From an uncultured Mucilaginibacter sp. (GTDB lineage: Bacteria; Bacteroidota; Bacteroidia; Sphingobacteriales; Sphingobacteriaceae), in assembly GCA_913777515.1 (NCBI GenBank), contig CAJYSL010000443.1, positions 1 through 35,398 of the forward strand: a stretch of 35,398 bases of DNA, in the 5' to 3' direction. Of the stretch, positions 1 through 35,398 are shown one piece after another; the stretch's first letter is position 1, and the number at the start of each line of letters is the position of its first letter. Under the pieces are notes generated by a model. That model was given only the letters and a program-made list of their open reading frames with translations, had not been told where the DNA came from and did no database searches. The position numbers and the translations under genes were made by a program.

Positions 1-1076
1 ACCGGGCCAACTTTCAGGGTGGCAATGTCGCGTTGCAGTCTTTCTTTAACGGCAGGCCACAATGATTGCGGAATGTAAGCACGAGAAGCCGCCGAACATT
101 TTTGTCCCTGGTACTCAAACGCACCGCGAATTAACGCTGTGCTTACTACATCGGCATCTGCGCTTGGGTGTGCCAGCACAAAATCTTTACCACCGGTTTC
201 GCCCACAATGCGCGGGTAGCTGCGGTACAGATTAATGTTGTTACCAATGGTTTTCCATAAATGCTGGAACACATGGGTAGAACCTGTAAAGTGCAGACCT
301 GCAAAATCAGGGTGACTAAATATAATATCGCCTGCTACCGGACCATCTACACTAATCATGTTGATGACACCCGGAGGCACACCGGCTTCGTTAAATACCT
401 GCATCACCACATTGGCGGCATACATTTGCGTTGGGGCGGGTTTCCAAACCACAACGTTGCCCATCATGGCAGGGGCAGCACATAAGTTACCGGCAATAGC
501 GGTAAAGTTGAACGGCGTAATGGCAAACACAAAGCCTTCTAAGGGGCGCTGCTCCAAACGGTTCCAAACGCCTTTACCCGACAGCGGTTGCTGTGCGTAA
601 ATTTCGGTCATATACTGCACGTTAAAGCGCAGAAAATCTATAAACTCACAAGCGGCATCAATTTCGGCCTGGTAAGCGTTTTTAGACTGGCCCAGCATGG
701 TAGCGGCGTTAATTTTAGCGCGGTACGGACCGGCCAACAAATCGGCTGCCTTTAAAAATATAGCTGCACGGTGTTCCCACGGCATGTTTTCCCAATCGGC
801 CTTGGCCGTCAGGGCAGCGTTGATGGCTGCATGCACGTGGCTGGCATCGCCCTCATGAAAGGTTGCCAATACGTGTTTATGGTCATGCGGCGGGCGTACT
901 TCCTGCGTTTTGCCGGTGCGTACTTCTTCGCCGCCAATATACATCGGGATGTCCAACTGCTGGGCGCGGGCTTGCTCTAAAGCTGCCTTTAAAGCGGCAC
1001 GCTCCAAACTGCGCGGACCATAGTTTAACACCGGCTCGTTTACAGGTACCGGCACATTAAAAAATCCTTTTAACAT
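1..1076 (-). CDS. pruA: L-glutamate gamma-semialdehyde (P5C) dehydrogenase, C-terminus beyond window
   Basis: This is the second enzyme of proline degradation. It oxidises glutamate semialdehyde (P5C) to glutamate with NAD+ in the cytosol. Reading the minus strand from ATG at 1076 gives 358 codons with no stop; family members are usually about 540 residues, so the last third lies outside the window. The start reads MLKGFFNVPVPVNEPV. The Rossmann-side motif ITPFNFTAIAGN is present, followed by the catalytic glutamate in VGETGGKD (E293) and the nucleophilic cysteine in YQGQKCSAASR (C327). Both active-site residues are therefore intact. A TATCTTTG element 20 bases upstream matches the Bacteroidota -7 box and supports this start. 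The gene is divergent from the thioredoxin-like gene at 1399. The assignment to PruA rather than another aldehyde dehydrogenase rests on the N-terminal region and the GGKDF context and is quite secure. Confidence 0.93.
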   Translation of the reverse strand, partial: MLKGFFNVPVPVNEPVLNYGPRSLERAALKAALEQARAQQLDIPMYIGGEEVRTGKTQEVRPPHDHKHVLATFHEGDASHVHAAINAALTAKADWENMPWEHRAAIFLKAADLLAGPYRAKINAATMLGQSKNAYQAEIDAACEFIDFLRFNVQYMTEIYAQQPLSGKGVWNRLEQRPLEGFVFAITPFNFTAIAGNLCAAPAMMGNVVVWKPAPTQMYAANVVMQVFNEAGVPPGVINMISVDGPVAGDIIFSHPDFAGLHFTGSTHVFQHLWKTIGNNINLYRSYPRIVGETGGKDFVLAHPSADADVVSTALIRGAFEYQGQKCSAASRAYIPQSLWPAVKERLQRDIATLKVGP

Positions 1077-1398
1077 AGGGTTGCTTTTATGGCCGCAAAG
1101 ATACAGCTTTTACAGGGGATTTAATAGGGGAGAACGAACAGACCAGTTAGGCATCAAAATACTGACGTTAAAGTGAAATATTGGGATAATTTCAGGCCAT
1201 CGCTACCTGCGATAATTTGTTGATATATTTATTATGAAGCTTAGGTATAATATGCTGATTATTATCCTTAAGTTTATCAGCAAATCATATCACCTGAAGC
1301 TTATCCGTACATCAGACACCGGGCTCCGTTTCTGCCGTGTTAATGGGGTTGCCGGCTTCCGGCAGATATGATCAACCAATTACCTAAAACCATTATTC
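1077..1398. other. Divergent intergenic region between pruA and the thioredoxin-like gene
   Basis: This 322-base stretch has no convincing ORF. It carries the pruA -7 element near its left end. It also has a short perfect hairpin, TGCCGG-CTT-CCGGCA, at 1350-1364, 34 bases before the next ATG. The hairpin could sit in the 5' leader of that gene, but nothing shows a function. Confidence 0.5.
1096..1103 (-). promoter_or_regulatory. -7 promoter element of pruA (TATCTTTG)
   Basis: On the minus strand TATCTTTG matches the Bacteroidota -7 consensus TAnnTTTG and lies 19 bases before the pruA ATG. I see no clean TTTG -33 box at the expected distance, so only the -7 half is supported. Confidence 0.5.
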
Positions 1399-2811
1399 AT
1401 GAAACTATCCTTTACAGTGCTTATGGCGCTTGGCGCACTTTACAGTGGATCATTAAAAGCTCAGAATACCCCTATTACAATTAAGGGAGATACCGTACTT
1501 ATACAAACGCGAAAGGTATTGGGCTTTGGGCCGGAGGGAAATTCATCAACGGCGTTTGGAAGTAAGGATATGAACAACAGCGACGAAGAATACCTGGCAT
1601 ATCCTACCATAAAAAACATCCCGCCAGAACTTACCGGGGTGAAGGAATTTTTTTACCCGGTAAACAGGTTCCAATTTATTTTTCAAAGCTACAAGGCCGG
1701 TAAAATTACAAAGCCGGGGTTATTAAAGAAAGCCGAAAACTATGGGTGGAATTTAGCCGATACGACTACGCTTTCGAAAAAGTATCTGGCTTGTTATATT
1801 AATGCTGCAGTTGGCAAAAATAAAGACGGTGATGATGCCATCATCATTGATTTAAATAATAACGGAGACTACGCGGATGATAAAATTATGTCACTGAAAC
1901 CTCGTCAAGAAAGTGAAGAGCAGATGTTGGCCTGGTCGGTTTCAGTTTCAACCGAAAGCATGCAAAACGGTAAAGTTGTGAAAAGCAGCGTACCGGTATG
2001 TCCGGCTGGCGCACTCTTCTCTCAACGAGGTATGTTATCGTTAGCCTTTCCGGAATTCTCTTACCAAAAATTTGCTTTTAACGGAATTGATTACGTTTTA
2101 TGCGTATCGGCGGGATATACCGGAAAGCCGTTTGTAGCGATACTGGCCGACAGACCTTACTTTGATCGCGTGAGCGGCTCCAAACGTGTGTTCGAAAATC
2201 AGTATGTTAAGTTAGATAATGCCGATTTTAAAATTGCAAAGATCAATCGAGAAGCAGCACAGGTTACGCTTGTCGGAACTGAATCGGCGCAGTTTAATAT
2301 TAAAGCTGAAGCAGGTATGAGTAAACAAGCCGTTGCCCGTACATCCGCAAAAATGCTGACATCATTTTCTACCGGCTATTTGGCGCCGCCAATAAAAGGC
2401 TTAAACATGAACCGTTATTTTACTAAGTATAGCGATGTTTCGTTGGCGAGCTTGAAAGGCAAATTTGTGTTTGTTGATTTTTGGGCTACGTACTGCGGAC
2501 CATGTATAGCCGAAATGCCTTATTTAGCGAAAGCTTACGAAAAATATCCGCGTGATAAATTCGAAATCATAGGTGTGTTTAATGAAACTGATGCTAAAAT
2601 CACTGAAAAGTTAATGCGGGATAATTTTGTTTCGTGGCCTAATATTTTACAGCACGCAAAAACAAGCAATGTATCAGGTTATGGCCTCGTTAACAGTTAT
2701 CCTACTACGTTGTTGATCAACCCGGAGGGAAAAATTGTTGCTAAAGACCTACGCGGCGAACAACTTGCAGCTAAACTCGATGAATTATTAAATGCAAATG
2801 TTAAAGATTAA
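1399..2811 (+). CDS. Exported thioredoxin/TlpA-like disulfide protein with a long N-terminal domain
   Basis: The 470-residue product begins with a signal peptide (MKLSFTVLMALGALYSGSLKAQ, likely cleaved near residue 22), so it acts in the periplasm or at the outer membrane. Residues about 340-468 form a TlpA/AhpC-type thioredoxin fold: FVFVDFWATYCGPCIAEMPY contains the redox pair C366-C369, followed by a conserved cis-proline-type segment (SYPTTLLINPEGKIV). The first 300 residues are not a domain I can name; they include an acidic stretch, DLNNNGDYADDK, that resembles a calcium-binding-like loop. Bacteroidota encode many such TlpA fusions that reduce or oxidise periplasmic proteins. The specific substrate is unknown. 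The next gene follows 57 bases downstream on the same strand and may be co-transcribed. Confidence 0.8.
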   Translation: MKLSFTVLMALGALYSGSLKAQNTPITIKGDTVLIQTRKVLGFGPEGNSSTAFGSKDMNNSDEEYLAYPTIKNIPPELTGVKEFFYPVNRFQFIFQSYKAGKITKPGLLKKAENYGWNLADTTTLSKKYLACYINAAVGKNKDGDDAIIIDLNNNGDYADDKIMSLKPRQESEEQMLAWSVSVSTESMQNGKVVKSSVPVCPAGALFSQRGMLSLAFPEFSYQKFAFNGIDYVLCVSAGYTGKPFVAILADRPYFDRVSGSKRVFENQYVKLDNADFKIAKINREAAQVTLVGTESAQFNIKAEAGMSKQAVARTSAKMLTSFSTGYLAPPIKGLNMNRYFTKYSDVSLASLKGKFVFVDFWATYCGPCIAEMPYLAKAYEKYPRDKFEIIGVFNETDAKITEKLMRDNFVSWPNILQHAKTSNVSGYGLVNSYPTTLLINPEGKIVAKDLRGEQLAAKLDELLNANVKD

Positions 2812-2868
2812 ATGTTTGGTGGGTTGTGTTGCAGAGAGTTTTGAGCAGACAACACGTTTTAGTAATTA

Positions 2869-3594
2869 ATGGACATTATCCGCATCATTCAAGAAACAGC
2901 CACCTGGATAGAAAAGGTTAATCCGGATATCGAAACCAATTTGTACCGAACGGCCGGATTATCGCCTAAAATGTATTATTACCAAATTCCTGATGAAGAA
3001 AAAGACCAGGTTGTTACAGATTTGGTTGCCAGCCGGTCGGCTGTGCTTAAGGCACTGAAGCTTGATTTGATTCCGGTTGATGAACTTGTTGGTTATGGCC
3101 GAATTATGTTTTTTGAGGCGAATGAAACGTTGATTGACGGAGCACCTCAGGAGGCTAGCTTTTGCTTTATAGACCAAAGCGATGCGCCTCCGTGGGATAC
3201 CTGGATAGCCACCGAAAGACAACTATTTAATATTGATTTTTGGGCTTATGACCTGAAGCTTACCAATAAAATGTTGATTGCGTGGGTGCCTAAGTCACAA
3301 TATTTTTATGCTCAGGAAGCTGTTGAGGTAGCGATGTTAGATAATTTTATATGGCCTAAAAGCGATTGTGTTGCCGGCCAATTTTCTGATGTCAGAAATG
3401 TGTTCAGCAAACCGCCAACCACAGATGAGCCGTGTAACACCATTGATATCCTGGCACGCCAGCGGCATTTGTACCGGTTGATACGTGATGCAGAGGCTTA
3501 CTCAAAAGTTTATTACAAAAAGTCGTCAACGGATGTTAAGCGAAAGAGTGACGTTAAAAATCCGTTTTGGAAACGTTTATTTGGGCGCAAGTGA
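2869..3594 (+). CDS. Hypothetical protein, 241 aa
   Basis: I do not recognise this family. The product is soluble-looking, without a signal peptide or membrane segment, and is rich in aromatic and acidic residues (for example DQSDAPPWDTWIATERQ around residues 101-117). The C-terminus is strongly basic (KRKSDVKNPFWKRLFGRK). It begins with ATG 57 bases after the thioredoxin-like gene, so the two may share a transcript. The middle segment, with alternating hydrophobic strands and a conserved-looking FWAYDLKLTNKMLIAWVPKS, reads like a compact alpha/beta domain. No catalytic motif is visible. Coding status is supported by length and natural composition. Confidence 0.65.
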   Translation: MDIIRIIQETATWIEKVNPDIETNLYRTAGLSPKMYYYQIPDEEKDQVVTDLVASRSAVLKALKLDLIPVDELVGYGRIMFFEANETLIDGAPQEASFCFIDQSDAPPWDTWIATERQLFNIDFWAYDLKLTNKMLIAWVPKSQYFYAQEAVEVAMLDNFIWPKSDCVAGQFSDVRNVFSKPPTTDEPCNTIDILARQRHLYRLIRDAEAYSKVYYKKSSTDVKRKSDVKNPFWKRLFGRK

Positions 3595-3845
3595 TTATCG
3601 CTTCGTTCTGCTTATATTTACTTTCCTGCTGTTTGTGGACTCAAACTCCTTTGCCTCCAACAAATAAATCAGCGAAGCCGCCCCATCCATGGTAAATTCG
3701 TTGCTGCTGTATTCGCCGGCATCATCGTGGTATACGGCCATGTCCGACTAGAAATCGGCATAGGTATCGGGGCGCGATAGTTTTATACCGCGCAGGTTGT
3801 TGTAAATGCGAGCATACACGTGGCCGTCAACCCTATAGATTACAG
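3595..3845 (-). pseudogene. Remnant of a glycosidase C-terminus (GH9-like), interrupted by TAG
   Basis: One minus-strand frame from about 3845 to a TAA at 3595-3597 reads as a natural protein (KAVIYRVDGHVYARIYNN, then LRGIKLSRPDTYADF), meets TAG at 3748-3750, and continues in the same frame (SDMAVYHDDAGEYSSNEF, TMDGAASLIYLLEAKEFES). The piece YHDDAGEYSSNEFTMDGAA fits the family 9 glycosyl hydrolase signature 2, [FYW]-x-D-x4-[FYW]-x3-E-x-[STA]-x3-N-[STA], at every fixed position except the Asn, which is Ala. That motif carries the catalytic acid Glu in GH9. Nothing upstream continues the domain, because the alpha/beta hydrolase gene occupies that DNA. I read it as a truncated, nonsense-broken fragment. 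The GH9 assignment is from one motif and is tentative. Confidence 0.5.
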
Positions 3846-3848
3846 CCT

Positions 3849-4751
3849 TTACATGCTTCTGCTTGCAATTACCCTTCCCGCTGTCGTTTCTCTAACAGGC
3901 CTTTCACGTTTGGGTGTTGCTAAATATACCTCAGTAGTCCTGGCAGATGGGGGCGTTAACGAAAGAAACTGTTCGGCTACTGTGGCTGGTATCATGTCGT
4001 TAGGGTCAGGGTCTTTGCGGCCGCCCCAGTAGTCGGAGTGCCCGGCGTTGTTGTACCGGCGTTGTATCATCCCCGGCAAAATCAGGCTGCCGCCGGCATA
4101 ATGGCGATGGCCAAGCGCTACCGGAAAAAAGCCTTCGCCGGCGGCGGTCTGGCCGGCCGGAAAGGCGAATTTTAAAACTATATCAGCTTCCGAGTAAAGG
4201 CTCATGGTACCGGCAAAGTATTTAAGGGCTTGCTGTAAATTATTAATATCCTCTAAATATTTTACCGGCACAGCGCCGGCCATAAAAACAATTTTGCCAA
4301 CCGACAAGCCCGACAACGAACCCTCGCGGCTTTTTATCGCTAGAAGATTTTTAACAACTTCCAGCACAAGCCTGCAGCCCAGCGAGTGCGCTACAAAATC
4401 GACGTAAAGATACCCCCGCTGTTTTGCGGCCTGAACCAAATCGGCAGCAAGCAGTGGAGCCACTAATTGTGCCTGTTCAACGGCTTGCATGTAGTACAGA
4501 GGCCCTGCCCAATTGGCACCCGGCCAATATATGCCTAAAATATTGGCATTGAGCGAGCCACTGTTTTGCTGCAACCCTTTAAACAGGGTATACGAATCGG
4601 AAGCGGCTTGCAGTTTATTGTTATACCCATGCACCAGCAACACCAGCGAACTTTTGTTTAACGCGTTGCTAGGTTGCGGGTCGCCTTTTGGCCGTATCTG
4701 TGTGCCCGTACCCGACCAGTAATTTAATGAAGGTTTGAAAGTTTCTGACAT
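3849..4751 (-). CDS. Alpha/beta hydrolase (lipase/DUF900-like)
   Basis: The product is a cytosolic-looking serine hydrolase. Using the ATG at 4751 gives 300 residues. An earlier in-frame ATG at 4802 would overlap the upstream gene by 47 bases, whereas 4751 lies 4 bases after that gene's stop, so 4751 is preferred. LVLLVHGYNN (residues 37-45) forms the oxyanion-hole HG motif, and VDFVAHSLGCRLVLEVV contains the nucleophile elbow AHSLG with Ser123. A late HYAGGS-type segment may supply the catalytic His. The fold and the early WPG segment resemble DUF900-type esterases; the natural substrate is unknown. The C-terminus (AGRVIASRSM) ends where the decayed glycosidase-like remnant begins, so the last residues may have been altered by that rearrangement. 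It appears co-transcribed with the membrane protein gene upstream. Confidence 0.75.
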   Translation of the reverse strand: MSETFKPSLNYWSGTGTQIRPKGDPQPSNALNKSSLVLLVHGYNNKLQAASDSYTLFKGLQQNSGSLNANILGIYWPGANWAGPLYYMQAVEQAQLVAPLLAADLVQAAKQRGYLYVDFVAHSLGCRLVLEVVKNLLAIKSREGSLSGLSVGKIVFMAGAVPVKYLEDINNLQQALKYFAGTMSLYSEADIVLKFAFPAGQTAAGEGFFPVALGHRHYAGGSLILPGMIQRRYNNAGHSDYWGGRKDPDPNDMIPATVAEQFLSLTPPSARTTEVYLATPKRERPVRETTAGRVIASRSM

Positions 4752-4755
4752 CAGG

Positions 4756-5529
4756 TTATGACTTTTTAATGCTCGATAGCCCGGTGATGATATCTTTTGC
4801 AAAAGGAGAGATCATGCCGCCAAAGAGCGCCAAGAAAACGGCAGGTATGATAGGTGAAGGGTGCGGATCGAGCATTCGTAGAAAGGAAAAAATAAGTATC
4901 GACGCTCCGCCTACAGCCCAATACTGGTTTAACCTTGCCCATTTGTATTCGGTTCGGGTCTGAAACGCATCCAGTTTTCTGGATACAAAATGGTCTATTC
5001 TGGCCCTTGCTTTTGTAGCGGCCTGGGTAGCTTCATCACTAGGTGCAGTCCCGGCCCTCGTGATAAAATTAGCCCAAATATCTCTGTCTTGCGAAGACTT
5101 TTGGTCATTATAATTGTTGTCCGACTGGTTTGTCTCGGCACGCGCCGCTTCGGAGCGGGGCACGCCTGTCAAAAAATCGTACATGGCCGGGTATAAATCC
5201 GGAAAATCAATAACCACGTTTGTTGCCGCCTGTATCTGCCCGAGCATTTTATCGGTTGGCTGATCAAACAGGGCATCAGCCGACTCTACCTCGGCTACCG
5301 ATAGGATAAGCAGTTCATGGTAGGCTTGCTCGTTTTTAAGCCAGGATACAATTTTTTTGCGATGGTAATTTAGCCTGAGGCCAAACACGGCCTTTATGAG
5401 CTCTAAAAATGTCATGGTAATGGTGGCTATTGAAGCAAGCAAAACGGCATACGACAGAATGTTGCCAACGAAACTATCAACGATACCAGGCAACCCGCCT
5501 ACGAATTCTGTGTTTTTAAAAATTTCCAT
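4756..5529 (-). CDS. Hypothetical membrane protein, 257 aa
   Basis: The family is not recognised. The protein has one hydrophobic segment near residues 24-50 (ILSYAVLLASIATITMTFLE) and a hydrophobic pair near residues 205-250 (AVGGASILIFSFLRM and IIPAVFLALFGGMISPFA). The roughly 150 residues between them are hydrophilic and probably cytoplasmic. The middle part contains a low-complexity polar stretch (ETNQSDNNYNDQKSSQDRD). The architecture, two terminal membrane regions around a soluble domain, suggests a scaffold or sensor rather than a transporter. The alpha/beta hydrolase starts 4 bases after its stop codon, indicating translational coupling, so the two probably work together. Confidence 0.65.
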   Translation of the reverse strand: MEIFKNTEFVGGLPGIVDSFVGNILSYAVLLASIATITMTFLELIKAVFGLRLNYHRKKIVSWLKNEQAYHELLILSVAEVESADALFDQPTDKMLGQIQAATNVVIDFPDLYPAMYDFLTGVPRSEAARAETNQSDNNYNDQKSSQDRDIWANFITRAGTAPSDEATQAATKARARIDHFVSRKLDAFQTRTEYKWARLNQYWAVGGASILIFSFLRMLDPHPSPIIPAVFLALFGGMISPFAKDIITGLSSIKKS

Positions 5530-5686
5530 AATTAAAAGTTAAGATGGTTTTTAATTTGACGGTCGTTTATGAGACGACGTGTAGTGAATTATGCCCTCAA
5601 TGCCGGCTAGCACATCGCGTGTTATTAGCTTACCATGATAACCGAAGGTGGGGATAGATAACTGTTTTGCCGGATGGTAGCTGATG

Positions 5687-7408
5687 CTACTTTGTAAATT
5701 CAACAAATTTCCCCAAATCAAATTTCTTCGAAAGGGCTAAGGTCACAAACGGCGGACTGCCCTTTGACAATAAACCCCGTACCTCGCCGGTAAATGAAAT
5801 ACCAAAATGCTCTTCGCTCAGGCGGAATTGAAAAACGTAAAACATCTTCCAGTTGCGGCTAACAGGATTTCCGGATGCAGCTAAAATTTCGTTGAATTTA
5901 TTAGCGCTGGGCTGGTTGCTAACGCCGATAACCGGGTTAAAGAAAACGTTTGTTTTACCCTCTTTAAAATAAACGGGTAAGCCCATGCCTATATAATGCG
6001 AAAGCAAATTCGACTCTATTTTTGTCGCCTTGTCTGCATACTTATTAATTTCGCTGGCCACTACAAAGAGTGTGTCTTTTCTTTTGAGGCTGGAAAAATC
6101 CTGTTCCTGAGAAATGCGTTGCCATTGTATTTCGAGCCAAAGAGATGTAAAAAAATGAAGGCCTTCATAATTGGCGCCGCCTCGCGATATTCTTATTTGC
6201 GGCGAAAAGAAGAGCCCCAGGTTTCTGGATACCTGAACCGTTTTAACCGTTCCGGAATCTACAAAAACGCCAACATTGTTCCCCTGTTTTAAGGCTACAG
6301 ATTGGTCTGTATAATACGATCGCCCAACGGTTTTTTCTTCAGATATATCAGCAGTGGCCTTTGATTCAAACACACCGGCGAAAATTCCGAGGTTATCTTC
6401 TTTTCTTCCTTTTGACTTGAAAAGCGGGCGTATATCACGTTTAAAGAAGAAGACTCCTGAAAAGAAATTATTGGGCTTCAAACCGTCAACCAAATCAAAA
6501 TTGGATCCTACCTCTACCCAAAACGGTTGATTAGGGTTGTAGCGCCCTCGTTGGCTCAAGGTAACACGGTGGCTGCCCGTTGCACCCGGAATGGTAATTT
6601 CAACCGATTCTTCTTCAAAATCCTTTTCGGGTATAGCGCTTATTTGCAGATATATTGTTTTTGTTACGGTCTCATTTTGATTTAATAGCTTTATTTCGCC
6701 GGCTGACAGGAGGACTTCAGGCTGAGGAAAAACACTTACATTGGCTTGGTTACCGCCCGGCTTTGTTACTGTCAATTTTACCAGCGTATCATTTTTACTG
6801 ACGATAGGATTAACGCTTGTACTTGCCTTTCTGATCTGTATAATGACAGGCACTTCTATTGTTTTTTGTGTGGTGTCGCTAAGCAGTGGTGGTATTATGG
6901 AAGCTTTTGAAACAATTTCAAGGCTCTGGCCCGGGTAGTTTCCTTCAAATAACAGTTCGGCAAACTCGATTTGACCAGTCACTTTTAAATAGGCAGTTTG
7001 CGCCTTTGCCGGTAAAACTTTAGGGTGTATAACAGAGATATCAACTGTGCGGGTGAAACTTTGGTTTAGCTTTTTAAAATCCGACTTTTTAAAAGTCAAC
7101 TTGATCGCCTTATCAGTAGTATTGGTCAGGTTGTTATAAAATAATGGTTCGAAGTCGGGGGCAAAATCCTCAATATAGATTGTTTTAACAATATCTGTTT
7201 TTGGAGTTTTATCCACAAATTGAAAGGTTAACGTAAGCTGCTTAGTAACCCGGTCGTCATTGCCTCGCTGATTGAACGAAATGGGGGGTGCAAGACTAAC
7301 CAAACGCACATTCTGCGCGGTTGCAGCGAAGTAAAAAAGACTTAATAAAAGGCTCAAAAATAAACTGCTGCCCGTTAACCAAGACTGTTTCCGTTTGGCA
7401 ATTGACAT
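5687..7408 (-). CDS. Large exported hypothetical protein
   Basis: The start chosen is ATG at 7408, giving 573 residues beginning MSIAKRKQSWLTGSSLFL, an excellent signal peptide that ends near FAATAQ. A longer frame begins at 7531, but its 41 extra residues precede the signal peptide and do not look exported. Residues about 40-310 alternate short hydrophobic strands with LTVTKPGG-like and VTLSQRG-like turns, as in tandem Ig-like or immunoglobulin-fold domains. The last 250 residues have aromatic, amphipathic strands (FWVEVGSNFDLVDGLKPNNF, LHFFTSLWLEIQWQ) and could form an outer-membrane barrel or surface domain. No enzyme motif is visible. It is separated from the following membrane protein gene by 157 bases. 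Confidence 0.7.
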   Translation of the reverse strand: MSIAKRKQSWLTGSSLFLSLLLSLFYFAATAQNVRLVSLAPPISFNQRGNDDRVTKQLTLTFQFVDKTPKTDIVKTIYIEDFAPDFEPLFYNNLTNTTDKAIKLTFKKSDFKKLNQSFTRTVDISVIHPKVLPAKAQTAYLKVTGQIEFAELLFEGNYPGQSLEIVSKASIIPPLLSDTTQKTIEVPVIIQIRKASTSVNPIVSKNDTLVKLTVTKPGGNQANVSVFPQPEVLLSAGEIKLLNQNETVTKTIYLQISAIPEKDFEEESVEITIPGATGSHRVTLSQRGRYNPNQPFWVEVGSNFDLVDGLKPNNFFSGVFFFKRDIRPLFKSKGRKEDNLGIFAGVFESKATADISEEKTVGRSYYTDQSVALKQGNNVGVFVDSGTVKTVQVSRNLGLFFSPQIRISRGGANYEGLHFFTSLWLEIQWQRISQEQDFSSLKRKDTLFVVASEINKYADKATKIESNLLSHYIGMGLPVYFKEGKTNVFFNPVIGVSNQPSANKFNEILAASGNPVSRNWKMFYVFQFRLSEEHFGISFTGEVRGLLSKGSPPFVTLALSKKFDLGKFVEFTK

Positions 7409-7851
7409 CAGGCGGGTGTTATCTAAAAACTGCTGGTGTGGTCTGGCTTCGCCTGGTTTTTTGCTGATGCGTTGATGGAAGGATATGCAATCAAAAAAAC
7501 GATAAATAATAGGTTGTAAATATATCATCATAGTATAAATTAATTAGCGCGTTTGGATGTTGCCGGATGCAGAGGCAGAATGATTGCATCTGCTTCAAAA
7601 TTGCGGAGTGGCTGACCGCCTATCAATACCTACCTAGGGGTATTTGTGAAATATTATTAACTTATTCATGAAAATAGTGCGAACGGCGACTTATTTATCA
7701 TAAGTTATTTTACATTTATGAAAGATTAAAATACCACGCACGGGGTATAGGTTTAAGGTAAATATTGCCTGAGTTTTGGTGCAGCAACGATAGTGGCTAT
7801 CTATTATCGAATTCCTTAACAAAAATCATAAACAATTAAATTCACAACACT
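7409..7851. other. Divergent intergenic region upstream of the exported protein and the signalling operon
   Basis: This 443-base region separates two divergent transcription units. I see no further gene once the 7408 start is used. A candidate promoter for the operon on the right is given separately. There is an AT-rich stretch around 7640-7730. Confidence 0.5.
7775..7805 (+). promoter_or_regulatory. Candidate Bacteroidota-type promoter of the 7852-10366 operon
   Basis: TTTG at 7775-7778 is followed by exactly 19 bases and then TATCTATT at 7798-7805, which matches TAnnTTTG at four of six fixed positions. The ATG of the first gene is 47 bases downstream. The spacing fits; the -7 box is imperfect. 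Confidence 0.35.
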
Positions 7852-8331
7852 ATGAGCGATGAAAAATCAATTTGTTCAGAAGAGAACAATAACCCAATCG
7901 GTGTCGGTACACGCATGAAAGAAGATAGTGCTCGGATTGCGGTCTTAAATTATCTTCAAAACGCGCCAATGGGACGTCACGATGAGAGACATTTTTTTGG
8001 TTTCACATTTGGTTTAGACACTTTGAAGAAGTTTATGGACGACATTGATAAGCATAATAATAAGAGCACGGTACCTGCTAATGAGAAAATTGAAGGGGTG
8101 CGTATTTATTATGGTAAAACGATTCGTGAGAATCCAAACCTTCCGGAACAAAAAGGGGTAATGTTACCTGATTTAATTTTTGTACCTGTAATGCCAAACG
8201 GGAAGGATTACTACACAAAAGTACTTCCGGAGAAGCTTAACGATGATGACATGATTTTAGGTGAATCACGCCCTTGCCCTAACCAGTGCAAGCTTGAATT
8301 TTTGAAGAAAGAAGAAAAAAAGCAAGCGTAA
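7852..8331 (+). CDS. Hypothetical protein, 159 aa, first gene of a signalling operon
   Basis: I do not recognise a named domain. The product is soluble and charged, with no signal peptide. A central segment (HFFGFTFGLDTLKKFMDDID, about residues 45-64) and a later strand-rich part (EGVRIYYGKTIREN, then GVMLPDLIFVPVM) suggest one small alpha/beta domain. Two cysteines occur near the C-terminus in SRPCPNQCKLEF, a CxxxC spacing that could bind metal or form a disulfide. The tail is lysine-rich. It lies 11 bases before the membrane protein gene and heads a run of four closely packed genes that ends in a histidine kinase and a response regulator, so a role in signal input or as output target of that system is likely. 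Confidence 0.65.
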   Translation: MSDEKSICSEENNNPIGVGTRMKEDSARIAVLNYLQNAPMGRHDERHFFGFTFGLDTLKKFMDDIDKHNNKSTVPANEKIEGVRIYYGKTIRENPNLPEQKGVMLPDLIFVPVMPNGKDYYTKVLPEKLNDDDMILGESRPCPNQCKLEFLKKEEKKQA

Positions 8332-8342
8332 AGGAGAGATTA

Positions 8343-8987
8343 ATGAGCTACACAGAGATAGTGTTTGGTTTGTCCAATAACTCAGATTTGTCCGAATTGC
8401 TGCCTCTGTTAGCCTGGTTATATTATGCCCGTAAAAAACCACCTTATCATATTTTAGGGTGGTTTTTTGCGGTTTCGGCACCGATAAAAATCTACACACT
8501 AATTACAGCCGAAATGCATAAAAATAATATGCCGGCCTATCACTTATTATCCTGTATTGAAATTATTGCTGTAACGCTGTTTTACAACAAGCTAATTTAT
8601 GGTCGTGTAATCTACTGGCTTATAGCTTTGCTGCTCATTTTTAATATAGCTAATACGCTTTTTTATCAATCTATACACGACTTCAATTCTTTGGCCTGGG
8701 CTATTGATATGATGGTGATAATTGGTTTAGGCATGTTTTACTTTTACAAGCTTTACCAAAACGATACCGACCATACGCCATTAGAAAAGCGACCCGATTT
8801 TATGGTTACCGTCGCGTGGCTGCTATACGCTGCCGGATCGTTGTTTGCCTATTTGATGGGTACCGAAATTTTATCGGGCAAAGCTGAAGGTTTTTTTAAA
8901 AATGCATGGATATTTCAGGAAGTTTCTAACATCATTAAAAATATCATCATGGTTTACGCATTTAGTTTGGTAAATCGGCATGAGTAA
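8343..8987 (+). CDS. Multi-pass membrane protein, probable sensor partner of the adjacent kinase
   Basis: The 214-residue product is hydrophobic throughout, with about six or seven membrane segments (for example VIYWLIALLLIFNIANTLFY, LAWAIDMMVIIGLGMFYFYK and VAWLLYAAGSLFAYLMG). No transporter signature is visible. Its end overlaps the start of the histidine kinase by 8 bases (ATG of the kinase at 8980), which indicates translational coupling. The kinase itself has only one membrane helix and no sensory domain, so this protein probably supplies the sensing module, an arrangement seen in many Bacteroidota kinase operons. That role is inferred from context. Confidence 0.75.
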   Translation: MSYTEIVFGLSNNSDLSELLPLLAWLYYARKKPPYHILGWFFAVSAPIKIYTLITAEMHKNNMPAYHLLSCIEIIAVTLFYNKLIYGRVIYWLIALLLIFNIANTLFYQSIHDFNSLAWAIDMMVIIGLGMFYFYKLYQNDTDHTPLEKRPDFMVTVAWLLYAAGSLFAYLMGTEILSGKAEGFFKNAWIFQEVSNIIKNIIMVYAFSLVNRHE

Positions 8988-9756
8988 TAGTGCCTATCTG
9001 GTGTTAGGCACCTCGTCTATGGTGCTTATGATGATGGCCATCATCGGGTTCATTTACTTGTATTCGCGCAAGCTGTCGGCTAAGGCCCGTGAGTTTAAAG
9101 AGATTGAGCAGTTGATGCAAAAGCAGGAACTGCGTTTAGCGCACTTTTTAATTGAGGGCCAGGAGCAGGAACGTAAACGCATTGCTGCCGAACTGCATGA
9201 TAATATTGGCGGCCTGCTGGCAACCCTTAAAATTTACAGCGACCTGGTGCTTACCAAGTCTGATTTGGACGAGGTGACGCGGCTAAACGAAAAAATTAAT
9301 TCTATCAGCTCAACACTCAGCGCGGAGGTGCGTCAGCTATCGCACGAGCTGGATTTAAGAACTTTGTCGGGCTTTGGGCTCAAGGTAGCTTTAGAGCAAT
9401 TGTGCGAGGCCATCAACGGCTCGGGTAAATTAAAGGTAAGTTCGTTTATTGATATGCATAAACCCTTTCACGATGATATCTCCTTACATTTGTACCGTAT
9501 TGTGCAAGAGTTGTTTACCAATACTTTAAAGCACGCTTTAGCAACCACCGTACGCCTGGAAGTATCGCAGATTGAAAACGATTTGGTGATGATTTTTGAA
9601 GATAACGGACGTGGTTTTGATACCGCTGCCGGGGGAAAAACGGGGGTTGGTTTGCAAAATATACGGTCGAGGGCAAACCGTATTGCCGGAAAACTCACCA
9701 TTGATTCATCGGCCAATGGTAGTACCTTTATATTGGAGGTAAGCAATTATGAATGA
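8980..9756 (+). CDS. Sensor histidine kinase, NarL-type (HisKA_3)
   Basis: This 258-residue inner-membrane kinase autophosphorylates on His and passes phosphate to a LuxR-type regulator. One membrane helix spans about residues 4-28 (LVLGTSSMVLMMMAIIGFIY). A coiled linker follows, then the HisKA_3 dimerisation helix with ERKRIAAELHDNIGG, the phosphoacceptor being H73. The ATP-binding domain shows the N box QELFTNTLKHA, the G1 box EDNGRGFD and the G2-like GVGLQNIRSRANRI. No periplasmic sensor domain is present, so input probably comes from the overlapping membrane protein. Its stop overlaps the response regulator start by 8 bases. All key residues are intact. Confidence 0.93.
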   Translation: MSNSAYLVLGTSSMVLMMMAIIGFIYLYSRKLSAKAREFKEIEQLMQKQELRLAHFLIEGQEQERKRIAAELHDNIGGLLATLKIYSDLVLTKSDLDEVTRLNEKINSISSTLSAEVRQLSHELDLRTLSGFGLKVALEQLCEAINGSGKLKVSSFIDMHKPFHDDISLHLYRIVQELFTNTLKHALATTVRLEVSQIENDLVMIFEDNGRGFDTAAGGKTGVGLQNIRSRANRIAGKLTIDSSANGSTFILEVSNYE

Positions 9757-10366
9757 GCTTTTAGTATACATTGCTGATGATCATGCCATCGTGGTTGATG
9801 GTTTGATGGAAATACTTAAAAGCGCTGCCGGCATCCGGGTGTTGGGTACTGCCGCCAACGGCGAAGAACTATTACGCCTGATGAGCAACCGCCGTGCCGA
9901 CCTGGTAATTATGGACATCAATATGCCGAAAATGAATGGCATACAGTGCACCGAACGTATTAAAAAAGATTACCCGGCAACCAAGGTAATCATCCTTACC
10001 ATGTATCCTGAACGGTCGTACATTAGCCAGTTAATCAAAGCAGGTGCCGACGGATGTTTGCTCAAAAGCCGGGGCAGCCTTGATTTGATAGAAGCTATTG
10101 AACGCATTAAAACCAGCCGGTCGTATTTTGACCGCATTCAGGACTTTGCCGAGAAAGAAGAGCATCCTGCCGTAAACCTTAGCGACCGCGAAATAGAAAT
10201 TATACGACTGATGGTGTTGGGCCTAACCAGCGCAGACATTGCCGAACGCTTATTTTTATCAGAACATACCGTTAAAACGCACAAAAAAAATATTTACCGA
10301 AAAATAAAAATAAACAGCGCTGCCGAGCTTACCACTTTTGCCATGAACAATCAATTGCTCAACTAA
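9749..10366 (+). CDS. Response regulator, LuxR/NarL family
   Basis: The 205-residue product has an N-terminal receiver domain with acidic pocket D10-D11, phosphoacceptor D56 in DLVIMDINMPKMNG and conserved K106 in CLLKSRG. A C-terminal LuxR-type helix-turn-helix follows (LSDREIEIIRLMVLGLTSAD, then IAERLFLSEHTVKTHKKNI). It is the DNA-binding output of the kinase encoded immediately upstream, with which it overlaps by 8 bases. Targets cannot be read from the window. It is the last gene of the operon; the next genes are convergent. Confidence 0.95.
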   Translation: MNELLVYIADDHAIVVDGLMEILKSAAGIRVLGTAANGEELLRLMSNRRADLVIMDINMPKMNGIQCTERIKKDYPATKVIILTMYPERSYISQLIKAGADGCLLKSRGSLDLIEAIERIKTSRSYFDRIQDFAEKEEHPAVNLSDREIEIIRLMVLGLTSADIAERLFLSEHTVKTHKKNIYRKIKINSAAELTTFAMNNQLLN

Positions 10367-10430
10367 GCAATCGGTTGCTCATGCTAATAAATTGCTGATT
10401 TTCAGGATTGGTAACTGCCATTAGTGATGC

Positions 10431-11099
10431 CTACCTATACTTTTTAAGCAATTCCGTAAAATTGTCGGTAGCATGCGGCTCGCCAATGGCCCTGAATTTC
10501 CACGAGCCATCCTTGCGGTACAGTTCGGCAAAGGTCATGGAGCACATGCCGTTAAAGGTGGCATCGCCCGAAAGGCTGTACCTTGCAATCTCCTTACCCC
10601 GTGCATCCACCGCGCGGATAAACGCGTTATCAACCATGCCGAAATGCTGATTATTGTGCCGCCCCTGGTAAATGCTCACCAAAAACAAAATACGCTGGTA
10701 CTGCTGCCCCAATGAGTTTAGCTTTACGATGATTTGCTCATCATCACCATCGCCTGCACCGGTACGGTTATCGCCCGTGAGCCAAATATGGCCCGACGGG
10801 TGCTGCATGGAATTGAAAAAGATGATGTCGCCGCCGTACAAATTTATCTCGCGCCCGTTGGGGGCCTGTGCCTTGCGGCCCAGGTTGGCCACCTTGCCGT
10901 TAGCATCCAGCAAAAAGGCAATGGCATCCAGGTCGTATTCTTCTTCTTGGCCGCCGCCAAAAAGCTTGCCTAAAAAGCCGGTGTTTTTTTGCCGTACGTC
11001 CCAGCCCAGGCCCAAGGTAACCGTGCTGAGGTCATACTCTTCGCCCTGGTCGTTTTTACGCAGGTCGATGGTTTGACCTTTAATTAAGTTGATTGCCAT
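10431..11099 (-). CDS. TerD family protein (222 aa)
   Basis: The product belongs to the TerD/CABP1 family, calcium-binding proteins first linked to tellurite resistance and now tied to stress and phage defence. It starts MAINLIKGQTIDL and contains the family motif TLGLGWDV, then an insertion GFLGKLFGGGQEEE before the acidic EYDLDAIAFLLD. A second acidic cluster, GAGDGDDEQI, probably completes the calcium site. NAFIRAVDARGKEIARY and MTFAELYRKDGSWKFRAIGE are typical C-terminal strands. It lies 9 bases downstream of another TerD paralogue, so they form an operon. No other ter genes (terC, terB, terZABC) appear nearby, so a classic tellurite cluster is not supported. It is convergent with the signalling operon. 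Confidence 0.92.
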   Translation of the reverse strand: MAINLIKGQTIDLRKNDQGEEYDLSTVTLGLGWDVRQKNTGFLGKLFGGGQEEEYDLDAIAFLLDANGKVANLGRKAQAPNGREINLYGGDIIFFNSMQHPSGHIWLTGDNRTGAGDGDDEQIIVKLNSLGQQYQRILFLVSIYQGRHNNQHFGMVDNAFIRAVDARGKEIARYSLSGDATFNGMCSMTFAELYRKDGSWKFRAIGEPHATDNFTELLKKYR

Positions 11100-11108
11100 A
11101 CGGTGCGG

Positions 11109-11684
11109 TTATTTAATGATTTGACCTTTAAAATATTTAGCTAAAAAGAAGGCCAGGTCTTCGCGGTAACCAATGCCCGAAGCTTCAAACTTCCAGCTGC
11201 CGTCGCGCTTGTAGAGCCTGCCAAACTCAATGCCGGTTTCGATCGAAAAATCTTCGCCCAGCTCGTATTTGGCAATTTCGCTGCCGTTAGAGTCGTCAAC
11301 AATGCGGATGTAGGAGTCGCGCACCTGACCGTAATTTTGCTTGCGCACCAGGGCGTCATGGATAGTTACGACAAATAAAATCTCGTTCACCCGCGGGTCA
11401 ACCAGCGACAAGTCAACGGTGATAATCTCGTCATCTCCGTGGGCGCTGTTGCCGCCGGTAGGGTCATCGCCCGAGTGGTGCAGGGCGCTGTCGGGGGAGT
11501 CGGTATTGCCATAAAAAATAAAAAACTCTTCGGCCGGGATAAGCCGGTTCTGGTCAATCATGATGGCCGAGGCATCCAGGTCAAAATCGTAACCCGTGCC
11601 CTCGTTAGGATTCCATCCCAAACCCACACTTATTTTTTGCAGACCAATATTGATACGCTGGCCCTTTTGCAGATTAATTGCCAT
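11109..11684 (-). CDS. TerD family protein (191 aa)
   Basis: This is a standard-length TerD-family protein. It starts MAINLQKGQRINIGL, and VGLGWNPNEGTGYDFDLDAS contains the first acidic calcium site; DDPTGGNSAHGDDEII gives the second. The conserved ends SYIRIVDDSNGSEIAKYEL and GRLYKRDGSWKFEASGIGY are present. It is cytosolic and probably binds Ca2+. It is the upstream gene of a two-gene TerD operon. Similarity to the neighbouring 222-residue copy indicates a tandem duplication followed by insertion of a glycine-rich loop in the other copy. Confidence 0.93.
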   Translation of the reverse strand: MAINLQKGQRINIGLQKISVGLGWNPNEGTGYDFDLDASAIMIDQNRLIPAEEFFIFYGNTDSPDSALHHSGDDPTGGNSAHGDDEIITVDLSLVDPRVNEILFVVTIHDALVRKQNYGQVRDSYIRIVDDSNGSEIAKYELGEDFSIETGIEFGRLYKRDGSWKFEASGIGYREDLAFFLAKYFKGQIIK

Positions 11685-11801
11685 AGACGGTGACGTTATA
11701 AAGTTTATGATACCGACTTATAAATGTTGTTTGATAAGCCGATATAGAAATACAACTTTGGTAAAAGGTTGTTTATAAATGGGGGTAAAGTAAAAGATGT
11801 T

Positions 11802-14672
11802 TTAACTTGCCATTCCGCTTATAAACGTATCTACAAAACTTAAAATTTTGGTTAATATCCGGTCGCCAATTTCTTTAGATTTCAGGATGCTTGGCCGGCC
11901 TTCTTTTCTTAGGTCCAAAATATCATTACGCAACGGTTCGCGTTCGGCAAACAGGTAGTTTTCTATCAGTTTTTCGGTTTTCTCTTCGGATAAGTTTTCG
12001 TCGTTTACTAATACTTTCAAGGCTTTATCCTGCTCTGCATTCCAGAATTTTTCAAACTCTTCCTGGATGTCTTCGGTATCTTCAATGTGAGGCAGGCTTT
12101 CTTTGATAAATTTTTCAATCAGTTCCCGTTTGCTTCTTAGCGATACTTCGTTATTTAAAAGATTAAAAACTTCTTGCTCAATATTTGCTTTCTCCTTTGT
12201 GTTTTGCTTTGCCTTAATGAGTAATTGCATAATGTAGGACACATTGATGGTGTCTCTCCTGATAAGCTCAAGCTCAAAATCAATATCGTTCAGGATAGAA
12301 GTTTTCTCGTTAGAGCCACCCGTAGACAGTTTGTCTTTTAAGTCGAGGTATTTACTGGTATAGGCTTCAAAAGATTGCTGTTCTATAGCTAAGTTACTCC
12401 AGGCGAACTCCGTATAATGGCTCATTTTTTTGTGTAAGCGCATCATCTCCCTAAAAGCTAATATAAATTCGAGTTTTTCCTCTTCGCTATATAAGTCATC
12501 TACATTGTTAAAGTGAGGTACAATGTCTAACAATTTATCAACCGCGTCGTTAAACTTGTCTACGTATACATGGTAAGGCTCCACGATGATGTCATCCACA
12601 ACGTCTTTGGCTTCCTTGTTACTAAAAAGCGCAATAGCTTCGTCCGTTTTGTCTTTTAAATTACGGAAGCATACAATATTGCCCTGCGTTTTATTTTTGT
12701 CTAAAATACGATTGGTACGGCTAAAAGCCTGTATTAATCCATGATACTGAAGATTTTTATCAACGTACAATGTATTTAGATATTTACTATCAAACCCGGT
12801 TAAAAACATGTTGGCTACCAGCAAAATGTCTGCCTCGTTGTTTTTGGATTTTTTGGCTACGGCGTTATAGTATGTATAAAAACCTTCGGAGTCTCTTACG
12901 TTTTCGGACATGCCATACATGGCGTTAAAATCGGCCACGTATCGTTCCAGCAGTTCGCGCCGGTGCGGGATGTAGCTGTTGCCGTAGGCAACGCTTGGCT
13001 CGGCCGCAATGTTATACTGCTGCATAATACTGCTTTCTAACTCATCCTCGTTGGCGGCGTAACTAAATATGGTGGTAACCTTTAAATTGTGCTCGCCATT
13101 AAGTTTTTTACGGTTAAACAATTCATAGTACTGAATAACCGCGTTAATGTCCTGTACGCACATCATGGCACAAAAACTACGGCTTTGCGTTTTTGAGTTG
13201 TGATGTTGAATAATGTAATCAACAATAGCCTCTTTGCGCTTCGGCGATTCGTAAACTTCGGCCTCGTTAATTTCTACAACTTTAAGATCGATGATATGCT
13301 CTTTTTGTTTAAATGTTTTGATGTATTCTACCGAAAACTTCAGCACGTTTTCATCCCCGATGGCATCGGTTATCACATATTTATGCAGGCAGTCTCCAAA
13401 TAAACTTTTGGTCGTCTTTTCACCATTTGAATTTTTTTCTAAAATAGGGGTGCCGGTGAAACCAAACAGCTGAATATTAGTAAAATAACCCACGATGTTT
13501 GCATGTGTATCGCCAAACTGCGAACGATGGCATTCATCAAAAATGAAAACCATGCGCAGGTCGGTTATGGCTTTCATTTTAAGCTGATTTCTTGCCGATA
13601 TGGCATTATTCAGCTTTTGAATAGTGGTGACAATAATCAGTACGTTAGGGTCCCTGAATTTGGCAATCAAATCGTCGGTGTTGGTAGCCGAGCTCACTGA
13701 GCCTTTGCTGAATTTTTCGTACTCCTGGTTAGTTTGGTAGTCCAGGTCTTTGCGGTCTACCACGAACACTACTTTTTTGATAGCTGGAATTTTTGATAAT
13801 ATCTGGCTGGCCTTAAAACTGGTCAAGGTTTTACCACTGCCCGTAGTGTGCCATATGTAACCGTTTTTTTTGATGTCGTACCCATTCAGCACTTCGTTGG
13901 CTGTCACTTTTTTGATGATGCTTTCTACCGCGTAATACTGGTAGGGGCGCATTACCATTAGTTTTTTATCGGTTTCGTTAAGTACAATGTACTTGCAAAT
14001 CATTTTGCTTACATGGCAAGGCTCCAAAAAGCTATCGGTAAAGCCGTTTAATATGTTATTGAGTGGTTTGTTGTTTTCGTCGGTCCAATGAAAAGTTTGC
14101 AGGAACTCTTGGGCATTGGTGCCGAAATTGCTGAAGTATTTGGTGTTTACACCGTTACTGATAATAAACAACTGCACAAAGTGAAAAAGCCCTTTACCGG
14201 CGCCAAAGCTGTGTTTTTTGTAACGGTTTATCTGATTAAAGGCTTCTTTAATTTCAAGGCTTACCCGTTTTAACTCAATCTGTACCAGAGGCAAGCCGTT
14301 TATTAAAAGGCTAACGTCGTAACGGTTGTCGTACTTGCCTTCCTGGCTAATCTGGTGGGTAACCTGATATTCGTTCTGACACCAGTGCTCCACATTTAAA
14401 AACTCGAAATACAGGTTATCGCCGTTATCGCGCAAAATGTGCTGACGTTCGCGCAGGGTTTTAGCCTTTTCAAAAACCGAGCCTTTGGTGAGAATATTCA
14501 TCACCTTATCAAACTCCGCATCGCTCAGCACTATGTTGTTATGCTTTTCGAGCTGAGTTTTCAGATTAGATATTAACGATTTTTCGTTAGGGATGACAAC
14601 GTATTTATAACCGAGTTTTTGTAGTTGGGCAATCAGCTTTTCCTCAAGTACCTGTTCAGATTGTTTGCTCAA
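11802..14672 (-). CDS. hsdR: Type I restriction enzyme, R (translocase/endonuclease) subunit
   Basis: HsdR cleaves unmodified DNA after ATP-driven translocation, as part of the R2M2S complex. The 956-residue product has an N-terminal PD-(D/E)xK nuclease domain with D119, E133 and K135 in DVSLLINGLPLVQIELKR. An SF2 helicase follows: Walker A HTTGSGKT at 275-282, DECH at 379-382, FTGTP near 405 and motif VI IQAFSRTNRI. The C-terminal 200 residues are helical and probably contact HsdM. Length and motifs are complete. It lies downstream of the recombinase gene, separated by 93 bases, on the same strand as hsdM and the expressed hsdS. Confidence 0.95.
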   Translation of the reverse strand: MSKQSEQVLEEKLIAQLQKLGYKYVVIPNEKSLISNLKTQLEKHNNIVLSDAEFDKVMNILTKGSVFEKAKTLRERQHILRDNGDNLYFEFLNVEHWCQNEYQVTHQISQEGKYDNRYDVSLLINGLPLVQIELKRVSLEIKEAFNQINRYKKHSFGAGKGLFHFVQLFIISNGVNTKYFSNFGTNAQEFLQTFHWTDENNKPLNNILNGFTDSFLEPCHVSKMICKYIVLNETDKKLMVMRPYQYYAVESIIKKVTANEVLNGYDIKKNGYIWHTTGSGKTLTSFKASQILSKIPAIKKVVFVVDRKDLDYQTNQEYEKFSKGSVSSATNTDDLIAKFRDPNVLIIVTTIQKLNNAISARNQLKMKAITDLRMVFIFDECHRSQFGDTHANIVGYFTNIQLFGFTGTPILEKNSNGEKTTKSLFGDCLHKYVITDAIGDENVLKFSVEYIKTFKQKEHIIDLKVVEINEAEVYESPKRKEAIVDYIIQHHNSKTQSRSFCAMMCVQDINAVIQYYELFNRKKLNGEHNLKVTTIFSYAANEDELESSIMQQYNIAAEPSVAYGNSYIPHRRELLERYVADFNAMYGMSENVRDSEGFYTYYNAVAKKSKNNEADILLVANMFLTGFDSKYLNTLYVDKNLQYHGLIQAFSRTNRILDKNKTQGNIVCFRNLKDKTDEAIALFSNKEAKDVVDDIIVEPYHVYVDKFNDAVDKLLDIVPHFNNVDDLYSEEEKLEFILAFREMMRLHKKMSHYTEFAWSNLAIEQQSFEAYTSKYLDLKDKLSTGGSNEKTSILNDIDFELELIRRDTINVSYIMQLLIKAKQNTKEKANIEQEVFNLLNNEVSLRSKRELIEKFIKESLPHIEDTEDIQEEFEKFWNAEQDKALKVLVNDENLSEEKTEKLIENYLFAEREPLRNDILDLRKEGRPSILKSKEIGDRILTKILSFVDTFISGMAS

Positions 14673-14765
14673 AATAATGACGATTTAGGAGATAGGTATT
14701 TTCGTAATAAACAAATTTAATAAATATTGGATTACTTAACCCTATCTCCTTGAGGGTATTTTACA

Positions 14766-15692
14766 TTACCTCAGCGCTTTAAACATTTGCTCAATCGCCT
14801 TTTTTTTCTGCTCCATATTGGGGTGTACATACAGATTCAAAGTGGTGCTGATGTTGGAGTGGCCCAAAAGCACGCTAACGGTTTTGTAATCGCATTTACT
14901 TTCGATGCAACGGGTGGCAAAGCTATGCCTTAACCCATGAAACTTAAGCTCAGGCATTTTTAAATCTTTCATCAGGTTTTTATAATAGCTCCGATAGGTG
15001 CGTGGTTCGGTAGGTTTGGCATCGTTGGTTAGTACAAAGAAAGATGGGTTGACTATTTTTTTAAAGGGCTTTAAGATTCGCAGCAAATCCTTGCTCAGCG
15101 GAATTTCGCGGATGGAGTTTTTGGTTTTAGGTGTATCTAACAGCAGTTCCGTCCGGCGCTGACCGTCTTCAATGACGTAAATGCGTTGTATGGTACGGCG
15201 CACGTGTATTACGCCCCGGTCGGTATCTACATCTTCCCAAGTAAGGGCGCAAATTTCGCCGATGCGCATGCCGGCGCTCAGGCAAATATATACACCTAAA
15301 TTACGGAAGGTAAAATGCTCCTGAATGTAATTCATCACCTTTTTTTGGTCGGCGCGGCTCAGCACTTCCATGCTTTGACACTCGCGTACGGTCGGGAACT
15401 GGATGTCGAAAGGCGTGTAGCTAAATATCTTTTTTTTGGCGCCAAACTTTAAAATCATTTTAAGCACAATCAAAATGTCTTTAATAGTTTTTTGGCTCAG
15501 GCCCGACTCCAGTTTTTGCAGTACAAAGGTTTGTACATCGGCTTCTTCAATTTCGTGCTTGTGGCCAAAGGCCGGCAATAAATGATTTTCGGTGAGCAGG
15601 AGGTAGGCCGCATAGCTGGATTTTTTGACGTACTGCTTTTTGTCGGCTTTCCATAAGTCGGTAACATCGCTCAATAGTTTTTGGGGGTTCAT
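14766..15692 (-). CDS. Tyrosine recombinase, probable invertase of the hsdS locus
   Basis: The 308-residue product is a phage-integrase-family site-specific recombinase. The N-terminal SAM-like core-binding domain (about residues 10-95) is followed by the catalytic domain with R143 (SAGMRIGEI), H252 and R255 (HGLRHSFAT), H278 (LLGHSNISTT) and the nucleophile Y288 (LNLYVHP). All catalytic residues are present. It lies between hsdR and the silent hsdS copy, and its start is 86 bases from the first inverted repeat. Such recombinases inside type I loci are known to invert hsdS segments, so this is probably its job. A mobile-element integrase is the alternative, but no other element genes or att sites are seen. 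Confidence 0.92.
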   Translation of the reverse strand: MNPQKLLSDVTDLWKADKKQYVKKSSYAAYLLLTENHLLPAFGHKHEIEEADVQTFVLQKLESGLSQKTIKDILIVLKMILKFGAKKKIFSYTPFDIQFPTVRECQSMEVLSRADQKKVMNYIQEHFTFRNLGVYICLSAGMRIGEICALTWEDVDTDRGVIHVRRTIQRIYVIEDGQRRTELLLDTPKTKNSIREIPLSKDLLRILKPFKKIVNPSFFVLTNDAKPTEPRTYRSYYKNLMKDLKMPELKFHGLRHSFATRCIESKCDYKTVSVLLGHSNISTTLNLYVHPNMEQKKKAIEQMFKALR

Positions 15693-15777
15693 GGTTGAAT
15701 TATATTATGGTGAGCAGTAAAGGAAAGGATTCTGTAAAACTTTTGGGATGGAAAATCTGCAAGATGGATTTACCATT

Positions 15778-15842
15778 AGGTTCAAAATAGAGTACCGAAA
15801 CTTAGATTTCCGGGGTTTGAGGGGGAATGGGAGGAGCGGAAG
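15778..15842 (+). repeat. Inverted repeat IR1, silent-side copy
   Basis: This 65-base segment matches the reverse complement of 18061-18125 with 6 mismatches. It comprises an exact block of 21 bases (15778-15798, starting AGGTTCAAAATAGAG) and an exact block of 26 bases (15807-15832, starting TTTCCGGGGTTTGAG). It encodes VQNRVPKLRFPGFEGEWEE in the silent gene and VQNRVPRLRFPGFEGEWDE in the expressed one, in the same reading phase. It is the likely crossover site for inversion of 2348 bases. Confidence 0.9.
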
Positions 15843-16922
15843 TTGGGAGAGATATGTAAATTAATTACCAAAGGAACTACACCTGATAAATTCGTTGAAA
15901 GAGGTGTCGCTTTTATAAGAATAGAGAGTTTTGACGGTGATAAGATTAACAGAAGCAAATGCCTTTTTATAGACGACGAAGTACATCAAGGTAAGTTAAA
16001 ACGTTCTGTTTTGATGCATGGTGACATTCTTTTTGCTATCGCTGGGGCAACTGTTGGAAAGGTAAATATTGTGACTGAGGATTTGCTACCGGCAAATACC
16101 AATCAAGCATTAGCAATCATTCGCGTCAACGACAATGAAGATTATGTTTTCATTTATCAAGTTCTCAAATCTGAAAAAATGAGATCTTACATCAAGGATA
16201 GCATAGCCATTGGCGCGCAGCCGAATATGAACTTGGCTCAAATGGGTAATTTCTGTTTTTCCCGACCTCATATTAATGAACAAAAAAAAATAGCCTCATT
16301 TTTGACTACTATTGATAAAAGGATTCAAACCCAAAACAAAATAATTAATCAATTAAAAGCATTAATTAACAGTTTGAGCCTTCAATCTTTTGGAGATGAA
16401 ACACAGGGACATACTTTTTTGCCCTTAAAATCTCTTTGTTCTATAAAGAAGGGCGAGCAAATAAATGGCTCTCAATTATCTGTGAGCGGATTATATTACG
16501 TAATGAACGGGGGAATCACTCCGTCTGGCTACCACTCGAAATTTAACACGACCGCAGGTACAATATCCATAAGTGAAGGGGGTAATTCTTGTGGTTATGT
16601 TCAATACAACGAAACTGATTTTTGGAGTGGAGGACATTGTTATACGCTACTCAATATTAATAGCGCTGTTGAAAAAAAATATTTATACTATTATTTAAAG
16701 GCCTACGAATCACAGATAATGACTCTCAGAATTGGTTCGGGACTACCGAATATTCAAAAATCTTCCTTAGAAAAATTTGAGGTAAAGATTCTCCAGTTGG
16801 ATAAACAAAAAAAGATTATTTCACTATTAGACAATTTCTCAAAAAAGGTTTCGCTGGAAATAGAAATAAATGAAAAAAATCATCAGTTGAAAAAAATTCT
16901 TTTAATGGCTCTACTTATATAA
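15780..16922 (+). CDS. Silent, promoterless HsdS specificity cassette
   Basis: This is an HsdS open frame of 380 residues that lacks a start. The frame opens right after TAG at 15777-15779, inside IR1, with VQNRVPKLRFPGFEGEW. A TTG at 15843 could be called as a start but would cut off the conserved leader. TRD1 spans about the first 150 residues (EICKLITKGTTPDKFVERG onward). The central coiled spacer is EQKKIASFLTTIDKRIQTQN, and TRD2 and a second coiled segment (VSLEIEINEKNHQLKKILL) follow. It runs tail to tail with the expressed hsdS; the two stops share TTATATAA. Its target domains differ from those of the expressed gene while the spacers match. It should become expressed only after inversion behind the hsdS start. 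Until then it is a reservoir of specificity. Confidence 0.88.
   Translation, partial: VQNRVPKLRFPGFEGEWEERKLGEICKLITKGTTPDKFVERGVAFIRIESFDGDKINRSKCLFIDDEVHQGKLKRSVLMHGDILFAIAGATVGKVNIVTEDLLPANTNQALAIIRVNDNEDYVFIYQVLKSEKMRSYIKDSIAIGAQPNMNLAQMGNFCFSRPHINEQKKIASFLTTIDKRIQTQNKIINQLKALINSLSLQSFGDETQGHTFLPLKSLCSIKKGEQINGSQLSVSGLYYVMNGGITPSGYHSKFNTTAGTISISEGGNSCGYVQYNETDFWSGGHCYTLLNINSAVEKKYLYYYLKAYESQIMTLRIGSGLPNIQKSSLEKFEVKILQLDKQKKIISLLDNFSKKVSLEIEINEKNHQLKKILLMALLI
16326..16345 (+). repeat. Inverted repeat IR2, silent-side copy
   Basis: The 20 bases CAAACCCAAAACAAAATAAT are exact and occur inverted at 17576-17595. They encode QTQNKI in the central spacer of both HsdS frames, in the same phase. 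Recombination here would exchange only the second target domain. Confidence 0.88.
16915..16922. repeat. Palindrome shared by the two hsdS stop codons
   Basis: TTATATAA is its own reverse complement. Each convergent hsdS frame ends in TAA inside it, so the two genes overlap by 8 bases at their ends. It is the centre of symmetry of the invertible segment (the midpoint of IR1 is about 16951). Confidence 0.85.
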
Positions 16923-18153
16923 GCATGTACTTCAACAAGAAATTCTTTTGATTTTTAAGTTTTTGAAAAATTTTATCTTCTATTGAAACTTTTTCCATTA
17001 ACGTTGAAAGCAATTTAGCAACTTCCAATTGTTCTCTAATTGATGGCAACAAAATTTCAATATTAAAAAAATCGCTTACTCCGACATTCAATAATCCATG
17101 ATTTCTGGCACCCTCATGAGCTATTTTTTCCAGTTCATCATTTTGGACTTGCGATTCGAAGTAGTGCTCCATGAATTCTTGGCAGACATCATCTTTAAAG
17201 CGAAAGCAAATGTAAAGCGTAGAAACGACACCTTTCTCGTATCGTTTGAGCCGCTTTATCGCTCCCATTGAGTATCCAGCTGAATAACTTTTATTATAAG
17301 CGAAATCATTTTTCTCTAACAAGTAGTAGCCTAAAAGATTTTTACCAGCAACTGATTTGTTAAAGAATTCCAGTTGACTGACTAATCCAAGTTGAGCAGA
17401 TATTGTTAGAACATTTTGCTCATTCTCAGTATTCTTTTTTATAATTCTTACTGCAATATCTTTTAACTTGCAATTTTCCCATTCCGAAAAACTGGTTCCT
17501 TCTGAATCCGTTAGAGTAATTTTTTGCCTAAATATTGCATCCCTGAGATTTCGGATTAAGGATTGATAACGTGATATTATTTTGTTTTGGGTTTGGATGC
17601 GGTTATTTAAAAGCGATAAAAAATTAGCAATCTTTTTTTGCTCATCATACTTCGGAAAACTTATTGGTATAGAGTTGCAATTGTATTTGTTCATATATGG
17701 AACAGCAGTTTTAGTCGCAATCTTTTCCATATAATCCTTCCTAGTTCCTAAACTGTGAAGTAAAAACTTGTAATCGATATTTTTAGGGACAAAAGCATGT
17801 AATTGCTGATTTATAACCATTCTTGTACCCGCTATTCCAGCTAAGCCGAGTTCACCAACGCAAGAAATTATAATTGAATTTTCAGGAACAATTTTGGACC
17901 CAACCCTCTTCGCCTCCTCTTCTGAAATTGACAGGCCTTTCTTTGAATATAAAATTAATTGGTTATGCTCGATGTCGGGAGTTGTTATCCAAGGGATTTC
18001 TCCATCAAATACAGATGGCTTGTTTCTGCCGGGTACTATATAATCACACAGTTCACCTACCTTCCGCTCATCCCATTCCCCCTCAAACCCCGGAAACCTC
18101 AACCTCGGTACTCTATTTTGAACCTTACCCATAACATCATCTTTTTCTGCCAT
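16915..18153 (-). CDS. hsdS: Type I restriction-modification specificity subunit, expressed copy
   Basis: HsdS recognises the split DNA target and directs HsdM and HsdR. The 412-residue protein starts MAEKDDVMGKVQNRVPRLRF. TRD1 covers about residues 30-165. The central coiled spacer (EQKKIANFLSLLNNRIQTQN) runs to about 210, TRD2 about 225-370, and the C-terminal coiled spacer (QLEVAKLLSTLMEKVSIEDK) to the end. It starts 41 bases after hsdM and is clearly the copy in the operon. Two segments, at its 5' end and in the central spacer, are repeated inverted in the silent copy, so its sequence probably represents one of several alternative forms. The recognition site cannot be predicted from here. 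Confidence 0.94.
   Translation of the reverse strand: MAEKDDVMGKVQNRVPRLRFPGFEGEWDERKVGELCDYIVPGRNKPSVFDGEIPWITTPDIEHNQLILYSKKGLSISEEEAKRVGSKIVPENSIIISCVGELGLAGIAGTRMVINQQLHAFVPKNIDYKFLLHSLGTRKDYMEKIATKTAVPYMNKYNCNSIPISFPKYDEQKKIANFLSLLNNRIQTQNKIISRYQSLIRNLRDAIFRQKITLTDSEGTSFSEWENCKLKDIAVRIIKKNTENEQNVLTISAQLGLVSQLEFFNKSVAGKNLLGYYLLEKNDFAYNKSYSAGYSMGAIKRLKRYEKGVVSTLYICFRFKDDVCQEFMEHYFESQVQNDELEKIAHEGARNHGLLNVGVSDFFNIEILLPSIREQLEVAKLLSTLMEKVSIEDKIFQKLKNQKNFLLKYMLI
17576..17595 (-). repeat. Inverted repeat IR2, expressed-side copy
   Basis: This is the partner of 16326-16345, exact over 20 bases in reverse complement and in the same codon phase (QTQNKI). Inversion between the two would flip 1270 bases and swap the second target domains while leaving the first in place. 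Confidence 0.88.
18061..18125 (-). repeat. Inverted repeat IR1, expressed-side copy
   Basis: This is the partner of 15778-15842. The exact blocks are 18105-18125 (21 bases) and 18071-18096 (26 bases). It lies just inside the start of the expressed hsdS, after the codons for MAEKDDVMGK, so inversion keeps the start codon and promoter in place and changes everything downstream. Confidence 0.9.
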
Positions 18154-18194
18154 AATCGATTTTTTAAATTTCGTTAGTAATTACATTGAGGGTT

Positions 18195-19751
18195 TTAAAA
18201 AACAAGTCCAAGCTCTTTTAGGTATACGTCAATCTCTTTGTCTAACTCGGCTCTTTGGGCTTCTAGTGCCTTAATTTCGAGCATCACGGCCTGGATGTCT
18301 ATTTCGGCTTCTTCTTCAAAGGTGTCTACATAGCGCGGGATGTTCAGGTTGTAATCGTTATCGGCAATTTCTTTAAGGGTAGCCAGGTGGCTGTAGCTTT
18401 CGATAGGGGTGCGGTTGCGGTAGGTTTCAACAATTTTAGTAATGTGCTCTTCGCGCAGTATGTTTTGGTTTTTTACCTTGGTAAATTCCTTGCTGGCATC
18501 AATAAACAATACGTCGTTCGGCGTTTCGCGGCACTTCTTAAACACCAGGATACAGGTCGGGATGCTGGTGCCGTAAAATATGTTGGCTGGCAAACCTATC
18601 ACCGCATCCAGATAATTTTTTTGCTCAATTAAATACCGGCGTATGTGTAATTCGGCAGCCCCTCTAAACAACACGCCGTGCGGCAGTACTACGGCCATGG
18701 TGCCGTTTTCGGCCAGGTGGTAAATCATGTGTTGCACAAAGGCAAAGTCGGCCTTGCTGGCCGGCGCCAGCTTACCGTACTGGCTAAAGCGCTCGTCGGC
18801 CAAAAACAAAGGCTTAGCACTCCAGTTAGCCGAAAATGGCGGATTGGCCACAATGGCTTCGAAAGGCCTACTTTCCACATGCATGGGATGCTCAAGTGTA
18901 TCTTCCTGCTTAATATCAAATTTAAGATAATGCACGCCATGTAAAATCATGTTCATGCGGGCCAAATTATAGGTGGTGCGGTTCATTTCCTGACCATAAA
19001 AATTGGTCACGTCTTTTACCTCGCGGGCTACCCGCAGCAACAGCGATCCCGATCCGCAGGTTGGATCATACACCGAACGCAGCCGGTTTTTGCCGGTAGT
19101 AACAATTTTGGCTAAAATTTTTGACACCTCTTGCGGCGTATAAAATTCTCCGGCTTTTTTGCCGGCACCGCTGGCAAACTGGCCAATCAGGTACTCATAA
19201 GCATCGCCTAAAACATCCAGTTCGGTATGCTCCAGTTTAAAATCAATTTCGTCTAAATGCACCAGTACTTTCACAATGATGGCATTGCGGGCATCAACAC
19301 TTTTACCCAGTTTGGTGCTGTTTAAGTCCATGTCCTCAAAAAGGTTATCAAAATCCTCTTCGCTCCGGGTGCCCATGGTGCTCAGCTGTATATTGATCAG
19401 GATTTTTTGCAGGTCTTCTAAAATAAGCGTATTGGCGTTGCTACCGCGTCTGGCAATTTCGCTAAACAGTTCGGATGGTTTTAAAAAGTAACCCAGCATC
19501 TCGAGTGCATCTTCGCGAATAGCATTGATATACTCCTGACCGTCAGGCGTGTCTTCTTGAATGTCACGAAACTGCAGCTTATCCTCTTTTAAAATGGAGT
19601 TGGCATAAATTTCCATTTTTTCGGACAGATACTTATAGAATATAAATCCAAGAATGTAGTCTCTAAATTCGTCAGCATTCATTTTGCCACGCAGCGTGTT
19701 GGCTATATTCCAAAGTTGCTGCTCCAGTATTTTCTTTTGCTCTTCTGACAT
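18195..19751 (-). CDS. hsdM: Type I restriction-modification methyltransferase subunit
   Basis: HsdM methylates adenine N6 at the HsdS-specified site using SAM. The 518-residue protein has the helical HsdM N-terminal domain (residues 1-150). The methyltransferase domain shows motif I DPTCGSGSLLL (229-239) and the catalytic NPPF motif at 303-306 in IVANPPFSANW. GKKAGEFYTPQEVSKIL is the typical preceding helix. Length is normal. It is the first gene of the hsdM-hsdS transcript; hsdR is separated from it by the specificity cassettes and the recombinase. Confidence 0.96.
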   Translation of the reverse strand: MSEEQKKILEQQLWNIANTLRGKMNADEFRDYILGFIFYKYLSEKMEIYANSILKEDKLQFRDIQEDTPDGQEYINAIREDALEMLGYFLKPSELFSEIARRGSNANTLILEDLQKILINIQLSTMGTRSEEDFDNLFEDMDLNSTKLGKSVDARNAIIVKVLVHLDEIDFKLEHTELDVLGDAYEYLIGQFASGAGKKAGEFYTPQEVSKILAKIVTTGKNRLRSVYDPTCGSGSLLLRVAREVKDVTNFYGQEMNRTTYNLARMNMILHGVHYLKFDIKQEDTLEHPMHVESRPFEAIVANPPFSANWSAKPLFLADERFSQYGKLAPASKADFAFVQHMIYHLAENGTMAVVLPHGVLFRGAAELHIRRYLIEQKNYLDAVIGLPANIFYGTSIPTCILVFKKCRETPNDVLFIDASKEFTKVKNQNILREEHITKIVETYRNRTPIESYSHLATLKEIADNDYNLNIPRYVDTFEEEAEIDIQAVMLEIKALEAQRAELDKEIDVYLKELGLVF

Positions 19752-20028
19752 TTCGGTATTGAATGATAGGTTTTGCCGCGAGCCTCACGCAGCCTTAAGT
19801 ATTTAAAATCCTCAATGATTTTAATAAGGGCTAAAGTAATTCTCTTTTTGGTAAGTGTGATAATGCTTTTTTGTAATTTTTAAGATGTACAAGTAAATAA
19901 TCAGTATCAGATAATCCTCCCCAAACCTCCACCCACATTAATTTTTCTTCATATCCGCGCCATTATCAAACCATTAGAATGATGTGGTAGTTAAGCCCTC
20001 TAAAACAAATAAACAAACAAAACAAGTT
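19752..20028. other. Divergent intergenic region upstream of hsdM
   Basis: This 277-base AT-rich region separates hsdM from the next + strand gene. The minus strand carries TACTTTAG, one mismatch from TAnnTTTG, about 85 bases upstream of hsdM. It is a weak candidate promoter element only. No gene is seen. Confidence 0.35.
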
Positions 20029-20628
20029 ATGGAAACTTCAGAAAAACAGGGCACAAGAGTGAGTGGAGTGGTTGAGAAATACCTGGCTAATAAACATGGC
20101 GATATTGATGCACTGGAGTTGAAAACAGATAAGGAGCACGTGAAAATTAATTTTCCGCCGCATACGGCCAAAACCATTATGCATAAAGCCGGGCAGGGCA
20201 GCCATGTAACCGTGACTTATCAAGCCGACGAGCCTAAACACGAGGGTAAAGATGATAAAAAACCAAAGTTAAAATTGGTGAGCGTAACCGATGCTCAAGG
20301 TAGCGACACCGAAGCCAACGACATTAAACCGCAAAAATCTGCTGCCGATGCTAGTGCAGAAACCATCAAGCTTGATAACTACGAATTACTGAAAGATAAA
20401 AAAGGCGAACTTATAGGTATTAAGTCGGGCAATAAACTGTTTCACATCCACAAAGAAGACCAACAGTTAGGTGATAAAATCAAAAACGGTGCGGTTTTAG
20501 AAATCACGGCAGTAAAGCGCGGGGATGAAGGTTTTGTGAACCAGCATCATGACGAGGTATATCACATTCAAAAAGTGATGGTAGACGGTCAGGAGTATCA
20601 GTCGCAACACAAAGCCAAACAAAAATAA
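20029..20628 (+). CDS. Hypothetical protein with two OB-like segments
   Basis: No named family is recognised. The ATG at 20029 (METSEKQGTRVSG) gives 199 residues; a GTG 15 codons earlier is in frame but its translation is low-complexity. The first part (GVVEKYLANKHGDIDALELK, then INFPPHTAKTIMHKAG and GSHVTVTYQ) and the last part (ELIGIKSGNKLFHIHKED, then IKNGAVLEITAVKRG) both read as small beta domains with similar strand order. An acidic and lysine-rich linker lies between them. The two halves may be diverged repeats that bind nucleic acid or another polyanion; this is inference. It has no signal peptide. It is divergent from hsdM. Confidence 0.65.
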   Translation: METSEKQGTRVSGVVEKYLANKHGDIDALELKTDKEHVKINFPPHTAKTIMHKAGQGSHVTVTYQADEPKHEGKDDKKPKLKLVSVTDAQGSDTEANDIKPQKSAADASAETIKLDNYELLKDKKGELIGIKSGNKLFHIHKEDQQLGDKIKNGAVLEITAVKRGDEGFVNQHHDEVYHIQKVMVDGQEYQSQHKAKQK

Positions 20629-20734
20629 GCTCATTAGTAATATATTAAAAGTGTGCGTAGGCCGTAATCGTAGCCTGTAAGTTGCGGTTAAGGCATGCCA
20701 CTTCAAAATCATTACCTACCCACATCAAACCCTT

Positions 20735-21190
20735 ATGGAAAGTAACAATCAGGTATGGCTTTACCCGCTCATTATTGTGGCCGGGGCATTACAGGCCTGG
20801 GGGCCACCCATGAACGGCGCCCTGCAAAAATCGCTGAGCAACCCCTGGCTGGCCAGCTTTGCTTCGTTTTTGCCAGTGCTGGCTTTGCTGGTCTGCGTGT
20901 TTTTATGCCAGCCTAAACCGCTGCCCACAGCCGAGGGATTGTCGGCTATGCCATGGTGGGCACCTTTGGGCGGACTCATTGGGTCGGTTGCCGTAATTGT
21001 GGGATTGATGTTTGTACAAAAAGTGGGGGCAGGTACATTGGCCGGTCTAACCATTACCGCCAACATTTTAATGTCGCTGATTATTGATAAATACGGCATG
21101 TTCGGTATGACGCAGCACCCGTTGAGTTTGGGCCGCATCGCTGGCGGCGCGCTGATGGTAGCCGGTATTTACTTAATATCAAAGTTTTGA
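20735..21190 (+). CDS. Small DMT-superfamily transporter, YdcZ/DUF606 type
   Basis: The 151-residue protein has five hydrophobic segments, the normal size for the YdcZ (DUF606) half-transporters of the drug/metabolite superfamily. The opening LYPLIIVAGALQAWGPPMNG and the conserved LAGLTITANILMSLIIDKYG, followed by RIAGGALMVAGIYLISK, match the expected pattern of N-terminal GxxxxxxxxxxN and C-terminal GRxxGxxLMxxGv. The substrate is unknown. A rho-independent terminator follows 73 bases after its stop. Confidence 0.85.
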   Translation: MESNNQVWLYPLIIVAGALQAWGPPMNGALQKSLSNPWLASFASFLPVLALLVCVFLCQPKPLPTAEGLSAMPWWAPLGGLIGSVAVIVGLMFVQKVGAGTLAGLTITANILMSLIIDKYGMFGMTQHPLSLGRIAGGALMVAGIYLISKF

Positions 21191-21262
21191 TGATGAATGA
21201 TAGTGCAAGACAAAAGCTATAGTAGTTTTTTTAAGTTGATTAAGTGAGTTGTTATCAGATGT

Positions 21263-21306
21263 CAAGAGTCCAGGTTAAGCAGTTAGCCGGGACTCTTGCT
21301 TTTTTG
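21263..21306 (+). terminator. Rho-independent terminator after the YdcZ-type gene
   Basis: A 9-base-pair stem CAAGAGTCC (21263-21271) pairs with GGACTCTTG (21290-21298). It is followed by CTTTTTT. The 18-base loop is long but the stem is perfect. Confidence 0.75.
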
Positions 21307-21356
21307 GGGTATGCAGTTAAGCTAACAGTACGCAAGCCTTAGCGGTTGCTAACAGT

Positions 21357-22619
21357 TTAACCAGCTGGCGGAAACGTCATGACAAATTCGTGCAAATCAT
21401 TTACATATTGGTAAGATAACTGAAACCCGTAATGGTCGCAGATTTCTTTGCTGATGGTAAGCCCCAAGCCTGTACCATCGGACGATGCTGATTTTTTAAA
21501 GCGACCGAAGAGGTTTTGTACTTCTAATGGCGTTTTTTCTTTACCGCTGTTGGCAAACCGGGCGTGATGCTGGTTTAATTCGATGCTGATACGGCCTCCC
21601 TCGGTGTTGTGCCTGATGGCGTTACCGATGAGGTTGCTAATTAGCACTTCCATCAATAAAAGGCTGGCATCAAGTTTTTTAGGGTCCAGATTGGTTTTTA
21701 CTTCGATGTTTAAACCGGAGATCACATCATCATACTGGTTCAGCGTATCGCTGATGAGTGTATCCAGGTTGATGGTCTGTTTATCGGTAATCAGCCGGTT
21801 TTCTATTTTTGCTAGCAGCAGCATTGACCGGTTGAGGCGGGTGAGTTTGGCTACCGAATTATACATATCGCTCAGCAGCAGGCTTTGCTCGTTGGTAAAT
21901 GCACCGGTTTGTACAAAGCTGTCTAACTTAGAATTGACGACCGAAATAGGCGTCATCAGTTCGTGTGCGGCGTTTTCGGTAAATGCTTTAAGCGCCTGGT
22001 AATCTTTTTGTGCACGTGCTGCCATCGTGATAACGGCTTCGTTCATTTCGCTAAACTCATCGATAGATGAATTTATGGGTCGGATGGGGCCGCCGTTTGA
22101 CAGCGTGAACGACCGCAACTGGTTAAGTATGATGTAAAATGGCTTCCAGATGTTAGCCAAAATGATACGGTTAAAGATGAACAGCGCCGTAAGCAAAACA
22201 ACAATTAGCCCCAGGGTGATCAGAAAGATGACTTTAATTAAGTCTTGCGTTTCGACCATGGATTGCACCACCGTAACCTGGTAGCGCTGCGGCCCCACCA
22301 TTACCGAGGTGTAAATGGCCCGGGCCGGTTCAAACTCATTATCTTTCACGTCCATATACGTGGTGTCAATCATCCTCCGGGTTATCGGTACTTGCGTGAG
22401 GGCAAAGGCGGTGGCCTGATGATTGGCATTGAAAACTTGGGGCAGTTTACCGTTGATGCGCACAAAGTCGAGCACTTCGCGCTCTTCTACCTCTAATGAT
22501 TTATCAATTTGCCTGGATAGCACCAGCTTGATGGCAAAATAATAAACCACTGCCGCAAACAGCATCACGGTTACGGTGAGCAGGATGGTAGAGCGGTTAT
22601 AACGGTCAAGTAGTTTCAT
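21357..22619 (-). CDS. Sensor histidine kinase, OmpR-partner type
   Basis: The 420-residue membrane kinase has two membrane helices (about residues 11-35 and 129-153) flanking a roughly 95-residue periplasmic region that would sense the signal. The HisKA helix holds FTENAAHELMTPISVV with the phosphoacceptor H219. The ATPase domain shows LISNLIGNAIRHN and GTGLGLTISKEICDHYGF. A HAMP-like linker lies around residues 155-210. Its ATG overlaps the TGA of the response regulator by one base (TGATG), so the two are translated together. The divergent neighbour is an outer-membrane receptor-like gene, a likely regulon member. Confidence 0.93.
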   Translation of the reverse strand: MKLLDRYNRSTILLTVTVMLFAAVVYYFAIKLVLSRQIDKSLEVEEREVLDFVRINGKLPQVFNANHQATAFALTQVPITRRMIDTTYMDVKDNEFEPARAIYTSVMVGPQRYQVTVVQSMVETQDLIKVIFLITLGLIVVLLTALFIFNRIILANIWKPFYIILNQLRSFTLSNGGPIRPINSSIDEFSEMNEAVITMAARAQKDYQALKAFTENAAHELMTPISVVNSKLDSFVQTGAFTNEQSLLLSDMYNSVAKLTRLNRSMLLLAKIENRLITDKQTINLDTLISDTLNQYDDVISGLNIEVKTNLDPKKLDASLLLMEVLISNLIGNAIRHNTEGGRISIELNQHHARFANSGKEKTPLEVQNLFGRFKKSASSDGTGLGLTISKEICDHYGFQLSYQYVNDLHEFVMTFPPAG

Positions 22620-23293
22620 CAGTCGGCAAACTTATAGCCCATGCCATAGGCCGCCTGAATATAATCCTTTCCGCCGGCCTCTACCATTTTTTTACGCAGG
22701 TTTTTAATGTGTGAGTACAGGAAATCAAAGTTATCGGCCAGGTCGATGCTGTCGCCCCAAAGGTGCTCGGCAATGGCATTTTTTGATATGACCTTGCCTT
22801 TATTGGCAATGAGGTACAGTAAAAGCGAATATTCTTTAGGGGTAAGCTTGATATTGACACCCTCAACCTTTACCTCTTTACTGGCCAGGTCAATATCAAT
22901 TTCGTGGTGCCGGAGGCGTCGGTTGCCGTCAAAAGATTTACGGCGCACAATGGCGGCTACCCGGGCTTTAAGTTCAGATAAATGAAAGGGTTTGGTCAGG
23001 TAGTCGTCGGCACCTAAATCAAGCCCGGTCAGGCGGTCGTCTAACGAGTTTTTGGCCGATACAATCAGGATGCCTTCGTTATGTTCCTGCTCTTTTAAAT
23101 GTCGCAGTATGTCTAAACCACTACCATCGGGCAGCGTAATGTCCAGAATAATGCAGTCGTACCGGTACAGGCTAACCTTATGCATGGCCGAGCTGAAATC
23201 GAATGCTGTCTCGCAAATATTACCATCTTCGGCAAAGTAGCCCTCAATGCTTTCGCGCAGACCGGCTTCATCTTCAATCACTAAAAGTTTCAC
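22619..23293 (-). CDS. Response regulator, OmpR/PhoB family
   Basis: The chosen start is GTG at 23293 (VKLLVIEDEAGLRES), giving 224 residues of normal family length; a longer frame to 23359 adds 22 residues not found in this family. The receiver domain has D51 in DCIILDITLPDG as phosphosite and K101 in YLTKPFH. A winged-helix DNA-binding domain follows (KLTPKEYSLLLYLIANKGKV, and the end YIQAAYGMGYKFAD). TACCTTTG 12 bases upstream of GTG on the minus strand fits the -7 promoter box and supports this start. It precedes its cognate kinase with a one-base overlap. Confidence 0.93.
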   Translation of the reverse strand: MKLLVIEDEAGLRESIEGYFAEDGNICETAFDFSSAMHKVSLYRYDCIILDITLPDGSGLDILRHLKEQEHNEGILIVSAKNSLDDRLTGLDLGADDYLTKPFHLSELKARVAAIVRRKSFDGNRRLRHHEIDIDLASKEVKVEGVNIKLTPKEYSLLLYLIANKGKVISKNAIAEHLWGDSIDLADNFDFLYSHIKNLRKKMVEAGGKDYIQAAYGMGYKFAD

Positions 23294-23305
23294 TGTTTTT
23301 TGGCG

Positions 23306-23313
23306 CAAAGGTA
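23306..23313 (-). promoter_or_regulatory. -7 element TACCTTTG of the response regulator gene
   Basis: The minus-strand TACCTTTG matches the TAnnTTTG consensus exactly and ends 12 bases before the GTG start at 23293. No clear -33 box is seen. It argues against the longer reading frame start at 23359, which would lie upstream of this promoter. Confidence 0.5.
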
Positions 23314-23463
23314 AAATCAAATTCTGGAGGAAGGTTGGAAATGTTGAATTATGCCCCATGATATTGTCCGGTAGCTGCTATCAGGCATCAATCTGTCAAA
23401 AAGATGCGCTTGCAGGTGCAGCCTACAGCTTTTATTCAAAATCGGCCGGCAATTTTGCGGCGT

Positions 23464-25908
23464 ATGAAATGGACCACCTTATTTATTTTTCTATTCATGA
23501 GCGTTACGGTATGGGCTCAAGGTACTCTCAAAATCAGTGGCAGGGTAGTGGATGCCGCCACCAAAAAGCCGGTAGATTACGCCACCGTGAGCCTGTTAGC
23601 GGCTGGCAGCGACAAGCCTGTAGGCGGAACTATTACTGATGCCAACGGTTTTTTTATGATAGATAAGGTGACCAAAGGCAATTACCGGGTGATGGTTATT
23701 TTTATAGGGTATGTAGCCTACAATTCGTCTCAGTTTGTCGATCAGCAAAGCCGGGTAGATTTGGGCAGCATTGCACTTACGGCTTCCAGTAAGCAACTTG
23801 GCGAAGTTTCGGTGACGGCCAGGGTACCCATAGTTGAAAACAAGATTGATAAAATGGTGTATAACGCTGCCAACGACATTACTTCGCAGGGCGGCGTAGC
23901 CCTGGACGTACTGAAAAAAGTACCGCAGGTAAGTGTTGATATTGACGGTAACGTAGAATTGCAAGGCAACTCAAGCGTGCGTTTTTTGATTAACGGTAAG
24001 CCATCCACTATATTTGGCAGCAGCCTGTCTGATGTGCTGGGCTCGCTGCCGGCCAGTAAAATTAAAAGTATAGAGGTAATTACCAGTCCGGGTGCCAAAT
24101 ATGATGCACAGGGGCTGGGCGGTATCATCAATATCATTTTGAAAGATAACCGGATACGCGGCATCAACGGTAATATGAACGTGTCGGCCGGTACCCGGAT
24201 GGAAAATGGTTCGGCTAACTTCAATATCCGCCAGGGCAATTTTGGTGTATCGGCTTTTTTTAGCGGCAATGCACAAGTAAACACCCGTACCTTAAATTTA
24301 AATGACCGTACCTCGGTTGATGTCTCCGGCCGGGCCATACGGCTGATACAGGATGGATACAGTGATTTCAGGCGCACGGGTTATGAGTCGGGCATCAATC
24401 TGGATTGGTCGCTCACTAAGAAAGATAATATAAACGGTTCGTTCGGGTACGACCATTTTGGTAACCGTAACCAGGGAATGACGATGCAGCAGCAATTAAC
24501 CACCGGCTTGGGAGATATATTGAGTCAGCGCACATCGTTGAGTAAATTTAGCGCCCATAGCTATGATTGGAGCCTGGACTACAAACATCAATTTAAAATG
24601 GAAGGACAGGCGCTCGAGATTTTGTATACCTCGAGCATGGGCTACAACAACTCGGCCTACAACCAGCAGCAGGTATACATAGGGCAGTCGGCACCTTTTT
24701 CAGCATCATCCAGCTTTAACCCCGGTACCAACCACGAAATCAATATTTCGGTAGATTATACCCAGCCGCTAACTAAAAAGGTAACGCTGGAAACCGGTGC
24801 CAAAACTATTTCACAAAACATCAACAGCACGGCCGATGTAACCGCTTACAACGCGCGCACCAACGTTTACGCGCCCGACCCAAACCAATCGTACAACCTC
24901 AAATATCACCGTCGTATTTACGCGGGTTACGCATCATTGGGGTTTAGCGCTTTAAATTTCTTTGATGTTAAAGCCGGCGCCCGCGTAGAACATACCGATA
25001 CACAGATAGACTATCCGGGTACGACGATACCGTCTTACAACACCCTGGTGCCTACGGCAGTTATTTCACATAAATTGGGGGAACTGTCAACTGTGAAAAT
25101 AAGTTACACCAAACGTATTGAACGGGCCGAGTACCGCGAACTAAACCCTTTCATAAACCTGAGCGACCCGTACAACATTACCACCGGCAACCCCGCGTTG
25201 AAGCCCGAGATAGGCGATGTTTTTGAGGCGGGTTACAGCCACTCGTTTTCAACCGGTGGCAACTTGTATATCGGTTTGTTCTCGCGCCACAACCGGGATG
25301 ATGTGAAGCCATATACCAACTTTTACAGCCAGTACCAGGTAGGCGATTCGGTTTACCACAACGTATCAGTCACTAACCGTCAAAATATCGGTACCGAGCA
25401 AAATACGGGCATTAATATATCGGGCTCCGTACCTTTTGGCAAAAAGATTAACCTGCGCACCAATACCGCCATTACCGACAAATACATTGTGAATCAGGTT
25501 TATGGCGGCCCCACCGTAAACGCGTTGACTGTGCGCACCAACCTCAACCTGAGTTACCAGCTTTCAGATACCTTTATTGCCGAGGCGTTTGGCAACTACA
25601 ATTCGCCTATGAAAAACATTCAGGGTCAAACCCCTAAATTTATCACCTATAATCTGGCACTGCGCAAGCAGCTGATGGGCAAAAAAGCCAGCATCGGTTT
25701 TACCACCACTAACCCGTTTGCCAAATACGTAGACCAGGTTACCACTGTAACCCGCGCCGCCACAACTAATGGCACGCCATATACCAGCTACAGTTTGCGC
25801 CGCATACCTTACCAATCGTTCGGTATCAGCTTTTCGTGGCGGTTTGGCAGGTTAGATACCAAGAAAGTTAAAGAGCAGGATGAGATGGTGAAACCGATTG
25901 ATAATTGA
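23464..25908 (+). CDS. TonB-dependent-receptor-like outer-membrane protein (OMP_b-brl_3 type)
   Basis: The preferred start is ATG at 23464 (MKWTTLFIFLFMSVTVWAQG), an excellent signal peptide; an earlier ATG at 23404 adds 20 residues. The mature protein starts with a carboxypeptidase-like regulatory domain (ISGRVVDAATKKPVDYATV). A plug domain follows (VSVDIDGNVELQGNSSVRFL, and SIEVITSPGAKYDAQGLGGI). The remaining about 600 residues are an outer-membrane beta barrel in the PF14905 style, with the conserved ELNPFINLSDPYNITTGNP. It spans the outer membrane. These proteins carry no recognisable TonB box in many cases, and transport is inferred rather than shown. The divergent OmpR-type two-component pair at 21357-23293 is its likely regulator. 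CAATTTTG, one base off the -7 box, lies 8 bases before the start. Confidence 0.88.
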   Translation: MKWTTLFIFLFMSVTVWAQGTLKISGRVVDAATKKPVDYATVSLLAAGSDKPVGGTITDANGFFMIDKVTKGNYRVMVIFIGYVAYNSSQFVDQQSRVDLGSIALTASSKQLGEVSVTARVPIVENKIDKMVYNAANDITSQGGVALDVLKKVPQVSVDIDGNVELQGNSSVRFLINGKPSTIFGSSLSDVLGSLPASKIKSIEVITSPGAKYDAQGLGGIINIILKDNRIRGINGNMNVSAGTRMENGSANFNIRQGNFGVSAFFSGNAQVNTRTLNLNDRTSVDVSGRAIRLIQDGYSDFRRTGYESGINLDWSLTKKDNINGSFGYDHFGNRNQGMTMQQQLTTGLGDILSQRTSLSKFSAHSYDWSLDYKHQFKMEGQALEILYTSSMGYNNSAYNQQQVYIGQSAPFSASSSFNPGTNHEINISVDYTQPLTKKVTLETGAKTISQNINSTADVTAYNARTNVYAPDPNQSYNLKYHRRIYAGYASLGFSALNFFDVKAGARVEHTDTQIDYPGTTIPSYNTLVPTAVISHKLGELSTVKISYTKRIERAEYRELNPFINLSDPYNITTGNPALKPEIGDVFEAGYSHSFSTGGNLYIGLFSRHNRDDVKPYTNFYSQYQVGDSVYHNVSVTNRQNIGTEQNTGINISGSVPFGKKINLRTNTAITDKYIVNQVYGGPTVNALTVRTNLNLSYQLSDTFIAEAFGNYNSPMKNIQGQTPKFITYNLALRKQLMGKKASIGFTTTNPFAKYVDQVTTVTRAATTNGTPYTSYSLRRIPYQSFGISFSWRFGRLDTKKVKEQDEMVKPIDN

Positions 25909-25928
25909 TGGGGAGTACAACAAGGTAA

Positions 25929-25958
25929 TTTGGACGCTTAGTTTTTTAGCTACCTTTG
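25929..25958 (+). promoter_or_regulatory. Bacteroidota promoter TTTG-N18-TACCTTTG, almost leaderless
   Basis: TTTG at 25929-25932 is followed after 18 bases by TACCTTTG (25951-25958), an exact TAnnTTTG. The ATG of the next gene is at 25963, only 4 bases later. The transcript start must then be at or within a few bases of the ATG, so the mRNA should be leaderless or nearly so. Confidence 0.7.
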
Positions 25959-25962
25959 CCCC

Positions 25963-26199
25963 ATGACTACCGAACAGATAGACCAATTAGAAGCATGGTT
26001 TGCAGAGCAGGATTTGCCTAAATCTTATCGCCTTAGCCGTGCCTTTTACCTGGAAGATGTGCGCAATCACTTAAAATTGGAGTTTAGGTACCTGCGCGAG
26101 AACCTGCACAAACCTCTGCAAGCCGGGCCGGTAATTGAACGCCTCCAGACCTTGGAACGTCACATCAAAGGTGAGCTTTCTTATCCGCAGGGTGAATAA
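25963..26199 (+). CDS. Small hypothetical protein, 78 aa
   Basis: The product is a short soluble helical protein with no signal peptide. It reads TEQIDQLEAWFAEQDLPKS, then YRLSRAFYLEDVRNHLKLEF and a second helix. It resembles the DUF6965-type small proteins common in Bacteroidota, but I give that only as a possibility. Its start is tightly fixed by the promoter just upstream, which leaves almost no leader. It has its own transcript and is convergent with the Thg1-like operon. Function is unknown. Confidence 0.72.
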   Translation: MTTEQIDQLEAWFAEQDLPKSYRLSRAFYLEDVRNHLKLEFRYLRENLHKPLQAGPVIERLQTLERHIKGELSYPQGE

Positions 26200-26248
26200 A
26201 GGGTGGTACCATTAAGACGGAACAGTGGCCATGTATCCGCCTTTGATG

Positions 26249-27028
26249 TTACTTCTGTACAGTCGACTCACATTGTATCAACAGCCTGCTGATAAACTCG
26301 CTGTATTCATCGCGCATAGGTAGTTCCAATTCGGTATGCAGTATGCGTTTGTTTGTCAGCACCACTTCGTTGGTTTGAGCGTTGATGCCCTCTTTTTCAA
26401 TGATTTTCCAGTATACGCCTATGCCTCTTTTTTGCCAGGGGGGAAGGTCGTTAAAGTTAATGCCATATTGGTAAAGTAATTCATTTTTAGCAGCTATGCT
26501 CAGGCCATTGATTTTGGCCGCCGCGTCGCGTGCGCTAATGTTTTCTTTTCTGAGGCGCCAGTAGCAATGCGCGTTCAGCGCATTGCGGTGGGCGTCTTCG
26601 TTGCGCCACCTGAAATAATCTTCAACTAAGGCTTTGTTCGGAAGTTCGGACAAGCGGCAGTCAAACGCTGCAGGGTGCCCCAAAAGCGCCGAAAACTGAG
26701 CGCTGGCCTCACCAGCCAGTATCGACAGATATTTTCGCGTCTTTCTGCCGAATGCGTCTTCGTTGGGATGGAAAAGCAACGATATCTCGTCGCTTTCAGT
26801 ATAGCCGTAGATTACGTTAAAACCGCAGGTCATCAAATGCTTTACGGTGGCAACCATCAGATCACGAAAGCGCTCGTCAAACGGCGCCTCAAACGGGTGC
26901 ACTTCTTTAGTAAGCCTGGTAAAGCCTCGTCCGTCAATCCGGGCTACCAGGTACATGCCGGGTAAAACGTTGCGGTCTTGCGTGGTTTCATAAATCCGCA
27001 TTTTTTGGTCAAGGGTATCAAATTTCAT
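26249..27028 (-). CDS. Thg1-like 3'-5' RNA nucleotidyltransferase
   Basis: Thg1-family enzymes add nucleotides in the reverse 3'-5' direction. Bacterial members (TLPs) repair truncated 5' ends of tRNAs. The chosen start ATG at 27028 gives 259 residues; a start at 27088 adds 20 residues that overlap the kinase gene further. The two metal-binding motifs are intact: RIDGRGF with D32, and YTESDEISLLF with D80. At the position of the eukaryotic HINNLYN motif, which goes with tRNA-His specificity, this protein has HRNALNA (in DAHRNALNAHCYW), so it looks like a TLP rather than a tRNA-His guanylyltransferase. Its start overlaps the kinase gene's end by 11 bases, so the two are coupled. Confidence 0.92.
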   Translation of the reverse strand: MKFDTLDQKMRIYETTQDRNVLPGMYLVARIDGRGFTRLTKEVHPFEAPFDERFRDLMVATVKHLMTCGFNVIYGYTESDEISLLFHPNEDAFGRKTRKYLSILAGEASAQFSALLGHPAAFDCRLSELPNKALVEDYFRWRNEDAHRNALNAHCYWRLRKENISARDAAAKINGLSIAAKNELLYQYGINFNDLPPWQKRGIGVYWKIIEKEGINAQTNEVVLTNKRILHTELELPMRDEYSEFISRLLIQCESTVQK

Positions 27029-27464
27029 CCAGCCATTGTTTGATGGTAAATGTATTATTTTCAGCCGTAACGTAATACAGTTCATCAAAGCCTTCAGTAA
27101 AAGAGGGCGGTACTAAACGCTTGTACGTTCCCCTAATACCAATTTCGGGGATGTTTTCCTTACCGGTGCGGTGCCGGTTACGGGCCAAAGCATCGTCAAG
27201 TTTTGATTGAAAATAATAGCCGATAACTTTAAACCGGTTGACTTTGGCAATTGTTATGTAAGTTGCCCGCTCTTCTGGCGATGGGTTAGTATTATCTACA
27301 ACAAAAGCTTGCGAGGTTTGAATGCAGGTGTCAATAAACCGGCGTTCCTTGTTGCGGGTGTTAAGCTGGTCAAGCGATATCCGCATGTGCGTTTTAAAAA
27401 ACTGATCTTTGTAAAAAGTAGTTTTTCCGGTGGCCTGAATACCGCAAAATATTACCGCTTCCAT
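27018..27464 (-). CDS. P-loop polynucleotide-kinase-like protein
   Basis: The 148-residue product reads as a small 5'-polynucleotide kinase of the T4 Pnkp kinase-domain type. The Walker A motif is GIQATGKTTF (K14, T15). ISLDQLNTR (D32) sits where PNK-family enzymes keep the general-base Asp. FVVDNTNPSPEERATYI matches the DxTN strand of that family, and the lid segment ALARNRHRTGKENIPE carries Arg residues for the phosphates. It lacks a C-terminal phosphatase domain. It is translationally coupled to the Thg1-like gene. Together they would make an RNA end-repair unit: one phosphorylates a 5'-OH end, the other rebuilds missing 5' nucleotides. This role is inferred from motifs and coupling. Confidence 0.82.
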   Translation of the reverse strand: MEAVIFCGIQATGKTTFYKDQFFKTHMRISLDQLNTRNKERRFIDTCIQTSQAFVVDNTNPSPEERATYITIAKVNRFKVIGYYFQSKLDDALARNRHRTGKENIPEIGIRGTYKRLVPPSFTEGFDELYYVTAENNTFTIKQWLDEI

Positions 27465-27683
27465 GTTTGTAAAATAAACGTCTGGGTAAAATAAAACGAG
27501 TAAGAATAAATGTTCATCTTCCCCTTCATGTTGGGCAGTAAGTTAATCGTTTGTACTCAACAAGAAAATTTGACCGGTTACTATAATCAATGATTTTCCC
27601 CTTTAAATATTAATAACGTAGCCATTGTTGAGCCACTAACATCTATCGTGCGTTCATTCATTTAAAACAACAGCGCGACGCTT

Positions 27684-27803
27684 ATGTTAAAGCGATTTTT
27701 TGAAGTTACACTGAGGGCTTATATAGTGACTGGCCTTACGGTACATTTAATTATCAGCCTGAACGATGCCATTCTTTTATATAATTTAATAGCTTCCAAT
27801 TGA
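27684..27803 (+). CDS. Possible 39-aa peptide
   Basis: ATG at 27684 opens 39 codons ending TGA at 27801. The start is MLKRFFEVTLRAYIVTGL; the rest (TVHLIISLNDAILLYN) is mildly hydrophobic, consistent with an amphipathic or membrane-associated helix. No promoter or homology can be shown. It may be chance in an AT-rich region. Confidence 0.25.
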   Translation: MLKRFFEVTLRAYIVTGLTVHLIISLNDAILLYNLIASN

Positions 27804-27861
27804 TATCCCCTTAGTATTGCAGTGCTTTAAGTTGTATTGCGGAAAACAATTAAACCTATAA

Positions 27862-27939
27862 TTAAGATAAATATAAGATAAGCGCAATCAGAACAATGTT
27901 CAGGGATATGGAAAAGATAAGTAGTAGTTTTTTATTCAT
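27862..27939 (-). CDS. Single-pass membrane microprotein, 25 aa
   Basis: ATG at 27939 opens 25 codons to TAA at 27862-27864. The peptide begins MNKKLLLIFSISLNIV and ends LIALILYLS: two positive residues followed by about 20 almost exclusively hydrophobic residues, the form of a small membrane protein. Upstream on the minus strand TATATTTG at 27962-27969 matches the -7 box TAnnTTTG exactly, with a TTG (the -33 candidate) 15 bases before it. That spacing is shorter than usual. Coding is plausible but not proven. It lies between the RNA-repair operon and the next + strand gene. Confidence 0.45.
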   Translation of the reverse strand: MNKKLLLIFSISLNIVLIALILYLS

Positions 27940-28073
27940 AATCAGCGTTTAGCATCGGTTAGCAAATATACACTTTGTAATATTTCAACTTATTAAAACT
28001 ACAAAGAATATTTATTGTATTTAATACGATCAACGCATCTGTTTTACGTAGGTGGTTGATTTAAAGTTTTGGT

Positions 28074-28106
28074 GAGCCGGTGCAATGCCCGGCTCTCTTA
28101 TTTTTG
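28074..28106 (+). terminator. Rho-independent terminator
   Basis: GAGCCGG (28074-28080) pairs with CCGGCTC (28089-28095) across an 8-base loop, and TCTTATTTTT follows. No + strand gene ends just before it, so it may end a small RNA or a read-through transcript. Confidence 0.7.
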
Positions 28107-28144
28107 ATGATCCGGACGGTTAATATTGTTAAACAGACTTAGAC

Positions 28145-28339
28145 ATGCAAGCATATGCCAAACTTCTGCACAAGAGGGACGAGCTTATAAAGGTGATTGA
28201 TCTGCTCATTGTTTATCTGAGAAAAAAAGCAGCTGAAGGCGGAAAGATTTATGAGCCTATGCAATACCTTTTAGATTGCAGGGCACAATTAATTGTGATT
28301 AAGTCCCAAATTAATGTTCTTTTATTTGGTGATTCGTAA
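28145..28339 (+). CDS. Hypothetical small helical protein, 64 aa
   Basis: The product is short and probably all-helical, with heptad-like hydrophobic spacing (LLHKRDELIKVIDLLIVYLR, then QYLLDCRAQLIVIKSQINVL). This suggests a coiled coil or four-helix-bundle partner. It lacks a signal peptide and a recognised family. It starts 39 bases after the terminator at 28074-28106, so it has its own transcript. Composition is natural, but short length keeps confidence moderate. Confidence 0.5.
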   Translation: MQAYAKLLHKRDELIKVIDLLIVYLRKKAAEGGKIYEPMQYLLDCRAQLIVIKSQINVLLFGDS

Positions 28340-28480
28340 AAGACGTTTTAGTATTTTAACGTAATAATGGTATGCTCAAATGTTTTTTTCAAAACAATAA
28401 GCCGACAGCAAACTTAATTCTATAATTTTTATCGTATTGACCTAAATAAATGGCTCTCAACTATTACGGTACAATAAAGT

Positions 28481-28813
28481 ATGTTTGAAGGAGTAACCAT
28501 AGCACAGTCCATAAATAACCCACTACGCGACACCATTACCGATGATGAAAGCGGACTGAGCATGGAAGTGGTAAACATGAGCAAGGAAATGTTTACACCC
28601 ACTACTCATATGGAACCGTTTGAGTTTGGTTTTTTCGTCAGTTTTACCAATAACCCACTCCATAAGTACAGCGGTATTTACTTTATTCTCGGTTCTGTTT
28701 CAGAAGGGTTTAATATCAACATGCAAGACATTATCACTGTTGCGCACTATTACTGCAACCTCAGGCAACTCCCGCAACCGCAGGGTATAACGCCCGTAAA
28801 CAATATGCATTGA
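28481..28813 (+). CDS. Hypothetical protein, 110 aa
   Basis: I do not recognise this family. The product has no signal peptide or membrane segment. A strand-rich middle (PFEFGFFVSFTNNPLHKYSG, then IYFILGSVSEGFNINMQDI) suggests one small beta-rich domain. The start is ATG at 28481, 141 bases after the 64-residue gene. No partner genes indicate a function. The following 243 bases to 29056 hold no gene I can support. Confidence 0.5.
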   Translation: MFEGVTIAQSINNPLRDTITDDESGLSMEVVNMSKEMFTPTTHMEPFEFGFFVSFTNNPLHKYSGIYFILGSVSEGFNINMQDIITVAHYYCNLRQLPQPQGITPVNNMH

Positions 28814-29056
28814 CCCTCGCTTAAAGCTTTTACAGTTAGATATAGCACTAAACGCCAAGATGGACTGCATAACGTTAAAGTAGGGCAGGGCTAAGAATGA
28901 TTAACTCCTTTTTTTGCTTTTAAATTTGAAAGGGTGGGATTTGGGATTCTATGCGCCCATTCAGGAAACTCGAACCAATCTTTTTTACTCAGTACACGTA
29001 CAAGCTTTTTTAAGCTTTAATATTTCGACGATCCAATTTAACAACTCCTCAGTGCT

Positions 29057-29776
29057 ATGAACAACTACTTCATCACTCAAAAACCTTACTCCATCTACCA
29101 CCGCAAGGAGTCAAAGGCTATTGGTTTGGTTAATAAAGCGCTCAGGCGTTTTAAAACCGGGCTACATATAAAGCACCTGGATGTAACTGTTGACATGAAC
29201 ACCGTTGAACAGCGCATTAATTACTATCACCTGCTCGATTCGGTGATTGCTCACAACGTTCCCGGCCAGGTGGTTGAGTTGGGTAGTTTTACAGGGCAAT
29301 GCGCCCTGTTGTTTCAAAAAGTGATTGAACAAACCGGTTCTGATAAAGAACTGCACTTGTTCGACAGCTTTCACATTCCGTTCGCGTTTAAAGGCAACGT
29401 TGAAGAAGAATTAAAAGAAAACTTTAAACGTGCCGGTCTCAAGCAGCCCATCATCCATAAAGGCGACTTTAAAGAGACGCTTCCAGGTGAGTTGCCTAAC
29501 GAAGTTGCCTTTTTACACATTGACTGCGGTTTTGGCGGCGACCAGTTTGCTCATCGCGACGTACTGCTTCATTGTTTAGAAAGCGTTTATCCCCGAATGG
29601 CCAAAAACTCAGTTTGCGTATTGATGGATTACTACGACCCGGCAGAAAACCCGGTGGGTTTGGATATCAACCCCGGCGTAAAACTGGCTTTTGATATTTT
29701 CTTTAAGGATAAGCCGGAAAAGATTGTGGCCTTGTTTGGTGAGATGTATAACCACGCATTTTTTAGGAAGGTTTGA
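29057..29776 (+). CDS. SAM-dependent methyltransferase, TylF/MycF-like
   Basis: The 239-residue protein has the class I methyltransferase fold. VVELGSFTGQCALLFQKVI (about residues 73-91) is the glycine-rich SAM-binding motif I, HLFDSFHIPF carries the acidic end of strand 2, and EVAFLHIDCGFGGDQFAHRD is the FLHIDxD-like motif of the TylF (macrocin O-methyltransferase) family. In TylF this Asp pair binds Mg2+; here the second acidic position is shifted, with Cys in the middle, so metal use is uncertain. The substrate is unknown, probably a sugar or phenolic hydroxyl. No biosynthetic cluster surrounds it. Confidence 0.78.
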   Translation: MNNYFITQKPYSIYHRKESKAIGLVNKALRRFKTGLHIKHLDVTVDMNTVEQRINYYHLLDSVIAHNVPGQVVELGSFTGQCALLFQKVIEQTGSDKELHLFDSFHIPFAFKGNVEEELKENFKRAGLKQPIIHKGDFKETLPGELPNEVAFLHIDCGFGGDQFAHRDVLLHCLESVYPRMAKNSVCVLMDYYDPAENPVGLDINPGVKLAFDIFFKDKPEKIVALFGEMYNHAFFRKV

Positions 29777-29903
29777 GTATTATAATCCTAACGATAATGT
29801 GCTGCGTGAGCCATCCGAAGGCCATGTTAGTCAGGTGATGTCAGCTTTTAATTGACGATACTAATCTTGAGACTGATGTGGCGCCAATCAAAATTGGCAA
29901 TAA

Positions 29904-30131
29904 CTAAGTCAGAAATACAATAATCGCTGCAGATATATACCAGCCTAAATGCTTGGTTTTGTATCCCATAAAAGCACATAATCCAAAGTGGCTAAAAAGT
30001 GTGATGTCTGAATATAGTTTACTATTGTCGAATGCAGGCATCAGTTCTGAGTAGAGGTAAATAATTCCAAGGTTTAAACCAACAATAATTAAGGTTTCGA
30101 TAATTTCTTTTGCTCCGCGATGACCTTTCAT
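29904..30131 (-). CDS. Small membrane protein, 75 aa, paralogue A
   Basis: The product has three hydrophobic stretches (TLIIVGLNLGIIYLYSEL, ITLFSHFGLCAFMGY, WYISAAIIVFLT) and a basic N-terminus, so it is probably a three-helix membrane protein. It shares the pattern FSHxxxCxxxxxxxTKxxGWxxSAxIV with the protein encoded at 30227-30490, and the two are paralogues 95 bases apart on the same strand. The stop is at 29904. No function is known. Confidence 0.6.
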   Translation of the reverse strand: MKGHRGAKEIIETLIIVGLNLGIIYLYSELMPAFDNSKLYSDITLFSHFGLCAFMGYKTKHLGWYISAAIIVFLT

Positions 30132-30226
30132 GGTACGGCTAACATACCGAAAAAAGTCAACATCAATTACAAATCCAGAAATAGGTTACAGCCTGAAGGT
30201 TAGCACCACTCAGAATGATGTCAATT

Positions 30227-30490
30227 TCAATACCCATACAACAAAAACATGGCAGGAAGCAGAACAATCACTGCTGAAAGCCACCAGCCGTCTTTCTTAG
30301 TTTGGTTGGCGATAAGCAAGCACATTAAAAGGTGAGAAAAGATTAAGAAATAGCTTGCGTATTTTGGCCACCTGTAAAGGAAAATAACATAATCGTAAAC
30401 TATGATGGCCAATAGGTTGCACGCTGCGATGGCCAAGTCTTTATACTGGCTTTTCCTGATATCTATTTGTTCTTGTTGTGAATCCTGCAT
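30227..30490 (-). CDS. Small membrane protein, 87 aa, paralogue B
   Basis: The product has a charged N-terminus (MQDSQQEQIDIRKSQYKD) and three hydrophobic stretches (LAIAACNLLAIIVYDYVIFL, FLIFSHLLMCLLIA, WLSAVIVLLPAMFLLYG). It aligns with the 75-residue protein downstream over the last two helices (IFSHLLMCLLIANQTKKDGW versus LFSHFGLCAFMGYKTKHLGW). It looks like the upstream gene of a two-gene duplicated operon. Function is unknown. Confidence 0.65.
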   Translation of the reverse strand: MQDSQQEQIDIRKSQYKDLAIAACNLLAIIVYDYVIFLYRWPKYASYFLIFSHLLMCLLIANQTKKDGWWLSAVIVLLPAMFLLYGY

Positions 30491-30753
30491 GGTCAGAAAA
30501 GGTTAAGTGTATAGACACATTGTACGATGATTGGATTAGATTGTTTTCGCCCTTTCAGATGATATTAAATGCGAACTATTTTCCAAGAGCCAACAGGTAT
30601 CATTAACAGGCCAGTCCGAAGCCTTATTATCCATTATACCAATCCCCCTTGATCCTACAGCTCACCGCAATGTCCTGATATAAACAACTTTGATTGATAT
30701 CGTATCCCGTTCAGCGAATTTACTGTTACGCATGAATTAAAGTTTCATTTACA

Positions 30754-32289
30754 TCAATTCTTTTCCATCCATTGATATATCGCATTGGTCCAACCAAAGC
30801 CATCCTGGTTAGGGTATTCTCCACCGCCTGCCGGCAAATCAATATCTACCACATTGTACTTTTCCATCATCTTACCCGCTTGTTTAAAAACTCTATCATT
30901 CAAACTCATCCATCGGGCTTTCAGTTCTTCTGCGGTATCATTAAAATTATAGTTGCGAAGCGCTACATAGGTTAGGTATTGGAGAGGAGCCCAGCCGTTG
31001 GGAAAGTCCCATTGCTGACCACTCTCGTGCGTAGATGAAACGACGCCGCCTTTTTTCAAAAAGCTTTTCTTGATATGCTCATGAACGTGATTGGCCTGTT
31101 CGTCCGTCGCAATGTTAAAAACTAGCGGAAATACGCCGGCCAAAGACATTATTGCAGTCGATTCATTCGAAGCGGTATTATAATCCATGAAAAATTGCTT
31201 ATCCTCATTCCAGCAATATTTGATGATGGCGTTTTTTCGCATTTCCGCTTTTTGAAGGTAATGGCTGGAAGGTTCGGGAAATGCACTGTAATTGTATGCT
31301 TTCGATAGCGTGATTTCGAGTTCGTATAAAAGGCAGTTCAAATCCACCGGAATAATGTCGGTTGTTTGAATAGTTTCCATGCGGTCGGCGTCTTTAAACC
31401 ACCGGCATGAAAAGTCCCAGCCAGATTCGCAAGCTGCCCTGATATGCCGGTAAAGCGTTCCGGGCTCCAGGCCGACTGCGGCAGATTGATGAGCCATTTC
31501 CACATCTTCATGATAAGATTCGGGGCGAGGGGCAGGAAGATCGTCCCAATAGCGGTTTAAAATGCTGCCGTCCGGTAATAAAGCTACTCTTCGAAAACTG
31601 GTTTCTCTGTCGGAAAGATGGAAATATCCGTCCATCCAATAATTGTATTCTTTTTGCAAGTGCGGGAGATACTTAGCAAATACTTCCGGCCCGTCAATTT
31701 CGGCAAGCAGGCATACCATCGGAGCAAAAAAAGGAGGTTGCGAGCGGGTAAGGAAATAACTGCGGTTTGCATTCGGAATATGGCCGTATATATCGATCAA
31801 ATAAGCAAAATTATCGACCATGTTTCTGATCAGGTCATGTTTCACGGCAGTTTGTAAACCCAACATGGTAAAGTAACTATCCCAATAATATAAGCCCCTA
31901 AACCTGCCTCCCGGAACAATATAAGCATGCGGAACAGGCAGCATGGACGAATTTGGCTCCGTAGTTCGCGTTAACAATGGCCAAAGCCGATTGATATGTG
32001 CGATGGTAGGTAGCGACTGGTTACTGGTATACTCAGTTTTTATAGGCTCCGGAATATAAAAATAGGTAGCTACAAACTCAGCCAGATTAAAATCCTCGTG
32101 ATGTTTTTCAATTTCATATAAGTTCAAGATTTCTTCGGGAGCACGTTTGGGGTAGCAGTCGGCAAAAGTGATGGAATCAGAAAAAACACGCTGCATCTGC
32201 ACGTCGTGGAATAACGGGCCGAATAACTGATCTGGTGGTAAAATAGCAGGAACTACACTGTATATATGAGAGCGCTCAATAGATTTCAT
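30754..32289 (-). CDS. treA: Alpha,alpha-trehalase, GH37
   Basis: The 511-residue GH37 enzyme hydrolyses trehalose to two glucose molecules. Signature 1 is present as PGGRFRGLYYWDSY (residues 126-139) and signature 2 as QWDFPNGWAPLQYL. The catalytic acid Asp is D292 in ESGWDFSCRW, and the catalytic base Glu is E491 in GGGEYPNQDGFGWTN. Family signature 1 is PGGRFxExYxWDxY; here the Glu is Gly132 (codon GGC), an uncommon change in the active-site motif. No signal peptide is visible, so it may act in the cytosol like TreF; the symbol is therefore only a family label. The following 262 bases downstream of 30490 contain nothing else. Confidence 0.93.
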   Translation of the reverse strand: MKSIERSHIYSVVPAILPPDQLFGPLFHDVQMQRVFSDSITFADCYPKRAPEEILNLYEIEKHHEDFNLAEFVATYFYIPEPIKTEYTSNQSLPTIAHINRLWPLLTRTTEPNSSMLPVPHAYIVPGGRFRGLYYWDSYFTMLGLQTAVKHDLIRNMVDNFAYLIDIYGHIPNANRSYFLTRSQPPFFAPMVCLLAEIDGPEVFAKYLPHLQKEYNYWMDGYFHLSDRETSFRRVALLPDGSILNRYWDDLPAPRPESYHEDVEMAHQSAAVGLEPGTLYRHIRAACESGWDFSCRWFKDADRMETIQTTDIIPVDLNCLLYELEITLSKAYNYSAFPEPSSHYLQKAEMRKNAIIKYCWNEDKQFFMDYNTASNESTAIMSLAGVFPLVFNIATDEQANHVHEHIKKSFLKKGGVVSSTHESGQQWDFPNGWAPLQYLTYVALRNYNFNDTAEELKARWMSLNDRVFKQAGKMMEKYNVVDIDLPAGGGEYPNQDGFGWTNAIYQWMEKN

Positions 32290-32863
32290 TTCTTATAATT
32301 TCGCTATTAACACAATGCCGGCTTTTATGTTAGCTATTTTTCGGTGAAATGCTTTCGTTTTGCTCTTATCAGTTGGCATAAAGTGTTCTTCCAAATTTAA
32401 CTCACATCAGGAACCAGTAAAAAGTAGACGAATGAAAGTCTGCCCATCTTAGAGTCGCTGCGCGTGGCAGCGAAAGGAAAGCCTTGCGGGAACGTTAGGT
32501 ATGGCAATCTTGCAACGCAGTCAAAGTTTGCAGGGTTTGGTAAAAAATTAGGATTAATAGCGGTATCCATCAGCAGAAGATTTAACTTATAACCCTGACA
32601 CGATGGATGCCGTATTTTAGACGCGTTCGCTCAATACGATGTACTCAACTTATGGTTGGTGTTTTATTTTAAACTTGCGCGAAAGACAAAGCGGCAAATA
32701 AGAAAATAAGGTTGGTGACAACACCAACCTTAGGCTGGAATGATGGCGAGGCCATCAACACGTAATTAATTGAACTCAAATGTATGTTAAAAGGGTATTA
32801 ACGTGCTAAAGTATCAAAAATACCAAAAATCATTGCTATTCGAGCGACTGCCTTTTATAGGTT
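32290..32863. other. Gene-free region upstream of trehalase with a palindromic-element copy
   Basis: This 574-base stretch holds no supportable ORF. A small hairpin CGCTGC-GCGTG-GCAGCG lies at 32456-32472, without a T tract. The copy of the 91-base palindromic element occupies 32651-32740. Otherwise I see nothing. Confidence 0.5.
32651..32740 (+). repeat. Partial copy of palindromic element (degenerate left arm)
   Basis: The right part, from CAAAGCGGCAAATAAG at 32687 to AGGCTGGAA at 32740, is identical over 54 bases to 33951-34004. The left arm (TATGGTTGGTGTTTTA) has drifted from the perfect arm seen in the other copy, so this one folds less well. Confidence 0.85.
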
Positions 32864-33616
32864 TCATTCGTTAAGTTTGCTCTGCATAACATTGGTTACC
32901 TCAGGTACTGGCATTCCAGATGCCTTGATTGTCTTAGATTGTTTTAAGTCAAGGAAAATGCTGTTTTTGATTAGATATTCAGGAGTAAGTGACGCGACTT
33001 CGTCATTCAAGCCAATCCACGCTTTGTTTAAACCTTCCTCAATATATTGATTAACCTTTAAAAGCAAAGTTGCAAAGTCATCGCAAAGTGTTCTTATTGA
33101 TGTTCTATATGTTAAATTGTCGCTTAAGGTATAATTGACTTCATCTGTATCTGCGTCTATCCACCAATTCATGCTAACAGGATTTATTTCATATAGACCA
33201 ACTTCGCCATGGGCGACGTATTTATGTCTTAAATCCATAATAATTGAGTGTAGGTCTTTCAAGTTATCGTCACAGTATTTTAATGCTTTACGCAACTCTA
33301 GGCTTCTCCTTTTTTCTGCTTTTGTAAAGCATTTGCCATACGTTACAACTGCATAGAATGACAGGCTTTGTTCAATCAGGGCATACTCGTCTTCGGGTAA
33401 GGTTTTTATTTTCTGTACACACTGAAATGCTGTATCAATATCTTTCGACAAAAACTTCCAATCTGAATACTGCTTTGCTTTATGTGATTTTATAATACAT
33501 GTAGGGATCTGAACACCGCCTGCATAAGCAACTTTGACTAAACCAACATCAGGTATATCAATAACCTCAAATAGCCTTCCGTTTGACTCCATAATATAAA
33601 GATAAGTACTAGACAC
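32864..33616 (-). CDS. Hypothetical protein with HEPN-like motif
   Basis: The 250-residue soluble protein has no signal peptide. The central helical segment contains DLRHKYVAHGEVG, where R130-x5-H136 fits the R-x4-6-H motif of HEPN ribonucleases, preceded by a helix-rich stretch (LELRKALKYCDDNLKDLHSI). HEPN domains occur in AbiU2-like, AbiV-like and toxin proteins. No antitoxin (MNT) partner lies beside it. The start ATG is at 33616; a start at MESNGRLFEVID is 9 codons later. The motif is short and could be coincidental, so the HEPN label is tentative. Confidence 0.6.
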   Translation of the reverse strand: MSSTYLYIMESNGRLFEVIDIPDVGLVKVAYAGGVQIPTCIIKSHKAKQYSDWKFLSKDIDTAFQCVQKIKTLPEDEYALIEQSLSFYAVVTYGKCFTKAEKRRSLELRKALKYCDDNLKDLHSIIMDLRHKYVAHGEVGLYEINPVSMNWWIDADTDEVNYTLSDNLTYRTSIRTLCDDFATLLLKVNQYIEEGLNKAWIGLNDEVASLTPEYLIKNSIFLDLKQSKTIKASGMPVPEVTNVMQSKLNE

Positions 33617-33909
33617 AGAACGTAAACAAATTAAAGCTTTTAATTATTTACACGTTGCCAGTTTCTTGCCTTAATCATTAGGGTGCAAGAAATCGGGCTC
33701 TGGCTTCTTCTCATGGATGTGATAAGGGAAAACGCTTTCTTTGTCGTTGCATCTAGTAATTGTAAAAATGCAAAATATTTTATGTTGCGCTTGGTTGCAG
33801 TTGATTTAATGGTTTTGATAGCGCGGTTCGCCATGATTTTGCAGTTTTCTTGAAACTTATTCGCACTATTCTATTTTGCTTTATACTATGGCATAAATTA
33901 TAACCCTTT

Positions 33910-34000
33910 AGCCTAAGGTTGGTGTTGTCAACAACCTTGCGCCTGACAGGCAAAGCGGCAAATAAGAAAATAAGGTTGGTGACAACACCAACCTTAGGCT
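33910..34000. repeat. 91-bp palindromic (MITE/REP-like) element
   Basis: The perfect 21-base inverted ends are 33910-33930 (beginning AGCCTAAGGTTGGTG) and 33980-34000 (ending CACCAACCTTAGGCT). The 49-base interior contains the small palindrome GCCTGACAGGC. A second copy with a decayed left arm is at 32651-32740. There is no ORF inside, so it could be a non-autonomous element or a structured RNA or terminator. Confidence 0.85.
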
Positions 34001-34013
34001 GGAACTTTATTAT

Positions 34014-34275
34014 CCTCAAGGTTGAGGGTCATTTTCCGGTGAATAATAAGCCGGAATAACTCGGGCAATAGTACCAATTATTTCTTCATCCAATGGTTTA
34101 ATGCTTTGTTGTTGTCAAACTGCTTTATCATCTCTAAGGATAAAGTCTCCAGGTAAGCGCTGTTCAGAAAGAAACATGTAAAGGTCTCTGGAAAGCCAAA
34201 TCGCGCACATTAAAGGATAGATGCCGACAGCGTCACATAAGTAATAATTTAATTCTAAGTTTATAAACGCCTACA
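34014..34275 (-). pseudogene. Possible decayed gene fragment
   Basis: A minus-strand frame opens after TAG at about 34276 and reads LELNYYLCDAVGIYPLMCAI, then WLSRDLYMFLSEQRLPGDF and ILRDDKAV. It meets TGA near 34116 and continues in the same frame as QQQSIKPLDEEIIGTIARVI, then PAYYSPENDPQP and a stop at 34014-34016. Both parts read like natural protein. The second resembles the end of LexA/UmuD-like proteins only in a general way. I see no start codon of a proper gene. It could also be a chance open frame. Confidence 0.3.
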
Positions 34276-34280
34276 AGACT

Positions 34281-34676
34281 TTATAATAAACTATACTTCT
34301 TTAACCATTTTTGTAAGTCTTTCTCAAATTTCTCTAAGTCGAAAGACTCAAGCTTGTACTTGGCAATTATGGGTGGGAGTTCTCTAAAGAGTCGCTGTGA
34401 TACTAACCGATTACGCTCGGTCTGCTCTAATTCTTTGAATTGATTTAAATTTAGCATAATGTCCAAATAAAGTGTCTTCTCCTTTTTCGAAAACCGGATA
34501 CGTTGATTAAAATTATAATCCGGATTCCGGCACATAAGTATTACAACAATTTCATCCAGCGAGCTTCCATATTCTTTTTTCTCAAAGTATAGCTTAAACC
34601 CTTTATCGGAAAAGTTAGACAGAACTTTATCAAGTTTTGCTTCCCAATCTGCATCGTATAAAATTTTAAAATTCAT
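34281..34676 (-). CDS. Hypothetical protein, 131 aa
   Basis: I do not recognise this family. The product is soluble, acidic-basic mixed and helix-rich, with no signal peptide. It has strands VVILMCRN and LYLDIMLNLNQFKELEQ and a lysine-rich C-terminal helix (FEKDLQKWLKKYSLL). Small proteins of this shape are often immunity or antitoxin proteins, but no toxin partner is adjacent, so that remains a guess. The start is ATG at 34676 with no visible promoter. It is isolated in the gene-poor right part of the window. Confidence 0.6.
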   Translation of the reverse strand: MNFKILYDADWEAKLDKVLSNFSDKGFKLYFEKKEYGSSLDEIVVILMCRNPDYNFNQRIRFSKKEKTLYLDIMLNLNQFKELEQTERNRLVSQRLFRELPPIIAKYKLESFDLEKFEKDLQKWLKKYSLL

Positions 34677-34890
34677 CTTATTTTTTCATTCTCGTGCAAT
34701 CATTGGGAGCATTGGGTATTTAGTAATGCATGGAAAAATGCCAGTACTCTTTTGTTTTAGCGATACATCTCGAAGATGAGGCAAGGTTCCGTTTTGTTGG
34801 TTCTAATGTGATTCCAAACTTAAGCCAATAGTTGTCGATTGAAAGTCTGGCTAGTAAAATGCAATGTACAAAAGATTATTTAACCTAATC

Positions 34891-35163
34891 TTAATTTAAG
34901 ATGTGTAACTCTTTAAAGGCCTTAAGTCGTTTCAGAGCTTCAAATCCCATTTGGGCAGAAACATACCACCACAAGCCGTTCCTTTGCAATGATATATTTT
35001 TGTCTTGGTCTGCTTCTCTTCCAGCGACCAACGGGAGAGAAGCAATTTTCACACGGGTTGCCGTAGAGTTTTGTGGAATAAAAACACAAACTTGCTTCTT
35101 ATCAACGACAAGCAGTAACAGCCGACGATCAAAGAGATAAAAGCATTTCCTTTTAGGGGTCAA
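34891..35163 (-). CDS. Possible small protein next to the tRNA
   Basis: A minus-strand open frame continues through the terminator and tRNA, so its upstream part cannot be coding. From a TTG at 35163 the remaining 90 codons read KRKCFYLFDRRLLLLVVDKK, then QVCVFIPQNSTATRVKIASL and a basic end with GLWWYVSAQMGFEALKRLK. Composition looks natural, but the start codon is weak and no homologue is known to me. The GLWWYVSAQMGFEALKR stretch could also belong to a repeated non-coding sequence near tRNAs. Confidence 0.25.
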   Translation of the reverse strand: MTPKRKCFYLFDRRLLLLVVDKKQVCVFIPQNSTATRVKIASLPLVAGREADQDKNISLQRNGLWWYVSAQMGFEALKRLKAFKELHILN

Positions 35164-35235
35164 ACAACCAAAATTTGACAGACGGCCGCTGTCAAGGAAA
35201 TACGGAATAATTAAAAACCCAATCACCTCAAACTC

Positions 35236-35269
35236 AAAAAGCCTCAGATTATACAATCTGAGGCTTTTT
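35236..35269. terminator. Bidirectional terminator downstream of tRNA-Ser
   Basis: AAAAA-GCCTCAGATT (to 35250), a 4-base loop ATAC, then AATCTGAGGC-TTTTT. The 10-base-pair stem is perfect, and the A and T runs on either side allow termination in both directions. On the minus strand it lies 8 bases after the tRNA, as expected for tRNA release. Confidence 0.88.
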
Positions 35270-35277
35270 AACTTTTG

Positions 35278-35362
35278 CGGAGAGTTAGGGATTCGAACCC
35301 CAGGACCTGTTACAGTCAACAGTTTTCAAGACTGCCGCAATCGACCACTCTGCCAACTCTCC
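35278..35362 (-). tRNA. tRNA-Ser (anticodon TGA)
   Basis: Read on the minus strand, the sequence starts GGAGAGTTGGCAGAGTGG and ends ACTCTCCG. The acceptor stem GGAGAGT/ACTCTCC is perfect, with discriminator G. The D arm AGAGTGGTCGATTGCG, the anticodon loop CTTGAAA (anticodon TGA), a long variable arm (ACTGTAACAG region) and GGTTCGAATCC in the T arm identify a class II serine tRNA. CCA is not encoded. Its promoter and terminator are both visible. Confidence 0.97.
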
Positions 35363-35367
35363 GGGGA

Positions 35368-35398
35368 CAAAAGTACAAATCCGGACTGAATTGCCAAA
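35368..35398 (-). promoter_or_regulatory. Promoter of tRNA-Ser
   Basis: On the minus strand TTTG (35398-35395) is followed by exactly 19 bases and TACTTTTG (35375-35368), a perfect fit to TTTG-N19-TAnnTTTG. The tRNA's first base is 6 bases further, which fits the known transcription start spacing. Confidence 0.9.

What the first reader, a model, noticed from the sequence alone, without database searches (positions are those of the whole stretch)
26249..27464. Translationally coupled polynucleotide-kinase-like and Thg1-like genes: candidate RNA 5'-end repair system
The kinase shows Walker A, the D32 general-base position, the DNTN strand and an Arg-rich lid. The Thg1-like enzyme keeps both metal Asp residues but has HRNALNA where tRNA-His enzymes have HINNLYN. 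An 11-base overlap couples them. Together they could phosphorylate a 5'-OH cut end and then rebuild nucleotides 3'-5'. No ligase or phosphatase is next to them.
Basis: partly seen in the sequence, partly recalled or inferred. Interest (0 to 1): 0.78.

Follow-up and report, generated by a model that had tools for sequence, protein, structure and literature searches.

The report
Kinase and reverse-polymerase RNA repair pair
Two overlapping bacterial genes encode a kinase and a backwards-building RNA polymerase that travel together between unrelated bacteria and probably mend the broken front ends of RNAs such as tRNAs; this pairing was predicted in 2010, and I found no laboratory test of it.

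Summary
On the minus strand, a 148-aa PNK-type kinase (27018-27464) overlaps by 11 nt a 259-aa Thg1-like protein (TLP; 26249-27028). The pair is conserved: 30 of 32 homologous loci carry both genes. In the window's genus (121 genomes sampled) 12 have the TLP, and the same 12, only, have this kinase, always adjacent. Flanking genes change, so the two genes are the unit, and a patchy one.

The kinase's nearest solved relatives are 5'-OH polynucleotide kinases; the TLP's is the archaeal tRNA-repair TLP. The host encodes G-1 of tRNA-His, so the classical Thg1 job is redundant. Elsewhere these TLPs sit with RNA-repair genes: kinase-TLP with Hen1 and two RlaP genes (Deinococcus plasmid), TLP overlapping RlaP (Thiodictyon plasmid); a distant TLP overlaps RtcB.

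Anantharaman, Iyer and Aravind (2010, PMC2904730) reported bacterial Thg1-PNK gene neighbourhoods and proposed that the kinase makes the 5'-phosphate for Thg1. I found no experimental test in the library searched.

Most likely: the kinase phosphorylates a 5'-OH RNA end, and the TLP activates it and rebuilds lost nucleotides 3'-5' on the opposite strand, which needs no ligase.

The parts
27018..27464 (-). PNK-type 5'-OH polynucleotide kinase-like P-loop protein, 148 aa (first gene of the pair)
   Evidence: PF13671; PDB profile best match mammalian PNKP kinase E 5e-18, then fungal kinases, Clostridium Pnkp, PSTK, T4 Pnk; AF2 pLDDT 92, Foldseek best mammalian PNKP
26249..27028 (-). Thg1-like protein (3'-5' RNA polymerase), 259 aa (second gene of the pair)
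   Evidence: PF04446 and PF14413; PDB best 5axk Methanosarcina TLP
27018..27028 (-). 11-nt stop/start overlap ATGAAATTTGA, consistent with translational coupling
   Evidence: same 11-nt overlap in 26 of 30 homologous two-gene loci

Best explanation
A two-gene, laterally mobile RNA 5'-end healing module. Step 1 (inferred from family): the kinase phosphorylates the 5'-OH left on the 3' piece of a tRNA or similar RNA cut by a metal-independent nuclease. Step 2 (inferred; shown in vitro for other TLPs): the TLP activates the 5'-phosphate with ATP or GTP and adds nucleotides 3'-5', templated by the opposite strand of the stem, rebuilding the lost 5' end. If the lost piece is short this needs neither ligase nor 3'-phosphatase, which would explain why neither is in the unit; for internal cuts the host's Pnkp ligase could finish the job. 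Shown here: gene identity, conserved pairing and overlap, presence and absence as a unit, RNA-repair neighbours in relatives, redundancy for tRNA-His G-1.
For: Pairing: 30 of 32 loci from Bacteroidota, Bacillota, Thermodesulfobacteriota, Acidobacteriota and Pseudomonadota hold both genes; in 121 genus genomes TLP and kinase are in exactly the same 12, adjacent; 4 of 5 TLP genomes in a phylum sample are paired. No other gene recurs widely across the neighbourhoods. Kinase: nearest solved relatives are polynucleotide 5'-kinases by sequence and fold, and DNTNP, D32 and the RNxxR lid are invariant. TLP: nearest is MaTLP; the review PMC6471195 states that all tested bacterial/archaeal TLPs prefer 5'-truncated tRNA repair, up to 13 nt for I. 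hospitalis. Host tRNA-His already encodes G-1 opposite C73. Context: kinase-TLP near Hen1-RlaP-RlaP on a Deinococcus plasmid, TLP overlapping RlaP on a Thiodictyon plasmid, distant TLP overlapping RtcB. Co-occurrence with Pnkp ligase in the genus 5/12 against 13/121, Fisher p 0.003.
Against: No biochemistry. The kinase family match is remote (about 23% identity to PNKP in the fold search) and other members of this P-loop class act on other substrates (PSTK and PFK-2 also appear). 15 TLPs inside the same clade, nearly all on viral contigs, lack this kinase, so the TLP can act without it. Only two plasmids give direct Hen1/RlaP linkage for this clade.
Confidence: 0.7

Rival explanations
1. The pair prepares 5' ends for a ligase in trans: the kinase makes 5'-P, the TLP fills missing nucleotides or leaves a 5'-App (activated) end, and Pnkp or another ligase seals the RNA.
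For: Host has Pnkp-Hen1-RlaP and two RtcB genes; 5 of 12 pair genomes have Pnkp; relatives sit beside Hen1/RlaP. PMC2904730 suggested the App route.
Against: 7 of 12 pair genomes have no Pnkp ligase match; RtcB needs 5'-OH ends (general knowledge), so the kinase would block it; no ligase is linked in most loci.
Confidence: 0.2
2. tRNA-His maturation: the TLP adds G-1 and the kinase is incidental.
For: PF04446 family name; TLPs can add G-1 to tRNA-His with C73 in vitro.
Against: Host tRNA-His gene encodes G-1 opposite C73; the gene is absent from 109 of 121 genus genomes; maturation by RNase P leaves 5'-P so no kinase is needed (general knowledge).
Confidence: 0.03
3. The kinase phosphorylates a small molecule or a protein, or the pair is a toxin-antitoxin or signalling module rather than repair.
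For: AAA_33/P-loop kinases are diverse; patchy, mobile distribution with a tight overlap resembles accessory modules.
Against: Best sequence and fold matches are 5'-OH polynucleotide kinases with their signature residues; partner and neighbours elsewhere are RNA-repair enzymes.
Confidence: 0.07

Closest known systems
Bacterial Thg1 plus PNK-kinase gene neighbourhoods (Anantharaman, Iyer and Aravind 2010, PMC2904730)
   Same: Same two protein families adjacent; same proposed order kinase then Thg1; same proposed RNA/tRNA repair role.
   Different: This report adds the near-invariant 11-nt overlap, exact co-presence in the genus, patchiness, G-1 redundancy in the host and Hen1/RlaP linkage. MACRO and RNA-ligase neighbours mentioned there were not seen beside this clade in the cellular loci scanned; a viral relative has an ATP-dependent ligase-domain gene.
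TLPs of Methanosarcina acetivorans (5axk) and Bacillus thuringiensis (4kgk)
   Same: Fold, Thg1 and Thg1C domains, metal Asp residues, non-HINNLYN motif.
   Different: About 29% and 25% identity in the fold search; this clade has its own kinase partner.
Pnkp/Hen1/RlaP RNA repair cassette
   Same: Contains a homologous kinase domain and heals RNA ends; Hen1 and RlaP are linked to kinase-TLP on a Deinococcus plasmid.
   Different: Multi-domain kinase-phosphatase-ligase; here a single-domain kinase with a 3'-5' polymerase and no ligase.
T4 Pnkp and mammalian PNKP kinase domains
   Same: P-loop fold, general-base Asp, DNTN-type motif, Arg lid.
   Different: No phosphatase domain; 148-aa stand-alone kinase.

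Membership tests
Thg1 superfamily, TLP branch | PF04446 catalytic domain with PF14413 C-terminal domain | tested here: met
   109.2 and 55 bits against cut-offs 29.2 and 26.3
Thg1 superfamily, TLP branch | Two metal-binding Asp residues (D32, D80) | tested here: met
   Invariant in 18 aligned members
Thg1 superfamily, TLP branch | Lacks the eukaryotic HINNLYN motif | tested here: met
   H147-R-N-A-L-N-A153 aligned to HINNLYN
Thg1 superfamily, TLP branch | Templated 3'-5' nucleotide addition to 5'-truncated tRNA | not testable with these tools
   Needs purified protein
Eukaryotic-type tRNA-His guanylyltransferase | Needed because G-1 is not encoded | tested here: not met
   G-1 encoded opposite C73 in the host tRNA-His gene
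5'-OH polynucleotide kinase (PNK) | P-loop fold closest to PNK kinases | tested here: met
   AF2 pLDDT 92.1; Foldseek top 17 hits are PNKP, Clostridium Pnk or fungal kinases
5'-OH polynucleotide kinase (PNK) | Walker A, general-base Asp, Arg lid | tested here: met
   K14, D32, R95, R99 invariant in 19 members; D32 aligns with the Asp of NRDTL in PNKP
5'-OH polynucleotide kinase (PNK) | Phosphorylates 5'-OH RNA or DNA | not testable with these tools
   Biochemistry needed
Bifunctional PNK-3'-phosphatase (NCBIfam TIGR01663) | Passes the equivalog model of the whole bifunctional protein | tested here: not met
   31.4 bits against cut-off 502.8; only the kinase part is matched
Thg1-PNK neighbourhood of PMC2904730 | Thg1 gene adjacent to PNK-family kinase gene | tested here: met

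The most novel reading that the evidence does not exclude
A self-contained, ligase-free tRNA 5'-end restoration system: after a ribotoxin or phage-triggered nuclease removes the 5' strand of a stem, the kinase puts a phosphate on the 5'-OH and the TLP re-synthesises the missing strand backwards on the surviving 3' strand; it spreads between phyla and onto viral contigs as an accessory, conflict-linked module.
Probability: 0.25. Interest if true: 0.65.

Novelty: new member of a known kind. Interest (0 to 1): 0.4.

Why it matters
The natural substrates of bacterial TLPs are an open question (PMC6471195). A dedicated kinase that is always present or absent with the TLP in this genus suggests that the natural end is a 5'-OH, that is, a nuclease-cut RNA and not an RNase P product. 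That makes the question testable with a two-protein reaction.

Tried and rejected
Third conserved partner: none recurs across the loci; neighbours scanned were unrelated families (WYL, amidase, YqeY, TonB and others). MACRO-domain neighbour as in PMC2904730: not seen among the neighbours scanned. tRNA-His G-1 role: rejected by the encoded G-1. Phage records: 116 phages have distant TLPs, none at or above 60% identity, and no match to this kinase. Empty-site check: the histidine kinase-regulator-OMP block next to the pair is kept in two genus genomes without the pair (G035, G046), but retrieved flanks were too short to define both ends. A 2016 NAR review of RNA repair systems (known to me from memory) and the MaTLP structure paper were not in the library, so what they say about this pair could not be checked.

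Full report
What is there. On the minus strand of the window a 148-aa P-loop kinase gene (27464..27018) is followed by a 259-aa Thg1-like protein gene (27028..26249), overlapping by 11 nt. Pfam places them in AAA_33 and in Thg1 plus Thg1C. The window lies in contig C443 of a fragmented Mucilaginibacter-type genome (4.67 Mb, 473 contigs; nearest relatives by name are Mucilaginibacter).

Is it real and conserved? A scan of one genome per species returned 32 loci encoding the TLP at 58-83% identity. Thirty have the kinase immediately upstream, 26 with exactly the same 11-nt overlap, two with 4 nt, one with a 39-nt gap and one with a stop inside the kinase frame; of the other two, one has a TLP without the kinase and one is a partial match at a contig end. 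In 121 genomes of the genus the TLP is in 12 and this kinase (E below 1e-70) in exactly those 12, always adjacent. In 396 genomes drawn from the phylum five have a TLP, four of them paired. Genes around the pair differ from locus to locus. So the pair is the unit, is kept as a unit, and is patchy. TLPs at 75% identity in Mucilaginibacter and in Kapaibacterium/Ignavibacteria genomes, and a clade that mixes five or more phyla and viral contigs, indicate lateral transfer, with the reservation that some of these are metagenome bins.

What each protein is. The kinase profile matches mammalian PNKP (E 5e-18), two fungal kinases, Clostridium Pnkp, PSTK and T4 Pnk. Its AlphaFold model (pLDDT 92) matches the same structures. 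Walker A lysine, D32, DNTNP, R95 and R99 are invariant. The TLP profile and model match Methanosarcina TLP best; D32, D80 and E81 are invariant and the eukaryotic HINNLYN is HRNALNA (one member ARNALNS) through most of the family. In the B. thuringiensis TLP the corresponding last position is also not Asn (PMC3701042), so this is the usual bacterial state.

What it is not for. The host tRNA-His gene has G at -1 opposite C73 (L048 positions 578 and 504), so post-transcriptional G-1 addition is redundant.

Context. On a Deinococcus taeanensis plasmid kinase and TLP (4-nt overlap) are followed by a DUF705 gene, Hen1, RlaP and RlaP. On a Thiodictyon plasmid a 58% identical TLP overlaps an RlaP gene, near a BREX gene. 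A distant TLP in another Bacteroidota genome overlaps an RtcB gene. The window's host itself carries Pnkp-Hen1-RlaP (C184), RtcB with a release-factor-like gene (C449) and RtcB with HEPN and GmrSD genes (C381). In the genus, Pnkp ligase is in 5 of 12 pair genomes against 13 of 121 overall (p 0.003, not corrected for kinship or genome size).

Mechanism. TLPs activate a 5' phosphate and add templated nucleotides; tested bacterial and archaeal TLPs prefer 5'-truncated tRNA (PMC6471195). Metal-independent nucleases leave 5'-OH (established knowledge). A dedicated 5'-OH kinase therefore fits as the first step. Because the TLP rebuilds the strand on its template, no ligase or 3'-phosphatase is required when the lost piece is short; this is inference.

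Prior knowledge. PMC2904730 (2010) already reports that in bacteria the most persistent Thg1 association is with a PNK-family kinase and proposes this order of reactions. Searches of the held library found no experimental follow-up; the library lacks many subscription papers. The finding is therefore a real and well-supported member of a predicted kind, not a new kind.

Tree. Of 113 TLPs, all 39 paired ones fall in one strongly supported group of 54 (100/100), with 15 unpaired relatives, 14 on viral contigs and one in a Fibrobacterota bin; 59 more distant TLPs, nearly all from viral contigs, are all unpaired. The simplest reading is an old association with some losses or swaps; two viral contigs have the kinase downstream of the TLP instead (L086, L087).

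Noticed in passing
L069 (G463 C26) 102-2122: A distant TLP gene overlaps an RtcB RNA ligase gene, another TLP-repair pairing without the kinase.
   Followed up: partly
L076 (G000 C381) 5165-13303: RtcB beside HEPN (RiboL-PSP), GmrSD, a protein kinase and a WYL regulator; a tRNA cluster (Pro, Ile-TAT, one odd tRNA called with a four-base anticodon, Gln) lies at 3004-3327 of the same contig.
   Followed up: partly
L077 (G000 C449) 2778-4837: RtcB followed by an RF-1-domain protein, resembling the RtcB-PrfH repair pair.
   Followed up: no
L082 2811-3968 and L083 2149-2766: Viral contigs with TLPs of this clade lacking the kinase: one has an ATP-dependent ligase-domain gene next to the TLP, the other a release-factor-like gene two genes away.
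   Followed up: no
L161 2321-2686: DUF705 gene between kinase-TLP and Hen1-RlaP on the Deinococcus plasmid; possible phosphatase.
   Followed up: no
window 35277-35362 -: tRNA-Ser (TGA) gene near the right end of the window.
   Followed up: no
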